DNA of 64,000 bases from Acidobacteria bacterium Ga0077551 (GTDB lineage: Bacteria; Pseudomonadota; Alphaproteobacteria; Caulobacterales; Hyphomonadaceae). A program made the translations under genes and the position numbers. The DNA lies in contig LNFC01000016.1 in assembly GCA_001464545.1 (NCBI GenBank), positions 1 to 64,000 of the forward strand, in the 5' to 3' direction. The notes under the pieces were generated by a model that saw only the letters and a program-made list of their open reading frames with translations, was not told the DNA's origin and ran no database searches. Below are positions 1 through 64,000 of this stretch, piece by piece. Position 1 is the first letter of the stretch. Each line of letters opens with the position of its first letter.

Positions 1-11
1 CTCAACCCCAA

Positions 12-37
12 CCCCTTCTCCCCAAGGGGAGAAGGGG
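12..37. repeat. Perfect 26-bp palindromic element
   Basis: CCCCTTCTCCCC is followed by AA and then its exact reverse complement, giving 12-bp arms. Short C/G-rich palindromes of this kind are scattered between genes in many alphaproteobacteria. I saw no second copy in this window, so calling it a dispersed repeat is an inference. It could also end a transcript arriving from the left, but no T-run follows it. Confidence 0.6.
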
Positions 38-449
38 CTCAAGAATGCCGGGAGCAACTTTCCCTGAACGTGCTCCGAACCAATTTCCGAATGCTTTGAC
101 GCGATACCGCGCGATAACGGTTCGACACCGAGTGATAAAAAATGAGAATCAATGAGAAAGTTTCGACATCAGGAATGCAAAGCCTGCAACAGGATGGGGC
201 CGTTTGGAGACGCCACGAGAGGACTTGCGCCTACACAAGAACGCGCTGAGGCAGTATAAAACCCATCCCCGTCAACCCGTTATGAAGTCTCTCTTCAATC
301 CTTGCGCAACACCTCCGCCCACGGATCTACGAAAAACTGCCGGCTTCGTAACTTTCACCCAAATCCTCGGCTCAGGTGGCGGCAGTATTCCAGCCGGCCC
401 CGCATAATGCGCTTGGACCCGCGCGCCCTCCGTCCTATAGGCCGCCCCC
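38..449. other. Intergenic region upstream of tgt, no convincing gene
   Basis: The short open frames here look like noise: they overlap each other on both strands and lack good ribosome binding sites. The only structure I noticed is a direct repeat at 141-160, where AATGAGAATC is followed immediately by AATGAGAAAG (8 of 10 identical, 10-bp period). It faintly resembles a Fur-type iron box but does not form the usual inverted dyad. No tRNA or riboswitch was recognised. Confidence 0.5.
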
Positions 450-1586
450 ATGGCTACATTCCCGTTCGAGATCACCGCTACCGAGGGCGCAGCCCGTACC
501 GGGCGCCTGCGCACCCCGCGCGGCGACATCCGCACGCCTGCCTTCATGCCCGTCGGCACTGCGGGCACGGTCAAGGCGCTCTATATGGACCAGGTCGCGT
601 CCACCGGCGCCGACATCATTCTCGGCAACACCTACCACCTGATGCTGCGCCCCGGCGCTGAGCGCGTGAAGAAGCTCGGCGGCCTGCATGCCTTCGCCAA
701 ATGGTCTGGCCCGATGCTGACCGACTCTGGCGGCTTCCAGGTCTGGTCACTCGCGCAGCTGCGCAAAATGGACCCCGACGGCGTCACCTTCCAGAGCCAT
801 ATCGACGGCTCCACGCACCGCCTTACCCCCGCGCGCTCCATCGAGATCCAGGCCGACCTGCTCGGCGCCGACATTTCCATGCAACTTGACGAGTGCACGA
901 ACTTTCCCTGCACCGCACAGGAAGCCGAACGCAGCCTCGAGCTGTCGCTGCGCTGGGGCGAACGCAGCCTCGACGCCTTCGGCCAGCGGGGCGCGCAAAC
1001 CTTGTTCGGCATCGTGCAGGGCTCGAACTTCCCGGCGCTGCGTGAACGCTCCGCCAAAGGCGTCGTCGCGCAAGGTTTCGGTGGCATCGCGCTCGGCGGT
1101 CTCGCGGTCGGCGAAGGCCACCAGCAGATGTGCGACACCATCGACTTCACCGTCCCGCACCTGCCGGCCCACCTGCCGCGCTACGTCATGGGAGTCGGCA
1201 AACCGATTGACCTTGTCGAAAGCGTCGCCCGCGGCATCGACATGTTTGACTGCGTGCTGCCAACGCGATCCGGCCGCCATGGCCAGGCCTGGACCTGGGA
1301 CGGGCCGGTCAACATCACCAATGCCAAATTCGCCGAAGACCTCTCGCCGCTGGACGAGACGGTCGACTGCCCCGCCAGCCGCGACTTCTCGCGCGCCTAC
1401 CTGCACCATCTCTTCAAGGCGGGAGAATATCTCGGGCCCATGGTGCTCTCCTGGCACAACACGGCCTTCTTCCAGGCGCTGATGCAGGAAATCCGGGCTG
1501 CGCTTACCGAAGGGCGATTCGACTCGCTGCGCGCGGAATTGTCGGCCCGGTGGGCCTCGACACGGTCGGCGCCGAAAACGGCTTAG
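450..1586 (+). CDS. tgt: Queuine/preQ1 tRNA-ribosyltransferase with degraded zinc site
   Basis: A 378-residue protein of normal length for bacterial TGT, which swaps guanine-34 of GUN-anticodon tRNAs for preQ1 in the cytoplasm. The TIM-barrel signatures are clear: TDSGGFQVWSL (Asp92, general acid/base region), QGSNFPALR, GGLAVGEG and the nucleophile motif DMFDCVLPTR (Asp267). The structural zinc site near the C terminus is abnormal. Where the family has CxCxxC plus His, this protein reads V-D-C-P-A-S, so only Cys307 and the later His336 (SWHNTAF) remain. The downstream SRAYLHHL motif is intact. queA, often adjacent in other genomes, is not here. The gene converges on the next one with a 4-bp overlap of stop codons. 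Family assignment is secure; zinc loss is read from sequence and its effect is unknown. Confidence 0.96.
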   Translation: MATFPFEITATEGAARTGRLRTPRGDIRTPAFMPVGTAGTVKALYMDQVASTGADIILGNTYHLMLRPGAERVKKLGGLHAFAKWSGPMLTDSGGFQVWSLAQLRKMDPDGVTFQSHIDGSTHRLTPARSIEIQADLLGADISMQLDECTNFPCTAQEAERSLELSLRWGERSLDAFGQRGAQTLFGIVQGSNFPALRERSAKGVVAQGFGGIALGGLAVGEGHQQMCDTIDFTVPHLPAHLPRYVMGVGKPIDLVESVARGIDMFDCVLPTRSGRHGQAWTWDGPVNITNAKFAEDLSPLDETVDCPASRDFSRAYLHHLFKAGEYLGPMVLSWHNTAFFQALMQEIRAALTEGRFDSLRAELSARWASTRSAPKTA

Positions 1587-2233
1587 CCGGGGGGCAGCGC
1601 TACCGGCGCCGCTTCGGCTGGCGTGTCTTCCTTGTAGATGATCTGTTCGACCTCACCGAGATGCAGGGTCAGGAAGTCGGGCTTGGCGGGGGCCGGGCAG
1701 CCTTTCGCGAGGCCGTAGCCCTTGAGATAGGTGCGCCGCTGCGCGCCGATCTTGTAGGCGCGGTTGTATTTCTTCTCGTGGCTTTCCGCGCCTGTGGCCT
1801 TCCGGATCAGGCCGCGAAACGGGATCCAGCCGGTGACGCCCGATTCCACGGCGCCCAGCGCGGCCTGGGCGGCTTCATCACCCAGCACCTCGGTTTTGAG
1901 GCGCTCGTCAGGCTTTGGGGCGTCCCAGTCAGGTCCGAGCACGCCCTCGAGCTCGGCGATCATCCGGTCAAGTTCCTCGCAGGTGAGGTCGGCCGGCACG
2001 TGGTAGGGGCTCGCCATGGCGGCCAGCAGCGGCGGGATTTCCCGGCGCTTCAGGTTCAGATCTTCCAGCGGCGAGAGCGCTGCGTCGGCAAATCCTTCCC
2101 CGGTCTGCGAAACGGTGCTGCCGGCCGCCTCTCCGATGTTTCCGGCCAAGTCGCTATCCCGCGCAGGCTTGTCACGGCTGGCGCACCCGGAAAGGCACAG
2201 AATCAGGATCGTGGCGGCATAAAAAACCTTCAT
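1583..2233 (-). CDS. Lipoprotein of unknown function
   Basis: A 216-residue protein starting at the internal ATG that gives a textbook lipoprotein signal: Met-Lys, a hydrophobic stretch, then the lipobox LSGC. The longer frame start 14 codons upstream would put an implausible polar leader in front of it. The mature part has no transmembrane segment. It contains a conserved-looking block (LTCEELDRMIAELEGVLG) and a second around YNRAYKIGAQRRTYLKGYGL, which suggest a soluble helical domain. I do not recognise the family. It is probably anchored in the outer membrane and faces the periplasm. Its 3' end overlaps tgt convergently by 4 bp. Confidence 0.8.
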   Translation of the reverse strand: MKVFYAATILILCLSGCASRDKPARDSDLAGNIGEAAGSTVSQTGEGFADAALSPLEDLNLKRREIPPLLAAMASPYHVPADLTCEELDRMIAELEGVLGPDWDAPKPDERLKTEVLGDEAAQAALGAVESGVTGWIPFRGLIRKATGAESHEKKYNRAYKIGAQRRTYLKGYGLAKGCPAPAKPDFLTLHLGEVEQIIYKEDTPAEAAPVALPPG

Positions 2234-2348
2234 GACCAGAGGGAACGACAAAAAGCGGCAGCCATCAAGCCGCACCGTGCAGGTAGCGGTTGACCGACCC
2301 CTTTGTGCAGCCTAAATGGCCGCTTCGGTTGATTCCGACCGTTCGGTC

Positions 2349-2424
2349 GTGCCCATAGCTCAGCCGGTAGAGCAACTGACTTTTAATCAGTAGGTCACAG
2401 GTTCGAATCCTGTTGGGCACACCA
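2349..2424 (+). tRNA. tRNA-Lys (anticodon TTT)
   Basis: A complete cloverleaf of 76 nt including an encoded CCA. The acceptor stem GTGCCCA pairs with TGGGCAC. The anticodon stem ACTGA/TCAGT encloses the loop CTTTTAA with anticodon TTT at 2382-2384. The T arm ACAGG-TTCGAAT-CCTGT is canonical. It stands alone between two reverse-strand genes. Confidence 0.97.
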
Positions 2425-2574
2425 ATACCACCGGACTTCCGGGGCTTTCCAGCCGGCCCGGATGCGTCTTGGAAGCAATCTGAAAATCACGCAGACGCCC
2501 GGCGGGCGAGCGAATGAATTGGCTGCTGGGCAGATCAGCGAAGTCGCAAACGCCTGTGACGCCATGCCGGCAGG

Positions 2575-2901
2575 TCAGCGGTCACTGGGCGCATAATACT
2601 GGCAGAGCGTTTCGATCAGGTCGCGGGCGATGCCCGCTCGGGACCGGTAAAGAATGGTCTGTCCATCACGGCGGCTTTCGACGAGACCCGCCGCCCGCAG
2701 TTTGGAGAGGTGCTGGGACACCGCCGACTGGGATTGCGCGGTCAGTTCGGCCAGCTTGTTGACGGGCAATTCGCCAGCGCTCAGCGCACACAGGATCATC
2801 AACCGCGTTTCGCTCGCCATCGCCTTTAGTGTGTGGGCGGCCTCTGCGGCGCGGCTGGAAACAATTTCAAGCGCTCCGCGCGTCTCAAACTTCGATGGCA
2901 T
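2575..2901 (-). CDS. ArsR-family repressor, SqrR/BigR-like sulfide sensor candidate
   Basis: A 108-residue winged-helix protein of the ArsR/SmtB family. It has MASETRLMILCAL, the recognition helix region SQSAVSQHLSKLRAAGLV and the wing RRDGQTILYR. It lacks the usual metal-binding ELCVC motif. Instead it has exactly two cysteines: Cys38 in the helix that carries the redox cysteine of SqrR/BigR persulfide sensors, and Cys100 in the last helix. The spacing is four residues shorter than in the known sensors, so the pairing needs a model to confirm. It is the last gene of the adaptor-RND operon, overlapping the RND gene by 17 bp. A sulfide:quinone oxidoreductase gene lies divergently, which fits repression of both arms relieved by sulfane sulfur. 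The function is inference from cysteines and context. Confidence 0.85.
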   Translation of the reverse strand: MPSKFETRGALEIVSSRAAEAAHTLKAMASETRLMILCALSAGELPVNKLAELTAQSQSAVSQHLSKLRAAGLVESRRDGQTILYRSRAGIARDLIETLCQYYAPSDR

Positions 2902-5900
2902 CGGGAAGTCCGCCTCCTGCTTCGTCTTGGGTACTGATTGGCGCGCGCGGACCTGGCAGCCAGTCCGGCCCTCTCAGGGCAACATAGATTGCCGGAATAA
3001 CCAGAACAGTAAGGGCTGTGGATGAGGCAAGGCCAAACAACAGCGAGATCGCAAGGCCCTGGAAGATCGGGTCTGTCAGGATGACCGCTGCGCCAATCAT
3101 CGCGGCAAGCGCCGTGAGCACGATCGGTTTGAACCGGATTGCGCCGGCGTCCAGCAAGACCTCGCGCAACGGTGTATGGTCATCTGTCCGGTGCCGGATG
3201 AAATCGACCAGCAGGATGGAGTTGCGCACGATGATGCCCGCCAGGGCGATGAACCCGATCATCGACGTGGCTGTGAACGCCGCCCCGAAAAGCCAGTGCC
3301 CGATCATGATGCCGATCAAGGTCAGCGGAACCGGCGTCAGGATGATCAGCGGTACACGGAAGGTGCCGAACTGGGCGACTACCAGCATGTAGATGCCGAT
3401 CAGGGCGACACCGAACGCGATGCCCATGTCGCGGAACGTAACGTACGTCACTTCCCATTCGCCGTCCCAGAGCAGGCTGGTGCGGGTTTCATCCGCCGGC
3501 TGACCATAGAGGCTGACGAAGGGCATCTCCAGGCCCTCTGCAGCCCAGTCGTAAGCCTTGATGCGGTCTTCGATTTCGAACATGCCGTAGATGGGCGCTT
3601 CAAAGCGCCCCGCAAGTTCGCCGAGGACCATGTCGGCAAAATGTCCGTCACGGCGGAAGATGGAGAGCGACCCGGCCTCTTCGTGCAGGTCAACCAGTTC
3701 GCCAAGCTCTGCAGGCGGCGCATCGGTCCCGGCCAGCCGGCGCGGAACAGGCGTGGCCGCCATCTGCTGCGACCAGCTGCGTTCCGACCGCGGAAGATAG
3801 ACGCGGATGTTGAGCGGATCGCGTCCCTCGCCGCGCGGCGAGACACCTACGGTCTCGCCGTGAAAGGCCAGCCGGATCGTATCGAGAATATCCGACTGCA
3901 GTACGCCGGCGTCAGCGGCGCTCGGCTCATCAATCCCGAAGGTCAGCCGCGGCGCGGTCTCGCCAATCGAGTTATCCACATCAACGATAAAATCTGTCTC
4001 GACAAAGAACTTCTCGATGATTGCGGCGGTCTTGCGCCGGGCCTCTTGCGACGGACCGTAGATCTCGGCCATCAGTGTGGAGATGACCGGTGGACCGGGC
4101 GGCACTTCGACCACCTTCACGCGTGTCCCCTCTGGCAGCGGGACGCCGGAAACGCGTTCCCGCAGATCCAGCGCGATCTCGTGGCTCGCGCGGCTGCGCT
4201 CTTCCTTTTCGGTCAAGTTGACCTGGAGGTCGCCCAGCTCCGGGCTTGCCCGCAGGAAGTAGTGCCGGACCAGGCCGTTGAAGTTGAACGGCGCCGCTGT
4301 GCCGGCATAGGCCTGTATCGTTTTGACTTCCTCGACCGGCACAATCGCATCTGCAAGTGCCAACAAGGCGCGTTCGGTATCTTCAAGCGCTGCGCCTTCG
4401 GGAAGGTCGACGATCACCTGCACTTCGGACTTGTTGTCGAAGGGCAGGAGTTTGACCGGCACGGCGCGGGTGACAAAGAACAGCAGGGACAGCAGCGTTG
4501 CAACGCCCACAATGATGAGGAAAATCCACGCATTCTTCTTCGAGGCCACAACCGGCGCAGCGACGCGCCGGTAGAAACCGCTCAGGCGGGTTTCGCCCGC
4601 GTGCGCATGTCCGCCCGTAGCAGCCGGCGCGTTGCTGACGATCTTCATCATCAGCCAGGGCGCAATGCCGACGGCGACGAAGAACGAGAACACCATGGCG
4701 GCGGAGGCGTTTGCCGGTATCGGGGCCATATACGGCCCCATCAGTCCGGACACGAACATCATCGGAAGCAGCGCCGCAATCACGGTCAGCGTCGCGATGA
4801 CTGTGGGATTGCCGACTTCCGATACCGCGTCGATGGCGGCTTCGGCGCGGCCCCGACCATCATTCATCGCCCAGTGACGGGCGATGTTCTCGATGATGAC
4901 GATGGCATCATCGACGAGAATCCCGATCGCGAAGATCAAGGCGAACAGGCTCACGCGGTTGATCGTGTAGCCCATCATCATCGAGGCAAACAGCGTCAGC
5001 AGGATCGTCGTCGGGATGACAATCAGCGTCACCAGTGCCTCACGCCAGCCAATGCTGAAGGCGATCAGGACGACAATCGATACCGTCGCAAGCCCAAGAT
5101 GGAACAGCAGTTCGTTGGCTTTGTGGTTTGCGGTCGCGCCATAGTCGCGGGTCACTTCCACTTCCACGCCCTCGGGGATCAGGGGGCCCTTGAGGGACTC
5201 GAGTCGATCAAGCACGGCGCCCGCCACCACCACGGCATTTGCGCCGGGGCGTTTGGCAATCGTGACAGTGACGGCGGGCCTTGCGCTGAACGTGTCGGCT
5301 TCACCTGGCTGGATCGTCCAGACGCGGGAATCGGTTTCGGCGCCTGTCACGCGGACATTGGCCACATCGCTGAGGTAAACCACACGTCCGCCCGCGCCGC
5401 GGATCTGCAGACGTTCCAGCTCAGGCACAGCGTTCACGCGGTCGCCGGCCTGCACGATCAGTGACTGGCCTTCCTGATGTGCCCGGCCCGAAGGCAGCGC
5501 AGACGCGGCGGCGGTCACGCTCTGCACGAGTGTCTGCAACGACACCCCTTGTGCCGAGAGGGCCTGGACGTCCGGCTCCACCCTCAGTTCGAGCGGCCGC
5601 CCGCCAATCACATCAGTGAGGCCAACATCCTCGACCTTGGTGAGTTCGTTGCGCAGCTCGTCAGCGATCATCCGCAGGGCGGTATCATTCCAGACATTCC
5701 CGGTGGAGGCCTCCGGCGAGAGCGTCAGCGTCACGATCGGCACATCGTTGATCCCGCGCCCCACCACGAGCGGCATCGGTACATCGTAGGGAATGCTGTC
5801 GAGGTTGGCGCGGATCTTCTCGTGCACCCGGAGGATCGCATTGTCGGCGTCGGTGCCCACATTAAACCGCGCCGTGACCAGCGCGCCGTCATCGCGGGTC

Positions 5901-6163
5901 TGGGAGTAGACGTGCTCGACATCCGGGATCGCCATCAGGATGCTTTCGAGCGGCTTGGTCACCTGCTCGACAGCGTCGGCCGCCCTGAGGCCCGGCGCGG
6001 ACACCATGATGTCGACCATCGGTACTGAAATCTGAGGCTCCTCCTCGCGCGGGATCGACAGCAGGGCGATCAGCCCGACCGCGAGCGCCGAGAGCAGGAA
6101 GAGGGGCGTCAGGGGTGAGCGGATGGTCGCCCGCGTGATCCCGCCGGAAAGATCGGTCTTCAT
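2885..6163 (-). CDS. RND efflux permease (HAE/AcrB-type superfamily)
   Basis: A 1092-residue inner-membrane pump with the RND architecture: TM1 at about residues 18-38, a large periplasmic porter domain, a TM2-TM6 block, a second porter domain and TM7-TM12 near the end (IGIYMLVVAQFG, MIGFIALAGIIVRNSILLVDF). TM4 carries GILVDDAIVIIENI with the paired aspartates Asp418/Asp419 used for proton coupling. The N terminus is cytoplasmic and overlaps the adaptor stop by 4 bp (ATGA), so the two are translationally coupled. No outer-membrane channel gene is nearby. The substrate is not visible in the sequence. The ArsR repressor downstream and the divergent sulfide oxidation genes suggest that export is induced with sulfur stress. 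Confidence 0.95.
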   Translation of the reverse strand: MKTDLSGGITRATIRSPLTPLFLLSALAVGLIALLSIPREEEPQISVPMVDIMVSAPGLRAADAVEQVTKPLESILMAIPDVEHVYSQTRDDGALVTARFNVGTDADNAILRVHEKIRANLDSIPYDVPMPLVVGRGINDVPIVTLTLSPEASTGNVWNDTALRMIADELRNELTKVEDVGLTDVIGGRPLELRVEPDVQALSAQGVSLQTLVQSVTAAASALPSGRAHQEGQSLIVQAGDRVNAVPELERLQIRGAGGRVVYLSDVANVRVTGAETDSRVWTIQPGEADTFSARPAVTVTIAKRPGANAVVVAGAVLDRLESLKGPLIPEGVEVEVTRDYGATANHKANELLFHLGLATVSIVVLIAFSIGWREALVTLIVIPTTILLTLFASMMMGYTINRVSLFALIFAIGILVDDAIVIIENIARHWAMNDGRGRAEAAIDAVSEVGNPTVIATLTVIAALLPMMFVSGLMGPYMAPIPANASAAMVFSFFVAVGIAPWLMMKIVSNAPAATGGHAHAGETRLSGFYRRVAAPVVASKKNAWIFLIIVGVATLLSLLFFVTRAVPVKLLPFDNKSEVQVIVDLPEGAALEDTERALLALADAIVPVEEVKTIQAYAGTAAPFNFNGLVRHYFLRASPELGDLQVNLTEKEERSRASHEIALDLRERVSGVPLPEGTRVKVVEVPPGPPVISTLMAEIYGPSQEARRKTAAIIEKFFVETDFIVDVDNSIGETAPRLTFGIDEPSAADAGVLQSDILDTIRLAFHGETVGVSPRGEGRDPLNIRVYLPRSERSWSQQMAATPVPRRLAGTDAPPAELGELVDLHEEAGSLSIFRRDGHFADMVLGELAGRFEAPIYGMFEIEDRIKAYDWAAEGLEMPFVSLYGQPADETRTSLLWDGEWEVTYVTFRDMGIAFGVALIGIYMLVVAQFGTFRVPLIILTPVPLTLIGIMIGHWLFGAAFTATSMIGFIALAGIIVRNSILLVDFIRHRTDDHTPLREVLLDAGAIRFKPIVLTALAAMIGAAVILTDPIFQGLAISLLFGLASSTALTVLVIPAIYVALRGPDWLPGPRAPISTQDEAGGGLPDAIEV

Positions 6164-7209
6164 GAACGTTGTTCCGGCTTTTCGATCCGGTCGCCAGGCT
6201 TGAGGCCAGACAGGATTTCGAACTGGCCGGCCGCGTCAACCAGCGGCGCTGCCAGTGCCACTGGCGCATCGATGAATCGTTCGCCCACCTGCACGCGGAC
6301 AAAGTCGACGCCAAAGCGGGTCGACACATAGTCCTTGGGAATCCGGATCGCGCGTCGCTCACCGACGGGCGCCAGCACGTCGACGCGTTCTCCAAACAGG
6401 GCGGTGAGCCCGCCTTCCACCTTGGCATCGGCGATCACCGAGCCTTGCTTCAGCTCGGGATAAATCTTGATGATGGTTGCTGTGCGGATGTCGTCGGAAC
6501 GAGAGGGCAGCCTCAGGGAGATGGATTCGCCTTCGGTGATGGTCGCGGCATGGCGCTCTGGCAGCGCGAGACGGACGACGCCGTTGACCGTTGCAAAGCT
6601 CGCCAGGACATCGCCCGGCGAGACAACGGATCCGCGCACAACATTGACGTCCGTCACATGCGCTTCAGCCGGCGCCAGGATGCGCCCCTCCGCTTCGCGC
6701 GCCGACAGCGCGCGGCGTTCCGCTTCTGCCGAGGCGAGACTGCGCTTCAGCACCTCGAACGCCGTCTTTTCTTCATCCAGCCGCACGCGCGGATAGAAAC
6801 CCTGGGCAAGCAGGCCTTCATTGCGGGCAATGTCGCTTTCTGCCTGCTTTACCTGTGACTTCAGTCCCTCGATGTTGGCGCCGAGGGCTGAAAGCTGCGG
6901 GGGCAAGGTGCTGTCCGTCACCACGGCGACGAGATCGCCCGCCTTGACGATCTGTCCTTCCACTACATTGAGCCGGGTCACCACCCCTTGCAGGCGCGAC
7001 CGCGCCGTCGCTGTGTCGCCCGCCTCGATCCGCGCAATCACCGGCCGGTAGTCGATGACGACCGACTCTTCCACCGTGATCGGCTGGGCCTGGACACCGC
7101 CGGGCAGACCAAGAAACATCCCGGTTGCGGAAAGCCAGATGCCTAAGGTTTTCCGCAATGAAGACGCCGAACTCCTGCGGCCCTGACGAGGCCAGTCCTG
7201 ATTTTCCAT
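6160..7209 (-). CDS. RND periplasmic adaptor (membrane fusion protein)
   Basis: A 349-residue HlyD/AcrA-like adaptor linking the RND pump to an outer-membrane channel. A basic leader and hydrophobic stretch end at GVQAQP, consistent with a cleaved Sec signal. Next come a beta-barrel/lipoyl half (VVTRLNVVEGQIVKAGDLV), a coiled coil at about residues 105-170 (LGANIEGLKSQVKQAESDI through RSLASAEAERRALSAREAE) and the second lipoyl half (APAEAHVTDVNVVRGSVVSPGDVL). It has no lipobox, so it is probably held by protein contacts. It is the first gene of an adaptor-RND-ArsR operon that starts in the AT-rich gap shared with the sulfide oxidation genes. Confidence 0.92.
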   Translation of the reverse strand: MENQDWPRQGRRSSASSLRKTLGIWLSATGMFLGLPGGVQAQPITVEESVVIDYRPVIARIEAGDTATARSRLQGVVTRLNVVEGQIVKAGDLVAVVTDSTLPPQLSALGANIEGLKSQVKQAESDIARNEGLLAQGFYPRVRLDEEKTAFEVLKRSLASAEAERRALSAREAEGRILAPAEAHVTDVNVVRGSVVSPGDVLASFATVNGVVRLALPERHAATITEGESISLRLPSRSDDIRTATIIKIYPELKQGSVIADAKVEGGLTALFGERVDVLAPVGERRAIRIPKDYVSTRFGVDFVRVQVGERFIDAPVALAAPLVDAAGQFEILSGLKPGDRIEKPEQRS

Positions 7210-7288
7210 CGCTCACTCCAGTCCAGAAGGGCCTTGCCCGCAGAATGCCCCATTCGACCCTGTCCGGGTCTGCGAGCAATGCGTATCT

Positions 7289-7318
7289 ATACGTATATTA
7301 TAAAATGATAAAATATGT
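7289..7318. promoter_or_regulatory. Divergent promoter/operator region with AT palindromes
   Basis: The 142-bp gap between the adaptor and the sulfide:quinone oxidoreductase contains a strikingly AT-rich core. The octamer ATACGTAT at 7289-7296 is a perfect palindrome. The 28 bp from 7291 to 7318 form an imperfect dyad in which 10 of 14 positions match, with ACGTAT at one end and ATATGT at the other. The heptamer ATAAAAT also occurs twice in tandem. This is a natural binding site for the ArsR repressor encoded in the left operon, controlling both directions. No footprint or consensus comparison was possible, so it is inference. Confidence 0.5.
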
Positions 7319-7351
7319 TTTATTCAGTGGCAAGGAACGGGAGATCCTGAC

Positions 7352-8626
7352 ATGGCCAAGATAGTTGTTCTAGGCGCGGGCCTCGGCGGCGTGATCGCGG
7401 CCTACGAAATCCGGAAGGCCTTGAGGCCGGAGGACGATGTCACGGTCATCAATGAAAACGCGTTCTATCAGTTCGTGCCGTCGAACCCCTGGGTACTGGT
7501 CGGCTGGCGCGAGCGGGAGGACATCGTGGTCGATCTCGTGAAGCCCATGAAGAAGCGGCACATCGAACTGGTGGTCGGAAAAGCGGAACGCGTCGAGCCG
7601 GACCAGAAGCGCGTGCGCCTCGCGGGCGGACGGGAGGTGCCCTATGACTATCTGGTCATAGCGACCGGCCCAGAACTCGCCTTCGATGAAATCGAAGGCC
7701 TCGGCCCTCTGGGGCATACCCAATCGGTCTGTCACATCGACCACGCGGTTCAGGCAAACAAGGCCTTTGAAGCCTTTTGCAAAGATCCCGGACCGGTAAT
7801 CGTCGGCGCGGTTCAAGGCGCGTCCTGCTTCGGTCCGGCCTACGAAACGCTGATGATCATCGAGACCGAGCTGCGCCGCCGCAAGATCCGCGACCGCGTC
7901 CCGATGACCTATGTTACGTCAGAGCCGTACATTGGCCACCTTGGTTTGGATGGCGTCGGTGACACGAAAAGCCTGCTCGAAAGCGAGCTGCGCGAGCGTC
8001 ATATCAAATGGATCACCAATGCACGGGTCATCAAGGCCGAACCGGGCAAGATGACGGTCGAGGAACTCGGCGACGACGGCAATGTGAAACAGCTTCACGA
8101 ACTGCCGATGAAGTTCTCGATGATGCTCCCGGCATTCCGGGGCGTAGACGCCGTTCGCGGCATCGATGGCCTGACAAACCCGCGCGGCTTCATCCTGACG
8201 GACAAGCATCAGCGCAATCCGAAGTACCCGGAAGTTTTCGGTATCGGCGTTTGCATCGCGATCCCGCCAATCGGCAAGACACCGGTTCCCGTCGGCGTTC
8301 CCAAGACCGGCTTCATGATTGAATCGATGGTCACCGCGACAGCCGAAAATCTCGGCCAGATCGTCCGGGGCAAGGCGCCGACGCACGAGGCAACATGGAA
8401 TGCGATCTGCCTGGCAGACTTCGGGGACAAGGGGGTGGCCTTCGTCGCCCAGCCCCAGATACCGCCGCGCAACGTCAACTGGTCCGGATCGGGCGGATGG
8501 GTGCACACCGCGAAGGTCGGTTTCGAGAAATACTTCATCGGAAAGGTGAAAGCCGGAAAATCGGAAACCTTCTACGAGAATGCGGTTCTCGGTCTCATCA
8601 AGACACACAAGATCAAGGCGGATTGA
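7352..8626 (+). CDS. sqr: Sulfide:quinone oxidoreductase, type I
   Basis: A 424-residue FAD-dependent membrane-associated enzyme that oxidises sulfide to sulfane sulfur and passes electrons to quinone. The N-terminal dinucleotide fold GAGLGG is followed by FQ/YQFVPSNPWV-type residues typical of the family. All three catalytic cysteines of type I enzymes are in place: Cys127 (SVCHID), Cys159 (GASCFGPAYE) and Cys353 (NAICLADFGD). The blocks SEPYIGHLGLDGVGD and PPIGKTPVPVGVPKTGYMIES-like are also family signatures. The C-terminal helices would touch the membrane. GGGAGA precedes the ATG by 8 bases. It heads an operon with thioredoxin and DUF2892, divergent from the efflux genes. Confidence 0.95.
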   Translation: MAKIVVLGAGLGGVIAAYEIRKALRPEDDVTVINENAFYQFVPSNPWVLVGWREREDIVVDLVKPMKKRHIELVVGKAERVEPDQKRVRLAGGREVPYDYLVIATGPELAFDEIEGLGPLGHTQSVCHIDHAVQANKAFEAFCKDPGPVIVGAVQGASCFGPAYETLMIIETELRRRKIRDRVPMTYVTSEPYIGHLGLDGVGDTKSLLESELRERHIKWITNARVIKAEPGKMTVEELGDDGNVKQLHELPMKFSMMLPAFRGVDAVRGIDGLTNPRGFILTDKHQRNPKYPEVFGIGVCIAIPPIGKTPVPVGVPKTGFMIESMVTATAENLGQIVRGKAPTHEATWNAICLADFGDKGVAFVAQPQIPPRNVNWSGSGGWVHTAKVGFEKYFIGKVKAGKSETFYENAVLGLIKTHKIKAD

Positions 8627-8642
8627 GAAAGGCGCTGGCATC

Positions 8643-9089
8643 ATGACCGGGCAAGACAGGAACATCCTTTGCCTCGCCTGCGGCGCCGTGAACCGTGTGC
8701 CGGCAGGCAAGTCCCTGGCGCCTGCAAAGTGCGGCCGGTGCGCCCAAAAACTTGCGACGCCGGAGCCAGTGGACATCACGTCCAGTCAGCTGACGGCCTT
8801 GAAGTCAAAGGATTCGGGCGCCTTTCTTCTCGATGTATGGGCGCCCTGGTGCGGACCTTGCCGCATGATGGCCCCGCATTATCAATCTGCGGCGTCCCGC
8901 CTGAATCCGGACGTGCGATTCTTCAAACTCGACTCCGATCAGAACCAGGACGCTGCTGCCAGCCTTCAGATCCGGGGTGTGCCAACCCTGATCGGATGGA
9001 ACGCCGGCCGGCAGATCGCAAACCAGCCCGGCGCCCAGACGGGCCCGGCCCTCGAAGCCTGGATCCGCAACCTCTTCAACCTTGCCTGA
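8643..9089 (+). CDS. trxC: Zinc-finger thioredoxin (thioredoxin 2/TrxC type)
   Basis: A 148-residue cytoplasmic thioredoxin. The N terminus carries two CxxC pairs (Cys10/Cys13 and Cys30/Cys33), the zinc finger that separates thioredoxin 2 from thioredoxin 1. The thioredoxin fold follows, with active site WCGPC (Cys70, Cys73) and the cis-proline region RGVPTLI. The ATG at 8643 is chosen because it directly precedes the finger and has an upstream AGAAAGG. A longer frame would run into the sqr coding end. It lies 16 bp after sqr, so it is probably cotranscribed and may reduce protein persulfides or carry sulfane sulfur from the oxidoreductase. That role is inference. Confidence 0.92.
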   Translation: MTGQDRNILCLACGAVNRVPAGKSLAPAKCGRCAQKLATPEPVDITSSQLTALKSKDSGAFLLDVWAPWCGPCRMMAPHYQSAASRLNPDVRFFKLDSDQNQDAAASLQIRGVPTLIGWNAGRQIANQPGAQTGPALEAWIRNLFNLA

Positions 9090-9119
9090 ACCCCAAACGA
9101 TCCCGATCGGAGCACTCTC

Positions 9120-9323
9120 ATGAACCTCGACCGCGCTGTCCTTGCCTTTGCCGGAACTGTCGTCCTTGTCAGCCTGGCGCTGGGGTATCTCGTCTCGCCC
9201 TACTGGTTTTTGCTAACCGCCTTCGCCGGCCTGAACATGTTGCAAGCGGCCTTCACGGGCTTCTGCCCGGCAGCGATGATTTTCAAGGCCTTTGGCGTCA
9301 AGTCAGGCAATGCATTCCGCTGA
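9120..9323 (+). CDS. DUF2892 membrane protein (YgaP-type transmembrane domain)
   Basis: A 67-residue protein with two membrane helices (about residues 6-24 and 27-45) and the DUF2892 signature FTGFCPAAMIFKAFGV. The same domain forms the membrane part of YgaP, where it is fused to a sulfur-carrying rhodanese. Here it stands alone, directly downstream of sqr and thioredoxin (30-bp gap). That placement strongly suggests a part in sulfide or thiosulfate handling, though the exact activity of stand-alone DUF2892 proteins is not established. It is the last gene before an inverted repeat at 9350. Confidence 0.88.
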   Translation: MNLDRAVLAFAGTVVLVSLALGYLVSPYWFLLTAFAGLNMLQAAFTGFCPAAMIFKAFGVKSGNAFR

Positions 9324-9349
9324 GGCAGGCGGCGGCGGCATCATCAGCT

Positions 9350-9368
9350 TGTGACAGGCGCTGTCACA
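9350..9368. repeat. Short hairpin after the sulfide operon
   Basis: TGTGACAG, the loop GCG and CTGTCACA form an 8-bp perfect stem 27 bp downstream of the DUF2892 stop. There is only a weak T-stretch (CGCTTTA) after it. It may be a weak terminator for the sqr operon or an operator for the exoD-like gene at 9473. Confidence 0.4.
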
Positions 9369-9472
9369 CGCTTTACGGATCGCCTGCAAAGTCGTAATCC
9401 CCGGTTTGGGATATGATTGCGACGCCCGCCCGGCCAATCAGGGCAACAGGGGCCCTCACGGGCCGAGCATGA

Positions 9473-10198
9473 ATGTCGAGCCTTTCCGACGCAGAAGACG
9501 ACCGTGATCCCGACGACGCGGTCAGGGAAAAAGTCGCGGGCGAGACGCCCGAGAACGACAACCCGGCTGCGCGCGGCATTGATGCACTTCATGGATCGGC
9601 GTCCCACATCCTGCGCCAGATTTCCGAGCTCGCCGACGAAACCGAGATTTCCTTCGGCGCCATTGTCGATGCGCTCGAAGAGCGCGCGTTCGGCATGCTC
9701 ATATTCCTGTTTGCGATCCCCGCGCTGATCCCGTTCCTTGTGGGCATCCATTCGGCTGTCGCGTTGCCGATTGCGCTGCTCGCCATGCAGATGCTGGCCG
9801 GGCACCGCCGCCCCTGGCTGCCGAAACGCTTGCGCACGCAAACAATCAGCATGGCCACCTTCCGCAAGATGACGAACGCCGTGCACCCTTGGCTTCGGCG
9901 CATCGAGAAGCTGACAAAGCCCCGCCTGAAATTCCTCGCTGGCCGCGGCGCAGAACCCGTACTGGCCATCGTCATCCTGGTTTTTGCCGCCATCATCGCC
10001 ATACCCGGTCCGGGCACGAATGGTGTGCCGGGGCTGTGCGTCGCCCTGATCGCTCTCGCGATGATCGAGCGCGACGGCGTCCTCGCCATCATCGGCAGTG
10101 TCCTTGGCGCGCTCTATGCGGTGCTCCTGTTTACGCTGGGATATGCGGCGTTCGATTTCGTCATTCACCAGTTCATGCGCCTCTTCCAGGGCGGTTGA
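9473..10198 (+). CDS. exoD: ExoD-family exopolysaccharide synthesis protein
   Basis: A 241-residue inner-membrane protein. The first 45 residues are polar and acidic, followed by ExoD-family blocks: the membrane pair FGMLIFLFAIPALIPF, then LPIALLAMQMLAGHRRPWLPK, and a C-terminal set of helices (PVLAIVILVFAAIIAIPGPG, NGVPGLCVALIALAMIERDG, VLGALYAVLLFTLGYAAF). ExoD proteins affect exopolysaccharide production and alkali tolerance in rhizobia; the biochemical role is unknown. It follows the sulfide operon after 149 bp and precedes a sulfatase, with no sign of coupling to either. Confidence 0.85.
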   Translation: MSSLSDAEDDRDPDDAVREKVAGETPENDNPAARGIDALHGSASHILRQISELADETEISFGAIVDALEERAFGMLIFLFAIPALIPFLVGIHSAVALPIALLAMQMLAGHRRPWLPKRLRTQTISMATFRKMTNAVHPWLRRIEKLTKPRLKFLAGRGAEPVLAIVILVFAAIIAIPGPGTNGVPGLCVALIALAMIERDGVLAIIGSVLGALYAVLLFTLGYAAFDFVIHQFMRLFQGG

Positions 10199-10329
10199 AA
10201 TTCGCGCTCTCCGCTGCCGAGTCTTGATCCCGCGAGATAATGGCGTCATGCCTGTCAATTGATTGGGTCCGGGACCAGCGGAGCAACCGCGACCGGGGCC
10301 TGCTTGCAAAAGCAGATCGGGAGGCTGAG

Positions 10330-12093
10330 GTGAGAATACTTGTAGCAGCGATCGTTGCATTTTTCATGGTGGACGGAGAAGCCGCGCCTCAGGCAGATCC
10401 CGCGCCGGCACGCCCGAACTTCGTCGTCATGATCATCGACGACGCCGCCTTCATGGACCTTGGTGCCTATGGCGGCGAAGCGCGCACACCCAGCATTGAC
10501 GCCCTCGCCGCGCGCGGCGCGCTGTTCACCCGCTACTATTCCTCGCCGCTCTGCTCGCCCTCGCGCGCCATGCTCCTCACCGGCATGGACAACCACCTCA
10601 CCGGCGTCTCCACCATCCCCGAAGTCCTGCCCAGGGAACACGAAGGCCAGCCCGGCTACACCATGCGCCTCGAACCCGGCGTCGCCACGCTCGCCGAGCG
10701 CCTCAAGCCCCTCGGCTATCGCACGCTGATGACCGGCAAGTGGCATCTCGGCAGCGGCGAGGGCGATCTGCCGAAAGCCCACGGCTTTGACCGGTCCTTC
10801 GCCCTCGACGCCTCCGGCGCGGACAACTGGGAAGACAAGTCCTACATGCCGTACTACGCGGACGCGCCCTGGTACGAGGACGACGTGCCGGCCAGCCTGC
10901 CGGACGACTTCTATTCCTCCGAATTCATCGTCGACCAGATGATGACCTACATGGACGAAGGAGACGCCGAAGCGCCGTTCTTCGCCTACCTCGCCTTCAT
11001 GGCCGTCCACATCCCGGTGCAGGCCCCGCCGGAATTCACCGCGAACTATGCCGGCGTCTATGATGCCGGCTGGGAAGCCACCCGCACCGCCCGTTGGGAG
11101 CGCGCCAAGGAACGCGGCTACGTGCCCGCGGATGCCGCCCTCGCGCCGATGCCAGCCAACTTCCGCCCCTGGGAATCTCTTCCACCGGAAGAACAAAAGC
11201 TCTACGCCGCCCGGATGCAGGTAAATGCCGGCATGCTCGAAGCGATGGACCACCATATCGGCCGCTTGATCGAACACCTGAAATCCACGGGTCAGTATGA
11301 CAACACAGTCTTCGTCGTCACGTCCGACAACGGCCCGGAGCCTTCCCGCGGCGACACTGATCCGCGCCTCAAGTTCTGGATGGACATGAACGGCTACCAT
11401 CTCGATCTCGAAGGCATGGGCGAGAAAGGCAGCTGGGCGTTCATAGGCCCGGAATGGGCCATGGCTGCGGCCTCTCCGCATGACAAGTTCAAGTTCCTCG
11501 GCTCCGAAGGGGGCATCCGTGTGCCCTTCATCATGTCCGGCGCCGGTCTCGGCGAAGGGGGCCGCGTCGATGCGCGCGCCTTTGTGACCGATGTGGCGCC
11601 AACCCTTCTCGCGCTTGCGGGCGGCGAGCCGGAGCAAGACGGCGCCAAGCCGATGACCGGTCGCAGCCTCTTGCCCCTGCTACTCGGCGAGGCGGATAGC
11701 GTCTACGGCCCGGATGATGCCATCGTTATCGAAGTCTCGGGCAACGCCGCCGTCATCAAGGGCGACTACAAGCTGACCCGCAACCAGCTCCCACATGGCG
11801 ACGCCCGCTGGCGCCTGTATGATCTCTCCAGAGATCCGGGCGAAACGACAGACCTCAGCGCTTCGTTCCCTGAAGTATATGATGATCTGTCCACGGAGTA
11901 TGCGGCTTACAGCAAACGCGTCGGTGTTTTGGAAGTGCCGGAAGGTTACAATTCCCTCGACGAAGTCACCCGCCACTCGATCGTCCGGCAGCAGGAACGC
12001 TATAGGCCTTACCTGATCGGCGGCGGCCTCGCACTCTTTGCCCTCATTGCAGGCGGCCTGCTCCTCTGGCGCCGCCGCAAGCAAAGGGCTTGA
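10330..12093 (+). CDS. Exported arylsulfatase (AtsA-like) with C-terminal membrane anchor
   Basis: A 587-residue type I sulfatase. It hydrolyses sulfate esters and needs a formylglycine made from Cys75 in the motif C-S-P-S-R-AMLLTG. Asp37/Asp38 (IIDDAAF), TGKWHLG and TSDNGPEP supply the metal and catalytic residues. The order of blocks resembles Pseudomonas arylsulfatase AtsA. I chose the GTG at 10330 because GGGAGG sits five bases before it and the product then starts with a clean signal peptide (VRILVAAIVAFFMVDGEAAP). The last 25 residues form a hydrophobic helix followed by WRRRKQR, so the enzyme is probably held on the periplasmic side of the inner membrane. The matching formylglycine enzyme is encoded 3.6 kb downstream. 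Confidence 0.93.
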   Translation: MRILVAAIVAFFMVDGEAAPQADPAPARPNFVVMIIDDAAFMDLGAYGGEARTPSIDALAARGALFTRYYSSPLCSPSRAMLLTGMDNHLTGVSTIPEVLPREHEGQPGYTMRLEPGVATLAERLKPLGYRTLMTGKWHLGSGEGDLPKAHGFDRSFALDASGADNWEDKSYMPYYADAPWYEDDVPASLPDDFYSSEFIVDQMMTYMDEGDAEAPFFAYLAFMAVHIPVQAPPEFTANYAGVYDAGWEATRTARWERAKERGYVPADAALAPMPANFRPWESLPPEEQKLYAARMQVNAGMLEAMDHHIGRLIEHLKSTGQYDNTVFVVTSDNGPEPSRGDTDPRLKFWMDMNGYHLDLEGMGEKGSWAFIGPEWAMAAASPHDKFKFLGSEGGIRVPFIMSGAGLGEGGRVDARAFVTDVAPTLLALAGGEPEQDGAKPMTGRSLLPLLLGEADSVYGPDDAIVIEVSGNAAVIKGDYKLTRNQLPHGDARWRLYDLSRDPGETTDLSASFPEVYDDLSTEYAAYSKRVGVLEVPEGYNSLDEVTRHSIVRQQERYRPYLIGGGLALFALIAGGLLLWRRRKQRA

Positions 12094-12105
12094 GCAATCT
12101 TCATG

Positions 12106-12130
12106 ATTATGGCACCTATAGTGCCATAAT
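12106..12130. promoter_or_regulatory. Operator dyad, copy 1 (upstream of the isomerase-TetR-FGE operon)
   Basis: A perfect 10-bp inverted repeat, ATTATGGCAC and GTGCCATAAT, separated by CTATA. It lies 98 bp upstream of the first gene of the forward operon. CATAAT at 12125-12130, a possible -10 element, forms the end of the right arm. The core TGGCAC-N5-GTGCCA recurs in front of the haloalkane dehalogenase at 19734-19751. The TetR protein encoded at 15067 is the obvious candidate to bind both. The dyad is read directly; the binding protein is inference. Confidence 0.65.
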
Positions 12131-12227
12131 AACCGTTTAACACGAAAGGCTCGGGGAGCCGGATGGTCCACATTGCCTTCTTGCTCGCACATGGCGCACC
12201 CAGGCGCTTGGCAGGGGGCGTCCTCCC

Positions 12228-13505
12228 ATGTCCCTGAAAACCTTTCTGATTTCTCGGATTGCCGCGATCTTCACCAGCGAAAAGAGAGTGAAACGGAACC
12301 GAGCCATGCAGGAATCCCGGCGCCTCGCGGCCTCGGCGCCTCACACGGTCGAATATTTCCACGAAGCGGCGGATCCCTATTCGCACCTGGCCGCGCAGGT
12401 GCTGGCAGACCTCCTCGCGCGCTACGACATCGCGCTGCAGGTCCACCTCGTCGGCCCACCGGCCGACTGGGCCGCGCCGGAGCGCGAACGGCTGGAAGCC
12501 TACGCGCGGGTGGATGCCCAACGCCTTGCCCGCAAGGCGGGACTTAAGTTTGCGGATCCTGGCGCGCAGCCCGGCGCAGACCGCGTCCGGCACGCCAATG
12601 CGCGGCTGGCGGCTGCGATTGAGGCGGGCAGCTTTGCGAATGAAGCGCCCGCGATCGGCGAAGCGCTCTGGATCGGCACTCTTGAAGGCGAGGACGCACC
12701 CTCTGCAGACCTTGCCGCCGGCAATGCGCGCCGCGAGGAACTCGGCCACTATCTCGGCGGCACGTTCCACTATGGCGGCGAATGGTACTGGGGTGTCGAC
12801 AGGATGCACTATCTCGAGGCGCGTCTGATCGAACTCGGAGCCCGCAAGCCGGATACCGGCACTGCCCTGGTGTTTCCGCCGCCTGTCTCTCCCGCTGGCG
12901 GCGCGCGTCCGCCTGCGCCGCTGGAGCTGCACTATTATCTCTCCTTCAGAAGTCCGTACACGTACATCGTTGCCGCCCGGGCCAAGGCGCTCGCCGATGC
13001 CTACGGGGCAGAACTGAAGCTGCGATACGTTCTGCCCATGGTGATGCGCGGCCTGCCTGTGCCGCGCATGAAAAGCCGCTACATCACGTTCGATACCGCC
13101 CGCGAAGCGCGCCGCCACGGCGTCCCGTTCGGCAAGATCGCAGACCCGGTCGGCAAGCCCGTGGAGCGCGGCTATTCGATCCTGCCCTGGGCGCAGGCGC
13201 AGGGCAGGGGCTTTGAATTCTGTCAGGCCTTCCTCACCGGCGTCTGGTCGCAGGGCGTCGATGCCGGCAGCGATTCCGGCCTGTGCCAGATCGTCGAAGC
13301 TGCGGGCCTCGACTGGAACACCGCCCGCCAGCAGCTGGACACCGACACCTGGCGCACCGAAGCCGAAGCCAACCGCGCCGAAATGATGGCTCTCGGAGTC
13401 TGGGGCGTGCCCAGCTTCAGGGTGGGCGACGTGATCACCTGGGGGCAGGACCGCCTCTGGGTGATCGAGGAAGAATTGAAACGCCAGGCAGGACAATCCG
13501 TCTAA
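12228..13505 (+). CDS. Tandem DsbA-fold protein (two kappa-GST/HCCA-isomerase-like domains)
   Basis: A 425-residue protein containing the same thioredoxin-like fold twice. The first copy starts at about residue 39 (HTVEYFHEAADPYSHLAAQ) and the second at about residue 232 (LELHYYLSFRSPYTYIVAA). The SPY/DPYS motif at the first helix is typical of 2-hydroxychromene-2-carboxylate isomerase and kappa-class glutathione transferases, which are normally single-domain proteins of about 200-220 residues. The second copy keeps the family end motif WGVPSFRVGDVITWGQDRLW; the first is more divergent. A redox CxxC is absent, so it is probably not a disulfide oxidase. A glutathione-dependent isomerase or transferase acting on an aromatic or halogenated compound is plausible. 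It is the first gene of a five-gene operon. Confidence 0.85.
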   Translation: MSLKTFLISRIAAIFTSEKRVKRNRAMQESRRLAASAPHTVEYFHEAADPYSHLAAQVLADLLARYDIALQVHLVGPPADWAAPERERLEAYARVDAQRLARKAGLKFADPGAQPGADRVRHANARLAAAIEAGSFANEAPAIGEALWIGTLEGEDAPSADLAAGNARREELGHYLGGTFHYGGEWYWGVDRMHYLEARLIELGARKPDTGTALVFPPPVSPAGGARPPAPLELHYYLSFRSPYTYIVAARAKALADAYGAELKLRYVLPMVMRGLPVPRMKSRYITFDTAREARRHGVPFGKIADPVGKPVERGYSILPWAQAQGRGFEFCQAFLTGVWSQGVDAGSDSGLCQIVEAAGLDWNTARQQLDTDTWRTEAEANRAEMMALGVWGVPSFRVGDVITWGQDRLWVIEEELKRQAGQSV

Positions 13506-13517
13506 GGAGAAGTAGAC

Positions 13518-13976
13518 ATGCAGGTATTGAACGAAGTTTTCCCGACCGATCCCGCCCGGTTCTCGGCGATGATGGAGAAAGGCCCCGACGGCCCCATCTT
13601 CATGGTCAACCTTCTGAAATTCAAGGACAAGGCCGCGTATGACGACGGTCGCCCCTGCGATCTGTCCGGCCGCGATGCCTACATGATCTACGGCCGCGCC
13701 GTCACCGAACTCCTGCCGAAATTCGGCGGTCGCGGCATCTTTGCAGGCGACGTGACCTTCCTCGCACTCGGTCAGGTCGAGGAACTCTGGGACGAAGTCG
13801 CCATTGCTATGTATCCCGACCGCGCCTCGATGGTGCGCATGTCCCTCTCCGAAGAGTGGCGCGAAATCGCCGTGCACCGCTCTGCCGGCCTCAAAGGCCA
13901 GTTGAACATCGAAACCGTGCTGCCGCAGACGGGTGTTGCGTCACCCTTCCTCGACATGATCAAGGCGCTGGGCTGA
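13518..13976 (+). CDS. DUF1330 domain protein
   Basis: A 152-residue soluble protein. The block GPIFMVNLLKFKDKAAY and the later YGRAVTELLPKFGGRGIFAGDVTF match the DUF1330 ferredoxin-like fold, related to dimeric alpha-beta barrel enzymes such as antibiotic monooxygenases. No catalytic role is established for the family. It begins 12 bp after the isomerase gene with AAGGAGAAG as ribosome binding site and is followed after 4 bp by the hydrolase, so it belongs to the operon. Several DUF1330 members sit in catabolic operons, which agrees with the context. Confidence 0.85.
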   Translation: MQVLNEVFPTDPARFSAMMEKGPDGPIFMVNLLKFKDKAAYDDGRPCDLSGRDAYMIYGRAVTELLPKFGGRGIFAGDVTFLALGQVEELWDEVAIAMYPDRASMVRMSLSEEWREIAVHRSAGLKGQLNIETVLPQTGVASPFLDMIKALG

Positions 13977-13980
13977 GACC

Positions 13981-15066
13981 ATGGGACCCGTTCGCTGGAC
14001 ACTTCTTCTCGCAGGCGCCGCTGCCGTGCTCTTCTTCGCGGGCGCCCAGGTCTTCCGTGTGCAGATCTCGGAATTCCTATTCGAACGTGCGGTGAAGCAG
14101 AATGTCGGCCGCAACACCGCCACCAGTCTTGAGGACGGTCTCCACGTTTACGTTTGCGGTGCCGGTTCCCCGTTCCCCGACCCCCAGCGCGGCGGCCCCT
14201 GTCTTGCCCTCATCGCTGGCGACCAGCACATCATCATCGATGCAGGCTCCGGCGGCATCCGGACCTTGACCCGGATGGGCTATCCCGTCGCCGGGATTGA
14301 CGCGGTCTTCCTCACCCATCTGCACTCGGATCATATGGACGGCCTGGGCGAGCTTCTCATGCAGGCCTGGGTCAATGGCGGCCGGGATGTGCCGATGCCC
14401 GTCCACGGGCCAACCGGCGTCGAAGAAGTCGTGAACGGTTTCAACGCCGCCTACCGCATCGACAGTACCTATCGCACGGGCCATCACGGCCCCGAAATAG
14501 CCAACCCCGAAGGTCGCGGCGGCGCGCCCATCCCGATCACCATGCCCGCGGGCCCCGGCGGCCAGTCCGTTGTCTACGACGCGGGCGGCCTGACGATCAC
14601 CGCCTTTAAGGTCAGCCACGCCCCGGTTGAGCCGGCCTATGGGTACCGCGCTGACTACAAGGGCCGCTCGGTCTCGATCAGCGGCGATTCGATTTACGAT
14701 GCGAACCTCGTCGCCGTCTCCACCGGCGCGGACCTCCTGTTCCACGATGCACTGAACCCCGACATGGTTATCCGCATGCGCGAAGCCATGGCGGAGGCGG
14801 GCAGGGACGATCTCGCCAAGGTGCTGAACGACATCCTCGATTACCATGCGACGCCAGCAGATGCCGCCCGCGCGGCCCAGGATGCCGGCGCCGGCCGCCT
14901 TGTCCTTTACCACACCGTCCCTCCGCTGCCGTCACGTGCGCTAAACGCCTTGTTCATGAAGGACGCTCAGGCTCTATTTGACGGCCCGATGGAGGTCGCC
15001 GAAGATGGCCTCATCTACTCCCTGCCTGCGGCCACCGGGTCGATTGAAGTCAAGAAAGCGTTCTGA
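13981..15066 (+). CDS. Membrane-anchored metallo-beta-lactamase-fold hydrolase
   Basis: A 361-residue protein with one N-terminal transmembrane helix (about residues 6-24) that would place the catalytic domain in the periplasm. The metal site is intact: HLHSDHMDG at residues 113-121, with a later His in KVSHAPVEP and the aspartate of SISGDSIYDANL. The overall order of motifs resembles the RNase Z-like branch, which also includes some arylsulfatases, so hydrolysis of an ester or sulfate ester is possible. The substrate cannot be read from the sequence. It lies between DUF1330 and the TetR gene, and its stop codon directly abuts the TetR start. Confidence 0.88.
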   Translation: MGPVRWTLLLAGAAAVLFFAGAQVFRVQISEFLFERAVKQNVGRNTATSLEDGLHVYVCGAGSPFPDPQRGGPCLALIAGDQHIIIDAGSGGIRTLTRMGYPVAGIDAVFLTHLHSDHMDGLGELLMQAWVNGGRDVPMPVHGPTGVEEVVNGFNAAYRIDSTYRTGHHGPEIANPEGRGGAPIPITMPAGPGGQSVVYDAGGLTITAFKVSHAPVEPAYGYRADYKGRSVSISGDSIYDANLVAVSTGADLLFHDALNPDMVIRMREAMAEAGRDDLAKVLNDILDYHATPADAARAAQDAGAGRLVLYHTVPPLPSRALNALFMKDAQALFDGPMEVAEDGLIYSLPAATGSIEVKKAF

Positions 15067-15678
15067 ATGACCGACCTGAAAATTGTTCCGCTCGATCCTG
15101 CAGCCAAGTCCGACATCTCCGACGGACGACGCCAACGCAGCGAGCGTAGCCGCGCGCAGATCATCGAGGCGATGTTCAGCCTCATCCGCGAAGGCGAGAT
15201 GAGCCCCAGCGCCGCCCGCGTCGCCGAACGCGCCGAAGTCGGCCTGCGGACGGTCTTCCGCCATTTCGAGGATATGGACAGCCTCTATGTCGAGATGGCC
15301 GAGCGCATCTCATCGGAAGTGATGCCGAAAATCCTCGCGCCGTTCGAGGCGCGCGACTGGCGCGAACGTTTCTTCGAGCACATCGCCCGCCGTATCGAGA
15401 TCTACGAACACATCCTGCCCGTGCGGGTCTCGGCCAACCTTCGCCGCTTCCAGTCCCGCTTCCTGATGGAGGAATACCGCCGCAACCTCCTGATCGAGCG
15501 CTCGACCCTCACGGCGCTCCTGCCGGAGGAGATCAACAGCGATCCCGTCCTCTTCGCTGCGATCGAAACCTCTGCCAGCTTCCAGACATGGCGCCGTCTG
15601 CGCCAGGATTCGGACCTGACGCCGGAAGACGCCGGCATTGTCTTCAGGCTGATGCTGGAACGCCTCCTCGGCGCATGA
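15067..15678 (+). CDS. TetR-family transcriptional regulator
   Basis: A 203-residue regulator. The N-terminal helix-turn-helix is at about residues 28-74 (RSRAQIIEAMFSLI, then AARVAERAEVGLRTVFRHF and DMDSLY). The remaining helices form the ligand-binding and dimerisation domain. It is translated within the operon it probably controls: the ATG follows the hydrolase stop with no gap, and its own stop overlaps the FGE start (ATGA). The two matching dyads at 12106 and about 19734 are the likely targets, giving one regulator over the forward and reverse operons. The inducer is unknown, presumably a substrate of the dehalogenase or sulfatases. Confidence 0.92.
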   Translation: MTDLKIVPLDPAAKSDISDGRRQRSERSRAQIIEAMFSLIREGEMSPSAARVAERAEVGLRTVFRHFEDMDSLYVEMAERISSEVMPKILAPFEARDWRERFFEHIARRIEIYEHILPVRVSANLRRFQSRFLMEEYRRNLLIERSTLTALLPEEINSDPVLFAAIETSASFQTWRRLRQDSDLTPEDAGIVFRLMLERLLGA

Positions 15679-16607
15679 AGCGCGCGGGCGCGCTGCTCGT
15701 AGCGGCATTCCTTGGCGCATGCGGTGCCGCAGCGCCACCGGATGCTCAGCAGACTGATCTATCGCTGCAGACTTGCGGTCTGGACGCGGGGGCCATCGGC
15801 CAGTTCGTCAACGTCCCCGCCGGCCAGTACCGCAAGGGCGCCTACGCCGTCTATCCCGAAGAAGCGCCCGAGATGATCCTGCATATCGCAGGCTTCGAGA
15901 TGCTCGCCCATGAAGTCACCAATGCCGAGTTCGCCCGGTTCACTGAGGCAACCGGGTATCTGACGACGGCCGAGCGCAGCGCGGCGGCGGGTGGCCCCGG
16001 TGCGGGTTCCGCTGTGTTTCGTATGCCGGCCGAACGCGCGGCGCCCACCGACACCTGGCAGCTTATCCCCGGCGCAACCTGGCGCGCGCCCGAAGGTCCG
16101 GGGACGGATATTTCGGCGCGGGCGAATCATCCGGTCGTGCACGTCTCGCTGGCAGACGCCGAAGCCTACGCCGCATGGGCCGGCGCCCGGCTGCCGACCG
16201 AAGAGGAATGGGAATACGCCGCCGCCATAGGCCTACCAGATCCCGCCGACCCCCGGACAGGCGCCTACGACGCCTCAGGCAAACCCGTCGCCAATACCTG
16301 GCAAGGCATTTTCCCGGTTGCGGATCAAGCCTCTGACGGAGTCGCCGGCCGCGCCCCCGCAGGTTGCTTCGCGCCGAACGCCATCGGCCTCTACGACATG
16401 ATCGGCAATGTCTGGGAATGGACCGCCACGCCCTACCAGACAGGCGAGCACACGATCAAAGGCGGATCCTATCTGTGTGCGGACAATTTCTGCCGCCGCT
16501 ACCGGCCTGCCGCGCGTCAGCCCCAAGAGACGGACTTCTCCTCAAGCCATATCGGCTTCCGAATCGTGAGAGACGTAGGCCCGGCCAGCTCAAGCGCGCC
16601 GGAGTGA
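15675..16607 (+). CDS. Formylglycine-generating enzyme, predicted lipoprotein
   Basis: A 310-residue SUMF1/FGE protein, which converts a sulfatase active-site cysteine to formylglycine using oxygen and copper. The redox pair Cys268 and Cys273 lies in GGSYLCADNFCRRYRPAAR, with the five-residue spacing of true FGEs. The fold signatures HEVTNAEFARF, HPVVHVSLADAEAYAAWAG, RLPTEEEWEYAA and IGNVWEW are present. The N terminus is a lipoprotein signal with lipobox LGAC, so the enzyme should sit in the periplasm, whereas characterised bacterial FGEs are mostly cytoplasmic. The ATG at 15675 overlaps the TetR stop by four bases. It is the last gene of its operon and converges on the membrane gene at 16590 with an 18-bp overlap. 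Confidence 0.93.
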   Translation: MKRAGALLVAAFLGACGAAAPPDAQQTDLSLQTCGLDAGAIGQFVNVPAGQYRKGAYAVYPEEAPEMILHIAGFEMLAHEVTNAEFARFTEATGYLTTAERSAAAGGPGAGSAVFRMPAERAAPTDTWQLIPGATWRAPEGPGTDISARANHPVVHVSLADAEAYAAWAGARLPTEEEWEYAAAIGLPDPADPRTGAYDASGKPVANTWQGIFPVADQASDGVAGRAPAGCFAPNAIGLYDMIGNVWEWTATPYQTGEHTIKGGSYLCADNFCRRYRPAARQPQETDFSSSHIGFRIVRDVGPASSSAPE

Positions 16608-17024
16608 CATTGCCAGTAGCACCAGCAAAACAGGCACGCTGCCCAAAGTGACCCAGACCTCCGGGGGATGATGGCCACCTGCCAGATGCCCGCCCTTCGG
16701 GCCCCACATGTTCCAGGTGTGCAGGGCGCGTTCAAGGGCCAACAGGCCCAGCGCGAGGGGCACGAGCGAGCGGTAGCGCAAGGACACTGCGAGCAACATC
16801 AGTCCCCAGACGAATTGCGTTGTCCCGGCCCAGGCAAACAGGCTGACGATGGTGCGCTTGTCGCCGGAGAGGTCAAGCCCGGCAATCACGCCGGCGCCGC
16901 CGTCGGGCAGCCCTATGTGCAGCAATGCCGGAATGATCGTCGCGGCCGCAATGACGGTCAGCGCCCAGGCAGCTGCCTTCATGCCCCGATAGGAGTCGTT
17001 GGTGGAGGCGGGAAACAAGGACAT
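16590..17024 (-). CDS. Four-helix membrane protein of unknown function
   Basis: A 144-residue protein with four hydrophobic segments (about residues 17-36, 58-79, 83-99 and 122-140). A distinctive loop reads ERALHTWNMWGPKGGHLAGGHHPPE, whose histidines could bind a metal or quinone. I do not recognise a family. It starts 11 bp after the sulfatase stop and is the third gene of the dehalogenase-sulfatase operon. Its 3' end overlaps the FGE gene convergently. Confidence 0.75.
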   Translation of the reverse strand: MSLFPASTNDSYRGMKAAAWALTVIAAATIIPALLHIGLPDGGAGVIAGLDLSGDKRTIVSLFAWAGTTQFVWGLMLLAVSLRYRSLVPLALGLLALERALHTWNMWGPKGGHLAGGHHPPEVWVTLGSVPVLLVLLAMSLRRA

Positions 17025-17035
17025 GCCGGGCGCCC

Positions 17036-18694
17036 TCAGTTAGGCCACCAGACGATCTCGTCGCCGGCCGTCAGCTCCTCCGCGCCCGTCTTATCGATCG
17101 ACACCGGTATGTCCGAAGTCGACGCATACAGCGGCGCACGCGCATTCTCATGATGCCGGTCCAGCAGTGCCTGCAGTTCCGCCAGTTTCTCCGGCTCGCT
17201 CGCGGCGAGGTTCGTGGATTCGGTCGGATCCTTGCCAAGGTCAAACAACCAGGATTTGCCCTGCTTGCCGTCCACCTGAAGCTTCCAGTCGCCTGCCCGC
17301 ACCACGCGGTAATAGCCGCTCTGCCAGAACAGCGCATCGTCTGTGCGGGCGAGCCCGCCCACTCCCTCCGCCAACGGAAGAAGGCTGCGCCCGTCGATCT
17401 CCACGCCGGCCGGCAGGACCGCGCCTGCGGCTTCGGCCAGTGTCGGCGTCACATCGATATGCGCCACCGGCGTGTCGATCACCGTGCCTGCCGGAATACG
17501 GGCCGGCCAGCTCACGAACATCGGCACACGGATGCCGCCTTCGAACAGCGAGAGCTTCCAGCCGCGATAGGGGTCATTGATGCCCGCCAGATCGATATAA
17601 CCCGGGCCGCCATTGTCACTGGAAAACACGATGATCGTGTTCTCGGCGAGGCCCTCTTCTTCAAGCTTTGCAACAATCTGGCCGACGCTGCGGTCGAGCG
17701 CGCGCAGCATCGCGGCGTAGACCCGCAGCTTGTGCGAGCCGACATCGCCAACCGCGTCATAGTCTTCCTTCGTCGCCTGCAGCGGCGTGTGCACGCCCCA
17801 GTGGGCGAGATAGAGGAAGAAAGGCTGGTTCTTGTTGGCCTCGATCACCTTGAGAGATTCCGCGGTCCAGTAATCAGCAAGGTATCCGCCCGGCGCAAAG
17901 GTCGGTCCGCCATTGTAGGACGTCGAAAAATCGCCGCGGGCCCAGAGGAACTTGTCGATCGGATCCGTCTCGACCTTGGCGTTCACGACGCCCGGATCAT
18001 CGGCCGGCAGATGAAGCAGCCCTGTCATGTTGAGGCTTTCGTCGAAGCCTTGTGCATTCGGATGGAACTCGCCCGAATTGCCGAGATGCCACTTGCCGAT
18101 ATGAACGGTGTGGTAGCCCTTGTCTTTCAGCATTTCGGCGATCGTCACTTCCGAGCCAGGCAAGCCCTGGTCCGCGAAATCAGGAAGCGTGGCGGCCGCC
18201 TTCGGGTCATAGCCCACCTTCGGCCGCCCCCGCGTGTCTTCATTGGCGAACAGGGTGACGATCCGCCCCATGCCGTTCGGCGTCGGCGTGAATTCAAATC
18301 CTGTGCGTGTCGGATAGCGGCCCGTCAGCAGCATCGCGCGCGACGGCGCGCAGGTGCCCGTGCCGGAATAGGCCGTGGTGAAGTTTGCGCCGCGCGCCGC
18401 CAGCGCATCAATGTTCGGTGTCGGCACGCGCCCGTCCGCGACGCCGCCGCCAAAGGTCGTTATGTCGTTGATGCCGAGGTCATCGACGAGGATGAAAATG
18501 ATGTTCGGCGGCCGTTCCGCCGGTGCGGTCACGGCGGCGGCCGGTCCCTGCATCCAGGCTACCGGCTCGTAGGGCGCGATCTCCGGCCGGTCGGCGCGGG
18601 TGACCAGAAACAGGATGATCTCTTTCCGGAAGTAAAAGCCAAGCGCGCCCGCGCCTACAATTATCGCCAGGATTATCAGCAATATCCGTTTCAT
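17036..18694 (-). CDS. Membrane-anchored type I sulfatase
   Basis: A 552-residue sulfatase. The start at 18694 is chosen over a frame 62 codons longer because AAAGGGGG precedes it and it yields an N-terminal hydrophobic anchor (MKRILLIILAIIVGAGALGF) without a clear cleavage site. The catalytic part begins near residue 61 (RPPNIIFILVDDLG, Asp71/Asp72). The formylglycine motif is C-A-P-S-R-AMLLTGR at Cys115, with HIGKWHLG and SSDNGGPG further on. It is not closely similar to the other sulfatase at 10330, so it probably has a different substrate. It lies 19 bp downstream of the haloalkane dehalogenase in one operon. Activation would need the FGE at 15675. Confidence 0.93.
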   Translation of the reverse strand: MKRILLIILAIIVGAGALGFYFRKEIILFLVTRADRPEIAPYEPVAWMQGPAAAVTAPAERPPNIIFILVDDLGINDITTFGGGVADGRVPTPNIDALAARGANFTTAYSGTGTCAPSRAMLLTGRYPTRTGFEFTPTPNGMGRIVTLFANEDTRGRPKVGYDPKAAATLPDFADQGLPGSEVTIAEMLKDKGYHTVHIGKWHLGNSGEFHPNAQGFDESLNMTGLLHLPADDPGVVNAKVETDPIDKFLWARGDFSTSYNGGPTFAPGGYLADYWTAESLKVIEANKNQPFFLYLAHWGVHTPLQATKEDYDAVGDVGSHKLRVYAAMLRALDRSVGQIVAKLEEEGLAENTIIVFSSDNGGPGYIDLAGINDPYRGWKLSLFEGGIRVPMFVSWPARIPAGTVIDTPVAHIDVTPTLAEAAGAVLPAGVEIDGRSLLPLAEGVGGLARTDDALFWQSGYYRVVRAGDWKLQVDGKQGKSWLFDLGKDPTESTNLAASEPEKLAELQALLDRHHENARAPLYASTSDIPVSIDKTGAEELTAGDEIVWWPN

Positions 18695-18713
18695 GCCGCG
18701 TTCGCCCCCTTTG

Positions 18714-19700
18714 TTATCCCTGCCGCATGAAGGTGATGATCGCCTCGGAAAACGCGGCTGGCTGGTCTTCCTGCAGGAAGTGTCCGCCATTTTTGATGGT
18801 GACACAATCGGCGCCAGGAATGCGGGCCTTGAAAATTGCGTCGCCGCCCTTGGTGACCGGGTCGGCGTCGCTGAACGCAATCAGCGTGCGGCCTTGAAAC
18901 GCCTCGAGCACCGCCCAGGCGCGGTCATTCGCCAGCCGGTCTTCCTTGTGCTGCGGCAGCAGCGGCACCAGCGCCGGAAACTGCCGCGCGCCCGCGATAT
19001 AGCGATCATCTGGGAACGGAGCGACATAGCCATCGAGGATCCGTGCATCTGTCACGCCCGACAGCATTCCGAACACATCGCGTACGGAGAAGGAGGGCGA
19101 CTCGCTGGCATACTTCACCCAGTAGAGGAACGCCCCCGGCCCGCCGGACTGGAACTGCTCGCGCACCATGGCCGCATCTGGCACCGGCACAGCCGGATAC
19201 ATCTGACCCAGAAACGCCGACATATCGTCCGAAATCATCGCCGTGCTTGGCAGGCCCGTGTTGGCAACTACGATCCGCTTGAACCGGCCAATCTGATCCG
19301 CCGCGACACGCAGGCCAATCAGTCCGCCCCAATCCTGACAGACCAGCGTCAGGCCGCCGAGGTCCATCTTCGTCAGCCACTGGCCCAGCCAGTCCACATG
19401 CCGCGCATAGGTATAGTCGGCCATCGCGCCCGGCTTGTCGGATTTGCCGAAACCGATCAGGTCCGGCGCCAGAACGCGGTAGCCTGCGTTCGTCAGTAGA
19501 GGGATCATCTTGCGATAGAGATAGCTCCACGAAGGCTGACCATGCAGGCAGAGGATCGGCTCGCCGTCCTTCGGGCCCTCGTCGAGGTAATGCATCCGCA
19601 TCGCCTCACCGCCCGGGCCGGCAATGTCGACATAGTGCGGCGCAAACCCGTACTCGAACAGGGCGTCGAATTGCGCGTCAGGTGTTCTCAGAATCTGCAA
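18714..19700 (-). CDS. Haloalkane dehalogenase, DhlA-like (HLD-I)
   Basis: A 328-residue alpha/beta hydrolase that would replace a halogen on an alkyl carbon with hydroxyl. The TTG at 19700 is chosen as start because the product then begins M-Q-I-L-R-T-P-D, matching the N terminus of Xanthobacter DhlA, and GGAG lies upstream. The frame can be extended to a TTG at 19742, but that codon is inside the promoter dyad. The oxyanion loop is LHGQPSWSYLYRKM. The nucleophile is Asp123 in CQDWGG, and the next residue, Trp124, corresponds to a halide-binding tryptophan. The acid is probably in FSDADPVTKGG and the base is the histidine of GGHFLQED. It has no signal peptide, so it is cytoplasmic. It leads the operon with the anchored sulfatase. 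Confidence 0.87.
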   Translation of the reverse strand: MQILRTPDAQFDALFEYGFAPHYVDIAGPGGEAMRMHYLDEGPKDGEPILCLHGQPSWSYLYRKMIPLLTNAGYRVLAPDLIGFGKSDKPGAMADYTYARHVDWLGQWLTKMDLGGLTLVCQDWGGLIGLRVAADQIGRFKRIVVANTGLPSTAMISDDMSAFLGQMYPAVPVPDAAMVREQFQSGGPGAFLYWVKYASESPSFSVRDVFGMLSGVTDARILDGYVAPFPDDRYIAGARQFPALVPLLPQHKEDRLANDRAWAVLEAFQGRTLIAFSDADPVTKGGDAIFKARIPGADCVTIKNGGHFLQEDQPAAFSEAIITFMRQG

Positions 19701-19723
19701 GGCTCCGGCCTCCCCGCCAGCGT

Positions 19724-19757
19724 ATTTTATAATATGACACAATTAGTGCCAATAAAA
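19724..19757 (-). promoter_or_regulatory. Promoter with overlapping operator dyad, copy 2
   Basis: Read on the reverse strand, TTGGCA (19752-19747), 17 bases and TAAAAT (19729-19724) make a good sigma-70 promoter, one mismatch from consensus in each hexamer. The dyad TGACAC-N5-GTGCCA at 19735-19751 on the plus strand covers the -35 and most of the spacer, an ideal place for a repressor. The half-sites match the perfect dyad at 12106 in all but one core position, and both have a 5-bp AT-rich centre. The promoter would start the dehalogenase transcript about 17 bases before the TTG start. Confidence 0.65.
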
Positions 19758-19878
19758 GGCGGGGTCAATCCGCATTTATTGCAGGCCTCTCGCTTTCGCT
19801 CCTCGAGTCCATTCGCCCTTCATCGACAAAGCCGAAAACTGCCGTACAATCATCAGTCTGGCGGCCTGGGAGGCGCAA

Positions 19879-20736
19879 GTGAACAAGCGGCAGTCGAAGA
19901 TACTTGGCGTCCTGCAGTGGATTTTCTACCCTGTCAGTGCCGTGATGCTCTTGGCCTTTCTCGCCGACTTTTTCGGCGGCTATCGCTACTGGACCGAGCA
20001 TGTATGGGACTTCTTCGATAGGGTCGAAGATCCGATCGCGATCATCGTCATCCTGATCTTCTACATCGTACTCGCGGCGCTCTTCTGGCAGTTTCTGCTG
20101 ATCGAGTTTTCGCGTCGGCGCCAGCGGCGAAAATTAGGCACCCTGCTGATTGAACTCTATCCCAACCGCTTCGCTACCCGCTTCATCCTCCCGCTCTTGG
20201 CGCTTTTCTTTGTGGTGGGCTTGAATGCAATGATATTTGTTCCGGGCACGACAGATCTTGATATCGCTGCCATTGGACTGGAAGCTTGGCTCTATTTGTT
20301 CTTTTTTTACCTGGTCGCGCATTTCCTGCTGATTGCCTTCAGCCTTGGCGCCGTCCGGCATCTCCCTTTCTTCATCGCGACCGACGAGGGCTTTGTCTAC
20401 GAGCCGGGCGATGTGTCGTCTGGTCTCATCCAGTGGAGCGACATTTCAGAAGGCGCCGAAGCCCCCCTGCTGACAAGTGGTACCACGAACATCGGCGGCC
20501 CGCGAACGGCGCCCACAATCGTCTTGTCCCTAAAAGATCCAGAATCCGTCTTCGCGGCCTACAACCCACTCCTACGCAGCCTGAACAAGTTCGCGACAGG
20601 AGTCGTAAAGTACCAGTCCGGTGGCGTCGGCGACATAATTCTCGCGGCAGAGGATTTTGGCCGGCACTATGATGAAGTCCGCACGCTCATCCGAAGGAAG
20701 CTCGGGGGTCGCTGGAGAAATCAGCTTCCTGATTGA
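19879..20736 (+). CDS. Membrane protein of unknown function
   Basis: A 285-residue protein starting at a GTG with a strong GGGAGG nine bases upstream. It has four transmembrane helices (about residues 13-31, 49-71, 97-115 and 134-156), then a soluble C-terminal domain of about 115 residues. That part (FFIATDEGFVYEPGDVSSGLIQWSDISEG) looks like a PH-like fold found in some small bacterial membrane proteins. I do not recognise a function. Codon use includes rarer A/T-ending codons, making it more AT-rich than its neighbours. It ends one base before the 3' end of the broken kynureninase gene. Confidence 0.75.
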   Translation: MNKRQSKILGVLQWIFYPVSAVMLLAFLADFFGGYRYWTEHVWDFFDRVEDPIAIIVILIFYIVLAALFWQFLLIEFSRRRQRRKLGTLLIELYPNRFATRFILPLLALFFVVGLNAMIFVPGTTDLDIAAIGLEAWLYLFFFYLVAHFLLIAFSLGAVRHLPFFIATDEGFVYEPGDVSSGLIQWSDISEGAEAPLLTSGTTNIGGPRTAPTIVLSLKDPESVFAAYNPLLRSLNKFATGVVKYQSGGVGDIILAAEDFGRHYDEVRTLIRRKLGGRWRNQLPD

Positions 20737-21922
20737 TCAAGTCACCTTCGCGCGCGCGTGGAATTGCGGCTGATCCCAGCTCCGGCTCTCAAGAATTTCG
20801 GCCAGCGCCGCCATCGCATCCCAGACTGTCTCATAGCTAAGGAACAGGGGCGAGAATCCGAACCGCACCGTATCCGGCGAACGGAAGTCGGCCATCACGC
20901 CGCGCGCGGCCAACGCCTGCACGACCGGATAGCCTTCAGCGATCCGTAGACTGACATGCCCGCCGCGCTGCCCGTCCTCCACCGGGCACAGCACCTCCAG
21001 CCCCATCGCCTGCGCCCGCGCTATCGCCAGCGCCCCAAGGCCTCGCGCCTTTGCCTGAAGCTGGCCGAGGTCCACGCCCTCGATCGCCTCCAGCGCGCCG
21101 CTGAGCGCTGCGAGTGAAAGGATCGGCGGCGTCCCGCTGGCAAAGCGTGCTACGCCGTCTCGGGGCACATACTTTCCGTCAAATGCAAACGGCGCGGCAT
21201 GCCCCATCCAGCCGGGCAGCGGATTGGCGAGCTTCGGTGACAGCGCTGCGGCTGCATACACAAACGCTGGCGCGCCGGGGCCGCCATTGAGATATTTGTA
21301 CGTGCACCCCGCCGCCAAAAAAGCGCCATCCTCGGCAAGTTTCAGATCTAGGACGCCCGTCGCATGGCTGAGGTCCCAGATGATCAGAGCCCCGTGCCGC
21401 CTCGCTTCGCGCTCATGCGCAGCGATGTCGGCCACCTCTGACGAGCGATAGTTCACCGCGCTCTTGATCACCACGCCGCCTGCTTTCAGCGCGTCGAAGC
21501 TGCCGCCCGGCGCGAGCTGGCGCACTTCCGCGCCCGACAATCCTCCCAGCCCGGCCGCTATATACTGGTCGGTCGGAAACTCGTCTTCCTCCACAAAGAG
21601 CGCATAGGTTCGCGCGTACGGCAGCGCGGTGGCGGCGAGTTTGAACAGGTTCACCGACACGCTGTCGGCCACGATCACCTCGCCGGGGTGCGCGCCGATC
21701 AACGCGGCCAGCCGGTCGCCGGTGCGTTCGGCGAGATCGATCCAGCCCGCCGAATTCCAGCTGCGCACGAGGTCGGCTGCCCAGTCCGTTTGCGCGGCGG
21801 CGAGCATGGCCGACGAGGTAGGTCACGCCGTCCGGCAGGTCGAACAGCGCGGCCCGGTCCGCCAGCGGATCGGCGGCGTCGCGCTGCAGCGCCTCTTCGC
21901 GCGTGGTGGGGGCCTGGGTCAT
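20737..21922 (-). pseudogene. kynU: Kynureninase gene disrupted by an out-of-frame deletion
   Basis: Kynureninase cleaves kynurenine to anthranilate and alanine. The N-terminal frame starts at 21922 (M-T-Q-A-P-T-T-R-E-E-A) and reads RDAADPLADRAALFDLPDGVTYLVGH. From there the protein continues only in another frame: MLAAAQTDWAADLVRSWNSAGWIDL and on to the end, including the PLP-lysine motif CTYKYLNGGPGAP and HFRSPDTVRFGFSP-like residues. Compared with known kynureninases, the conserved NSLG segment and about 11 residues between YL and the DW/EW motif are missing, so roughly 32-35 bases appear to be lost near 21810. An intact product from an internal start at 21807 (356 residues) would lack the N-terminal active-site segment. 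A true loss of function is likely; an assembly error is less likely because more than one base is missing. Confidence 0.75.
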
Positions 21923-21993
21923 GCCGGTGCTTGCCTCGTGGGGTGAAGCCCGCAACAGTAGAGGCGAAGCCCCCGGCGGCAAGGGAGAGAAGC

Positions 21994-22947
21994 ATGTGGA
22001 AACAACAGTTTGCAGCGGCGGCGCTGGCCCTGGTGGCGGCTTGCGCGCCGGCGCGGGAAGGGGCGGTGCACCCCGAGGCACCTGTCATGGCTGAGCCGGC
22101 AAAGCTGATGACCTGGGACGACCTTTCGGCGCTGCCGCGTCCGGTGGCCTCACACACGATCCGGTGGGGCGAGGGGGTGACGGACGAGGTGGATCTCTGG
22201 TTGCCGGAGGGGGCCGGGCCGCATCCGGTGGTCGTCATGGTGCATGGCGGTTGCTGGCAAAAATCCATTGCCGACAAGAACTTGATGGACTGGATGGCGG
22301 ACGGTTTGCGCCAGCAGGGCTGGGCGGTGTGGAACATCGAGTACCGGGGTGTGGACGAGCCCGGCGGGGGTTATCCCGGCACGTTCCTGGATGCCGGCGC
22401 GGCGACGGACCAGCTCCGGCAGCATGCCGCTGAATTCAATCTCGATCTCTCGCGCGTGACCGGGATCGGGCATTCGGCGGGTGGGCACCTGATCCTGTGG
22501 CTGGCGGCGCGCTCCAAGCTGCCGGAGCAGAGCCCTCTGCGGGTGTCGGATCCGCTGCAATTTCAAGGTGTTGTCGTCTCGGGCGGGCTGGCTGATCTGG
22601 AAGCTTCACGGCCCGTAACGGCGCCGTCCTGCCTTGATGCCGTCTATGACCAGCTGACCGGTCCCGCGTCACCGGAGCGGCCGGATCCGCTGGCGGATAC
22701 TTCGCCGGCGCGGTTGTTTCCGGCGGGGGTTCCGTTTGTCAGCGTGAACGGGAGCGAGGACAGGATTGCCCCGCCGATGCTGGGCGACGCGTTGACGCGA
22801 AAGGCCGAAGCGGCGGGAGATTCCGCTTCATTGGTGGTCGTTCCGGCCTCAGGCCATGTCGAACTCGTCTCGCCGGGTACACAGGCGTTCGACATCCAGT
22901 CTCAGATTTTATCAGATTTTATCGCTTCGCCGGGCGCGCGGGAGTAA
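21994..22947 (+). CDS. Lipoprotein alpha/beta-hydrolase (esterase, kynurenine formamidase-like fold)
   Basis: A 317-residue alpha/beta hydrolase with a lipoprotein signal and lipobox VAAC. The ATG at 21994 is preceded by AAGGGAGAGA. The oxyanion motif is MVHGGCW, the nucleophile serine is in GIGHSAGGH, and the later histidine in PASGHVELV completes the triad. The motif order matches the BD-FAE/kynurenine formamidase group. Its divergent neighbour is the broken kynureninase gene, which would fit tryptophan degradation, but a lipid-anchored periplasmic protein is unlikely to be the cytoplasmic formamidase. A carboxylesterase role is safer. From here onward the plus strand becomes strongly G-rich. 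Confidence 0.85.
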   Translation: MWKQQFAAAALALVAACAPAREGAVHPEAPVMAEPAKLMTWDDLSALPRPVASHTIRWGEGVTDEVDLWLPEGAGPHPVVVMVHGGCWQKSIADKNLMDWMADGLRQQGWAVWNIEYRGVDEPGGGYPGTFLDAGAATDQLRQHAAEFNLDLSRVTGIGHSAGGHLILWLAARSKLPEQSPLRVSDPLQFQGVVVSGGLADLEASRPVTAPSCLDAVYDQLTGPASPERPDPLADTSPARLFPAGVPFVSVNGSEDRIAPPMLGDALTRKAEAAGDSASLVVVPASGHVELVSPGTQAFDIQSQILSDFIASPGARE

Positions 22948-22976
22948 CGCCTATGTAGGCGCAAGTTCCTCGCGCG

Positions 22977-24380
22977 TCATGCCCTTGCCTTGAGGCTTGC
23001 CAGCAGGTCTTGCGCGAAGGTCGTCAGCGTGTCGTCGCGGGCGCCCATGATGAGGATGCGGTCGCCGGGTTTGGCCAGTTCGAGGAGGCGTGCGCCGCAG
23101 GCGGAGCGGTCGGGGAGGGCTTCGGCGTTTCTGCCGAGGGCGCGGATGTCGGCGGCGAGGTCCTGGCTGCCGACGGAGCGGTCCACAGTGCCCCCGAAAT
23201 AGGCGGGCTCCGGCATCAGGAGGATATCCTCCGTGCCAAGATTTTCGGCGAAGCACTCGGCGAACTCGCGGCGCATCTTCTTCAGCGGGCCGAAGCCGTG
23301 CGGCTGGAACATCACGAGGACGCGGCCGGGGAACTGGTTGACGGTGCGCAGGGTGGCGGCGATCTTGTCTGGGTTGTGGCCGAAATCATCGATGACGGTG
23401 ACGCCGTTCGCCGTGCCCACGATGTCGAAGCGGCGGGCGATGCCGGCAAACTCGCCGAGCGCGGCGGCGGCCTGCGCGAGCGTGACGCCGCAGGTCATCG
23501 CGGCGGCGATGGCGGCGAGGGCGTTGGAGACGTTGTGCTTGCCCGGCGTTGCCAGGCGGACGATCGCCGATTCGCCGGTCTTTTGATCGTGTACGGAGAA
23601 TGAGATGCTGGTCTCTGCGGGCGTGATGGCCCAGGCGATCAGCTGCGCGGCATCGCGGTCGAGGCTGTAGGTGATCGCCTCCGGCATGGACCGGGCCATG
23701 CGGGCGGTTTCCGGATTGTCGAGGTTCAGCACGACCGCTCCGGCGCGCGTGGCAAAGCCGGTGAACAGGGCGCGTAACTCGTCCATTGTCTTGTGGTCGA
23801 GCGCGATGTTCATCAGCACGGCGACGCGCGGATTGTACGCGGCGATGGAGCCGTCGCTTTCGTCCACTTCCGAAACAAAAATGCCGCTGGTGCCGACAAG
23901 GGAGCTTGAGAACAGCGCCTCGGGCGTACGGAAATTCTTCATCACCGCGCCGTTCATCACGGTCGGGTTCTTGCCAGCGTGATGGAGAATCCAGGCGATC
24001 ATGCCGGTGACGGTGGATTTCCCGCTGGTGCCCGCGACGCCGATGGCGAAGGGGGCGGCGTTGAAGAGGGCCGACAGCATGTCCGCCCGGCTCATTCGCT
24101 TTGCTCCCACGCGGAGCGCGGCGGCAATGTCCGGCACGGTATCTTCCACGGCGGCGGAGGCGACGACGATCTGATCCGGGCTGGTCACGCCGCTGCCATC
24201 CTGCGGGAAGAGGCGGATGCCCTTGCTGCGCAGGTAATCGAACTTCGCAGGCGTGCGGCCCTGGTCGAGCGACCGGTCCGAGCCCTCGATGGTGTGGCCC
24301 TGGTCGAGCAGGATGAGCGCCAACGGCAACATGCCGGAGCCGCCGATGCCACAGAAGAAATAGCGAGTCGGTTGTGTCAT
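22977..24380 (-). CDS. Mur ligase family protein, MurC/Mpl-like and divergent
   Basis: A 467-residue ATP-dependent amide ligase of the type that attaches an amino acid or peptide to UDP-MurNAc. The N-terminal Rossmann domain begins FCGIGGSGMLPLA. The ATP loop is GVAGTSGKSTVTGMIAW, followed by the metal residues in VSEVDESDGSI and NIALDHKTMDEL. The C-terminal motif is DDFGHNPDKIAATL, where MurC has DYGHHP and Mpl has DFAHHP, and the next block is FQPHGFGPL rather than FQPHRYTR. It is outside any dcw cell-wall cluster. It may therefore be a recycling ligase or a paralogue with a changed substrate rather than the essential MurC. The assignment to the superfamily is firm. Confidence 0.88.
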   Translation of the reverse strand: MTQPTRYFFCGIGGSGMLPLALILLDQGHTIEGSDRSLDQGRTPAKFDYLRSKGIRLFPQDGSGVTSPDQIVVASAAVEDTVPDIAAALRVGAKRMSRADMLSALFNAAPFAIGVAGTSGKSTVTGMIAWILHHAGKNPTVMNGAVMKNFRTPEALFSSSLVGTSGIFVSEVDESDGSIAAYNPRVAVLMNIALDHKTMDELRALFTGFATRAGAVVLNLDNPETARMARSMPEAITYSLDRDAAQLIAWAITPAETSISFSVHDQKTGESAIVRLATPGKHNVSNALAAIAAAMTCGVTLAQAAAALGEFAGIARRFDIVGTANGVTVIDDFGHNPDKIAATLRTVNQFPGRVLVMFQPHGFGPLKKMRREFAECFAENLGTEDILLMPEPAYFGGTVDRSVGSQDLAADIRALGRNAEALPDRSACGARLLELAKPGDRILIMGARDDTLTTFAQDLLASLKARA

Positions 24381-24420
24381 GGGGCCTGTCTATAGCACCA
24401 GAATACCTGGGAACATCGCT

Positions 24421-24741
24421 TTAGTGCTCAAGCAGTTTTAGCCCGATGACCCCGACGATGATCAATCCGATAAACACGAGCCGGATGGGTGGCAGGCTTT
24501 CGTTGAAGAACAGGCCGCCGACGAGGACCGTTCCGACGGCGCCAATGCCGGTCCAGACGGCGTAACCCGTGCCCAGGGGCACTGTCTTCACCGCCTGCTG
24601 AAGGCAAGCAAAGCTGGCGATGATCAGCACCACGAAGATGACATTCAGAGCGATGCTGCTCGGCGCCTTGAGCAGCAGGCGCAGCGTGGTCGTGAAGCCG
24701 ACTTCAAGCGCGCCTGCTAACAGCAGAAATACCCAGCCCAT
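24421..24741 (-). CDS. sugE: SMR transporter, Gdx/SugE-type
   Basis: A 106-residue four-helix small multidrug resistance protein, normal in length. The essential Glu13 lies in the first helix (LLLAGALEVG). The block VPLGTGYAVWTGIGAVGTVL and the end GVIGLKLLEH are typical of the SugE/Gdx branch, which exports guanidinium and some quaternary ammonium compounds as a dual-topology dimer. It is a single gene here; no adjacent paralogue was seen. The 171-bp leader region was checked for a guanidine riboswitch and none was convincing. Confidence 0.9.
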   Translation of the reverse strand: MGWVFLLLAGALEVGFTTTLRLLLKAPSSIALNVIFVVLIIASFACLQQAVKTVPLGTGYAVWTGIGAVGTVLVGGLFFNESLPPIRLVFIGLIIVGVIGLKLLEH

Positions 24742-24912
24742 GCTTCTGTCTCCGTCCCGTGTCTCAAAGATGGATTGTAGTCGGTCAACCGCCGACCGGA
24801 TAGCGGCGTCCTCCCTGCCTCGGCGCGCGGCCAGCTACGTCAAGCCGCTAAGGCCTGTTCCAATTTTTCGGGAATGCCGGTTTAAGCGTGATGGCAACTC
24901 CGGGAGAGTGAC

Positions 24913-25752
24913 ATGGGCGCGAAGGTGATGCGGATCGGGATTGTCGGGCCGGGGCGGGCGATTGACCGGGGGCTGGCGGAGCGAGTGAGCGCCCTGGCGG
25001 GGGACGCGGCGGAGCTGGTGTTCCATCCGCAATGCTTCCTTCGGGAGGGGCATTTTGCGGGGCCGGACAGCGCGCGGGCGGCGGCGTTTAAAGCGTATGC
25101 GAATGATGCGTCGCTGGACGCGGTGTGGTTTGCGCGGGGCGGGTATGGGGCGTGCCGGATCCTGGACATGGCGTTTGACAGCCTCGGCAATGCCGCGCGG
25201 CGGAAGACCTATCTCGGCTATAGCGATGCGGGCAACCTGCTGGCGCGGCTGGCACGCGACGGGATTGGCCGGGTGGCGCACGGGCCGATGCCGGCGGACA
25301 TTTTGCGGGACGGCGGCGAGGCGGCGGTGCGGCGCGCGCTCGGCTTCCTGACGGGTACGGATGATGGCGCGGGGATTGATCCGGTGACGCAGGCGCCGGG
25401 CAGGTATGCGGCGTTCAACATTTCGGTGTTCGCGAGCCTGATCGGCACCGGCTGGCTGCCGGACCTCAGCGGCCATGTGCTGATGCTGGAGGATGTGGGC
25501 GAGTATCACTACCGGCTCGACCGGATGATGTTCACGATCACGTCGAACCCGGAGGTGCGCAAGGTGGCGGGCATCCGGCTGGGGCGGTGCGGGGCGATCC
25601 CGGTGAACGATATCGACTTCGGCCGGAACGAAGAGGAGATCGTGCAGCACTGGTGCGCGCGGGGCGGGATTGCCTATCTCGGCCGCGCGGATATCGGCCA
25701 CGATGTGGAGAACAAGATCGTGGTGTTCGGGGAGCGGGGCGAGCGCGCCTAG
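24913..25752 (+). CDS. LD-carboxypeptidase-like protein (peptidase family S66)
   Basis: A 279-residue protein of the LdcA/microcin C7 immunity (MccF) family, which cuts L,D bonds such as the terminal D-Ala of murein tetrapeptides during recycling. The catalytic serine is Ser104 in LGYSDAGNLL, after the family block VWFARGGYGACR. The glutamate is Glu193 in MLEDVGEYHYRLDRMM and the histidine is His263 in ADIGHDVENK. No signal peptide is present, so it acts in the cytoplasm. It is slightly shorter than E. coli LdcA. It lies near the Mur ligase but on the opposite strand. Its 3' end overlaps pntB convergently by 4 bp. Confidence 0.88.
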   Translation: MGAKVMRIGIVGPGRAIDRGLAERVSALAGDAAELVFHPQCFLREGHFAGPDSARAAAFKAYANDASLDAVWFARGGYGACRILDMAFDSLGNAARRKTYLGYSDAGNLLARLARDGIGRVAHGPMPADILRDGGEAAVRRALGFLTGTDDGAGIDPVTQAPGRYAAFNISVFASLIGTGWLPDLSGHVLMLEDVGEYHYRLDRMMFTITSNPEVRKVAGIRLGRCGAIPVNDIDFGRNEEEIVQHWCARGGIAYLGRADIGHDVENKIVVFGERGERA

Positions 25753-27167
25753 AGGTTCTTGACGATGTCCTCGACCATCTTCTTGGCGTCCGCGAGCAGC
25801 ATCATCGTGTTGTCGTGGAAGAAGAGTTCGTTCTCGATGCCGGCATAGCCCGAGCCCATCGAGCGCTTGATGAACAGCACGGTGCGGGCGTTCTCCACGT
25901 CGAGGATGGGCATGCCGTAGATCGGCGAGGTCTTGTCGGTTTTGGCGGCCGGGTTCGTGACGTCGTTGGCGCCGATGACGAAGGCGACGTCCGAAGCGGA
26001 GAACTCGGAATTGATGTCTTCGAGTTCGAACACTTCGTCATAAGGCACCTGGGCCTCGGCGAGGAGGACGTTCATGTGGCCTGGCATACGGCCCGCGACG
26101 GGGTGGATGGCGTACTTCACTTCGACGCCTTCGGCCTTCAGCTTCTCGGCCATTTCCTTCAGCGCGTGCTGGGCCTGGGCGACGGCCATGCCGTAGCCGG
26201 GGACGATGATGACCTTGGAGGCGTTCTTCATGATGAAGGCCGCGTCTTCGGCGGAACCCTTCTTGTACGGACGATCGACCTTCGCGCCGCCGGCGGCTGC
26301 TGCTGCATCCTCGCCGCCGAAGCCGCCGAGGATGACCGAGATGAAGGAGCGGTTCATGCCTTTGCACATGATGTATGACAAGATCGCGCCGGAGGAGCCG
26401 ACGAGGGCGCCGGTGATGATCAGCGCGAAGTTGCCGAGCGTGAAGCCGAGGGCGGCGGCGGCCCAGCCGGAATAGGAGTTCAGCATCGAGACGACGACCG
26501 GCATGTCGGCGCCGCCGATGGGGATGATAAGCGTGATGCCGAGGATCAGCGCGAGGACGGTGAGGCCCCAGAAGGCCCACTGGGCCTGGCCGCCGCTCAT
26601 GATGAGCACGACGGTGAGGGCGATGATGCCGCCGGCGAGGGCGAGGTTCAGCAGGTGGCGGGCGGGCAGCAGGATCGGCGCGCCGCTCATGTTGCCGTTG
26701 AGCTTGGCGAAGGCGATGATCGAGCCGGTGAAGGTCAGCGCGCCGATGGCGGAGCCGAGGCCGAGTTCGATGAGTGAAGCGGTTTTCACGCCGGTGAGGC
26801 CCATGATGCCGAAGCTGTCCGGCGCGTAGAGCGCGGCGGCGGCAACGAGCACGGCGGCGAGGCCGACGAGGGAGTGGAAGGCCGCGACGAGCTGCGGCAT
26901 GTCGGTCATGGCGATGCGGCGGGCGGTAACCGCGCCGATGGTGCCGCCGATGGCGACGGCGCCGATCATCAGGGCCCAGGTGGTGGGGTCAAGCTTGTCC
27001 CAGAGCAGCACGATGGTGGTGGCCACCGCGATGGCCATGCCGATCATGCCGTTGCGGTTACCCTTCTGGCTGGTCGCAGGGCTCGAGAGGCCGCGCAGCG
27101 CGAGGATGAACAGCACGCCCGCGACGAGATAGAGCAGCGGCGCCCAGGTGGAGTTGAAGGATTCCAT
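25749..27167 (-). CDS. pntB: NAD(P) transhydrogenase, beta subunit
   Basis: A 472-residue subunit carrying about nine membrane helices and the C-terminal NADP-binding domain III (PGYGMAVAQAQHALKEMAEKL, VAGRMPGHMNVLLAEA, IGANDVTNPAAKTDKTSPIYGMP). It couples proton entry to hydride transfer from NADH to NADP. The start overlaps the stop of the NTF2-like gene by one base. It is the last gene of an operon whose first two genes encode the alpha subunit in two parts. Confidence 0.96.
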   Translation of the reverse strand: MESFNSTWAPLLYLVAGVLFILALRGLSSPATSQKGNRNGMIGMAIAVATTIVLLWDKLDPTTWALMIGAVAIGGTIGAVTARRIAMTDMPQLVAAFHSLVGLAAVLVAAAALYAPDSFGIMGLTGVKTASLIELGLGSAIGALTFTGSIIAFAKLNGNMSGAPILLPARHLLNLALAGGIIALTVVLIMSGGQAQWAFWGLTVLALILGITLIIPIGGADMPVVVSMLNSYSGWAAAALGFTLGNFALIITGALVGSSGAILSYIMCKGMNRSFISVILGGFGGEDAAAAAGGAKVDRPYKKGSAEDAAFIMKNASKVIIVPGYGMAVAQAQHALKEMAEKLKAEGVEVKYAIHPVAGRMPGHMNVLLAEAQVPYDEVFELEDINSEFSASDVAFVIGANDVTNPAAKTDKTSPIYGMPILDVENARTVLFIKRSMGSGYAGIENELFFHDNTMMLLADAKKMVEDIVKNL

Positions 27168-27595
27168 CAGTTCTTAGCTCCTAAGGGTGTGCCGCGGGCA
27201 GCCCAAGCGGCGACTTCGCCATCGGCGATGGCGAAGCAGGCTTTCCAGGCGCCGGTCTTGTTGCGGCGAAGTGTGTAGGTTGTCGGCCAGGCGACGATGC
27301 GTTGGCCCGAGGCGTCGGCGAGTTCGTAGTCGACCTCGACGATGGCGACGCCGTCATGCGGCTCCGCCACCTGCCGGACCGTGCCGGACGCCTTGGCAAC
27401 GCCCTGGCGGACGTAGAAGCCGTCGAGCGAACTGACGTTCTTGTGGAAGCTGTCGCGGTCCGGAAAGGCAAACGAGGCGGCGCGCTGGGTGATGAGGCAG
27501 GGGTAGGTCCAGGCATCCACAATCGCGTCCATGTCGCGGGCCGAGAAGGCGGCGGCATAGGCGTCGAAAAAGGATTGGGCCTGGGCGAGCGTCAC
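27167..27595 (-). CDS. NTF2-like protein inserted in the pnt operon
   Basis: A 142-residue soluble protein with the cystatin/NTF2 (SnoaL, DUF4440) pattern: an N-terminal helix pair FFDAYAAAFSARDMDAIVDAW, then strands around VDYELADASGQRIVAWPTTYTLRR and WKACFAIADGE. No catalytic dyad is evident. It lies between pntAB and pntB, three bases after the former and sharing one base with the latter, so it is translationally coupled to the transhydrogenase. Its job there is unknown; a ligand-binding or assembly role is conceivable. Confidence 0.82.
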   Translation of the reverse strand: MTLAQAQSFFDAYAAAFSARDMDAIVDAWTYPCLITQRAASFAFPDRDSFHKNVSSLDGFYVRQGVAKASGTVRQVAEPHDGVAIVEVDYELADASGQRIVAWPTTYTLRRNKTGAWKACFAIADGEVAAWAARGTPLGAKN

Positions 27596-27598
27596 GCG

Positions 27599-27964
27599 CT
27601 ACTGCCCCTTCTTCTTGTACATGGCCAGCATACGCTGGGTGACAAGGAAGCCGCCGAAGATGTTGACGCTGGCAAGGGCCACGGCGACAGCGCCGAGGAT
27701 CTTGGCGACCCAGCCTTCGGACGTGAGCCCGGCGGCGGCAGCGGCGACGAGGGCGCCAACGACGATCACCGACGAAATGGCGTTGGTCACGGCCATCAGC
27801 GGCGTGTGCAGGGCGGGCGTGACCGACCAGACGACATAATAACCGACGAAGCAGGCGAGCGCAAAGATGGCCGCGAGGAAGACGGTGGACTCGATGCCGC
27901 CAGCTTCGGCATGGGCCGGAAGGGCGAGCGCCGCGAGGGCGAGGACGGAAAGGGCGCGTTTCAT
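27599..27964 (-). CDS. pntAB: NAD(P) transhydrogenase, alpha subunit part 2 (membrane)
   Basis: A 121-residue membrane subunit of the three-gene transhydrogenase. After a cleavable-looking leader ([19 protein letters not shown]), three helices follow: [20 protein letters not shown], a second around [18 protein letters not shown], and [31 protein letters not shown]. The [13 protein letters not shown] motif is typical of the domain II alpha helices. It starts directly after the pntAA stop. Confidence 0.94.
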
Positions 27965-29092
27965 TTACTTGAGCCTTTCGCTGACGGTGGCGCCATTGCG
28001 GGTGAGCAGCATGGCTTTGACGATCTCATCGTCCGTATCGAGATTGAGCTTGCCGCCCTCGCCGGTGATCAGCGGCAGGAAGGCGAGCAGGTTCTTGGAA
28101 TAGAGCGAAGAGGAGTCGGCAGGCAGGCGGGCGGGCAGGTTCGAGAAGCCCGCAACCTTCACGCCGTTGACGTCGACGATTTCGTCCGCCTTCGAGAGCG
28201 GGCAGTTGCCGCCCTGGCTGACGGCCATGTCGACGATGACCGAGCCGGGCTTCATCGAATGGACCATCGCTTCGGTGATCAGCACGGGCGCGGCGCGGCC
28301 GGGGATCAGCGCGGTAGTGATGACGATGTCCTGCTTGGCGATGTGGCTGGCGGTGAGCGCGGCCTGTTTCGCCTGGTATTCCGGCGACATTTCCTTGGCA
28401 TAGCCTGCCGAGGTTTCGGCGGCCTTGAACTCTTCATCCTCGACCGCGATGAACTTGGCGCCGAGCGAGGCGACCTGTTCCTTGGCGGCGGGGCGCACGT
28501 CGTTGGCGGTTACAACTGCGCCGAGGCGGCGGGCGGTGGCGATGGCCTGGAGGCCCGCAACGCCGGCGCCCATCACGAAGACTTTGGCGGGGGCAACGGT
28601 ACCTGCGGCGGTCATCATCATCGGCATGGCGCGGCCATAGATCTGGGCGCCTTCGATGATAGCGCGGTAGCCGGCTAGGTTCGATTGCGAAGAGAGCGCG
28701 TCCATCGACTGGGCGCGGGTGATTCGCGGAGTGAACTCCATCGACAGGCCGGCGATCTTGCGGGCGTTAAGCGCCGCGACCTCGTCTGCTGCGTAGGCGA
28801 AGGGCTCCATCAGGGCGATCAGGGCCGCGCCTTCGGGCAGGGCCGCGATCTCCGCAGGCTCCGGCCGGCGGACCTTGAAGACGATGTCGGCCCCGGTGGC
28901 TGCAGCGGCGGCGCCGGCAGCGATGGCCGCGCCTGCCTCGGTGAAGGCGCTGTCAGGGAAGCCGGCGACGGTGCCCGCGCCGGATTCGATCGTCACCGTG
29001 TGGCCGAGGCCCACGAGCTTCTTGACGGTCTCCGGGGTTGCCGCGACGCGGGTTTCACCGGCTCTACGTTCTTTGAGCACTGATATCTTCAT
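27965..29092 (-). CDS. pntAA: NAD(P) transhydrogenase, alpha subunit part 1 (NAD-binding)
   Basis: A 375-residue soluble subunit related to alanine dehydrogenase, forming domain I that binds NAD(H). The ATG at 29092 gives the family start MKISVLKERRAGETRVAATP; the frame extends 12 codons further without good support. The dinucleotide fold is VFVMGAGVAGLQAIATARRLGA. The loop region SPEYQAKQAALTASHIAKQDIVITTALIPGRAAP is typical. It is the first gene of the pntAA-pntAB-NTF2-pntB operon, which starts in the 59-bp gap shared with the divergent SDR gene. Confidence 0.96.
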   Translation of the reverse strand: MKISVLKERRAGETRVAATPETVKKLVGLGHTVTIESGAGTVAGFPDSAFTEAGAAIAAGAAAAATGADIVFKVRRPEPAEIAALPEGAALIALMEPFAYAADEVAALNARKIAGLSMEFTPRITRAQSMDALSSQSNLAGYRAIIEGAQIYGRAMPMMMTAAGTVAPAKVFVMGAGVAGLQAIATARRLGAVVTANDVRPAAKEQVASLGAKFIAVEDEEFKAAETSAGYAKEMSPEYQAKQAALTASHIAKQDIVITTALIPGRAAPVLITEAMVHSMKPGSVIVDMAVSQGGNCPLSKADEIVDVNGVKVAGFSNLPARLPADSSSLYSKNLLAFLPLITGEGGKLNLDTDDEIVKAMLLTRNGATVSERLK

Positions 29093-29151
29093 GGCGCCCT
29101 GAATTAGGTTAAACCTTGCGCTGTGCAACTGTTATTTTGGAGGTTTGAGGC

Positions 29152-29919
29152 ATGAGCTTGTTTAGTCTGGCTAACAGGACGGCATTGGTAACGGGGGCTT
29201 CCAGCGGCCTCGGCGAGCATTTTGCGCATGTGCTGGCGGGGGCAGGCGCCACCGTTGTGATCGCCGCGAGACGGATGGACCGGCTCGAGGACGTGGCTGC
29301 GGACATTGCCGCCAAGGGGGGCAAGGCCCTGCCGGTCGAAATGGATGTGACCCGGGACGGCAGCGTGGTTGCCGCGTTCGATTCGATCCGGGAAGCCCTC
29401 GGGCGGCCGTGCGATATCGTCATCAACAATTCGGGCATGTCGCGCGGAGGCTGGTTCCGCGAACAGAGCGAGGAGGACTGGAACGCGGTGATGGATACCA
29501 ACCTCACCGGCGTCTGGCGCGTGGGCAAGCATGCGACCAATGCGATGATCGCGGCGGGGGCGAAGGGCTCCATCGTCAACATCGCCTCGATCACGGCGCA
29601 CCGGACGCAGTTCATGACGACGGCCTATTGCGTTTCGAAAGCGGGGGTGGATCACCTGACACGGCACATGGCGCTGGAGAATGCGCGCTATGGCATCCGC
29701 GTGAACGCGATCTCACCAGGCTATTACAAGACGGCGATCAACGATGAGTATCTCGACTCCGAGGCGGGCGAGGCGATGCGCAAGCGGATCGCGTTTCGCC
29801 GGTTTGGCGAATACCGGGAGCTCGACGGAGCGCTGCTGCTGCTGTCGTCCGAGGCGGGGAGCTACATGACCGGCTCGACGATTGTCGTGGATGGCGGGCA
29901 TTTGCTATCTTCTTTGTGA
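29152..29919 (+). CDS. Short-chain dehydrogenase/reductase
   Basis: A 255-residue classical SDR. The cofactor motif is TGASSGLG at about residue 15, with ARR after the second strand favouring NADP. The NNSG motif, the serine of NIASITAHRT, and the YxxxK pair in AYCVSKAG provide the catalytic residues. NAISPGYYKT and GSTIVVDGGHL complete the fold. The substrate is unknown; family members of this type reduce ketones, including 3-oxoacyl-CoA. GGAGG lies upstream of the ATG. It is divergent from the transhydrogenase operon, which supplies NADPH. Confidence 0.93.
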   Translation: MSLFSLANRTALVTGASSGLGEHFAHVLAGAGATVVIAARRMDRLEDVAADIAAKGGKALPVEMDVTRDGSVVAAFDSIREALGRPCDIVINNSGMSRGGWFREQSEEDWNAVMDTNLTGVWRVGKHATNAMIAAGAKGSIVNIASITAHRTQFMTTAYCVSKAGVDHLTRHMALENARYGIRVNAISPGYYKTAINDEYLDSEAGEAMRKRIAFRRFGEYRELDGALLLLSSEAGSYMTGSTIVVDGGHLLSSL

Positions 29920-29952
29920 GTTACGGAGAATAGGCCGACGGCAACCGAGATC

Positions 29953-30369
29953 GTGAAGATTGATGCCTCGAACGCTGTCTATCTTGATAGCATCGCGCCG
30001 GAGGTCTTCGATTTTCCGGTAAGGCCGGATTATCTCTCGGCGTTCCTGAGCGATCCCCGGCATGTTCTGATTGTTGCGATCGACGACGGCTGCGTGGTGG
30101 GCATGGCAACGGCGTTCGAGTATTTCCACCCCGACAAGCCGCCGCAGATGTTCATTAACGAAGTCGGCGTTTCGCCTGGCTGGCAACGCAAAGGTCTGGG
30201 CCGGAAGCTGACGGCTGCCTTGGTGGAGGAAGCGGAACGTCGCGGTTGCCAATACGCCTGGCTCGGAACGGAATCGCAAAACATCGCGGCGCAAAAGTGT
30301 TTTGCCAGTGTTCCAGAGGCCGAAGGACCGAAAACCTTTCTGCTTTACGAGTGGGACATGGAAGACTGA
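29953..30369 (+). CDS. GNAT acetyltransferase, AAC(3)-I-like
   Basis: A 138-residue GCN5-related acetyltransferase starting at a GTG; no earlier start exists because the frame runs back into the SDR stop. The acetyl-CoA motif is NEVGVSPGWQRKGLGRKLTAALVEEA. The preceding block DPRHVLIVAIDDGCVVGMATAFEYFHPDKPPQMF resembles aminoglycoside 3-N-acetyltransferase I enzymes. Whether it acetylates aminoglycosides cannot be judged from sequence; many chromosomal members have other substrates. It is the last gene before the cobalamin riboswitch. Confidence 0.87.
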   Translation: MKIDASNAVYLDSIAPEVFDFPVRPDYLSAFLSDPRHVLIVAIDDGCVVGMATAFEYFHPDKPPQMFINEVGVSPGWQRKGLGRKLTAALVEEAERRGCQYAWLGTESQNIAAQKCFASVPEAEGPKTFLLYEWDMED

Positions 30370-30417
30370 CGCGGACTTGCCGCCCCGCCAAGGACGCACT
30401 AACAGTCAAGAACGCGA

Positions 30418-30576
30418 AAGGTGCCCGGGTCCAAAGCCCGGGTGAAAAGGGAAGCCGGTGGGAATCCGGCGCTATGCCCGTAACTGTCAGCGGGGAGTTT
30501 TCTGAGCGCGACGCCACTGGGAGACCGGGAAGGCAGCTCTGAAAGCCTCGATCCGCAGAGCCAGGAGACCTGCCTC
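30418..30576 (+). promoter_or_regulatory. Cobalamin (B12) riboswitch
   Basis: The leader of btuB shows the conserved parts of the AdoCbl/cobalamin aptamer in order: GGTGCCCGGGT near 30420, the hairpin around GAAAAGGGAAGCCGGTGGGAATCCGGC, ATGCCCGTAACTGT near 30475, GCCACTGGGAGACCGGGAAGGC near 30512, and the B12 box AGCCAGGAGACCTGCC at 30559-30574. The 126 bases between the box and the btuB ATG hold the expression platform. Binding of cobalamin should switch off the uptake operon. The edges are approximate. Confidence 0.95.
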
Positions 30577-30702
30577 TCGCCGTCGTGAGCTCGCCGCCCG
30601 GGACCAGGCGTAGGGCTGCGGAGGCACGCCTTCCGTTCATGCGACATGTCATGAACCCGCCGCAGGGATGCACTCCCTCCGGCATTTGAAGGAGCTGTGG
30701 AC

Positions 30703-32553
30703 ATGATCCTCAGACTGACTTTGCTTGGCGCTTCGGCGCTGGCTTTCAATATTTCCGTGGCGTCGGCCGAGGAGGCGCGCCTGCTTGATCCGGTCGAAGT
30801 GACGGGGCTGCGCCCGGTCGAGGCCGATCAGGCGACCGTTTCCGTCTCTGTACTGACGGCTGACGAACTTGCCGCGCGCGCCTCGCCCAATCCGGCGGAC
30901 CAGCTGCGCGGCGTGCCGGGAGCGGCGGTATCGCGCTCGGGCAGCCTCGGCGGGCTGACGCAGGTGCGCTTTCGCGGGGCCGAGGCGAACCATACGCTGG
31001 TGCTGTTCGAGGGGATCGAGATTTCCGATCCGGTGAATGGCGATACCGATTTCGGGCTGCTGACGGCGTTGCCCGTCGGTCGCATCGAAGTGCTGCGCGG
31101 CGCGGCGTCTTCCATCCACGGATCGGACGCGATTGGCGGCGTGGTGTCGATTGACGCCGCGCGGGCGGTGGGCGTCTCGGGCTTTGCCGCAGGCGGCAGT
31201 TTCGGCACGGGCCAGGGCGCGCTTGGCTGGAGCGGCGATGCCTTTGGCGGCGTGATCTCGGGACTGACGACTGACGGCGTGGACGCGGCCGGGACGGGCG
31301 GCGAGAAGGACGGCTCGGACGCGTTGTCCGGTCTGCTGACGGGGAGATTTGATCTGGGGGCGGACTGGTCGCTCTCGCTGGTCGGGCTCGCGCGCCGGGC
31401 GGATTCGGATTTTGATACGGATACGGACTTTGACGGGCTGCTGGATGATGTGGACCGGCGCACCGAGGCGCAGCAGCGCCTCGTCGGCGCGGCGCTGGCC
31501 GGTACGCTGGGGCCACTGGACCATGTGGTGCGGGCGAGCTTCAACGAGGTGGACCGGGACAATTTCGCCGATGGCGCCATCACGGATGTGGCGAAGGGGC
31601 AGCGCACCAGGGTGAGCTGGTCGCCGAGCTATAAGGCGGGCGCGCACCGGCTGACCGGGCTCGTGGATTTCGAGCGCGAAACGTATGAGCGCTCGGATGT
31701 GCAGTTCGGCGGGGCGACGGATGCGGACGAGGCGTTCGAGTCTGTGTCGTTTGCCGGTGAGTACTGGCTGACGGCCGGCGCGTTCGATCTCGCGGCCTCG
31801 GTGCGCCATGACGACAATAGGGGCCGGTTCGACAATGCGACGACCTGGCGTCTCGGCGCGGGCTATGCGCTGGGCAGCGTGGGCGGGCGCGTACGGGCTT
31901 CGGTTGGCACGGGGATCAAGAATCCAACGTTCACGGAGCTTTACGGCTTCTTCACCGGCAGCTTCATCGGCAACCCGGACCTGAAGCCGGAAGAGTCGCA
32001 GGGCTGGGAGATCGGTTGGGAACAGGCCATCGGCGGCGTCAGCTATTCGGCGACGTATTTCGATGCGAATCTGGAGAATGAAATCTATACGGCGTTCAAT
32101 CCCGACTTCACGTCGACCGCACTAAACCGGGCGGGCGAGAGCGAGCGGAGCGGCGTTGAGCTGGCCGGGCGTTGGCAGGCGTTTTCGAACCTCTCGTTGG
32201 CGGGCCAGGCCACGCTCTTCGACTCGCAGGATGATACGGGGGCGGACGAAATCCGTGTGCCGGAGATGACAGTGTCGGTTTCGGCGGACTGGCAGGTGCA
32301 GCCGGACGGGCTGCGGCTCGGTCTCGCGCTCGACCATGTGGGCGAGCAGGGGGATTTCGATTTCGGACCTTTCCCGTCGCGCCTCGTCGCGCTGGAAGCT
32401 TATACGCTGGCCTCTCTGACGGCGGAATATCCGGTCACGGAACGTCTCGCGGTCACGCTGCGCGGGGAGAACCTGCTGGACGAGACGGCCACTGATGTGT
32501 TCGGCTATAATGGGCCGGGCGCCGGCGTGTTTGTGGGGCTGAAGCTGAGATGA
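30703..32553 (+). CDS. btuB: TonB-dependent vitamin B12 receptor
   Basis: A 616-residue outer-membrane beta-barrel receptor. The ATG at 30703 is preferred over a GTG six bases earlier because AAGGAG then has normal spacing. A signal peptide (ILRLTLLGASALAFNISVASA) is followed by the plug domain (VSVLTADELAARASPNPADQLRGVPG, VRFRGAEANHTLVLFEGIEI, RIEVLRGAASSIHGSDAIGGVVSI). The barrel follows to the end, with the typical TonB receptor blocks NPDLKPEESQGWEIGWEQ and NLLDETATDVFGY. A calcium-type acidic run occurs around SDFDTDTDFDG. Its place directly behind the riboswitch and before the BtuFCD transporter identifies the substrate as cobalamin. Confidence 0.95.
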   Translation: MILRLTLLGASALAFNISVASAEEARLLDPVEVTGLRPVEADQATVSVSVLTADELAARASPNPADQLRGVPGAAVSRSGSLGGLTQVRFRGAEANHTLVLFEGIEISDPVNGDTDFGLLTALPVGRIEVLRGAASSIHGSDAIGGVVSIDAARAVGVSGFAAGGSFGTGQGALGWSGDAFGGVISGLTTDGVDAAGTGGEKDGSDALSGLLTGRFDLGADWSLSLVGLARRADSDFDTDTDFDGLLDDVDRRTEAQQRLVGAALAGTLGPLDHVVRASFNEVDRDNFADGAITDVAKGQRTRVSWSPSYKAGAHRLTGLVDFERETYERSDVQFGGATDADEAFESVSFAGEYWLTAGAFDLAASVRHDDNRGRFDNATTWRLGAGYALGSVGGRVRASVGTGIKNPTFTELYGFFTGSFIGNPDLKPEESQGWEIGWEQAIGGVSYSATYFDANLENEIYTAFNPDFTSTALNRAGESERSGVELAGRWQAFSNLSLAGQATLFDSQDDTGADEIRVPEMTVSVSADWQVQPDGLRLGLALDHVGEQGDFDFGPFPSRLVALEAYTLASLTAEYPVTERLAVTLRGENLLDETATDVFGYNGPGAGVFVGLKLR

Positions 32554-33338
32554 AGCCGGGGCTTGCCGCCTTTTTCATGATCGTGCTGGCTGGTTTCGCG
32601 CAGGCGGAGCCGGCCCGTCCGACGCTCGTGTCGCTCGACTATTGCGCGGATCAGTTCGTGTTGGCGCTGGCCGACCGCGAGCAGATCCTGGCGGTGTCGA
32701 AGGATGCCGAGCGCCGGTTCAGCCATTTGCGGGCGAAGGCGGCGGGCATTCCCAAGGTGCGCGCGGCGGCGGAGGATGTCATTGCGCTGCAGCCGGATGT
32801 CGTCGTGCGCAGTTTTGGCGGGGACGAGCGGGCGCTGGAGTTCTATCAGCGGTTCGGCATCCGCACCGTGCAGCTCGGCTATGCGGACGATGTTCAGGGT
32901 ACGGTGGATGTGCTGCGGGCCGTGGCGGCGGAGATCGGGCAGGGCGTGCGCGCCGAGGCGCTGATTGCAGCGATGCCGGGCGCGGCGGCGGAGACGGGGC
33001 GTTCGGCGCTGTATGTGACGCCGGGCGGGGTGAGCGCGGGCCAGGGCACGATGATCGGCTCGATCATGGCGCAGGCGGGCCTCTCGAATGCGAATATCGG
33101 TGAGGGCTGGACGGACCTTCCGCTAGAGCGGCTGGTGCAGGCGCCGCCGGCGTTGATGCTGACGGCGTTCTTCGGGTTTGACGATGACGCGACGGACCGC
33201 TGGTCGGTGTCGCGGCATCCGGTGATGCGTCGGTTGATGGCGGGCGCGCAGGTCATCGCGATGGATGAGTCGCGCATCTCGTGCCCGGCCTGGCTGGTGG
33301 CGGATGAGGCGCAGGCAATTGCGAAGGCGCTGAAATGA
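32550..33338 (+). CDS. btuF: Periplasmic B12-binding protein of the ABC importer
   Basis: A 262-residue class III substrate-binding protein with signal peptide (FFMIVLAGFAQA). The start is TLVSLDYCADQFVLALADREQILAVS and the hinge region follows AEDVIALQPDVVV, both typical of BtuF/FecB-like proteins. It passes cobalamin from BtuB to the inner-membrane permease. The ATG overlaps the btuB stop by 4 bp. It could in principle bind a siderophore, but the riboswitch makes B12 the firm choice. Confidence 0.9.
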   Translation: MKPGLAAFFMIVLAGFAQAEPARPTLVSLDYCADQFVLALADREQILAVSKDAERRFSHLRAKAAGIPKVRAAAEDVIALQPDVVVRSFGGDERALEFYQRFGIRTVQLGYADDVQGTVDVLRAVAAEIGQGVRAEALIAAMPGAAAETGRSALYVTPGGVSAGQGTMIGSIMAQAGLSNANIGEGWTDLPLERLVQAPPALMLTAFFGFDDDATDRWSVSRHPVMRRLMAGAQVIAMDESRISCPAWLVADEAQAIAKALK

Positions 33339-34318
33339 GCCGGCTGACGTTGATCCTTGGGCTGATCGCTGCGGCGCTGCTGGCGGTGTCGGCGCTCGTG
33401 GGCACCGCGCCGGTTTCGCTGGGTGACAGTCTGGCTGCGTTGGCCGGGCAGGGCGACGCGGCGACGCGGACGATCCTGTGGGAAATCCGGTTGCCGCGGG
33501 CGGCGGCGGCGTTTGCGGTGGGCGCGGCGCTCGGGCTGGCGGGGGCGGGATTGCAAGGGCTGCTGCAGAACCCGCTGGCCGAGCCGGGCGTGCTGGGGGT
33601 TTCGGCCTTCTCCGCGCTGGGGGCTGTGATCGCGATCTTCTTCGGACTCACGGCGGCGAGCAGTTTTGCAGTGCCTGTTGCGGCCATCCTGGGTGCGGGC
33701 GTCGCGACTGTGTTGCTCGCCGCTGCGGCGATGCGGGGGGCGGGGAGCGTGACGCTCTTGCTGATCGGCATCGGCCTTTCCGGTTTTGCCGGGGCGCTGA
33801 TGTCGCTGGCGCTGAACATGGCGCCGAACCCTTACAGCCTGTCGGACCTCGTGAACTGGATGATGGGGTCGGTGGCGAACCGCTCGTGGGCGGATCTTGT
33901 GCTCGCGGCGCCGGCGCTCGCGATCGGTGCGGCGCTGGTGCTGGTGGCGGGGCCGGGCCTCAGGGCGCTGAGCCTCGGCGACGAGACGGCGGCGAGCCTC
34001 GGGGCGGACCCGAAGCGGACGCGGCTGCTGGTGATCGGCGGCACGTCGCTGCTCGCAGGCGCGAGTGTTGCGACGGCGGGGACTATCGGGTTCGTCGGCA
34101 TCGTGGCGCCGCACGTGTTGCGGCCGTTCGTGGGGCATGATCCGCAGCGCCTGCTGGTGCCGTCGGCGCTGTTTGCGGGGATTGTGCTGCTGGTGGCGGA
34201 CATTGCGATCCGGGTGTTGCCGTTCCAGCAGGAGCTGAAGCTGGGCGTGGCGGCGGCGCTGATCGGTGGGCCGGTGTTCATCTGGATTGCGGCGCGGATG
34301 GGGAGGTCGTTCTCATGA
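33335..34318 (+). CDS. btuC: B12 ABC importer permease
   Basis: A 327-residue FecCD-family permease with about ten membrane helices. Family motifs are present: RLPRAAAAFAVGAALGLAGAGLQGLLQNPLAEPGVLG near the start, then DLVNWMMGS, GATIGFVGIVAPH-like residues (TAGTIGFVGIVAPHVLRPFVGHDPQRLL) and LGVAAALIGGPVF at the end. The region between helices that contacts the ATPase is conserved. Its ATG overlaps the btuF stop by four bases, and its own stop overlaps btuD in the same way. Confidence 0.94.
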   Translation: MSRLTLILGLIAAALLAVSALVGTAPVSLGDSLAALAGQGDAATRTILWEIRLPRAAAAFAVGAALGLAGAGLQGLLQNPLAEPGVLGVSAFSALGAVIAIFFGLTAASSFAVPVAAILGAGVATVLLAAAAMRGAGSVTLLLIGIGLSGFAGALMSLALNMAPNPYSLSDLVNWMMGSVANRSWADLVLAAPALAIGAALVLVAGPGLRALSLGDETAASLGADPKRTRLLVIGGTSLLAGASVATAGTIGFVGIVAPHVLRPFVGHDPQRLLVPSALFAGIVLLVADIAIRVLPFQQELKLGVAAALIGGPVFIWIAARMGRSFS

Positions 34319-35067
34319 TCTCCGTGAACGGACTGTCGGTATCGCTCGGTGGGCGGCGTGTGGTGGAAGATGTTTCTTTCGCGCTGGGCGCTGGCGAGTT
34401 TGCGGCGCTGACCGGGCCAAACGGCGCGGGCAAGAGTACGGCGCTGAAGGCGCTGGCGGGGGTGGCCGCGGTGGAAGCTGGGCGCATCGAGATCGGCGCC
34501 GCACCGGCGGCCTCGCTGAACGCGCTGGCGCGGGCGCGGCGGGTGGCCTGGCTCGCGCAGACGCGGCCGGTGGCGTGGAACCTCCGCGTCGAGGATGTCG
34601 TCTCGATCGGGCGGTTTACCGAGGCGCCGGCGGCCTATGACCGGATGGGCGCGGAAGGCCGGGCGGCGGTCGACGGCGCGCTGGCGAAGGCAGACGCGGC
34701 GCATCTGGCCGGCCGGGCGTTCCAGGCGCTGTCGGGCGGCGAGCAGGCGCGGGTGCACCTCGCGCGGCTGTTGGCGAGCCCGGCGCCATGCCTGCTGCTG
34801 GACGAGCCCTGCGCGGCGCTGGATATCGCGCATCAGCTGTCGCTGATGGAGACGCTGGCGGCAGAGGCGGCGGCGGGGCGGACGGTTCTGGTGGTGCTGC
34901 ACGACCTCGAACTGGCTGCGCGCTATTGCCGGCGGGTGTTGGTGATGGAGGCGGGGCGGCTGGTGGCAGACGGCGCGCCGGGCGAGGCGCTGTCCGCCGA
35001 AGTGCTGGGGCGTGTGTTCGGGGTGCAACGGGGCGCCGATGGCGCACTTTTTCGCGGGCCGCGTTAG
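34315..35067 (+). CDS. btuD: B12 ABC importer ATPase
   Basis: A 250-residue ABC ATPase. Walker A is GPNGAGKSTALKAL, the Q-loop is WLAQTRPVAW, the signature is LSGGEQARVHLARLL, Walker B is CLLLDEPCAALD and the switch histidine is in VLVVLHDLELAARYC. It powers cobalamin import through BtuC. It is the last gene of the overlapping btuBFCD operon. No obvious terminator follows. Confidence 0.94.
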   Translation: MISVNGLSVSLGGRRVVEDVSFALGAGEFAALTGPNGAGKSTALKALAGVAAVEAGRIEIGAAPAASLNALARARRVAWLAQTRPVAWNLRVEDVVSIGRFTEAPAAYDRMGAEGRAAVDGALAKADAAHLAGRAFQALSGGEQARVHLARLLASPAPCLLLDEPCAALDIAHQLSLMETLAAEAAAGRTVLVVLHDLELAARYCRRVLVMEAGRLVADGAPGEALSAEVLGRVFGVQRGADGALFRGPR

Positions 35068-35123
35068 TCAAGGTTTAGGGATAACGGGGTAGGGTTGCGG
35101 CTTGATCACGAGGCCGGCCTGAC

Positions 35124-35384
35124 ATGCAGTCCAATCCGAAACCCAAGGAAAGCGGGCAGACTCCGGCGCGAACGCCGGATGCGGCGCCGGTGGCGGATGT
35201 CACCGGTGTGGACGCCGGCGCGCCCGGGATTGCCCATGCGTCGCCGGCGCGGGCGTTGCAGAACCGTCTCGTCCGGGAACTCACCCAGCCGAACCGGCCC
35301 TGGCTGTGGCATTCGGCCGGACTGGTCCTGACCGCGATCCTGGCGCTCTGGATTGTGGGCGTGTTGCTTGACGCGGGTGTCTGA
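35124..35384 (+). CDS. Small single-pass membrane protein, unknown
   Basis: An 86-residue protein. The first 50 residues are rich in Pro, Ala and Gly and probably unstructured, followed by ARALQNRLVRELTQPNRPWLWH and one transmembrane helix (SAGLVLTAILALWIVGVLLDAGV) at the C terminus. It would be a tail-anchored inner-membrane protein. I do not recognise a family. It lies between the B12 operon and galU on the same strand, with gaps of 56 and 78 bp. Confidence 0.6.
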   Translation: MQSNPKPKESGQTPARTPDAAPVADVTGVDAGAPGIAHASPARALQNRLVRELTQPNRPWLWHSAGLVLTAILALWIVGVLLDAGV

Positions 35385-35462
35385 CCCGGCCCCGCTGGCG
35401 GGTGATTTGCTAGACACTTCCAATGGCCGCTTTATAGGCAAGCCCCAATCAGGAGCGAATTG

Positions 35463-36335
35463 ATGCGTATCAGGAAAGCCGTATTGCCGGTGGCCGGGCT
35501 TGGCACACGGGTTCTGCCGGCGACCAAGGCCATTCCGAAGGAATTGCTGCCGGTCGTGGACCGGCCGGTGATTCAATATGTGGTCGACGAGGCCCTGGAG
35601 GCCGGGATCGAACACATCATCTTCGTGACCGGCCGGGGCAAGGGCGCCATCGAGGACTATTTCGACCACTCCTATGAGCTGGAAGCGCAGCTGAAAGCCA
35701 AGAACAAAACCGATATCCTGGCGGCGGTCGAGGCTTCGCGCCTCCCGGCCGGCGCTTCCAGCTTCGTGCGCCAACAGGCGCCGCTGGGGCTGGGGCACGC
35801 CGTCTGGTGCGCGCGCGACGTGATCGGCGACGAGCCCTTCGCGGTTCTGCTGCCGGACGTGATCGTCAAGGGCAAGCCCTCGGGCCTGAAACAGATGGTG
35901 GACGCGTTCGGCAAGGTGGGCGGCAATATCATTGCGGTCGATCCGGTTCCGGAAGACCGCGTCTCGTCCTACGGTGTGATCGCGCCGAAGTCGCGCGACG
36001 GGCGGCTGATCGCGATGTCCGGCATGGTCGAGAAACCGCCGCGCGAGAGTGCGCCGTCGAACCTGGCGATCACCGGGCGCTACATTCTCCAGCCGGAAAT
36101 CTTCGGCCTGCTGGAAAAGCAGGGCGCGGGTGCGGGCGGCGAGATCCAGCTGACCGATGCCATGGCGCGGCTGATGGAGCTGCAGGACTTCTACGCCTAC
36201 GAGTTCGAAGGCTCCGTCCATGATTGCGGCAACAAGACCGGGTATTTCGAAGCGGTGCTCGCGCACGCGCTCGACAATCCGGACACGGCCGCGTTTGCGC
36301 GCGATCTGGTCCAGCAGGCCGCCGGCAAGCTCTAG
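35463..36335 (+). CDS. galU: UTP-glucose-1-phosphate uridylyltransferase
   Basis: A 290-residue cytoplasmic enzyme making UDP-glucose for polysaccharides and glycolipids. The nucleotide-binding block is GLGTRVLPATKAIPKE, followed by VDRPVIQYVVDEALEAGIEHIIFVTG and the sugar-phosphate motifs LPDVIVKG and GEIQLTDAMARL. The ATG at 35463 is placed seven bases after AGGAG; a TTG one codon earlier is less likely. The length is normal. It appears to be a single gene with its own promoter region. Confidence 0.96.
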   Translation: MRIRKAVLPVAGLGTRVLPATKAIPKELLPVVDRPVIQYVVDEALEAGIEHIIFVTGRGKGAIEDYFDHSYELEAQLKAKNKTDILAAVEASRLPAGASSFVRQQAPLGLGHAVWCARDVIGDEPFAVLLPDVIVKGKPSGLKQMVDAFGKVGGNIIAVDPVPEDRVSSYGVIAPKSRDGRLIAMSGMVEKPPRESAPSNLAITGRYILQPEIFGLLEKQGAGAGGEIQLTDAMARLMELQDFYAYEFEGSVHDCGNKTGYFEAVLAHALDNPDTAAFARDLVQQAAGKL

Positions 36336-36584
36336 ACGGCGCTTGCCGAAATCGTACGCGTTAAGACTTTTCCTCCGGAATCGCCCGTAAAACCGGCATC
36401 GCGGCCAAAACGGTTAGCGCGTTCTTAAAGAAGTCCTGCGAATTTTGCGGTGAGCAAGAAGCTTGTGGCATGCGGAAATGGGTGGTCTGGCGGGCGCGCC
36501 GGCCAGCGCGCTCCGGCTATTCCGCTTCCTGTGAACGTTACCGCCGGCTGACCGGCATCCCGCGAACATCTATGGAGAAAGATT

Positions 36585-36917
36585 ATGTCGCAAACTGCTT
36601 ATCTGGTTTCGTGCGAAGTGATGTGCGGCGAGGGCAGCGACGGCGCCCTCGCCGGTATGGAACACGCCTTCATGGTCGTGGGCGTGAACGCGTCCAGCGA
36701 AGAAGACGCCGTCTCGAAAATCGAAGCCGACTTTGAAGAGCAGGGCTACGGCCTCGTTGAAGTCGAGTGGATGTGCGAAGCCGCGAAAATGGAATGGGAA
36801 GACGCTGAAGGCGAAGCTGAAGGCAAGGACATTATCGCCCGCCTCGCCGCCGAGCCGAACGACGTGATCCACGGCGAACTCTATGACGCGGGCGAAGAGG
36901 TCAGCGCCGCCGCCTGA
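36585..36917 (+). CDS. Small acidic protein of unknown function
   Basis: A 110-residue, strongly acidic soluble protein (runs such as EWEDAEGEAEGKD). It has four cysteines, two of them in VSCEVMCGEG and one in WMCEAAKMEW, and a hydrophobic strand HAFMVVGVNASSEEDAV resembling a small alpha-beta domain. GGAGAAAG lies five bases before the ATG, and a strong terminator follows the gene, so it is a real single-gene unit. No family was recognised. The codon choice favours well-used C- and G-ending codons, which may point to good expression. Confidence 0.7.
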   Translation: MSQTAYLVSCEVMCGEGSDGALAGMEHAFMVVGVNASSEEDAVSKIEADFEEQGYGLVEVEWMCEAAKMEWEDAEGEAEGKDIIARLAAEPNDVIHGELYDAGEEVSAAA

Positions 36918-36953
36918 GCCCCCTTTCGTTCCACACAACAAGCCAATCCTTCT

Positions 36954-36986
36954 GCGGCCACTCCATCGAGTGGCCGCTTTTCTTTT
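36954..36986 (+). terminator. Rho-independent terminator
   Basis: GCGGCCACT, the loop CCATCG and AGTGGCCGC form a 9-bp GC-rich stem, followed by TTTTCTTTT. It lies 37 bp downstream of the small acidic protein gene and is one of the clearest terminators in the window. Confidence 0.9.
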
Positions 36987-37178
36987 GGCACGGACCGTGC
37001 AGTATTCGCCTTGCACTGCAGTTTGGAAGCCGGTCCGGATTGGCTTGAATTATGACAATCAGTTAGCGGGATGGCGGCCCTTGGGGGACGCAGGGCTGCC
37101 GACGCGGGGGCAAGCTCGCCGGGAAACCGGCGGGCTTTTTCGATTGTGCGGCGGCGCCGGGCGGATAAACAGGCGCGC

Positions 37179-38174
37179 ATGACAGACCAGCCCATCCTTC
37201 CAGACTACGATGACGTGTGTGCCGCAGCAGAGCGCGTGCGCCGCTATGTGCGCGAGACGCCGGTGCTGACGCATGGGGCGATCGATGCGGCGGCGGGCGC
37301 GCAGGTGTTCGTGAAGGCGGAATGCCTGCAGGTGACCGGCAGTTTCAAGATGCGGGGCGCGGCCAACCGGCTGGCGCAGATCCCGTCAGAGGATCGCAAG
37401 GCGGGCGTGGTGGCGTTCTCGTCCGGCAACCATGCGCAAGGCGTGGCGCGGGCGGCGCGGCTGATGGGGATGCCGGCGGTGATCGTGATGCCGGCGGATG
37501 CCCCGCAGGTGAAGATTGCCGGCGTGAAGGCGGATGGCGGCGAGGTGGTACTGTTCGACCGCGATACCGAAAGCCGCGAAGAGATCAGCCAGCGGATTGC
37601 GGCGGAGCGCGGCGCGGTGGTGGTGCCGAGCTATGACGATGCCCACATCATTGCCGGGCAGGGCACGGCGGGGCTGGAATTTGCGCGGCAGACGGCGGCG
37701 AGCGGCGAGGCGCTGGACGCGCTGATCTGCTGTACGGGCGGGGGCGGACTGATCTCGGGGATCGCGCTGGCGTTCGAGCGGCTGTCGCCCGCAACGCAGA
37801 TCTGGACAGCGGAGCCTGAAGCGCATGATGACTGGGCGCGCTCGCTTGAGGCGGGCGAGATCCTCGCCAACGCGCCGGGCACGCGCTCGATCTGCGATGC
37901 GATCCTGACGCCGCAGCCGGGCAAGCTGACCTTTGCGATCGGCCAGCGGCTATTCGCGGGCGGGCTGCGGGTGAGCGACGAGGACGTGAAGGACGCGGTG
38001 CGCGCGGCGTTCCGGCATCTGAAGATCGTGGCCGAGCCGGGCGGCGCGGCGGCGCTGGCAGCGGCGCTGCACCGGTTGCCGGAAGCGCTGAAAGGCAAGC
38101 GCGTCGGCGTGCTGGTGACCGGCGGCAATGTCGATACGGCGGACTTCGCGCGTATCCTTTCCGAGCGCAGTTGA
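37179..38174 (+). CDS. PLP-dependent threonine/serine dehydratase
   Basis: A 331-residue fold-type II PLP enzyme. The lysine is in GSFKMRGAANRL, the phosphate loop is CTGGGGLISG, and SSGNHAQGVARAA binds the substrate carboxylate. The C-terminal serine region that contacts the PLP ring reads VTGGNVD. There is no C-terminal ACT regulatory domain, so it is a catabolic threonine/serine dehydratase, serine racemase or hydroxyaspartate dehydratase rather than biosynthetic IlvA. The ATG at 37179 (M-T-D-Q-P-I-L-P-D-Y) is chosen because the earlier part of the frame is low-complexity and runs through the upstream gap. Confidence 0.9.
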   Translation: MTDQPILPDYDDVCAAAERVRRYVRETPVLTHGAIDAAAGAQVFVKAECLQVTGSFKMRGAANRLAQIPSEDRKAGVVAFSSGNHAQGVARAARLMGMPAVIVMPADAPQVKIAGVKADGGEVVLFDRDTESREEISQRIAAERGAVVVPSYDDAHIIAGQGTAGLEFARQTAASGEALDALICCTGGGGLISGIALAFERLSPATQIWTAEPEAHDDWARSLEAGEILANAPGTRSICDAILTPQPGKLTFAIGQRLFAGGLRVSDEDVKDAVRAAFRHLKIVAEPGGAAALAAALHRLPEALKGKRVGVLVTGGNVDTADFARILSERS

Positions 38175-38217
38175 GATCGGCCTGAAAAAGGCCCGCTTCA
38201 CGCCGTATAGTGCTCCC

Positions 38218-38922
38218 ATGAGCACACCCATCTACTGCGCCATCGGCGACATTCATGGCGAGCTGGAGCGGCTGAAGGACCTTCACGCACAAGTGCTGGA
38301 CTATGCGGGGCAGACATTTCCCGGCCAGCCGTTGCAGGTCATCCACCTCGGCGACCTGATCGACCGGGGACCGGCCTCCTGCGGGGTGATCGACTACCTG
38401 ATGGAATTCGAAGCGCAGGTGTCGCCGCGCCCCATCACGCTGCGCGGCAATCACGAACAGATGATGATCGATGCTGCCGGGTCGAGCGACAAGGACTCCG
38501 CCGAGTGGCGGGTGTGGCTCATCAATGGCGGGCAGGAGACGCTGGAGAGCTATGTCGGCCAGCCCAAGCCCGTGATGAAGCGCCACCTGACCTGGCTCAG
38601 AACCTTGCCGACGCTGCATGAGGCGCAAGAGGCAGGGCTTGTGTTCGTGCATGCCGGTGTCGATCCGGACCGGTTTCCGGCGTGTGGCGAGAAGGTGCAC
38701 ATGTGGACGCGGCGGCGCGAGTTCCTGGATCCGCGCTGCTGGACGGCGCCGCGCCTGAAGCGCCAGCGCGTGGTACACGGACATACGCCGACGCGGGACT
38801 CATTCCCGGAATCGGTGGCGGGCGGACGAAGGCTTAACATAGACACCGGCGCTGTTTACGGTGGGCGGCTCACGGCGGCGCTGCTGAGGGCCGGGGAGCC
38901 GGACCTGTTCTTCCACACCTGA
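38218..38922 (+). CDS. PPP-family metallophosphatase
   Basis: A 234-residue serine/threonine phosphatase-like enzyme. The PPP motifs are complete: GDIHGELERL, GDLIDRGP, GNHEQMM, then HAGVD and HGHTP. These residues bind two metals. Bacterial members include protein phosphatases and diadenosine tetraphosphatases; the sequence does not decide between them. The ATG at 38218 gives the usual N terminus just before the GDIHG motif. It lies 43 bp after the dehydratase gene on the same strand. Confidence 0.92.
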   Translation: MSTPIYCAIGDIHGELERLKDLHAQVLDYAGQTFPGQPLQVIHLGDLIDRGPASCGVIDYLMEFEAQVSPRPITLRGNHEQMMIDAAGSSDKDSAEWRVWLINGGQETLESYVGQPKPVMKRHLTWLRTLPTLHEAQEAGLVFVHAGVDPDRFPACGEKVHMWTRRREFLDPRCWTAPRLKRQRVVHGHTPTRDSFPESVAGGRRLNIDTGAVYGGRLTAALLRAGEPDLFFHT

Positions 38923-39127
38923 TTCTCGGTCCTGTTGCAGCAGCGAGGCATCCGGGCTTTCGGAGATCAGATTTAAACCAAGTGGAAACCTCACGTTTCT
39001 GCGTGGTTAACGGCATGTTCCGTCCCCGGACGAGATTCGCCTGCGAACCTTCAACAGGCTTTATCCCCCGCGCGTTAATCCTGAACCCTGAAGACAGCCG
39101 AACGCTGTCCGCAGGAGGGCATTCAGA

Positions 39128-40003
39128 ATGAAAGCGGCACCGCTCATCAGCCTCGGCGTCTCGGTTGCACTCGGTGCCGGCGCCATCTTCTTCGGCCGCG
39201 CCTTCATGTCCGGCGAGGCGCCGGACGCACAGGCGAGTGTTGTTCCCGCGATGGCGATGACGACCGTGCTGGTGACTACCTCCACGGTGGAGCCGGGCGC
39301 GATCATCGATCCGAAATTCGTCAAGGAAGTTGAATGGCCGGAGCGGGCAGTGCCGGAAGGCGCTCTCCAGAACGTGTCGGAGCTTGGCCCGAAGGCCTAT
39401 TCGCGCGGGCTTATGGTGCCGGGCGAGCCTTTGCTGCTTCCGAAAATCGACACGACAGGTTCGGTTCTGACGCTCGCGGCGGCGATCACGCCGGGCATGC
39501 GGGCGGTCTCGATCGTCGTGCGCAACGATACCGGCGTGTCGGGCTTCGTGCTGCCGGGCGACCGGGTGGATGTCAACGAGTTCATGTCGCTGGAAGACGC
39601 CGGCAGCGGGCCGGAAGGGGCGCGCGTGTCGGCTGACATCCTGGCGCGGCCTGTGCTGCGGCATGTGAAAGTGCTGGCGGTCGACCAGTCGTTCGAAACC
39701 AATCTTGAAGGCGCCAAGCCGTCGCAGACCGTGACGCTGGAAGTGACACCGGACGACGCGCTGGCGCTCGGCGCGGCGAGCCAGCGCGCTGCGCTCGGCC
39801 TCGCTTTGATCAGCCGCGACGAGGAAGCGATGGTTGCCGCGATCACGCCGGACAAGAAAGTTGAAGTGAAGCGCGTGGTGCAGCCCGCCACCGTGCGCCG
39901 CGCGCCGGTGAACACCACCGTGCGCGTGATCAACGGTGAAAGTGATGTCGAAGTCTCGGCGCCGATCGCGCGGACGGAAACCGCGACAGGGGAGAAACGC
40001 TGA
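39128..40003 (+). CDS. cpaB: Tad/Cpa pilus assembly protein CpaB (RcpC)
   Basis: A 291-residue periplasmic protein with an N-terminal anchor (ISLGVSVALGAGAIFFGRAF). It has the SAF domain at about residues 45-105 (VVTTSTVEPGAIIDPKFV, GLMVPGEPLLLPKI) and the RcpC domain (ITPGMRAVSIVVRNDTGVSGFVLPGDRVDV, QTVTLEVTPDDALALGAAS). It helps assemble the outer-membrane secretin of the Flp pilus. It opens the pilus operon after a 205-bp gap; GCAGGAGGG is the ribosome binding site. Its stop shares one base with the cpaC start. Confidence 0.94.
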   Translation: MKAAPLISLGVSVALGAGAIFFGRAFMSGEAPDAQASVVPAMAMTTVLVTTSTVEPGAIIDPKFVKEVEWPERAVPEGALQNVSELGPKAYSRGLMVPGEPLLLPKIDTTGSVLTLAAAITPGMRAVSIVVRNDTGVSGFVLPGDRVDVNEFMSLEDAGSGPEGARVSADILARPVLRHVKVLAVDQSFETNLEGAKPSQTVTLEVTPDDALALGAASQRAALGLALISRDEEAMVAAITPDKKVEVKRVVQPATVRRAPVNTTVRVINGESDVEVSAPIARTETATGEKR

Positions 40004-41298
40004 TGCGCCTGAAACATCTTCTGGCCGCGGGAGCGGCGTGCCTTTGCCTCACACTTCCGGTTTCGGCCTGGACGCAGCGCTCTGCCGCAGATGGCGCCGA
40101 GCGGCTTGAAGTGCGGCGCGGACAGTCGGCGGTGGTTGAAGCAGACGCGGCGTTTGCGACGATCGTCGTTGCGGATCCTGAAATCGCCGAGGCGATGGCG
40201 ACGTCGAACCGGTCCTTCTTCCTGCGCGGCAAGCAGCCGGGCACGACGACCGTGCTGGTTTACAACGCGGCGGGCGCGATTGCGGAGCTGATCGAAGTCG
40301 AGGTGAAGCTCGGCCTCGAGGAGCTGCGCGCTGATCTCAAGCGCCTGCTGCCGGGCGAGCCGATTGATGTCTACCCCGTGCATGACGGCGTGTTCCTGGA
40401 TGGGCGGGTCACGACGGCGGCGGCGGCGGAAATGGCGCTGCAGGTGGCCGAGCGATATGTGCCGGGCGGCGTGGCAAACGGGCTGTCGGTCGGGCAGAGC
40501 CAGCAGGTGATGCTGGAAGTGCGCTTCCTCGAGGCGAGCCGCAGCGCGGTGCGCGAGATCGGCTTTGGCAATTCGATCGACGCGAACGACTTCCAGACCT
40601 CCACGGAAAGCGGCACGGTGTCCGGCCTTGCAGCGAAGACGGTCGCGCTGTTCACGAATGTCGGCGGCGAGAACATCGATGTGCAGATCCGCGCGCTTGA
40701 AGAAAAGGGCGTGATCCGGACGCTGGCTGAGCCGAACCTCGTGGCGCTGTCGGGCGACACCGCAAGTTTCCTGGCGGGCGGCGAGTTCCCCATCCCGGTG
40801 GCCAGCCGGGACAACGAGATCACCATCGAGTTCAAGAAGTTTGGCGTCAGCCTCGACTTCACGCCGACCGTTCTGGGCGACGGTTTGGTGAACCTCCGTG
40901 TACGTCCGGAAGTCTCGTCCATTGACCGGGCGAATGGCATCCGCACGTCCAGCATCGAGATTCCGGGCATCTCTGTGCGCCGGGCCGACACGACCGTGGA
41001 GCTGCATGACGGGCAGGCGTTTGCGGTCGCGGGACTGCTGCAGAACAACTATTCCAACGATGTGCGCCAGACACCCTGGCTTGGCAATGTGCCGATCCTT
41101 GGCTCGCTATTCTCGTCCAAGCGCTTCCAGCGCAACGAGAGCGAATTGGTGATCATCGTCACGCCGCGCCTGGTGCAGCCGATGTCGCATCCCGACCAGC
41201 TGGCCTCGCCGCTGGATGCCTTTGCCGAGCCGTCCGAGAGCGAGCTGTTCCTGCTCGGCAAGACGGCCGGCCTCGAAACAGACCTGTCAGGGAACTGA
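40003..41298 (+). CDS. cpaC: Tad/Cpa secretin CpaC (RcpA)
   Basis: A 431-residue outer-membrane channel protein with signal peptide (CLCLTLPVSAWTQ). The N-terminal domain (RLEVRRGQSAVVEADAAFATIVVADPEIAEAM) is the BON/N0-like pilus secretin domain. The C-terminal secretin core follows, with VMLEVRFLEASRSAVREIGF, GEFPIPVASRDNEITIEFKKFGVSLDFTPTV and the end block QTPWLGNVPILGSLFSSKRFQRNESELVIIVTPRLV. It forms the exit pore for Flp pili. Confidence 0.95.
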   Translation: MRLKHLLAAGAACLCLTLPVSAWTQRSAADGAERLEVRRGQSAVVEADAAFATIVVADPEIAEAMATSNRSFFLRGKQPGTTTVLVYNAAGAIAELIEVEVKLGLEELRADLKRLLPGEPIDVYPVHDGVFLDGRVTTAAAAEMALQVAERYVPGGVANGLSVGQSQQVMLEVRFLEASRSAVREIGFGNSIDANDFQTSTESGTVSGLAAKTVALFTNVGGENIDVQIRALEEKGVIRTLAEPNLVALSGDTASFLAGGEFPIPVASRDNEITIEFKKFGVSLDFTPTVLGDGLVNLRVRPEVSSIDRANGIRTSSIEIPGISVRRADTTVELHDGQAFAVAGLLQNNYSNDVRQTPWLGNVPILGSLFSSKRFQRNESELVIIVTPRLVQPMSHPDQLASPLDAFAEPSESELFLLGKTAGLETDLSGN

Positions 41299-41303
41299 TC
41301 ATC

Positions 41304-41564
41304 ATGAAAAACTCGAAGAAACTTGCGCTGCTGATGGCTTTTGGACTTCTTGGCGCCTGCGCCTCCGTGGACGCACAGGACCGTTTCCTGCTCGGCGAGG
41401 CCAAGCGGGCGAACGTGGCGGCGCAGGCCAGCCGGGATGTGAACCTGCCGAACTCGAAAACGGTGGACTCCACCTCCGGCGTGCGCGCCGTCAACGCCAT
41501 GAAGGCGCTCAACGAAGGCCAGACCAGGGAACTCGCCAGCACCAGCACCGGGGGCGGCGAATAA
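41304..41564 (+). CDS. Small lipoprotein at the CpaD position
   Basis: An 86-residue lipoprotein (lipobox LGAC) between the secretin and CpaE, where other loci encode the about 200-residue CpaD. The mature part is hydrophilic: DRFLLGEAKRANVAAQASRD and SGVRAVNAMKALNEGQ. It might be a reduced CpaD or a separate pilotin that guides the secretin to the outer membrane. The start is five bases after cpaC, and the stop shares one base with cpaE. The function is inferred from position only. Confidence 0.75.
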   Translation: MKNSKKLALLMAFGLLGACASVDAQDRFLLGEAKRANVAAQASRDVNLPNSKTVDSTSGVRAVNAMKALNEGQTRELASTSTGGGE

Positions 41565-42772
41565 TGCAATCCTCCGCCCAGCTTCAACCTGCGCCGCCGG
41601 CGCCCTCGGGGCGTACCGTGCCGTCGATGGCCGTGCTGACCGGTCCCGAGCGGATCGAAGCGTTGAAAGCCGTCTGCCCGGATGTACAGGACCTGTCACA
41701 AATGGCCGCGCCGGATGTCGTGATGCGCCATGGCGGCGGGCTGATCCTGATCGAGCAGGGGATGCCGGGCTGGGACCAGCTGCTGCTGCTAATTGCCGTG
41801 GAACGTCCATCCACCGCCGTCATCGTCGTCTCCGACCAGCTGCCGGCGCATATGGTCCGGGCTCTGATGAAACTGGAAGCCTGGGATGTGCTGGCTGTTT
41901 CGGCCGATGCCGGGGACGTCATGGAGACCGCTGCACGGCTTACCGATGCGCGCACCGAAGCCAAGGGCGGCCCGGCGGACTCTGTCTGCTGGGCGTTCCG
42001 GGGCGCCGTGGGCGGAGCCGGCGTCTCTACGCTGGCGATTGAAAGCGCGTTCGCGCTGGCGCGCCTCGTCGGGCCCGGCAAGGTCTGCCTTGTCGACCTG
42101 AACCTCGCCGACGGGATGACGGCGTCTTTCCTTGAAGCCGTTCCGAAACTCGACCTGCAGGCGCTGTCGGCGGCGCCGGAGCGTCTGGACGCACGATTGC
42201 TTGCGGCCTGGTGCTGGCAGCATGAGAACGGCGTCTCGATCATCGCCTCGCCTCGCAATCCGGAAGCCGACGCCATGGCCAGTGAAGCGGCCATCCTGCG
42301 CCTGCTGGACGTGGCCTGCGCCGCATTCCCCTATGTCATCCTCGACATGCCCCGCCACATGATGCCGTGGACAAAATCGGTGATGGCGGCGGTGGATCAG
42401 GCCGTGATCGTCAGTGAGCTGACCGTGCCCAGCCTGCACGCCGCCGCCGACATGTGCCGGGATGTGGATGTGCTGCGCGGCGAATGCAGCAAGGCGCGGC
42501 TCGTGTTGAACCGTATGTTCCAGAAGAAACAGTTCCGCGCCGGGTTCCCGGTGGATCAGGCGGAGAAGGCGATCGAGCGCAAGATCGACGTGACGGTTAC
42601 GTCCGATTGGGACGCCGCGCGCACGGCGGTCAATCTCGGCAAGCCGATTGCCAACGTGAAGCCAAAGAGCGCGCTGGTCCTCGACGTTGACGGTATGGTC
42701 CGCAAGTTCGCGCCGGACGGCATGATCGAGAATTCCCAGACGACAAGGTCAACCAAGAAGGCACGTTCATGA
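41564..42772 (+). CDS. cpaE: Tad/Cpa localisation ATPase-like protein CpaE (TadZ)
   Basis: A 402-residue cytoplasmic protein. Residues 20-130 form an atypical receiver-like domain without the usual phospho-acceptor pattern. The ParA/MinD-like domain starts at about residue 141 (VCWAFRGAVGGAGVSTLAIESAFALA). The deviant Walker A lysine is absent (G-A-V-G-G-A-G-V-S-T), as in several CpaE/TadZ proteins, so ATP hydrolysis is doubtful while nucleotide binding is possible. It positions the pilus machine at the pole. The ATG overlaps the small lipoprotein stop, and its 3' end overlaps cpaF by 4 bp. Confidence 0.9.
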   Translation: MQSSAQLQPAPPAPSGRTVPSMAVLTGPERIEALKAVCPDVQDLSQMAAPDVVMRHGGGLILIEQGMPGWDQLLLLIAVERPSTAVIVVSDQLPAHMVRALMKLEAWDVLAVSADAGDVMETAARLTDARTEAKGGPADSVCWAFRGAVGGAGVSTLAIESAFALARLVGPGKVCLVDLNLADGMTASFLEAVPKLDLQALSAAPERLDARLLAAWCWQHENGVSIIASPRNPEADAMASEAAILRLLDVACAAFPYVILDMPRHMMPWTKSVMAAVDQAVIVSELTVPSLHAAADMCRDVDVLRGECSKARLVLNRMFQKKQFRAGFPVDQAEKAIERKIDVTVTSDWDAARTAVNLGKPIANVKPKSALVLDVDGMVRKFAPDGMIENSQTTRSTKKARS

Positions 42773-44151
42773 GCCGTTTCGGATTTACGCCCGCCGTCAA
42801 GAAGGAGGAGCCGGTGGTTGCGGCGACGCCCGTCGCCGGAACCGCCTCCAACATGCGCTCCAAGCCGGAGTCTGCGGGGTTCGACCTGCTGGATGCAAAG
42901 CTCCGTGTGCATGCAAAGCTGATCGACGAGCTCGACCTCTCGGCCCTCGACAAAATGGATGACGAGACGATGCGCCGCCGCGTGCGCGGTATCATCGGCG
43001 AGATCATCCGCAAGGAAGAGATGGCGCTATCCTCGGCGGAGGAGGCTTCATTTGCAGATGCCGTGATGGACGAGATGACCGGCCTTGGCCCCATCGAACC
43101 TCTGCTCAAGGATGATTCCATCGCCGACATCCTGATCAACGGATGCAACCAGGTCTATGTCGAGCGGCATGGCAAGTTGCAGCTGGCCCCGGTCCGGTTC
43201 GCCGATAATGATCACCTGCTCCGCATCGTGCAGCGTATCGTGGCGGCGGTCGGCCGGCGCGTGGACGAGAGCCAGCCGCTGGTGGATGCGCGCCTGCTCG
43301 ACGGCAGCCGCGTCAACGCCGCAGTGTTGCCGATTGCGATTGATGGTCCGCTCGTCTCGATCCGGAAATTCTCCAAGTCGCCGCTGACGATGGACAAGCT
43401 GGTGGGCTTCGGCGCCATCCCGCGCCCGGTCGCGGATTTCATCCTTGGTGCGGTGAAGTGCCGGGCTTCCACGGTCATCTCGGGCGGTACGGGTTCGGGC
43501 AAGACGACGCTGCTGAACGCGCTTTCGGCGGCGATCAACCCGGACGAGCGTCTGATCACGATTGAAGACGCCGCCGAACTTCAGCTGCAACAGCCGCACG
43601 TCGCGCGCATGGAAACCCGGCCTCCGAACATCGAAGGCAAGGGCGAGATCCGGCAGCGTGAACTCGTCAAGAACGCGCTGCGCATGCGGCCTGACCGGGT
43701 CATCCTCGGTGAGGTGCGCTCGGAAGAAGCGTTCGACATGTTGCAGGCGATGAACACCGGCCACGAAGGTTCGATGGCGACGATCCACGCCAACAATCCG
43801 CGCGACGCGCTGACCCGTCTCGAGCAGATGGTGATGATGGGCGGCATGAAGATATCCGAAGAGGCCATCCGTGGACAGATAGCCTCGGCCGTGAACTTCA
43901 TCGTGCAGGCGACGCGCCTCTCGGATGGCTCACGCAAGGTCGTCTCGATTGCCGAGATCACCGGCATGGAAGGCTCGGTCGTGCAGCTGCAGGAAATCTT
44001 CCGGTTCGAGCGGACCGGCACGGCGGAGAACGGCAAGGTGCTGGGCCATTTCGCGGCGACCGGTCTGCGCCCGAAATTCCTCGACGAGATGGAGCGGCGG
44101 GGTGTGCACATGCCGGCGGGCCTGTTCGATCCGTCCAGCAAGTTCTCGTAG
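42769..44151 (+). CDS. cpaF: Tad/Cpa secretion ATPase CpaF (TadA)
   Basis: A 460-residue type II/IV secretion ATPase that powers Flp pilus assembly. The N-terminal linker is followed by [26 protein letters not shown] and the catalytic domain with Walker [15 protein letters not shown], the Asp box [10 protein letters not shown], Walker [18 protein letters not shown] and the His box [19 protein letters not shown]. All key residues are intact. It acts as a hexamer at the inner membrane with TadB and TadC. Confidence 0.96.
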
Positions 44152-44163
44152 GAGGCCGCACGC

Positions 44164-45147
44164 GTGCCGGGCCTGGCGGACCTCATGAGCTTTGATGCCT
44201 CGCTGATCATCCCGGCGATCATGGCGATGGGCGCGGTGTTCATGGCCATCCAGTCCGTCCTCGGATTGGTTTCGAACGCGCAGACGCAGCGGATCGTCAA
44301 CCGCCGCCTGCAGTTCAAGGAGCGTTACGCGACGCATAACGAGGCGATGATCGAGCTGCGAAAGAGCCGGGGGCTCGACCGTGAGGGCAATCTGGCGATG
44401 TCGCTGCGCTGGCTGAACCAGTTGATCGTGCGTTCGGGACTGAAGTTCGAGCCAGCGAAATGGGTCGCCATGTCCGCAGCGGGTTCGCTGATCCCGGCGG
44501 GAGCGGCTTGGTACTATGCGGGCGGGCTCTGGGTTGCTGTTCCGGTCTATTTCGCTGGGTTCGCGCTCGCCCCGCTGGTGGTCATCAATCACCTCGCGGC
44601 TCAGCGCGCCAAGAAGCTGGCGACGCAACTCCCGGACGCTCTGCAGATTGTCTGCCGCAGCCTTGAGGCCGGGCATCCGGTGGCGACGGCGGTGGCGCTG
44701 GTGGCCCGCGAGATGCCGGATCCGATCGGCACGGAGTTCGGCATGACGGCGGACGAGGTGTCCTACGGCATGTCGCTGACCAACGCGGTGCAGCGGATGG
44801 CCGAGCGGGCAGGCGATCCGGATGTCGAGCTGTTTGCGGCCACCGTGCGCCTGCAGGAGAAGACCGGCGGCAATCTCACCGAACTGCTGAAGGCGAATAC
44901 CGATACCATCCGTGGGCGGCAGACCATGCGCCTCAAGGTGCGGGCCGCCTCATCCGAAGGGCGGACGTCCGCGATGATCCTGACTTCGGCGCCGTTCATG
45001 GTGATGGGCGCCATCCACATGCTGCGCCCTCAATTCTACGGCAACGTGATCAGTGATCCGCTGATCCAGTATGGCTTCGCGGGGCTGCTGGTGTGGATGA
45101 TCATCGGCAACATCGTCATGAACAAGATGATCAACTTCAAGATGTGA
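44164..45147 (+). CDS. tadB: Tad/Cpa inner-membrane platform protein TadB
   Basis: A 327-residue GspF-type membrane protein. Four hydrophobic segments flank the cytoplasmic T2SSF domain, with [26 protein letters not shown] and [24 protein letters not shown]. The GTG at 44164 is taken as start because AGGAGG lies seven bases upstream; an ATG seven codons later is possible. It forms the assembly platform with TadC, which follows after 10 bp. Confidence 0.93.
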
Positions 45148-45157
45148 TGCGCGCGCG

Positions 45158-46099
45158 ATGAGCATGTCCTTCCTCTCAGGCCCTGTCGTTCCCGCCGCGC
45201 TCTTCGTGCTGGCGATGCTGATCGCGATTCCCGGCGTCGTGTCGTTCCTGCGCAACCGGAAGGCTGACGAAGATGTCAGCCGCCGCCTGACGCGCCGCAA
45301 TCCGGATGCCATCGACCAGCCCCAGCGCGGCGGCAGCCTGATCGGCCGCGCCGTGATGGGGCTCGCCGACAATGCCGCGCCCACCGAGGGCGAGGAAGTC
45401 AACGCGGTGCGCGGCAAGCTCAATCTCGCGGGCTTCACGCAGAAGAATGCCGTCTCGCGCTATTTCGCGGCGCGCTTTATCTGCGTGGTCATTCCGCAGA
45501 TCGCACTGTTCTTCTCGCTGCCTTACTTTGCCGGCCTGCCGAAATACGCACCCGTCGGCGCCTCCATCCTGCTGGTGCTGATCGGCCTTGCCGCGCCGGG
45601 GATGTTCCTTGATGCGCAGATCAAGAAGCGCAGGCAGGCGGCTTCGCTCGGCTTTCCGGACATGATGGACCTGATGGTGGCCTGCGTCGAAGCAGGCCTT
45701 AGCCTCGATGCGTCGGTCCAGCGCGTGGGGGAGGAGTTGGAGCTGCGCCACCCGATCATCTCCGGCCATATGCGCACGCTGTCGCTGGAGCTTCGGGCGG
45801 GCCGGGCGCGCAAGACGGCGTGGCGCGCTTTTGCCGACCGGTTGGCGCTGGAGGAGGCCGGATCGCTCGCCACGATGCTGCGCCAGGCCGAGGAAATGGG
45901 CACCAGCCTCGGCCAGACCCTGCGCGTATTCTCGGCTGACATGCGCCAGCGCCGTATCCTGTATGCCGAGGAAAAGGCCATGGCGCTGCCCGCCAAGCTG
46001 ACGTTGCCCTTGATTTTCTTTGTGTTTCCCGTCCTTCTGGGCGTACTGACGCTGCCAGCGGTCGTGATGTTGGGCAGAACCCTGCCGTCAACGGGCTAG
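45158..46099 (+). CDS. tadC: Tad/Cpa inner-membrane platform protein TadC
   Basis: A 313-residue GspF-type membrane protein, paralogue of TadB. The N-terminal helix is followed by a basic linker, two helices around residue 105-145, and the T2SSF domain (FPDMMDLMVACVEAGLSLDASVQRVGEEL, LRQAEEMGTSLGQTLRVFSADMRQRR). It is the last pilus gene in the window. The genes for TadD, pilin, prepilin peptidase and minor pilins are absent here, so the locus is either split or differently ordered in this genome. Confidence 0.93.
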   Translation: MSMSFLSGPVVPAALFVLAMLIAIPGVVSFLRNRKADEDVSRRLTRRNPDAIDQPQRGGSLIGRAVMGLADNAAPTEGEEVNAVRGKLNLAGFTQKNAVSRYFAARFICVVIPQIALFFSLPYFAGLPKYAPVGASILLVLIGLAAPGMFLDAQIKKRRQAASLGFPDMMDLMVACVEAGLSLDASVQRVGEELELRHPIISGHMRTLSLELRAGRARKTAWRAFADRLALEEAGSLATMLRQAEEMGTSLGQTLRVFSADMRQRRILYAEEKAMALPAKLTLPLIFFVFPVLLGVLTLPAVVMLGRTLPSTG

Positions 46100-46131
46100 G
46101 CGAAGCGCGGCCAGATTGCTAGGGAACGCGC

Positions 46132-47088
46132 ATGGCAACCTATCTCGAATTCGAAAAACCGATCGCCGAGCTCGATTCCAAGATCGCCGAACTGGAAGCC
46201 CTTGCGGCGCGCAAGGATGGTCCGGCGATCACCGACGAGTTGACCAAGCTGAAGACAAAGTCAGCCAAACAGCTGAAGCAGATTTACTCTGAACTCGACG
46301 CTTGGCGCATCACGCAGGTGGCGCGCCATCCCGACCGGCCCCACTTTTCAGACTTCATCGGCTCGATCTTCGAGGAGTTCGAGGAACTCGCCGGCGATCG
46401 CCATTTCGGCAATGACGAAGCGATCATCGGCGGGCTTGCCCGTTTCCGTGGTCGCTCGGTCGTCATCATGGGCCACGAGAAAGGCCGCACCACTGAGAAG
46501 CGCCTGAAGCACAATTTCGGCATGGCGCACCCGGAAGGCTACCGGAAAGCCGTGCGCCTGATGGACCTCGCCGAGAAGTTCAACATGCCGGTCCTCAGCT
46601 TCCCCGATACCGCCGGCGCCTATCCCGGCAAGGGCGGCGAAGAGCGCGGCCAGGCTGAAGCAATTGCACGCGGCACGCAGCGCGGGCTGTCGCTCGGCGT
46701 TCCGTTCGTGACGCTGGTGATCGGTGAAGGCATGTCCGGCGGCGCCATCGGCATCGCGGCGGCCAACCGTGTACTGATGATGGAGTACGCCATCTATTCG
46801 GTGATCTCGCCGGAAGGCTGCGCGTCGATCCTCTACCGCGACTCCTCGAAGGCCAACGAGGCCGCCCAGTCGATGGGCATCACCGGGCCGGACCTTCTGA
46901 AACACAGGATCGTCGACAGCATTGTGAAAGAGCCTGTGGGCGGCGCGCACCGCGATCCGCAGCGCGCGATGGCCTCTGCCGCCAAGGCTCTCGATGCTGC
47001 GCTGCGCGACCTTGAAGGGCTGACGCCGGCGGAGCTTCGCCGCCAGCGCCGCGACCGGTTCTACGCGATTGGCCGTGAGGGGCTGTAG
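46132..47088 (+). CDS. accA: Acetyl-CoA carboxylase carboxyltransferase alpha subunit
   Basis: A 318-residue cytoplasmic subunit that, with AccD, transfers the carboxyl group from biotin to acetyl-CoA in the first step of fatty acid synthesis. The family blocks are clear: an N-terminal coiled coil, HPDRPHFSDFIGSIFEEF, HEKGRTTEKRLKHNFGMAHPEGYRKA, SFPDTAGAYPGKGGEERGQ, GEGMSGGAIGIAAAN and SVISPEGCASILYRD. The length is normal. It follows tadC after 32 bp but is probably an unrelated housekeeping unit. Confidence 0.97.
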   Translation: MATYLEFEKPIAELDSKIAELEALAARKDGPAITDELTKLKTKSAKQLKQIYSELDAWRITQVARHPDRPHFSDFIGSIFEEFEELAGDRHFGNDEAIIGGLARFRGRSVVIMGHEKGRTTEKRLKHNFGMAHPEGYRKAVRLMDLAEKFNMPVLSFPDTAGAYPGKGGEERGQAEAIARGTQRGLSLGVPFVTLVIGEGMSGGAIGIAAANRVLMMEYAIYSVISPEGCASILYRDSSKANEAAQSMGITGPDLLKHRIVDSIVKEPVGGAHRDPQRAMASAAKALDAALRDLEGLTPAELRRQRRDRFYAIGREGL

Positions 47089-47114
47089 CGCCCCTCTGCA
47101 TCCGGTGCGCCGGC

Positions 47115-48047
47115 ATGGCTGAACAGGACTGGATCCGGCGCTACTTCACTCCGCTCGCCACTGCGCCGGGTGCAGCCCGGCTGACCGATGACACCGCCCA
47201 GCTGTCACCCGCCACGGGACCCGTCGTCATCACGACCGACGCCATGGTCGAGGGCGTGCATTTCCTCGGCAGTGATCCGATCGACACCATCGCGCGCAAG
47301 CTCGTGCGGGTGAACGTGTCCGACATCCTGGCCAGCGGCGCCGAACCGATCGAAGCCTTGCTGACACTCGGCTGGCCGTCCGTTCGGAGCGAAGCCGAAC
47401 TCGCCGGCTTTGCCGCGGCACTGGGCGACGAACTCGCCCTTTGGGGCGCCTCCCTGATCGGCGGCGACACCGTGACCAATCCCGGCGGCCTGTTTGTCTC
47501 CCTGACGCTGACGGGGCGATGCCTCGGCGCTGCACCCATCCGGCGCGGCGGCGCGCAGGCGGGCGACGAGTTGTGGGTGACCGGCGAGATGGGCGGGCCC
47601 CGGCGCGGCTTCCTGGCACGCGCGGCGGGTGAGCCCAGCACCTGGATCGCCAGCCTTCTCACGCCCGTTTTGCCGCCTGTGTCTGCGGCGGGTCTTCTGG
47701 TCCGCCATGCCTCTGCCGCGATGGATGTGTCCGACGGCTTGCTTGGCGACGCTGGAACGCTGGCAGGGGCGTCCGGAGCGGGGGCCGAGATCGCCCTCGA
47801 ATCAGTGCCCTATGCCGGCGGAGCTTCCAGTCTGGCTGAAAGGCTCGATCTCGCGACCTGGGGCGATGACTACCAGCTGCTGTTCGCGGCCCGCCCCGAA
47901 AACGCTGCCGGTTTGCTTGTGGACGCGCGGGAACTGGGCATCCGGATTTCGCGCATCGGACGGATCCGGGCGGAGCCGGGCCTCGCGGCGACCTTCGAAA
48001 ATCGCCCCGTTAACCTCCCGGAAACCGTCGCCTACCAGCATGGCTAG
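47115..48047 (+). CDS. thiL: Thiamine-monophosphate kinase
   Basis: A 310-residue ATP-dependent kinase making thiamine diphosphate. The PurM-like fold shows LTDDTAQLSP, TTDAMVEGVHF, LVRVNVSDILASGAEP, SLIGGDTVTN, MDVSDGLLGD and WGDDYQLLFAA. It is usually found behind nusB in proteobacteria; here it follows accA by 26 bp. The length is normal. Confidence 0.95.
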   Translation: MAEQDWIRRYFTPLATAPGAARLTDDTAQLSPATGPVVITTDAMVEGVHFLGSDPIDTIARKLVRVNVSDILASGAEPIEALLTLGWPSVRSEAELAGFAAALGDELALWGASLIGGDTVTNPGGLFVSLTLTGRCLGAAPIRRGGAQAGDELWVTGEMGGPRRGFLARAAGEPSTWIASLLTPVLPPVSAAGLLVRHASAAMDVSDGLLGDAGTLAGASGAGAEIALESVPYAGGASSLAERLDLATWGDDYQLLFAARPENAAGLLVDARELGIRISRIGRIRAEPGLAATFENRPVNLPETVAYQHG

Positions 48048-48137
48048 TATCGGAATGTCCGTCACTCGCCCATAAAGTGAGCCAAGTTGCACCCTGGGGG
48101 GCCGGCTGGCAGGCAGAACCGTCGTTAAAAGACGCCG

Positions 48138-48159
48138 CAGCCCTGCCTTCGCGGGGCTG
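48138..48159 (+). promoter_or_regulatory. Hairpin in the hppA leader
   Basis: CAGCCCTG, the loop CCTTCG and CGGGGCTG form an 8-bp stem with one G-T pair, 30 bp before the hppA start. No T-run follows, so it is unlikely to terminate transcription. It may only protect the leader or slow translation initiation. The GGAAGGAAAG ribosome binding site lies just downstream. Confidence 0.35.
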
Positions 48160-48189
48160 ACTGGCACTAGGGGTTAGGAAGGAAAGCCG

Positions 48190-50364
48190 ATGACTTGGTA
48201 CTTACTCGCGCTAGGAGCGGGCTTCCTGTCAGTCGCCTATGGCTACTGGCAGATCACATCCATCATGAAAGCGCCCTCGGGCAATCCGCGCATGATCGAG
48301 ATCGCTCAGGCGATCCAGGAAGGCGCCAACGCGTATCTCAGCCGCCAGTATCGCACCATCGCCATGGTTGGCGCGGGCGTTGCTGTTCTCCTGTTCTTCC
48401 TGCTGGGCTGGAAAGCCATGCTGGGCTTCCTCGTCGGCGCTGTGCTCTCGGGCCTTGCCGGTTTCATCGGCATGCTCGTCTCCGTGCGGGCCAACGTGCG
48501 CACCACGGAAGCCTCCCGCAAGGGCCTCAACGAAGGCCTGCAAATGGCGTTCAAATCGGGCGCCGTTACCGGTATGCTCGTGGTCGGCCTCGCTCTCCTG
48601 GGTATCGTTGGCTATTACGGCCTGCTGACCGGCCCGCTCGGCCTGTCGCTGACGGATGAAGGCCAGAAACGCCAAATCATCGACGCGCTTGTGTCGCTCG
48701 GTTTCGGCGCTTCGCTGATCTCGATCTTCGCCCGTCTCGGCGGCGGTATCTTCACCAAGGGTGCAGATGTCGGCGGCGACATGGTCGGCAAGGTCGAAGC
48801 CGGCATTCCGGAAGATGATCCGCGCAACCCCGCCACCATCGCCGACAACGTCGGCGACAACGTCGGCGACTGCGCCGGCATGGCGGCGGACCTGTTCGAG
48901 ACCTACGCGGTGACGCTCGTCGCCACGATGGTTCTCGGCGGCATCTACTTCGCAGCAACGCCGTACATCGGCGAAATCATGATGCTGCCCCTCGCCATCG
49001 GCGCGGTCTGCATCGTCACCTCGATCATCGGCACTTTCTTTGCCACCCTGTCGAAGGGCTCCACGGATATCATGGGCGCGCTCTACAAGGCGCTCATCGT
49101 TACCGGCGTTCTCTCCGTCGGCGGTCTTGCGATTGCCCTCGAAACCGTCCTTCCGGGCGGTCTCGCTGGTACGCTTGACGGTGCCGGCGCCTTGCTTGGC
49201 CTCGTCAATCCGGTCACCGGCGAACCTGCCGACATCACCGGCTGGAAGCTCTTCGCTTGCGGCGTGGCCGGCCTCTTCGTCACGCTGCTGATCGTCGTCG
49301 TCACGGCCTACTACACGGAGACCAAGTACCGTCCCGTCCGCTCGATCGCGAAAGCCTCCGAGTCCGGCCACGGCACGAACGTCATCCAGGGCCTTGCTGT
49401 CTCTCTCGAAGCCACCGCGCTTCCGGCGCTGATCATCATCGGCGGCATCCTGCTGACCTTCAACCTGGCCGGCCTCTACGGCATCGCCATCGCCACCACC
49501 ACCATGCTCGGCGTTGCCGGCATGATCGTGGCGCTCGACGCCTTCGGTCCGGTCACGGACAATGCCGGCGGCATTGCTGAAATGGCAGAGCTGCCTTCGG
49601 AAGTCCGCAAGACAACCGACGCACTCGACGCTGTCGGCAATACGACCAAGGCTGTCACGAAAGGCTACGCGATCGGCTCTGCCGGTCTCGGCGCACTCGT
49701 GCTGTTTGCGGCGTATGCAGAAGACCTGAAATACTTCTCGGCCCGCGCCGTCGAAGGTTCGTTCTTCTACAATGTCACCGTCGACTTCTCGATTGCCAAC
49801 CCCTATGTCGTGGTCGGCCTGCTGTTCGGCGGGCTTCTGCCCTTCGTGTTCGGCGGCATGTCGATGATGGCCGTGGGCCGCGCAGCTCAGTCGGTGGTGG
49901 AGGAAGTCCGCCGCCAGTTCCGCGAAAAGCCGGGCATCATGCTGGGTACGGAGAAGCCGGACTATGGCCGCGCCGTGGATATGCTGACCCAGGCGGCGAT
50001 CAAGGAAATGATCGTTCCGTCGCTTCTTCCGGTGCTCTCGCCCATCGTGCTCTTCGTCGCGATCTACCTGATCGCGGGTTCGGGCGCGGCGCTTGCCTCG
50101 GTTGGCGCCATGCTTCTCGGCGTGATCGTGACCGGCCTGTTCGTGGCCATCTCGATGACCTCGGGCGGCGGCGCATGGGACAACGCCAAGAAGTACATCG
50201 AAGACGGCCACCATGGCGGCAAGGGCTCCGAAGCCCACAAGGCTGCCATCACGGGCGATACGGTGGGTGACCCCTACAAGGACACCTCCGGCCCTGCCGT
50301 GAACCCGATGATCAAGATCACCAACATCGTGGCGCTCCTGATGCTCGCCGTGCTCGCGCACTAG
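48190..50364 (+). CDS. hppA: Proton-pumping membrane pyrophosphatase, K+-independent type
   Basis: A 724-residue integral membrane pump with about 16 helices that uses pyrophosphate hydrolysis to move protons. The substrate site is [20 protein letters not shown], followed by [26 protein letters not shown] second acidic set is near the end ([21 protein letters not shown]). Lys487 in the motif [16 protein letters not shown] marks the potassium-independent branch, where potassium-dependent enzymes have alanine. A strong terminator follows. Confidence 0.96.
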
Positions 50365-50386
50365 ACATCCGGATACGGATCAAACG

Positions 50387-50418
50387 AAAGCCCCGGAACT
50401 TCGGTTCCGGGGCTTTTT
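50387..50418. terminator. Rho-independent terminator, probably bidirectional
   Basis: GCCCCGGAAC, the tetraloop TTCG and GTTCCGGGGC make a 10-bp stem with flanking A-T pairs, followed by five T's on the plus strand. On the reverse strand it is followed by TTTCGTTT. It lies between the convergent hppA and bamE genes and can serve both. Confidence 0.92.
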
Positions 50419-50446
50419 CGTTTTAAGCTGAATTTTAGCGCCGGAA

Positions 50447-50929
50447 TTACTGGCCCTGGCGTCCCGTCGGGTTGCCGGGTGTCGCTTCGTCGGTGTTCGG
50501 CAGGCGGACGCTGCCGACCGTGCCGAAGATCTGTTCCCAGAGGCCAAGCTCGCGGCCGCGTGTGGAAGTCTCGCGCGCGGCATAGCTGATCACCTGGCCA
50601 TCTTCCTGCGTGTAGCGCAGGACTTCATCGACCTTGTCATCTTCGCTGAAACGGATGGCGGTGATCACGCGCTCGGCGACCTTCGGCTTGTAGAAGGCCA
50701 GGCGTTCCTGCACGTCCGAGATGTAGAACCAGGTGTTGGTGTCGAACAGGCCCTTGGTCGAGGGCGATCCGAGCTGCGCCGTCACCGACGAGCGGGTATC
50801 TTCACCCGGCTTGATGTCGTAGGGCTGGACTTCGTCCGGGATGTAACCGTGGAAATCGCGTGCGGGCGTAAGGCACGCCGTCAGGGGCAGCGCGAGCAGG
50901 CTGACCGCCAGGATGGCACTTTTACGCAT
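50447..50929 (-). CDS. bamE: BamE-like outer-membrane assembly lipoprotein
   Basis: A 160-residue lipoprotein (lipobox LTAC) with the SmpA/OmlA domain: IKPGEDTRSSVTAQLGSPSTKGLFDTNTWFYISDVQERLAF. BamE stabilises the BAM complex that inserts outer-membrane beta-barrels. The start at 50929 gives a proper signal; the frame extends 21 codons further but that part is not signal-like. Its promoter lies in the short gap shared with the divergent chaperone gene. Confidence 0.92.
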   Translation of the reverse strand: MRKSAILAVSLLALPLTACLTPARDFHGYIPDEVQPYDIKPGEDTRSSVTAQLGSPSTKGLFDTNTWFYISDVQERLAFYKPKVAERVITAIRFSEDDKVDEVLRYTQEDGQVISYAARETSTRGRELGLWEQIFGTVGSVRLPNTDEATPGNPTGRQGQ

Positions 50930-51004
50930 GGAGTCACTCCGGATGGGCTTTGACGTGTGAACTAGCGGCAGGTAACCGGGCTTGGCAAGCATGGGAGTAC
51001 ACCC

Positions 51005-51568
51005 TTGACGGCATTTTCGGGCAATTGGTTCCAGCGCCGTTCAGCGCGCCGGAAGGCTGCGGCTGAGGCCTATCGCGGCCTGCTGCGCCACGCGCTGGAG
51101 CCGGAATTCTATCTTTCCGGCGGTGTGCCGGACACCTTCGAGGGCCGGGCCGGAATGGTGACGGTCCTGACCAGCCTGGCCTGCGCGCGCCTGAGCCGGA
51201 TCGAGGGTCCGGAGCCGGCGCGGTTGATCCTGCGGCTCGATGAGCTGGTGCTTGACGGGTTCGATGCCGCCTACCGGGAAAAGGGCGTCGGGGATGCCTC
51301 GATTGCCCGGAAAGTCCGCAAGCTGGCGCAAGGCCACGCGGGCCTGGGAAAGGCCCTGTTTGCCGCCCTGACGGGGGCAGAGGGGGCCGAGCCCATCGAC
51401 GCCATCCTGCGCCGCAACGGGGTCGCCCGGCCGGAAAAGGCCGGCGCGCTGGCCGAATCGGTGCGGACCCTCAGCGCTCATCTCGCGGGGCAGCCGGATA
51501 GCGAAATTCTCCACGGCCGGTTCAACTGGATCGGCGCAACCGCCGGGCAGGGCGCCGCGCAACGCTGA
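51005..51568 (+). CDS. Ubiquinol-cytochrome c chaperone family protein
   Basis: A 187-residue protein of the CBP3/UQCC1 family, which helps assemble cytochrome b of complex III. The family blocks are YRGLLRHALEPEFYLSGGVPDTFEGRAGMV and RLDELVLDGFDAAYREKGVGD. It starts at a TTG with GGGAG seven bases upstream; the only nearby ATG in another frame ends at once. In related genomes it is followed by a DUF177 gene and then plsX. Here plsX follows directly after 77 bp, so DUF177 is missing or moved. Confidence 0.88.
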   Translation: MTAFSGNWFQRRSARRKAAAEAYRGLLRHALEPEFYLSGGVPDTFEGRAGMVTVLTSLACARLSRIEGPEPARLILRLDELVLDGFDAAYREKGVGDASIARKVRKLAQGHAGLGKALFAALTGAEGAEPIDAILRRNGVARPEKAGALAESVRTLSAHLAGQPDSEILHGRFNWIGATAGQGAAQR

Positions 51569-51645
51569 CATGCGCCGCACGTCGCCCGTTGCCTTGCCCC
51601 CCGGCGACGCTTAAACCACGGCAAAATACGTAGATCTGGCCACTC

Positions 51646-52695
51646 ATGCAGGCACAGGACCGGATGAACCCCTCGCAGACGCTTTCGATAGACGCCATGG
51701 GCGGAGACAATGCGCCGCGCATCGTCGTCGACGGGGTTGCCGAGTTCCTGGAAAGCCGCCCGAACATGAAGGCGCTGCTGCACGGCGACGAGGCGCAGCT
51801 CGCGCCCCTGATGGCCGGCCGCGCCGTGCTGCAAGCCCGCGCCACGCTGGTGCATGCCGCCGAAAAGATCACCAGCGACATGAAACCCAGCCAGGCCCTG
51901 CGCCGCGGCAAGGGCACGTCGATGTGGAACGCCGTCGAGGCGATCCGGGACGGCAAGGCGGGGGCGTCTGTTTCGGCCGGCAATACCGGCGCGCTGATGG
52001 CGATGTCGATGCTGATCCTGCGCAAGATGGACGGCGTGCACCGCCCGGCGATGACGGCCGTCTGGCCGACGCTGCGCGGTCGCACGGTGGTTCTGGATGT
52101 CGGCGCCAATGTCGAGGCCGACGCCCAGCAACTCGTCACCTTCGCGATCATGGGCGAAGCCTTCGCACGCGCCACTCTCGGTATCGCAAAGCCGACCGTT
52201 GGCCTGCTGAACATCGGCTCGGAAGAGATGAAGGGCCATGAGGAAGTGCGCGAAGCGCACGAGTGGCTGCGCGCGGCCGGACTTGATCTGGATTATCGTG
52301 GTTTCATCGAAGGAGATGATATCTCGATGGGGATGGTCGATGTCGTCGTCACGGACGGCTTCACCGGAAACGTTGCCCTGAAAACAGGCGAAGGTGTCGC
52401 CCGGATGCTGGCCAGCCACATGCGGGAGGCATTCACGGAAAGTTTGATGTCGAAAGCGGGCGCCGTGCTTGCGATGAACGGCCTGAAGCGCCTCAAATCG
52501 CTTATGGATCCAAGCAACGTGAATGGCGGCGTCCTGCTCGGCCTCGGCGGCATTTCGGTGAAGAGCCATGGCAGCGCCGATGCGCGCGGGTTCGCCCGGG
52601 CGTGTGAAATGGCTGCCGATCTGGCCGCCAGCGATTTCCAGGGCGAGATCGCAGCGAACCTCGGAAAAATTGGAACCGGCGGCGTCGCGGCCTGA
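51646..52695 (+). CDS. plsX: Phosphate acyltransferase
   Basis: A 349-residue peripheral membrane enzyme making acyl-phosphate from acyl-ACP for phospholipid synthesis. Family blocks are [65 protein letters not shown] and [20 protein letters not shown]. The first ATG is used; a second ATG six codons later is equally possible. It is followed by fabH, the usual partner. Confidence 0.96.
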
Positions 52696-52722
52696 CGGCG
52701 GCACGCTGGATCGAAAGGAAGG

Positions 52723-53700
52723 ATGAGGATGGCGCGGCGCAGTTTTATTCTCGGTACCGGCAGCTACCTGCCCGAACGCGTACTGACCAACAAGGAACTC
52801 GCCCTGATGGTCGAGACCTCCGATGAGTGGATTCAGGAACGCACGGGCATCCGCCAGCGCCACATCGCCGCTGATGGCGAAGTCACGTCCGACATTGCCA
52901 CCGCCGCCGCACGCCGGGCGCTGGCCGCCGCCGGCATCGACGCATCCCAGATCGACCTGATCGTACTCGCCACGACGACTCCGGATCGCACATTCCCCGC
53001 CACGGCCACCGCCGTGCAGGCGAAGCTCGGCATCACGGGCGGCGCGGCGTTTGACGTTCAGGCCGTCTGTTCGGGTTTCCTGTTCGCGCTCGCGACCGCC
53101 GATTCCATGCTGAAGCAGGGCCTGTTCAAGCGGGCGCTGGTGATTGGCGCCGAGACGTTCACGCGCATCATCGACTGGTCGGACCGGGGCACCTGCGTCC
53201 TGTTCGGCGATGGCGGCGGAGCGGTGGTGATCGAAGTGCGCGTGGGCGAATTCGCCGACGACGAAGGCATCATCACGCACCATATCCGCACCGACGGCTC
53301 GAAGTCGGATCTCCTCTATGTTGATGGCGGCGTCAGCTCCACCGGCACGATCGGGCATGTCCGGATGGAGGGAAACCGCGTCTTCAAACATGCCGTTGCC
53401 AACATCTCCTCGGCCATCGAAACGGTGCTCGCCGAGACAGGACTGACGTCTGCGGACATCGACTGGTTCGTGCCCCACCAGGCCAACAAGCGCATCCTGG
53501 ACGGCGTCGCGAAGAAGCTGAACATCCCGGAAGAGAAGGTCGTCATCACCGTCGACCAGCATGCCAACACCTCGGCGGCGTCCATTCCTCTGGCGCTCGA
53601 CCACGCTGTCCGAACCGGGCGCGCCAAGCCTGGTGACCTCATCCTTTCGGAAGCGATGGGCGGCGGCTTCTCCTGGGGCGCCAGCCTCTTCCGTCTCTAG
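52723..53700 (+). CDS. fabH: 3-oxoacyl-ACP synthase III
   Basis: A 325-residue condensing enzyme that starts fatty acid synthesis from acetyl-CoA and malonyl-ACP. The catalytic Cys116 is in [14 protein letters not shown], the histidine in [10 protein letters not shown] and the asparagine in [14 protein letters not shown]. The length is normal. GAAAGGAAGG precedes the ATG; a second ATG two codons later is possible. It lies 27 bp after plsX. Confidence 0.97.
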
Positions 53701-53791
53701 ACCTGACGGCCTGTTCCAGATTTCACTAACGCGTACGCTAGGAATTCGTTAAGATACCGGGCTTAGGCTTTCATGAAAGGCGAATGGGCAC

Positions 53792-54085
53792 ATGAGCAAC
53801 GAGACCGTTACCCGGGCTGAAGTCACCGATGCCATCGTCCGCGAAGTCGGCGTGACCCGTCAGGAATCGGCGGACCTTCTCGACCGCACCCTCGAACTCA
53901 TCGGCGCCGCGCTCGAGCATGAGGAAGAGGTGAAGCTCGCCCGCTTCGGCAACTTCGTCGTGCGCTCCAAATCTGCCCGCGAAGGGCGCAATCCGAAGAC
54001 CGGCGAAGAGGCCCCCATCGCGGCCCGCCGGGTTGTCACCTTCCGTCCGTCGCCGATGCTCAAGTCGCTCGTCGGCCGCGACTGA
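53792..54085 (+). CDS. ihfA: Integration host factor alpha subunit
   Basis: A 97-residue HU/IHF-family DNA-bending protein. The hydrophobic core (TRAEVTDAIVREVGVTRQESADLLDRTLELI) and the DNA-intercalating arm GRNPKTGEEAPIAARRVVTFRPS are present. It usually pairs with IhfB to shape nucleoprotein complexes in transcription, replication and recombination. It lies 91 bp after fabH and 19 bp before the MerR gene, a conserved alphaproteobacterial order. Confidence 0.95.
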   Translation: MSNETVTRAEVTDAIVREVGVTRQESADLLDRTLELIGAALEHEEEVKLARFGNFVVRSKSAREGRNPKTGEEAPIAARRVVTFRPSPMLKSLVGRD

Positions 54086-54104
54086 ACCTGTCCAGGATGA
54101 CCGA

Positions 54105-54569
54105 ATGACCGCACTCAAATCCCGGATCGAAAAGTCGTCCACTGCCTTCCGGTCGATTGGTGAAGCGGCCAGCGAGCTCGGCCTCGAAACGCATGTGCTG
54201 CGATACTGGGAAACGCGTTTCCCGAAAGACATCCGCCCGATCAAGCGCGACGATGGCCGCCGCATGTTCCGACCGCAGGACATGGATGCGCTGCGCGCCA
54301 TCCGCATCCTGGTGCACGAACGCGGCATGACGCTGAAGGGCGCCAAGACGATTCTGGCGGAGCAGGGGATCGAGGCGGTTCTCGCCGGCACAGCCACCTT
54401 GTCTGCGGCCACCCTCGAAGCGGTGCCGAGCCCGGCGCGCGAGTTGCAGGCAAGCGTTGCCCGCGCCTTTGCTGCGCCGGATCGCAAGACGCGTCTCGAG
54501 GAGGCGCTGCAGGAGCTGACGGACATCAAGGACCGCATCGATGCCGCCCGGGCGCGCAGGGCTGCGTAG
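54105..54569 (+). CDS. MerR-family transcriptional regulator
   Basis: A 154-residue regulator. The N-terminal winged helix reads FRSIGEAASELGLETHVLRYWETRFPKDIRPIKRDDGRRMFRPQDMDALRAI, and a helical C terminus lacks metal-binding cysteines, so it is not a metal sensor. The ATG at 54105 is chosen for AGGA seven bases upstream; an earlier start would lie inside ihfA. It is the usual partner downstream of ihfA in alphaproteobacteria. Its target is unknown. Confidence 0.92.
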   Translation: MTALKSRIEKSSTAFRSIGEAASELGLETHVLRYWETRFPKDIRPIKRDDGRRMFRPQDMDALRAIRILVHERGMTLKGAKTILAEQGIEAVLAGTATLSAATLEAVPSPARELQASVARAFAAPDRKTRLEEALQELTDIKDRIDAARARRAA

Positions 54570-54605
54570 GCTTTTTTCCGTCTCTTTCGGACTCCATTTC
54601 ACGCT

Positions 54606-54668
54606 GTTTCTGTCTCGCGCTTGCGCGTTTCTTTCTCGCTGTTTCTCGTTTCTTTCTCAGTTATTCTC
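54606..54668. repeat. Degenerate 21-bp tandem repeat in a pyrimidine tract
   Basis: Three units begin with GTTTCTGTCTC, GTTTCTTTCTC and GTTTCTTTCTC at 54606, 54627 and 54648, spaced exactly 21 bp, about two turns of DNA. The whole stretch 54570-54680 is pyrimidine-rich on the plus strand, with a T6 run right after the merR stop that may act as part of a terminator (CGCAG-GG-CTGCG precedes it). The third unit overlaps the 3' end of the DUF1203 gene. Confidence 0.6.
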
Positions 54669-55172
54669 ACTTTTTATCGCGTTCCCCGGACGGGCGCAGG
54701 CTGATCCGGCGCGCACGGCTTTCGCCGCGAAGCATCCGTTGCGGGCATAGTGGATGTGCGCGTAGGCGACGTCCTCTCGCTGGAAGCCTTCAGCCAGAAA
54801 GCTGGCAAGCTCCGTGCCCTCGAACACGTCACTGCCGACAATGTTCCCCGGCGCATCGAACAGGCGGGCCGAGATCAGCCGTCTCCGGATGGCGAACGGC
54901 ACGTCGCCTGGGTCGGGCTCGGCTTGCGCTGCATGTTCGCGCACACAGATGGCGTGGCTGGCGCGATAGGGCGTGTCAGTGTCGAGATGCGTGTAGTTGA
55001 GCAGCAGGACCGTTTCGCCGGCGACCGCATCCTCAAGGCTGACCCGGCACGGCATGCCTGCGACAGCGTCCGGGTCCATGCGGCGCGCGCGCTGCGCAGC
55101 GAGGGCTTCGTCGGACAGGGCGAACAGGCCCTCGAACTCGGACCTGGGCAAGGCAAGGATGCGGAAAGTCAT
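54657..55172 (-). CDS. DUF1203 domain protein
   Basis: A 171-residue protein. The order [69 protein letters not shown] and [19 protein letters not shown] is the DUF1203 pattern, whose function is unknown. The start at 55172 gives the family N terminus and has AGGAG upstream; the longer frame reaches into the tRNA-Pro region. The last few codons run into the pyrimidine repeat. It is a single gene. Confidence 0.87.
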
Positions 55173-55318
55173 GGGCGGCTCCTGTGGACGTCTGGAGCTG
55201 CATCCTGGCGCGCGGGGCGTAGCCGATCGACCCGGTTCTTGCGGTTCGCGTTGAAAGCAGGCGGCCGGAACATGCAGGTTGCAGCGGCGGTAGGGTTTGC
55301 CTATACAGCGCGTTCGGT

Positions 55319-55395
55319 CGGAGCGTAGCGCAGCCCGGTAGCGCACTAGTCTGGGGGACTAGGGGTCGGAGGTTCGAATCCTCTCGTTCCGACCA
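55319..55395 (+). tRNA. tRNA-Pro (anticodon GGG)
   Basis: A 77-nt cloverleaf with encoded CCA. The acceptor stem CGGAGCG pairs with CGTTCCG. The anticodon stem CTAGT/ACTAG holds the loop CTGGGGG with anticodon GGG at 55353-55355. The T arm is GGAGG-TTCGAAT-CCTCT-like and canonical. The 3' end is followed by a run of seven A's. Confidence 0.96.
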
Positions 55396-55410
55396 AAAAA
55401 ACCCAACAAT

Positions 55411-55857
55411 TCAGCCCAGCACCGCATGCCGCAGCGCCCGGGCGTCCCACAGTGCGTTGTGCTGCACGGCGTCCGTGATTTCGCTGGGGTAGGCCGAGGC
55501 ATGCAGGAGCCGCAGGGTGAGGTCCGGTATCTTCACCATCTGGCCGGGGGCGATGATCAGGCATTGCATCAGGTGCATCAGGTCTTCCGGCCAGTCGGCG
55601 ACCACGGTCGGCGCCGGATCGCTGGCGAGGAAGGCCTGGATCGCCCGGCCGAACCGCGCGAGCGGCAGCACGGTGGGCCGCGCGTCCGAGAGGGACAGGA
55701 AGGGCAGCACGTGCTCGGCCACCCAGTCATGCGCGTCCATCGCGTTCAGTTCGTCCTCGGGCCGCACGAGGTAGAGCTCACCGGCCTCACTCGAGAGGGC
55801 GAGGCTGATGAGCTCTCCGCCGAAGCCGTTGAACTCGCAATCGAGGCAGTAGAGCAA
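55411..55857 (-). CDS. DEDDh-type 3'-5' exonuclease
   Basis: A 148-residue protein of the RNase T/oligoribonuclease-like superfamily. The catalytic set is present: CLDCEFNGFG (Asp and Glu of motif I), the aspartate in VVADWPEDLMHL (motif II) and HNALWDARALRHAV (motif III, His and Asp). It is short and lacks extra domains. I start it at the TTG at 55857, right before the first strand, since no ATG exists there and the longer frame lies inside the peptidase gene. It begins five bases after the peptidase stop. Confidence 0.82.
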   Translation of the reverse strand: MLYCLDCEFNGFGGELISLALSSEAGELYLVRPEDELNAMDAHDWVAEHVLPFLSLSDARPTVLPLARFGRAIQAFLASDPAPTVVADWPEDLMHLMQCLIIAPGQMVKIPDLTLRLLHASAYPSEITDAVQHNALWDARALRHAVLG

Positions 55858-55862
55858 GCGCC

Positions 55863-58091
55863 CTACTCCGGGGTCGAGAGGTCGACGGAGTCGATCTTGC
55901 CGGCCGCCGCGAGGGCGAAGGCGTACTCGATCGCCGTTTCCTTCAGGCCTTCGAACCTGCCCGAGGCGCCGTAATGGCCCGCGTCCATGTTGATGCGTAG
56001 GAAGTAGGGGCCGGCGCCCGGGGCTTCGTGGCGCAGCTTGGCGGCCCACTTGGACGGCTCCCAATAGGTGACCCGCGGATCCGTCACGCCGCCGGTGATC
56101 AGCATCGGCGGATAGTCGAGCTTGGTGACTTGGTCATACGGGCTGTAGGCGAGGATCGTGTCATACGCCTTTTCGTCCGTGAGAGGATTACCCCATTCCG
56201 GCCATTCCGGCGGGGTAAGCGGCAGGCTCTCGTCCGACATCGTATTCAGCACATCGACGAACGGCACCGCCGCGATGATGCCGCCGAACAGCGTGGGATC
56301 CATGTTCGCCGCGGCGCCCATCAACAGGCCGCCGGCGGAGCCGCCCTGGCCGATCAGTTTGCCGCGCGTGGTGTAGCCCTTGTCGACAAGGTGCTGACCG
56401 GCCGCGATATAGTCCTTGAAGGTGTTGGTCTTCTTGTCGAGCTTGCCATCGAGATACCACTGGTAACCCTTGGCCATCTCGCCGCGCGGATTAACGATGG
56501 CGTAGATGAAGCCGCGGTCGACGAGGCTGAGGCGACCGGTGCGGAAGTCCGCCGGGATGGTGATGCCGTAGGAGCCATAGCCGTAGAGCAGCACCGGCGC
56601 GGTGCCGTCGACGGGCGTATCCTTGTGGCGCAGCAACGTGACCGGAACCTCCGCGCCGTCCCACGAAGGCGCCATGATGCGCTCGACGACATAGTCGGCC
56701 GGGTTGTGGCCGGACGGGACTTCGCGGGTCTTGCGCAGCACACGCTCGCGCGTGTCGAGGTTGTAGTCGATCACCTGGTCGGGCGTGGTCGGCGAGGCAT
56801 AGTCGAAGCGCAGCACGGGCACGTCGTATTCGTAGCCGCCGGCGAGGCCGAGATCGAACGCTGCTTCATCGAAGCTGATGGCGTGGCTGTCGGTCATGCC
56901 CTTCTTGTGGATGACGATGCGGGGCAGGCCGCCTTCGCGTTCCATGAGCGTGAGGTAGTCTTTCTGGGCGTGCGTGCCGAGCAGCAGCGTGCCGGGACGA
57001 TGCGGGATGACATCCTGCCAGCCGGCGCGCGAGGTGGACGACAGGGGCGCCTTGACCAGCTTGAAGTCCACGGCGCCGTCGGTGTTGGTGGAGATGTAGA
57101 AAGCGCCGTCCCAGTGCGTGACCGAATACTGGATGTCTGTTTCGCGCGGCGCGACTGTGCGCAGTTTCGGGTTCAGCTCGTCTGCGGGGAACCAGTGTAC
57201 TTCGCTGGTCGTGTGTCCGCCGGCGGAGATGAAGATCAACTCTTCGCTTTCGCTGGTTTCAAGGCCGACGAAGAAGCCGGGGTCTTTCTCTTCATAGATC
57301 AGCGTGTCGGCGCCGGTTGCGAGGTCGCGCTGGTAGACGGCGGCGGGGCGGTTGTTGGCGTCGCGCAGCACCCAGAAGATCGCCTTGCCGGTCGCGCTCC
57401 ACTCGAAATCGCCATAGCCATTCTCGATCAGCACGCCGGTGTCTTCGCCGGTCTCGATGTTCTTTACACGGATCTCGTAGAATTCGCTGCCTTTGGTGTC
57501 CGTGCCATACGCGAGGTACTTATGGTCGGGTGAGGCTTCGATGTCGCCGAAGGCGAAATAGTCCTGGTCCTTGCCCATCGCGTCGCCGTCGAGAAGGATC
57601 GTCTCCTCGCCGGCGCCGGTGAAGGCGTCCGCTGCCGGCTTGCGGGCGTAGACGGCATACTCGCCGCCTTCGCGGAAGCGCGTGTAGTAGGCCCAGCCGC
57701 CATGGATCGACGGAACGGAGCTGTCGTCTTCCTTGATGCGGCCGCGCATCTCGTTGAACAGCTCGTCGCGCAGCGCGGTCGTCGTGTCTTCGACGCGCGC
57801 TTTCGTGTAGGCGTTCTCCGCTTCCAGATAGCCGCGGATTTCCGGCTTCAGCAGCGACGGATCGCGCATCACTTCCTGCCAGTTCTCGTCCTTCAGCCAG
57901 TTGTACGGATCATTGCGCGTGCGGCCGAGCTGCGTGATCTCATGGTCCACCCGGGCGGCGACCGGCGGCTCCGGCAGGCTCGCGGTATCAGCCGACAGCG
58001 TGGCAGGCTCGGTCGTGTCTTTGGTCATCATACATCCGGAAAGCAGGGTCGTTGCGGCCACGAGGCCGGCGACGTGAACAACAAGGCGCAT
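55863..58091 (-). CDS. Prolyl oligopeptidase family lipoprotein (oligopeptidase B-like, S9A)
   Basis: A 742-residue serine peptidase with a lipoprotein signal (lipobox LSGC), so it acts on the periplasmic side. The N-terminal beta-propeller covers about residues 100-460. The hydrolase domain follows, with the nucleophile Ser585 in GQGGSAGGLLMG and His706 in MDAGHYGASGRF; the acid aspartate lies in GGVTDPRVTYWE. The sequence is closest to oligopeptidase B, which cuts short peptides after basic residues, but the lipid anchor differs from the cytoplasmic E. coli enzyme. It may process peptides taken up by this protein-degrading lineage. Confidence 0.93.
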   Translation of the reverse strand: MRLVVHVAGLVAATTLLSGCMMTKDTTEPATLSADTASLPEPPVAARVDHEITQLGRTRNDPYNWLKDENWQEVMRDPSLLKPEIRGYLEAENAYTKARVEDTTTALRDELFNEMRGRIKEDDSSVPSIHGGWAYYTRFREGGEYAVYARKPAADAFTGAGEETILLDGDAMGKDQDYFAFGDIEASPDHKYLAYGTDTKGSEFYEIRVKNIETGEDTGVLIENGYGDFEWSATGKAIFWVLRDANNRPAAVYQRDLATGADTLIYEEKDPGFFVGLETSESEELIFISAGGHTTSEVHWFPADELNPKLRTVAPRETDIQYSVTHWDGAFYISTNTDGAVDFKLVKAPLSSTSRAGWQDVIPHRPGTLLLGTHAQKDYLTLMEREGGLPRIVIHKKGMTDSHAISFDEAAFDLGLAGGYEYDVPVLRFDYASPTTPDQVIDYNLDTRERVLRKTREVPSGHNPADYVVERIMAPSWDGAEVPVTLLRHKDTPVDGTAPVLLYGYGSYGITIPADFRTGRLSLVDRGFIYAIVNPRGEMAKGYQWYLDGKLDKKTNTFKDYIAAGQHLVDKGYTTRGKLIGQGGSAGGLLMGAAANMDPTLFGGIIAAVPFVDVLNTMSDESLPLTPPEWPEWGNPLTDEKAYDTILAYSPYDQVTKLDYPPMLITGGVTDPRVTYWEPSKWAAKLRHEAPGAGPYFLRINMDAGHYGASGRFEGLKETAIEYAFALAAAGKIDSVDLSTPE

Positions 58092-58152
58092 GGAAGGCTC
58101 CGCTTATCGATAAACGCGACAGTGGATCACGCCGGCGGGACCTGTCCAGCGT

Positions 58153-58560
58153 TTATTCGGAGGGCTTGAAATCCAGCACGGCGCCGTTGATGCACCAGCG
58201 TTCGCCGGTCGGCGGGGGGCCGTCCTTGAACACGTGGCCCTGGTGCAGACCGCAGGTCGCGCAGTGGCATTCGGTGCGTGGATAGATCATCTTGAAGTCG
58301 GTCGAGGTGCCGATCGCGGCGGGGTTGATCGGCTGCCAGTAGCTGGGCCAGCCGGTGCCGGATTCGAACTTGTGCTCGGACGACCAGAGCGCCGTGCCGC
58401 AGCCCTTGCAATGATAAATGCCGGCGCGTTTCTCGTCCTGGAAGTTGCCGGGGGTGAAGGCGCGCTCGGTGCCGTCTTTCACGCCGACGCGGTAGGCCTC
58501 GGGGTCGAGGAGTGCGCGCCATTCGGCGTCGGTGCGTGAAATCCTGGTGGTCTTGGTCAT
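58153..58560 (-). CDS. msrB: Peptide-methionine (R)-S-oxide reductase
   Basis: A 135-residue repair enzyme reducing methionine-R-sulfoxide in proteins. Zinc is bound by Cys51/Cys54 and Cys100/Cys103, and the catalytic Cys123 is in RWCINGAVLDF. The blocks SGTGWPSYWQPI and RTECHCATCGLHQGHVF are diagnostic. There is no signal peptide, so it is cytoplasmic. A single-gene unit between the peptidase and MaoC genes. Confidence 0.96.
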   Translation of the reverse strand: MTKTTRISRTDAEWRALLDPEAYRVGVKDGTERAFTPGNFQDEKRAGIYHCKGCGTALWSSEHKFESGTGWPSYWQPINPAAIGTSTDFKMIYPRTECHCATCGLHQGHVFKDGPPPTGERWCINGAVLDFKPSE

Positions 58561-58604
58561 CGGGGGCGCTCCATCCTTGGCTCGCCCCCAATATAGGGAC
58601 GAGA

Positions 58605-59060
58605 TCAGCCGTAGAGAACGGTAATCGACTCAGCGACCAGCGCCGGGCGGTCCTTGCCGTCGATTTCGACGGTCGCTTCCATCTTCATCTGCTTGCCGCC
58701 GGACTTGGCCTCGACCGACAGGCATTTCTGGCGCAGGCGCACTTTCGAGCCGACGGGCACCATGTTGGTGAAGCGGACCTTGTCGGAGCCGTAGTTGATG
58801 CCGCGGGTGACGCCCTCGACGCGGAGGACTTCGGCGCCGAGCATCGGCAGCAGCGACAGGGTGAGGAAGCCGTGCGCGATGGGGCCGCCCATCAGCTTGG
58901 TGGCGCGCTCGACATCGACGTGGATCCACTGGTGGTCACCGGTCGCCTCGGCGAACAGGTTGACGCGGTTCTGGTCGATCAAGTGCCAGTCGGACACGCC
59001 GACTTCCTGGCCGGCGAGCGATTCGAGATCGGCGTAGGCGATGGTACGGGGATTGGCCAT
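58605..59060 (-). CDS. MaoC-like enoyl-CoA hydratase
   Basis: A 151-residue hot-dog-fold hydratase. The catalytic Asp/His pair is in FAEATGDHQWIHVDVERA, followed by GPIAHGFLTLSLLP. Such enzymes hydrate trans-2-enoyl-CoA to (R)-3-hydroxyacyl-CoA, linking fatty acid breakdown with other acyl pathways. The ATG at 59060 has AAGGAGG upstream; the longer frame reaches into the neighbouring gene. Confidence 0.92.
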   Translation of the reverse strand: MANPRTIAYADLESLAGQEVGVSDWHLIDQNRVNLFAEATGDHQWIHVDVERATKLMGGPIAHGFLTLSLLPMLGAEVLRVEGVTRGINYGSDKVRFTNMVPVGSKVRLRQKCLSVEAKSGGKQMKMEATVEIDGKDRPALVAESITVLYG

Positions 59061-59193
59061 GGGTTCCTCCTTGAGTGGTTTTGCCTGTTCTGGCGCGGCC
59101 CCGGCGCCTGCGCAAGGTTTACGATGGGGCAAGGCCCCAGTTGACGCCGCCACGCTGCCTCGCAAGGGTAATCGGGCCCACGCCGGAGACGCC

Positions 59194-59556
59194 ATGACCT
59201 CGCCCGCCACCCTCTCACAGACGTTTGCGCCGGGCACGCCGGGGCAGGCGCGGCTGATCTACTGGGGCCTGCTGCTCGGGCTGATCCTGCCGGGCGTCAA
59301 CTTCGTCGCGGCCGGCTTTGCCTGGCATGCCCAGGGCCGGGGCGACGATCTGGTGCGCAGCCACCTTGCCAACCAGATCAGCATCTTCTGGCGCAGCGTC
59401 GTCTATGTGCTGGCCGGTCTCGTGTTGACGTATTTCCTGTTCGGCGTGCTGCTGATCATGGCGACCATCATATGGTACATCCTCCGTGTCCTGAAGGGTC
59501 TGAAGGCGCTGGCGGCAGGCCTGCCGCCGGAGAACCCGCAGAGCTGGCTGTTTTGA
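59194..59556 (+). CDS. DUF4870-like small membrane protein
   Basis: A 120-residue protein with three hydrophobic stretches (about residues 20-42, 66-85, 86-100 merging into one long hairpin). The middle block WHAQGRGDDLVRSHLANQISIFWRSVVY matches the DUF4870/YtxG-like family of small membrane proteins. No function is known. The last 89 bp overlap, convergently, the 3' end of the broken aminotransferase gene. Confidence 0.78.
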   Translation: MTSPATLSQTFAPGTPGQARLIYWGLLLGLILPGVNFVAAGFAWHAQGRGDDLVRSHLANQISIFWRSVVYVLAGLVLTYFLFGVLLIMATIIWYILRVLKGLKALAAGLPPENPQSWLF

Positions 59557-60705
59557 CGCGCCAGCCGAGATGGCGGTCCAGCGCGGACAGGAAACGCGCG
59601 ATGTCGTTTTCGGAGGTGAACAGGTGCGGCGTGATGCGAAGGCGGTTGCCGCGCTTCGAGACGTAGATGTTCTCGGCCTTGAGCCGCGCTGTCAGGTCGC
59701 CGGGCGCTGTGTCCGGCAGCAGGGCGCCGAGATAGTGTGGGCCCCGGTCCGCCTCGGGGCCTGTGGTCAGCCCGCAGGCCTCAAGTGCCTCTGCCAGCGC
59801 CCGGTTCTGGTGCGCCAGCGTTGCTTCGATGTTGGCGACGCCCCAGTTGAGGATCAGTTGAACCGAGGCTTGCAAAGCGGGCAGCAGGGCGAAGTTCGAC
59901 CGTTCGCCCATGTCGTAACGTTCCGCACCCGGAGCATAGGCGTCGGTGTAATCGATCAGGCGCGAGAAGTCTGACGCGCCTTCGCGGGTGATCCAGTTCT
60001 GCTCCAGCGGCTTGCCGCCGCGCCGGTATGGCGCAGCATAGAGGAAGCCTGTCGCATAGGGCCCCAGCAGCCACTTGTATCCTGCCGCCACCGCGAAATC
60101 CGGCTGTACCTCGCGCACGTCGAACGTCATCGCGCCGCAGCTCTGCGTCAGGTCCAGCACCAGCGCGGCGCCGACCTCGCGGCACCGCGCGCCGATGGCG
60201 ACGAGGTCGATCCTTGCGCCGTCTGTCCACCGCACCTGCGGACAGGCGACCAGTGCGGTGTCTGGGGTGATGGCGCCGAGCAGGGCGTCGGAGAGAGACT
60301 CGTTGCCGCGCGCCGCAACCGTTTCGATCACCGCGCCGCTCTGACGCGCGTGGTCGCGCCACGTATAGACGTTGGAGGGAAACTGGTGCTCGAGCAGCAG
60401 GATCTTCTGGCCCTTCGCCAGCGGCAGGTTGCGCGCCGCCGTGGCGAGGCCGTAGCTGGCCGAGGGCACGAAGGCGATGCCGCCTCATCCGCGCCGATCA
60501 GGGCGGCGAGCAAAGGACGCAGCCGCCTGGTGTCCTCGAAAAAGTCCGTGTCCGGAATGGTCCACGGTCGCAGCTTGCGCGCCAGACCGCGCTGGCCCGC
60601 TTCTGAGGCGGCCATGGGCAGAGGGCCCATGGTCGCGACATTCAGGTAAGCGACATCGGCCGGGATGTCGAACAGGTGACGCTGATTGGAGATCAGCTGC
60701 GCCAT
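59468..60705 (-). pseudogene. Class V aminotransferase gene with a frameshift
   Basis: A PLP-dependent enzyme of the cysteine desulfurase/kynureninase-like class V group. The first 77 residues (MAQLISNQRHLFDIPADVAYLN to LIGADEAA) are in one frame and the rest, from about PSASYGLATAARNLPLAKGQ, in another. The reading is restored by one extra base near 60478, in the run GGCGGCATCGCC on the coding strand, so a single-base loss is the simplest cause. The PLP lysine is in VAAGYKWLLGP and is intact, as are VLDLTQSCGA and NRLRITPHLF. The C terminus has an odd extension (SAGSPAAGLPPAPSDPSGHG) overlapping DUF4870, suggesting that the original stop is lost too. Either recent decay or a sequencing error. 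It starts 4 bp after the acyl-CoA synthetase stop. Confidence 0.8.
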
Positions 60706-60709
60706 CGCG

Positions 60710-62257
60710 TCAGACGATCCGGCTGTCCTTGTTGCCCCAATACCGGTCACGGATCAGGCGCTTGTACAGCTTGCCGGTCGGATGGCGCGGAAGTTCCGGA
60801 TCAAAGTCGATGCTCTTCGGGCATTTGATCTTTGACAGGTTCGCCAGGCAGTGGGCCATCAGCTCCGCCGCCAGTTCTTCCGAAGGGGCAATGCCCGGCA
60901 TCGGCTGCACGACGGCCTTCACAGCTTCGCCGAAATCCTCGTCCGGCACGCCGATGACGGCGCAGTCGGCGACCTTCGGATGGGTGATCAGGATGTTCTC
61001 GCATTCCTGCGGATAGATGTTCACGCCGCCCGAGATGATCATGAAGGCCTTGCGGTCGGTGAGGTACAGGAAGCCGTCCGCATCGACCTTGCCGACATCG
61101 CCGAGCGACGACCAGTCGGGATGCTTCGGGTTCAGCGCGGCTTTGTTCTTCTCCGGCGCGTTGTGATAGTTCGGCGGCGTGGTGCCGCCGAAATAGACCT
61201 GGCCTTCCTCACCGACCGGAACTTCGTCGCCGTCCTCGTTGCAGATGTGCAGGACGCCCATCACCGGGCGGCCGACCGTGCCCTTGTGGGTCAGCCAGTC
61301 CGGGCTCTTCACCCAGGTCATGCCATTGCCTTCGGAGCCGGCATAATACTCATCGATCACCGGGCCCCACCAGGCGATCATCTGTTCCTTCACCGGCACG
61401 GGGCAGGGCGCTGCCGCGTGGATCGCGAACTTGATGCTGGAGACATCGTACTTCTTGCGCACCTCTTCCGGCAGTTTCAGCATCTTGACGAACATCGTCG
61501 GCACGAGCTGCGAGTGCGTGACCTTGTGCTGCTCGACAAGGCGCAGGTAATCCTCCGGCTCGAACTTCTCCATGATGATGAGCGTGGCGCCGATGCGCGT
61601 GAACGTCATGCACCAACGCAGCGGCGCTGCGTGGTAGAGCGGGGCCGGGGAGAGGTAGATCGACTCCTCATTGGCGCCCGAGAAGGCCCGGGCGATCTGG
61701 ATCAGCGCATTGTCGGCGTCGATCGGCAGGCCGCGCTCCAGTGGCGGGCGGATGCCTTTCGGACGGCCGGTCGTGCCGGAGGAGTAGAGCATGTCGGTGC
61801 CGGCCATCTCGTCGGCCACCGGCGTGGCCGGGAAACGCGCGACATGCTCTTCCATCGCCACGAACCCATCAATCGCGCCGTCGATGGACCAGTTGTCCTT
61901 CAGGCCCGTCGTGGCTTTCACTTCCTTCGCAACGCTGCCCTTGGAGGCGCTGGCGATCAGGAGCTTGGCGCCGGAATCCTCGATGATGTAGGCCACTTCC
62001 GGCGTCGTCAGGCGCGAGGAGACGGCGACATAGTAGAGCCCGGCGCGCTGCGCGGCCCAGCAGATCTCGAAATAGCGCGGCGAGTTCTCGGCGAAGATCG
62101 CGATGGTGTCACCGGGAGCGCACCCCGCCGCGCGCAGCGCATGCGCGATGCGGTTGGAGCGCTCGTCCAGCTGCTTGAACGTGATCACCTCGCCCGAGCC
62201 GGACATGATGATCGCGGCCTTGTCCGGGTGGGATTTGGCGTAGTGAAAGGGATGCAT
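60710..62257 (-). CDS. AMP-forming acyl-CoA synthetase
   Basis: A 515-residue adenylate-forming enzyme that activates a carboxylic acid to its CoA ester. The ATP loop is YSSGTTGRPKGI at about residue 167. The core motifs YYAGSEGNGMTWV, SLGDVGKVDADGFLYLTDRKAFMIISGGVNIYPQE and PTGKLYKR are present. The start at 62257 has GGAGG upstream and gives the usual N terminus. The acid is unknown; similar enzymes act on medium- or long-chain fatty acids and on aromatic acids. It leads the operon with the broken aminotransferase. Confidence 0.92.
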   Translation of the reverse strand: MHPFHYAKSHPDKAAIIMSGSGEVITFKQLDERSNRIAHALRAAGCAPGDTIAIFAENSPRYFEICWAAQRAGLYYVAVSSRLTTPEVAYIIEDSGAKLLIASASKGSVAKEVKATTGLKDNWSIDGAIDGFVAMEEHVARFPATPVADEMAGTDMLYSSGTTGRPKGIRPPLERGLPIDADNALIQIARAFSGANEESIYLSPAPLYHAAPLRWCMTFTRIGATLIIMEKFEPEDYLRLVEQHKVTHSQLVPTMFVKMLKLPEEVRKKYDVSSIKFAIHAAAPCPVPVKEQMIAWWGPVIDEYYAGSEGNGMTWVKSPDWLTHKGTVGRPVMGVLHICNEDGDEVPVGEEGQVYFGGTTPPNYHNAPEKNKAALNPKHPDWSSLGDVGKVDADGFLYLTDRKAFMIISGGVNIYPQECENILITHPKVADCAVIGVPDEDFGEAVKAVVQPMPGIAPSEELAAELMAHCLANLSKIKCPKSIDFDPELPRHPTGKLYKRLIRDRYWGNKDSRIV

Positions 62258-62291
62258 GAAGTGTCCTCCGGGGGCGTTTCTTGTAAGTCTG

Positions 62292-63932
62292 TCAGGGTTC
62301 CATCGGCCCGTTGAACTGGCGGGCAAAGAAATCGTCTTTTTTCCACAGCGGCCGCGCGTCCTGATTGGCGAGGGCCAGCGCGATGCGGGCATTCAGTTCG
62401 GCGAACTTGGCAGCGGCGTTGAAGTCGAGATTGTTCGACATGTCGTCCGACGGGCGGTGGTAGTTCTTGGCCTGATGTTCGGCCCAGGCGACGTCGCCGC
62501 CGTTCTGGAAACCGGGCTTGAGGTAGACGGCCGGAATGCCTGCTTCCACAAAGCGGAAATGGTCCGACCGGGTGAAGATGCCCTGTTCCGGCGTCGGGTC
62601 CGGGCTGATCGCCACGCCCATCGCCGCCGCCGCGGTCTCAACCGTCGCTGCGATGTTGGAGCGCAGCGCGCCGTAGACGATCACGTCGGTGAAGTCATAG
62701 GTCAGGATCGGCATGTCGAGATTGACGTTGGCGACGAATGTGCCGAGTACGGACGGGTTCATGGCGAAGTATTGCGCGCCGAGCAGACCTTTTTCCTCGG
62801 CCGTCACGGCGGCGAACACGACCGTGCGGCGCAAGGGCGGGCCGTTCTTCAGCATCCGGGCGGCGTCCAGCAGCGTGGCGATACCGCTCGCATTGTCGAG
62901 CGCGCCGTTGTTGATCGTGTCTTCCTCGATCGACTTGGAAATCCCGATATGATCGAGGTGGGCGCTGATGACGATCAGTTCGTCTTTCAGTTCCGGATCG
63001 GTGCCTTCCAGCATGCCCAGAACGTTGGCGGATTTGACCGTGTCATGGGTGGAGCGCTGGGTGATCGAGATCGTCAGGGGCAGGTCGAAGCTCGGCACGG
63101 CGCCGCCTTCGGCTTCTGCGGCCGTGATGATCGCCTCCCAGGTTTCGGGGGCGCCGGCAAACAGCGCGGGCGCGACTTCCAGGGAGACGGCAGAGGTCGC
63201 CTGGATGTTCGGCGAATTGGTATAGGCAGTGCCGTCGGCCTGGAGCCAGGCGAGGCTCGCACCTTCAAGGCGGCCCTCGGCGAGGAGGCGCTGGAACGGA
63301 TAGACACCTTTCGACGTCGGCGTCTCGATCGACAGGGTCGCCACGGCGCCGCGGTCGGAAATGTTCTTGAACTTGCGGTTTCCGTAGAAGGCGCGTTCCT
63401 CGTTCTGGATGCCTTTGGGCGTGCCGCTGAGTATCACGGCGACCTTGCCGGTGAGATCGAGCCCTGCAAAATCATCGCGACCGAGTTCCGGCGCATCGAT
63501 GCCGAAGCCGACGAACACGGCCGGCGCGTCGACCGAAGCTTCCGGGGCGCGCAGCGAGTTGTAGACCACGGCGTCCACGCCCTCCATGAAGGGCAATAGG
63601 TTGCCCGACGCGTCCTTCACTTCGAGCTTGCGGCCCTCGGCAGCGCGGACGGATCGCTGGAAGGTGATTTCCTGGAAATAGGTGTCGCCGTCGCCGGCCG
63701 GGGCAATCCCGATCTTCTCGAACTCGCCGGCCACATAAGCCGCCGCGATGTCATATCCCGGGGTGCCGGCCTCGCGGCCTTCCAGCTCGTCAGACGCCAA
63801 ATAGGCCATGTGGGCCTCGATGGCCGCCGCATCTGCCGCAGGAAGCTCTGCCGGTGCGGCAGGCGCCTCGGGGGCGCAGGCCGCGATCAGGGCGGCCATC
63901 AGTGCGGTCAGTCCAAGCGACGTCAGTTTCAT
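62292..63932 (-). CDS. M28-family aminopeptidase lipoprotein with PA domain
   Basis: A 546-residue zinc peptidase with a lipoprotein signal (lipobox IAAC) and a low-complexity Ala/Pro linker. A PA-like insert (residues about 125-260) is followed by the M28 catalytic part: VISAHLDHIGIS, NNGALDNASGIATLL, TAEEKGLLGAQYFA and, near the end, TRSDHFRFVEAGIPAVYL. It would remove N-terminal residues from peptides in the periplasm. I prefer the ATG at 63932; an ATG 11 codons upstream at 63965 would lengthen the positive leader and cannot be excluded. It converges with nothing and the gene start is 68 bp from the window end. Confidence 0.92.
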   Translation of the reverse strand: MKLTSLGLTALMAALIAACAPEAPAAPAELPAADAAAIEAHMAYLASDELEGREAGTPGYDIAAAYVAGEFEKIGIAPAGDGDTYFQEITFQRSVRAAEGRKLEVKDASGNLLPFMEGVDAVVYNSLRAPEASVDAPAVFVGFGIDAPELGRDDFAGLDLTGKVAVILSGTPKGIQNEERAFYGNRKFKNISDRGAVATLSIETPTSKGVYPFQRLLAEGRLEGASLAWLQADGTAYTNSPNIQATSAVSLEVAPALFAGAPETWEAIITAAEAEGGAVPSFDLPLTISITQRSTHDTVKSANVLGMLEGTDPELKDELIVISAHLDHIGISKSIEEDTINNGALDNASGIATLLDAARMLKNGPPLRRTVVFAAVTAEEKGLLGAQYFAMNPSVLGTFVANVNLDMPILTYDFTDVIVYGALRSNIAATVETAAAAMGVAISPDPTPEQGIFTRSDHFRFVEAGIPAVYLKPGFQNGGDVAWAEHQAKNYHRPSDDMSNNLDFNAAAKFAELNARIALALANQDARPLWKKDDFFARQFNGPMEP

Positions 63933-64000
63933 CGGCGAAACGGGCCTTTCCGGGTGAATTGACATTTGTATCCCATCTCTAACGCCCGCTGCCGCCCTGT

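Follow-up and report, generated by a model that had tools for sequence, protein, structure and literature searches.

A palindromic operator shared by two facing operons suggests a local TetR regulon for sulfatases, their maturase and a haloalkane dehalogenase

The gene cluster

The stretch of DNA analysed here (the window, 64,000 nucleotides) carries two operons that face each other, with intergenic gaps of 0-19 nt within them. The first-pass annotation gave the gene order correctly, with one dyad before each operon; it left the upstream sulfatase at 10240, which is preceded by a weaker candidate site, out of the unit. The features are as follows.

10237-10261, plus strand: weaker candidate operator (the third site), ATAATGGCGTCATGCCTGTCAATTG, ahead of sulfatase SUL1
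10240-12093, plus strand: sulfatase SUL1, PF00884 198 bits, Cys type (CSPSR)
12106-12130, no strand assigned: operator 1, ATTATGGCAC-CTATA-GTGCCATAAT, matrix score 25.5
12228-13505, plus strand: DSBA-like protein, first gene of operon 1, PF01323 79.6 bits
13518-13976, plus strand: DUF1330-like protein, PF07045 22.3 bits, slightly below the cut-off (23)
13981-15066, plus strand: metallo-beta-lactamase-fold (MBL) hydrolase, PF12706 67 bits, N-terminal membrane anchor by inspection
15067-15678, plus strand: TetR-family regulator, recognition-helix region VGLRTVFRHF
15675-16607, plus strand: formylglycine-generating enzyme (FGE), PF03781 211.5 bits, lipoprotein-like N terminus
16590-17024, minus strand: small membrane protein, last gene of operon 2, present in several relatives
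17036-18694, minus strand: sulfatase SUL2, PF00884 189.8 bits, Cys type (CAPSR), ATG at 18694
18714-19700, minus strand: haloalkane-dehalogenase-like hydrolase (HLD), NCBIfam NF002043 407.7 bits, cut-off 265
19731-19755, no strand assigned: operator 2, AATATGACAC-AATTA-GTGCCAATAA, matrix score 26.8, the best in the window
19740-19768, minus strand: probable operon 2 promoter, TTGACC (19768-19763), 17 bp, TAATTG (19745-19740) inside the dyad

Cys-x-Pro-Ser-Arg is the core motif of the type I sulfatases that need FGE, and it is present in SUL1 as CSPSR and in SUL2 as CAPSR. SUL1 has a C-terminal membrane helix by inspection, and its true start is probably the GTG at 10330, which would open a signal peptide. 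The start of the FGE gene overlaps the TetR stop by 4 nt (ATGA). The best solved matches of this protein are FGEs, and its SYLCADNFC aligns with SYMCHRSYC of 5ssy, which holds the Cys pair that has the active-site role in FGE. Its N terminus contains a lipobox-like LGAC, and a simple pattern scan found such a motif before the domain in 56 of the 64 cluster FGEs; the cluster FGE may therefore act outside the cytoplasm. The start of HLD is likely the TTG at 19700, the open frame extending to 19742. Solved relatives of HLD are 5esr, 6f9o and 4mj3, which, with DhlA (1b6g), we take to belong to the HLD-I subfamily. The HLD-I catalytic set consists of a nucleophile-Trp, a second Trp, an acid and a His, and CQDWGG, the W of YWVKY, DADP and GGH of HLD align with 5esr. 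By subfamily score and residues HLD is a predicted HLD-I haloalkane dehalogenase. The DSBA-like protein is presumably 2-hydroxychromene-2-carboxylate-isomerase-like, the MBL hydrolase scores under the cut-offs of all 14 NCBIfam families that it matched, and the small membrane protein matched no Pfam or NCBIfam family.

The regulator scores 19.7 bits against PF00440 (N-terminal HTH), below the cut-off of 24. The structure model and structure search, which among the cluster proteins cover TetR alone, gave an all-helical two-domain fold of ten helices (pLDDT 91.1, pTM 0.81). The 50 PDB matches listed are transcriptional regulators, mostly titled TetR-type; the best of them is 2np5 (E 1.4e-4, TM 0.62), the only one with E below 0.001, and no close relative with a solved structure was found. 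The fold comparison thus points to the TetR family despite the low PF00440 score.

Operator sites in the window and the genome

A pattern scan of the window found both dyads of the first-pass annotation in place and letter for letter; the core of operator 2, TGACAC-AATTA-GTGCCA, occupies 19735-19751. A palindromic operator lies at the regulator's own operon and at the neighbouring one, as is expected of a TetR-family repressor. With up to one mismatch the core gave 5 rows (3 places) in the window versus 0.63 expected, and none of 100 shuffles reached 5. The first-pass annotation had proposed a whole-genome scan, and in the assembly (3.08 Mb, 92% complete) exact sites proved few: TGRCAC-N5-GTGYCA occurs at three places, namely operators 1 and 2, the sole ones outside long open frames, and one inside an open frame of 1,776 nt. 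The core with one mismatch is not enriched in the whole assembly (12 places versus 32 for a mirrored pattern, which is a poor control for composition), so the case leans on position, flanks and relatives.

A matrix of 25 columns was derived from 123 sites in relatives, leaving out the window and its five nearest relatives. Operators 1 and 2 rank as the top two sites of the window, and the third site, at 19.0, is third; scores in 100 random 64-kb sequences went no higher than 15.1. The flanked pattern with up to two mismatches occurs at 13 places in the genome, comprising operators 1 and 2, the third site, one window place scoring 7.1 and nine others; four of the nine have matrix scores of 15.0, 16.0 and 13.4 (all in open frames longer than 1,300 nt) and 9.1. 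L041 and L043 keep the third site, L045 has a weak version of it, and L042, L047, L048 and L049 (four of the seven relatives checked) lack it.

The operator among relatives of the regulator

Of 107 distinct loci that surround relatives of the TetR, 61 contain the exact motif WTGRCAY-N5-RTGYCAW (85 matches), versus 0-4 loci for each of the other spacers (0-4, 6-11) and a mean of 0.31 loci (maximum 9) for 300 permuted half-sites; the loci are akin by descent, and their counts are not independent. Of the 85 exact sites 73 precede a cluster gene and none lies inside one. A matrix site scoring at least 18 is present in 94 of the 107 loci, most of which also trained the matrix. Among the 13 without such a site, seven keep cluster genes (L169 at 17.4, L092 at 15.7, L152 at 15.0, and L115, L147, L111 and L138 on shorter contigs); in the remaining six no cluster gene was recognised, and one of these six has a broken TetR. 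The dyads are kept in most relatives with the same genes, a check that the first-pass annotation had set out.

Class-wide, 23 TetR places lay outside the earlier loci, and removing three that overlap the training set left 20 strictly held out. The matrix scan found a site scoring at least 17 within 5 kb at 14 of these 20 loci: all 14 with a TetR similarity of E < 1e-29 have one and none of the six weaker ones does. Control loci of chosen other TetRs gave 0 of 20, with a maximum score of 7.4 (Fisher 1.7e-6). At the genus level a strict site is present in 23 of 34 genomes with an intact TetR versus 1 of 8 without (Fisher 0.007); H. johnsonii (G012) has the TetR, and no strict site was found genome-wide. 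The loose core WTGRCAY-N5-RTGYCAW is unspecific as a genome-wide marker (0-4 copies in genomes lacking an intact TetR), so a search has to include the flanks or use the matrix, whose specificity suffices to find additional regulon members in relatives' genomes.

It could be argued that another regulator binds the dyads and that the TetR merely travels with the cluster. The TetR is physically linked to the cluster genes, so co-inheritance alone proves little; G031 keeps the dyad before a remote HLD gene and has no TetR, and of the 13 TetR loci in which no cluster gene was recognised, six lack a site scoring at least 18. The other seven of the 13 do have one, however, and in L073 and L077, where no cluster genes are nearby, it lies directly before the TetR. 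Sites also occur near TetRs of 31-39% identity (L254-L260), few stretches of the protein are as conserved as the recognition-helix region, and Pfam and NCBIfam scans of ten proteins showed no second regulator. We therefore consider this explanation improbable, and it is strongly supported by the comparison across relatives that the TetR at 15067 acts through these dyads on both operons.

Promoter of operon 2

The first-pass annotation had placed the second dyad on a TTGGCA-N17-TAAAAT promoter. The letters are present, but TTGGCA belongs to the dyad as one of its half-sites, and the eight aligned relatives do not conserve TAAAAT (TAAAAT in the window, TAAAAC in L041, different in the others); TAAAAT was rejected as the -10 element, and the position given was probably wrong. 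TTGAC(C/G)-N17-TA occupies the corresponding position in the window and all eight aligned near relatives, with its -10 within the dyad, and across 202 sites no TATAAT-like -10 was found that keeps a constant distance from the dyad on its outside. The half-site, TTGRCA, is identical or close to a -35 hexamer, and the dyads might be mere -35 elements (TTGACA) that are palindromic by chance. This is highly improbable, as the inverted copy of the half-site is found again and again at a single spacing, and 57 of the 202 sites have a separate TTGAC box 11-16 bp upstream. Least probable of all, with hardly any weight left to it, is that the dyads are sigma-54 promoters: the -24/-12 element (TGGCAC-N5-TTGCA, with GG at -24 and GC at -12, 10 bp apart) resembles TGGCAC-N5-GTGCC, operator 1 has GG and GC ten bases apart, as do 32 of 131 sites, and all sites fit in 17 of 85 loci, but 99 of the 131 sites lack the pair, 59 of the 85 loci have no fitting site, operator 2 (TGACAC) does not fit, and the motif arms are AT-rich on both sides in a symmetrised matrix, with both strands matching single sites such as operator 1; the A/G alternation at the GG position largely refutes it.

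Extent of the regulon and proposed mechanism

The unit of about 7.6 kb first proposed is probably too narrow, since the third site precedes the sulfatase at 10240-12093 and several relatives have remote sites. In these relatives the operator also stands before remote dehalogenase, hydrolase and GST-like genes and before two TonB receptors. Remote HLD copies are preceded by sites in L228, L229, L232, L233 and L237, and remote MBL copies in L227, L231 and L230, in the last of which the MBL gene sits behind an SMP-30 gene. In a census, 202 of 209 sites scoring at least 18, in 136 loci, precede a regulon-type gene, a count that is partly circular.

Taken as a whole, we are fairly confident that the TetR is a dimeric local regulator of both operons through the shared dyad. 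The dimer would bind a 25-bp inverted repeat, WWWTGRCAY-N5-RTGYCAWWW, over the promoters of both operons, operon 1 with the DSBA-like, DUF1330-like, MBL hydrolase, TetR and FGE genes and, facing it, operon 2 with those of the dehalogenase, the sulfatase and the membrane protein; a weaker copy stands before SUL1. The first-pass annotation had the TetR repress both operons; its link to both stands, with the unit size and the promoter amended. Repression is the most likely mode, given what is typical of the family and the overlap of the dyads with promoter elements. Repression would last until a small ligand, a substrate or product of the pathway, releases the protein, and as a member of operon 1 the TetR would also repress its own gene. 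The sites, their positions, their conservation with this TetR lineage and their absence from control loci are observed, whereas binding, repression, inducer and a common pathway are inferred, repression and induction from the family and the promoter overlap.

In many relatives this operator-TetR pairing is found again together with genes of the same kinds, so the cluster is very probably one co-regulated pathway, whose enzymes seemingly cut sulfate and halogen off organic molecules. It is proposed that the FGE matures both exported Cys-type sulfatases, that these free an organic sulfate ester, and that the dehalogenase and accessory hydrolases then process the desulfated product. A more specific and rather unlikely version is that the regulon serves the breakdown of algal sulfate esters that carry halogens, for example chlorosulfolipids, with the TetR sensing the lipid. 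An exported lipoprotein FGE would activate the two exported sulfatases, which would remove sulfate, and the dehalogenase and, in relatives, GST-like proteins and other hydrolases would remove the halogens. If true, the HLD-I dehalogenases found in sphingomonads and in Hyphomonas-like bacteria would gain a natural substrate.

Significance and comparison with known systems

Conserved across several orders of a bacterial class, a single operator joins enzyme families that are usually studied apart: sulfatases and their maturase, haloalkane dehalogenases and GST-like proteins. To our knowledge, the role of the HLD-I subfamily in such bacteria is mostly unknown. The shared operator suggests that these enzymes meet the same substrate, and the inducer of the TetR would thus point to the natural substrate of this dehalogenase subfamily.

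The regulon is of a known general kind, and this particular one was not found in the open-access literature searched. That literature gave no match for a sulfatase TetR operator in Sphingomonadales, for DUF1330 with sulfatase or for a haloalkane dehalogenase TetR operator in Caulobacter, and nothing on chlorosulfolipid degradation by sulfatase. Judged by title, none of the Hyphomonas sulfatase/TetR literature concerns such a regulon, and no sulfatase operon appeared among the matches listed for TetR repressors and regulons.

TetR/tetA is a local TetR regulon in which the regulator represses its own operon and neighbours through one palindrome. In general layout the present cluster resembles this system and the local regulons of bkaR and kstR in mycobacteria, with a TetR fold, short promoter dyads and a regulator gene inside the cluster; the target genes differ from those of all three systems. 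The carrageenan S1 sulfatases 6prm and 9fo1 are the best solved matches of SUL2 (E 8e-75 for the best), whereas scans of ten cluster proteins revealed no glycosidase, and the substrate of SUL2 is likely not carrageenan. The cluster FGE shares the catalytic domain and the aligned Cys pair with aerobic FGEs (5ssy, 1y1e, 2q17) and differs in the lipobox-like motif of the cluster FGEs. The predicted dehalogenase has the CQDWGG and GGH motifs of the HLD-I enzymes (aligned to 5esr and 6f9o) and an NF002043 score far above the cut-off; unlike them, it shares its operator with sulfatases and an FGE.

Gene layout and probable operator sites

The cluster comprises two operons, convergent in the window, and a further sulfatase.

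10240-12093, + strand: second sulfatase (SUL1), directly upstream of operon 1
12228-16607, + strand: operon 1, in gene order DSBA-like, DUF1330-like, metallo-beta-lactamase-fold (MBL) hydrolase, TetR, formylglycine-generating enzyme (FGE)
19700 down to 16590, - strand: operon 2, haloalkane-dehalogenase-like gene (HLD), sulfatase (SUL2), membrane protein

The intergenic gaps in operon 1, read from the sequence, are 12, 4 and 0 nt, followed by a 4-nt ATGA overlap. A hypothetical protein (19879-20736) is divergent from operator 2; it probably lies outside the regulon because it is missing at that position in the related locus L041.

Both dyads reported by the first-pass annotation are present, operator 1 at 12106-12130 and operator 2 at 19731-19755, the latter given there by its core at 19735-19751. 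The core motif is commoner in the window than chance (5 rows observed vs 0.63 expected), and in the assembly the two dyads are the only exact TGRCAC-N5-GTGYCA outside long open frames and the only two matches to the flanked form WWWTGRCAY-N5-RTGYCAWWW. A 25-column weight matrix built from 123 sites, excluding the window and the five relatives closest to it, ranked operator 2 first in the window (26.8), operator 1 second (25.5) and 10237-10261 third (19.0), with a top score of 15.1 over 6.4 Mb of random sequence. The third candidate operator precedes SUL1; with it, the controlled stretch may extend to about 9.5 kb instead of the 7.6 kb originally proposed.

The TTGGCA-N17-TAAAAT promoter suggested for operon 2 was probably misplaced, as TTGGCA is the half-site of the dyad and TAAAAT is not conserved in relatives. 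TTGAC(C/G)-N17-TA, whose TA falls on the centre of the dyad, precedes operon 2 in the window and in 8/8 near relatives. This arrangement suits repression, which would then act by blocking polymerase. Across many genes, TTGAC lies 11-16 bp before the 25-mer in 57 of 202 sites only, and the upstream arrangement is therefore not general.

Conservation of the motif at TetR loci

TetR matches (E 1e-25 or better) were found in 53 of the 101 genomes searched, own genome included. The 53 regions fetched from the 52 other genomes (G059 gave two) and the best 80 of 139 named loci merged to 107 distinct loci, to which the regions contributed 31 and the named loci 76. The exact motif (WTGRCAY-N5-RTGYCAW) occurs in 61 of these, against 0-4 loci for any other spacer length between 0 and 11 and a mean of 0.31 loci for permuted half-sites. 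A site precedes a cluster gene in 86/107 loci when 1-mismatch sites are counted, and 94/107 have a matrix site scoring at least 18. The remaining 13 include six with no recognised cluster gene (L151, L170, L124, L071, L174 and L093, whose TetR is broken) and seven that keep some (L169, L152, L092 and L115, L147, L111, L138, the last four lying on contig ends or short contigs). Seven further TetR loci have a site and no recognised cluster genes. In L093 (G009:C1) the TetR is in pieces at about 9961-10525 with recognised cluster genes absent nearby, and a genome-wide scan of G009 gave no strict site.

When the search was widened to the class, 22 of 385 genomes gave a match at E 1e-25. All 23 of the 26 listed places that lay outside loci already fetched were taken; L248, L250 and L251 overlap training loci, leaving 20 held-out places, one of which (L253) shares its genome with a training-overlapping locus. 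A site of at least 17 lies within 5 kb of the TetR in 14/20: in all 14 with E below 1e-29 and in none of the 6 weaker matches. This sharp boundary suggests that the operator is carried by one TetR lineage. None of 20 other-TetR controls, chosen from weak TetR-family matches of the 101-genome search, had a site (maximum 7.4). Additionally, L260, with a TetR only 31% identical, still has sulfatase, TetR, HLD and a divergent gene, GST-like by inspection, with two strong sites.

Presence and absence within the genus

The window's genome shares its genus with G012 and G013. Intact TetR was found in 34/42 genomes of the genus. SUL2 (E 1e-100) is present in 32 of these 34 vs one of the 8 without, that copy being broken, and a strict site in 23/34 vs 1/8. 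The one genome with a strict site and no intact TetR is G031, where the dyad stands before a remote HLD; this could reflect recent loss of the regulator or an assembly gap (90% complete), or could count against TetR as the dyads' regulator. At this locus (L237, G031:C2) the dyad at 7688 is perfect, and the SUL2 of the genome is broken. G012 is the reverse case: it has a TetR, but the scan gave no strict site. Since TetR and the cluster genes are physically linked, this test is weaker than the held-out one.

The nearest five named TetR loci are labelled Hyphomonas sp. (2), Candidatus Sulfopaludibacter (2) and Acidobacteria (1); the latter two labels look misassigned.

The probable wider regulon

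Each of the 13 strict sites found beyond the fetched clusters was inspected. They precede remote HLDs (L228, L229, L232, L233, L237), MBL hydrolases (L227, L231; in L230 the MBL sits behind an SMP-30 gene), a TPP enzyme (L226), a DUF3604 protein (L235) and a DUF1330-like gene without a Pfam match that faces MFS and P450 genes (L236). L234 has a weaker site (19.9) ahead of a SUL1, while its strict site is found past the end of that gene, where the contig stops; L238 is a fragment of the main cluster. Cluster sites initially unassigned were mostly before a GST-like gene, often ahead of SUL2. TonB receptor genes are preceded by sites of 19.5-20.8 (L126 13326; L157 5712 and 5784) and are a possible uptake part of the regulon.

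In a census of 136 loci, 202 of 209 sites scoring at least 18 were assigned to regulon-type genes (SUL1 38, DSBA 35, GST 34, HLD 32, DUF1330 29, TetR 19, SUL2 10, others smaller), a partly circular count, as the matrix had been trained on most of these loci, the sites themselves were the reason for fetching 13 of them, and eight query proteins were included once genes behind sites had been seen. L252 has two sites (8880 and 9622) at a related TetR without sulfatases, flanked by a TPP-enzyme-like and SDR-like pair and, on the other side, an enoyl-CoA-hydratase-like gene (names by inspection); the operator may serve another purpose there.

Predicted function and comparison with known systems

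Chlorosulfolipids are one real class of molecule with both sulfate and halogen; PMC13413282 cites freshwater chrysophyte producers and reports them in coastal water during blooms. In the open-access literature searched, no paper linking them to such genes was found, nor any description of this regulon.

SUL1 and SUL2 both have the Cys core, the residue that FGE converts in sulfatases, and the dehalogenase retains the HLD-I motifs. By inspection, FGE, SUL1 and SUL2 have export or membrane signals. The window FGE (15675-16607) has a lipobox-like LGAC at its start, and a simple loose pattern, open to chance matches, found a lipobox-like motif in the N-terminal extension of 56/64 cluster FGEs. An extracytoplasmic lipoprotein FGE would be unusual among bacterial FGEs.

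The proposal that TetR acts through both dyads on both operons is strongly supported by the motif in relatives and the held-out test, but binding and repression are predicted steps. The cluster is well supported as a TetR regulon of an ordinary kind, with an unusually informative gene set.
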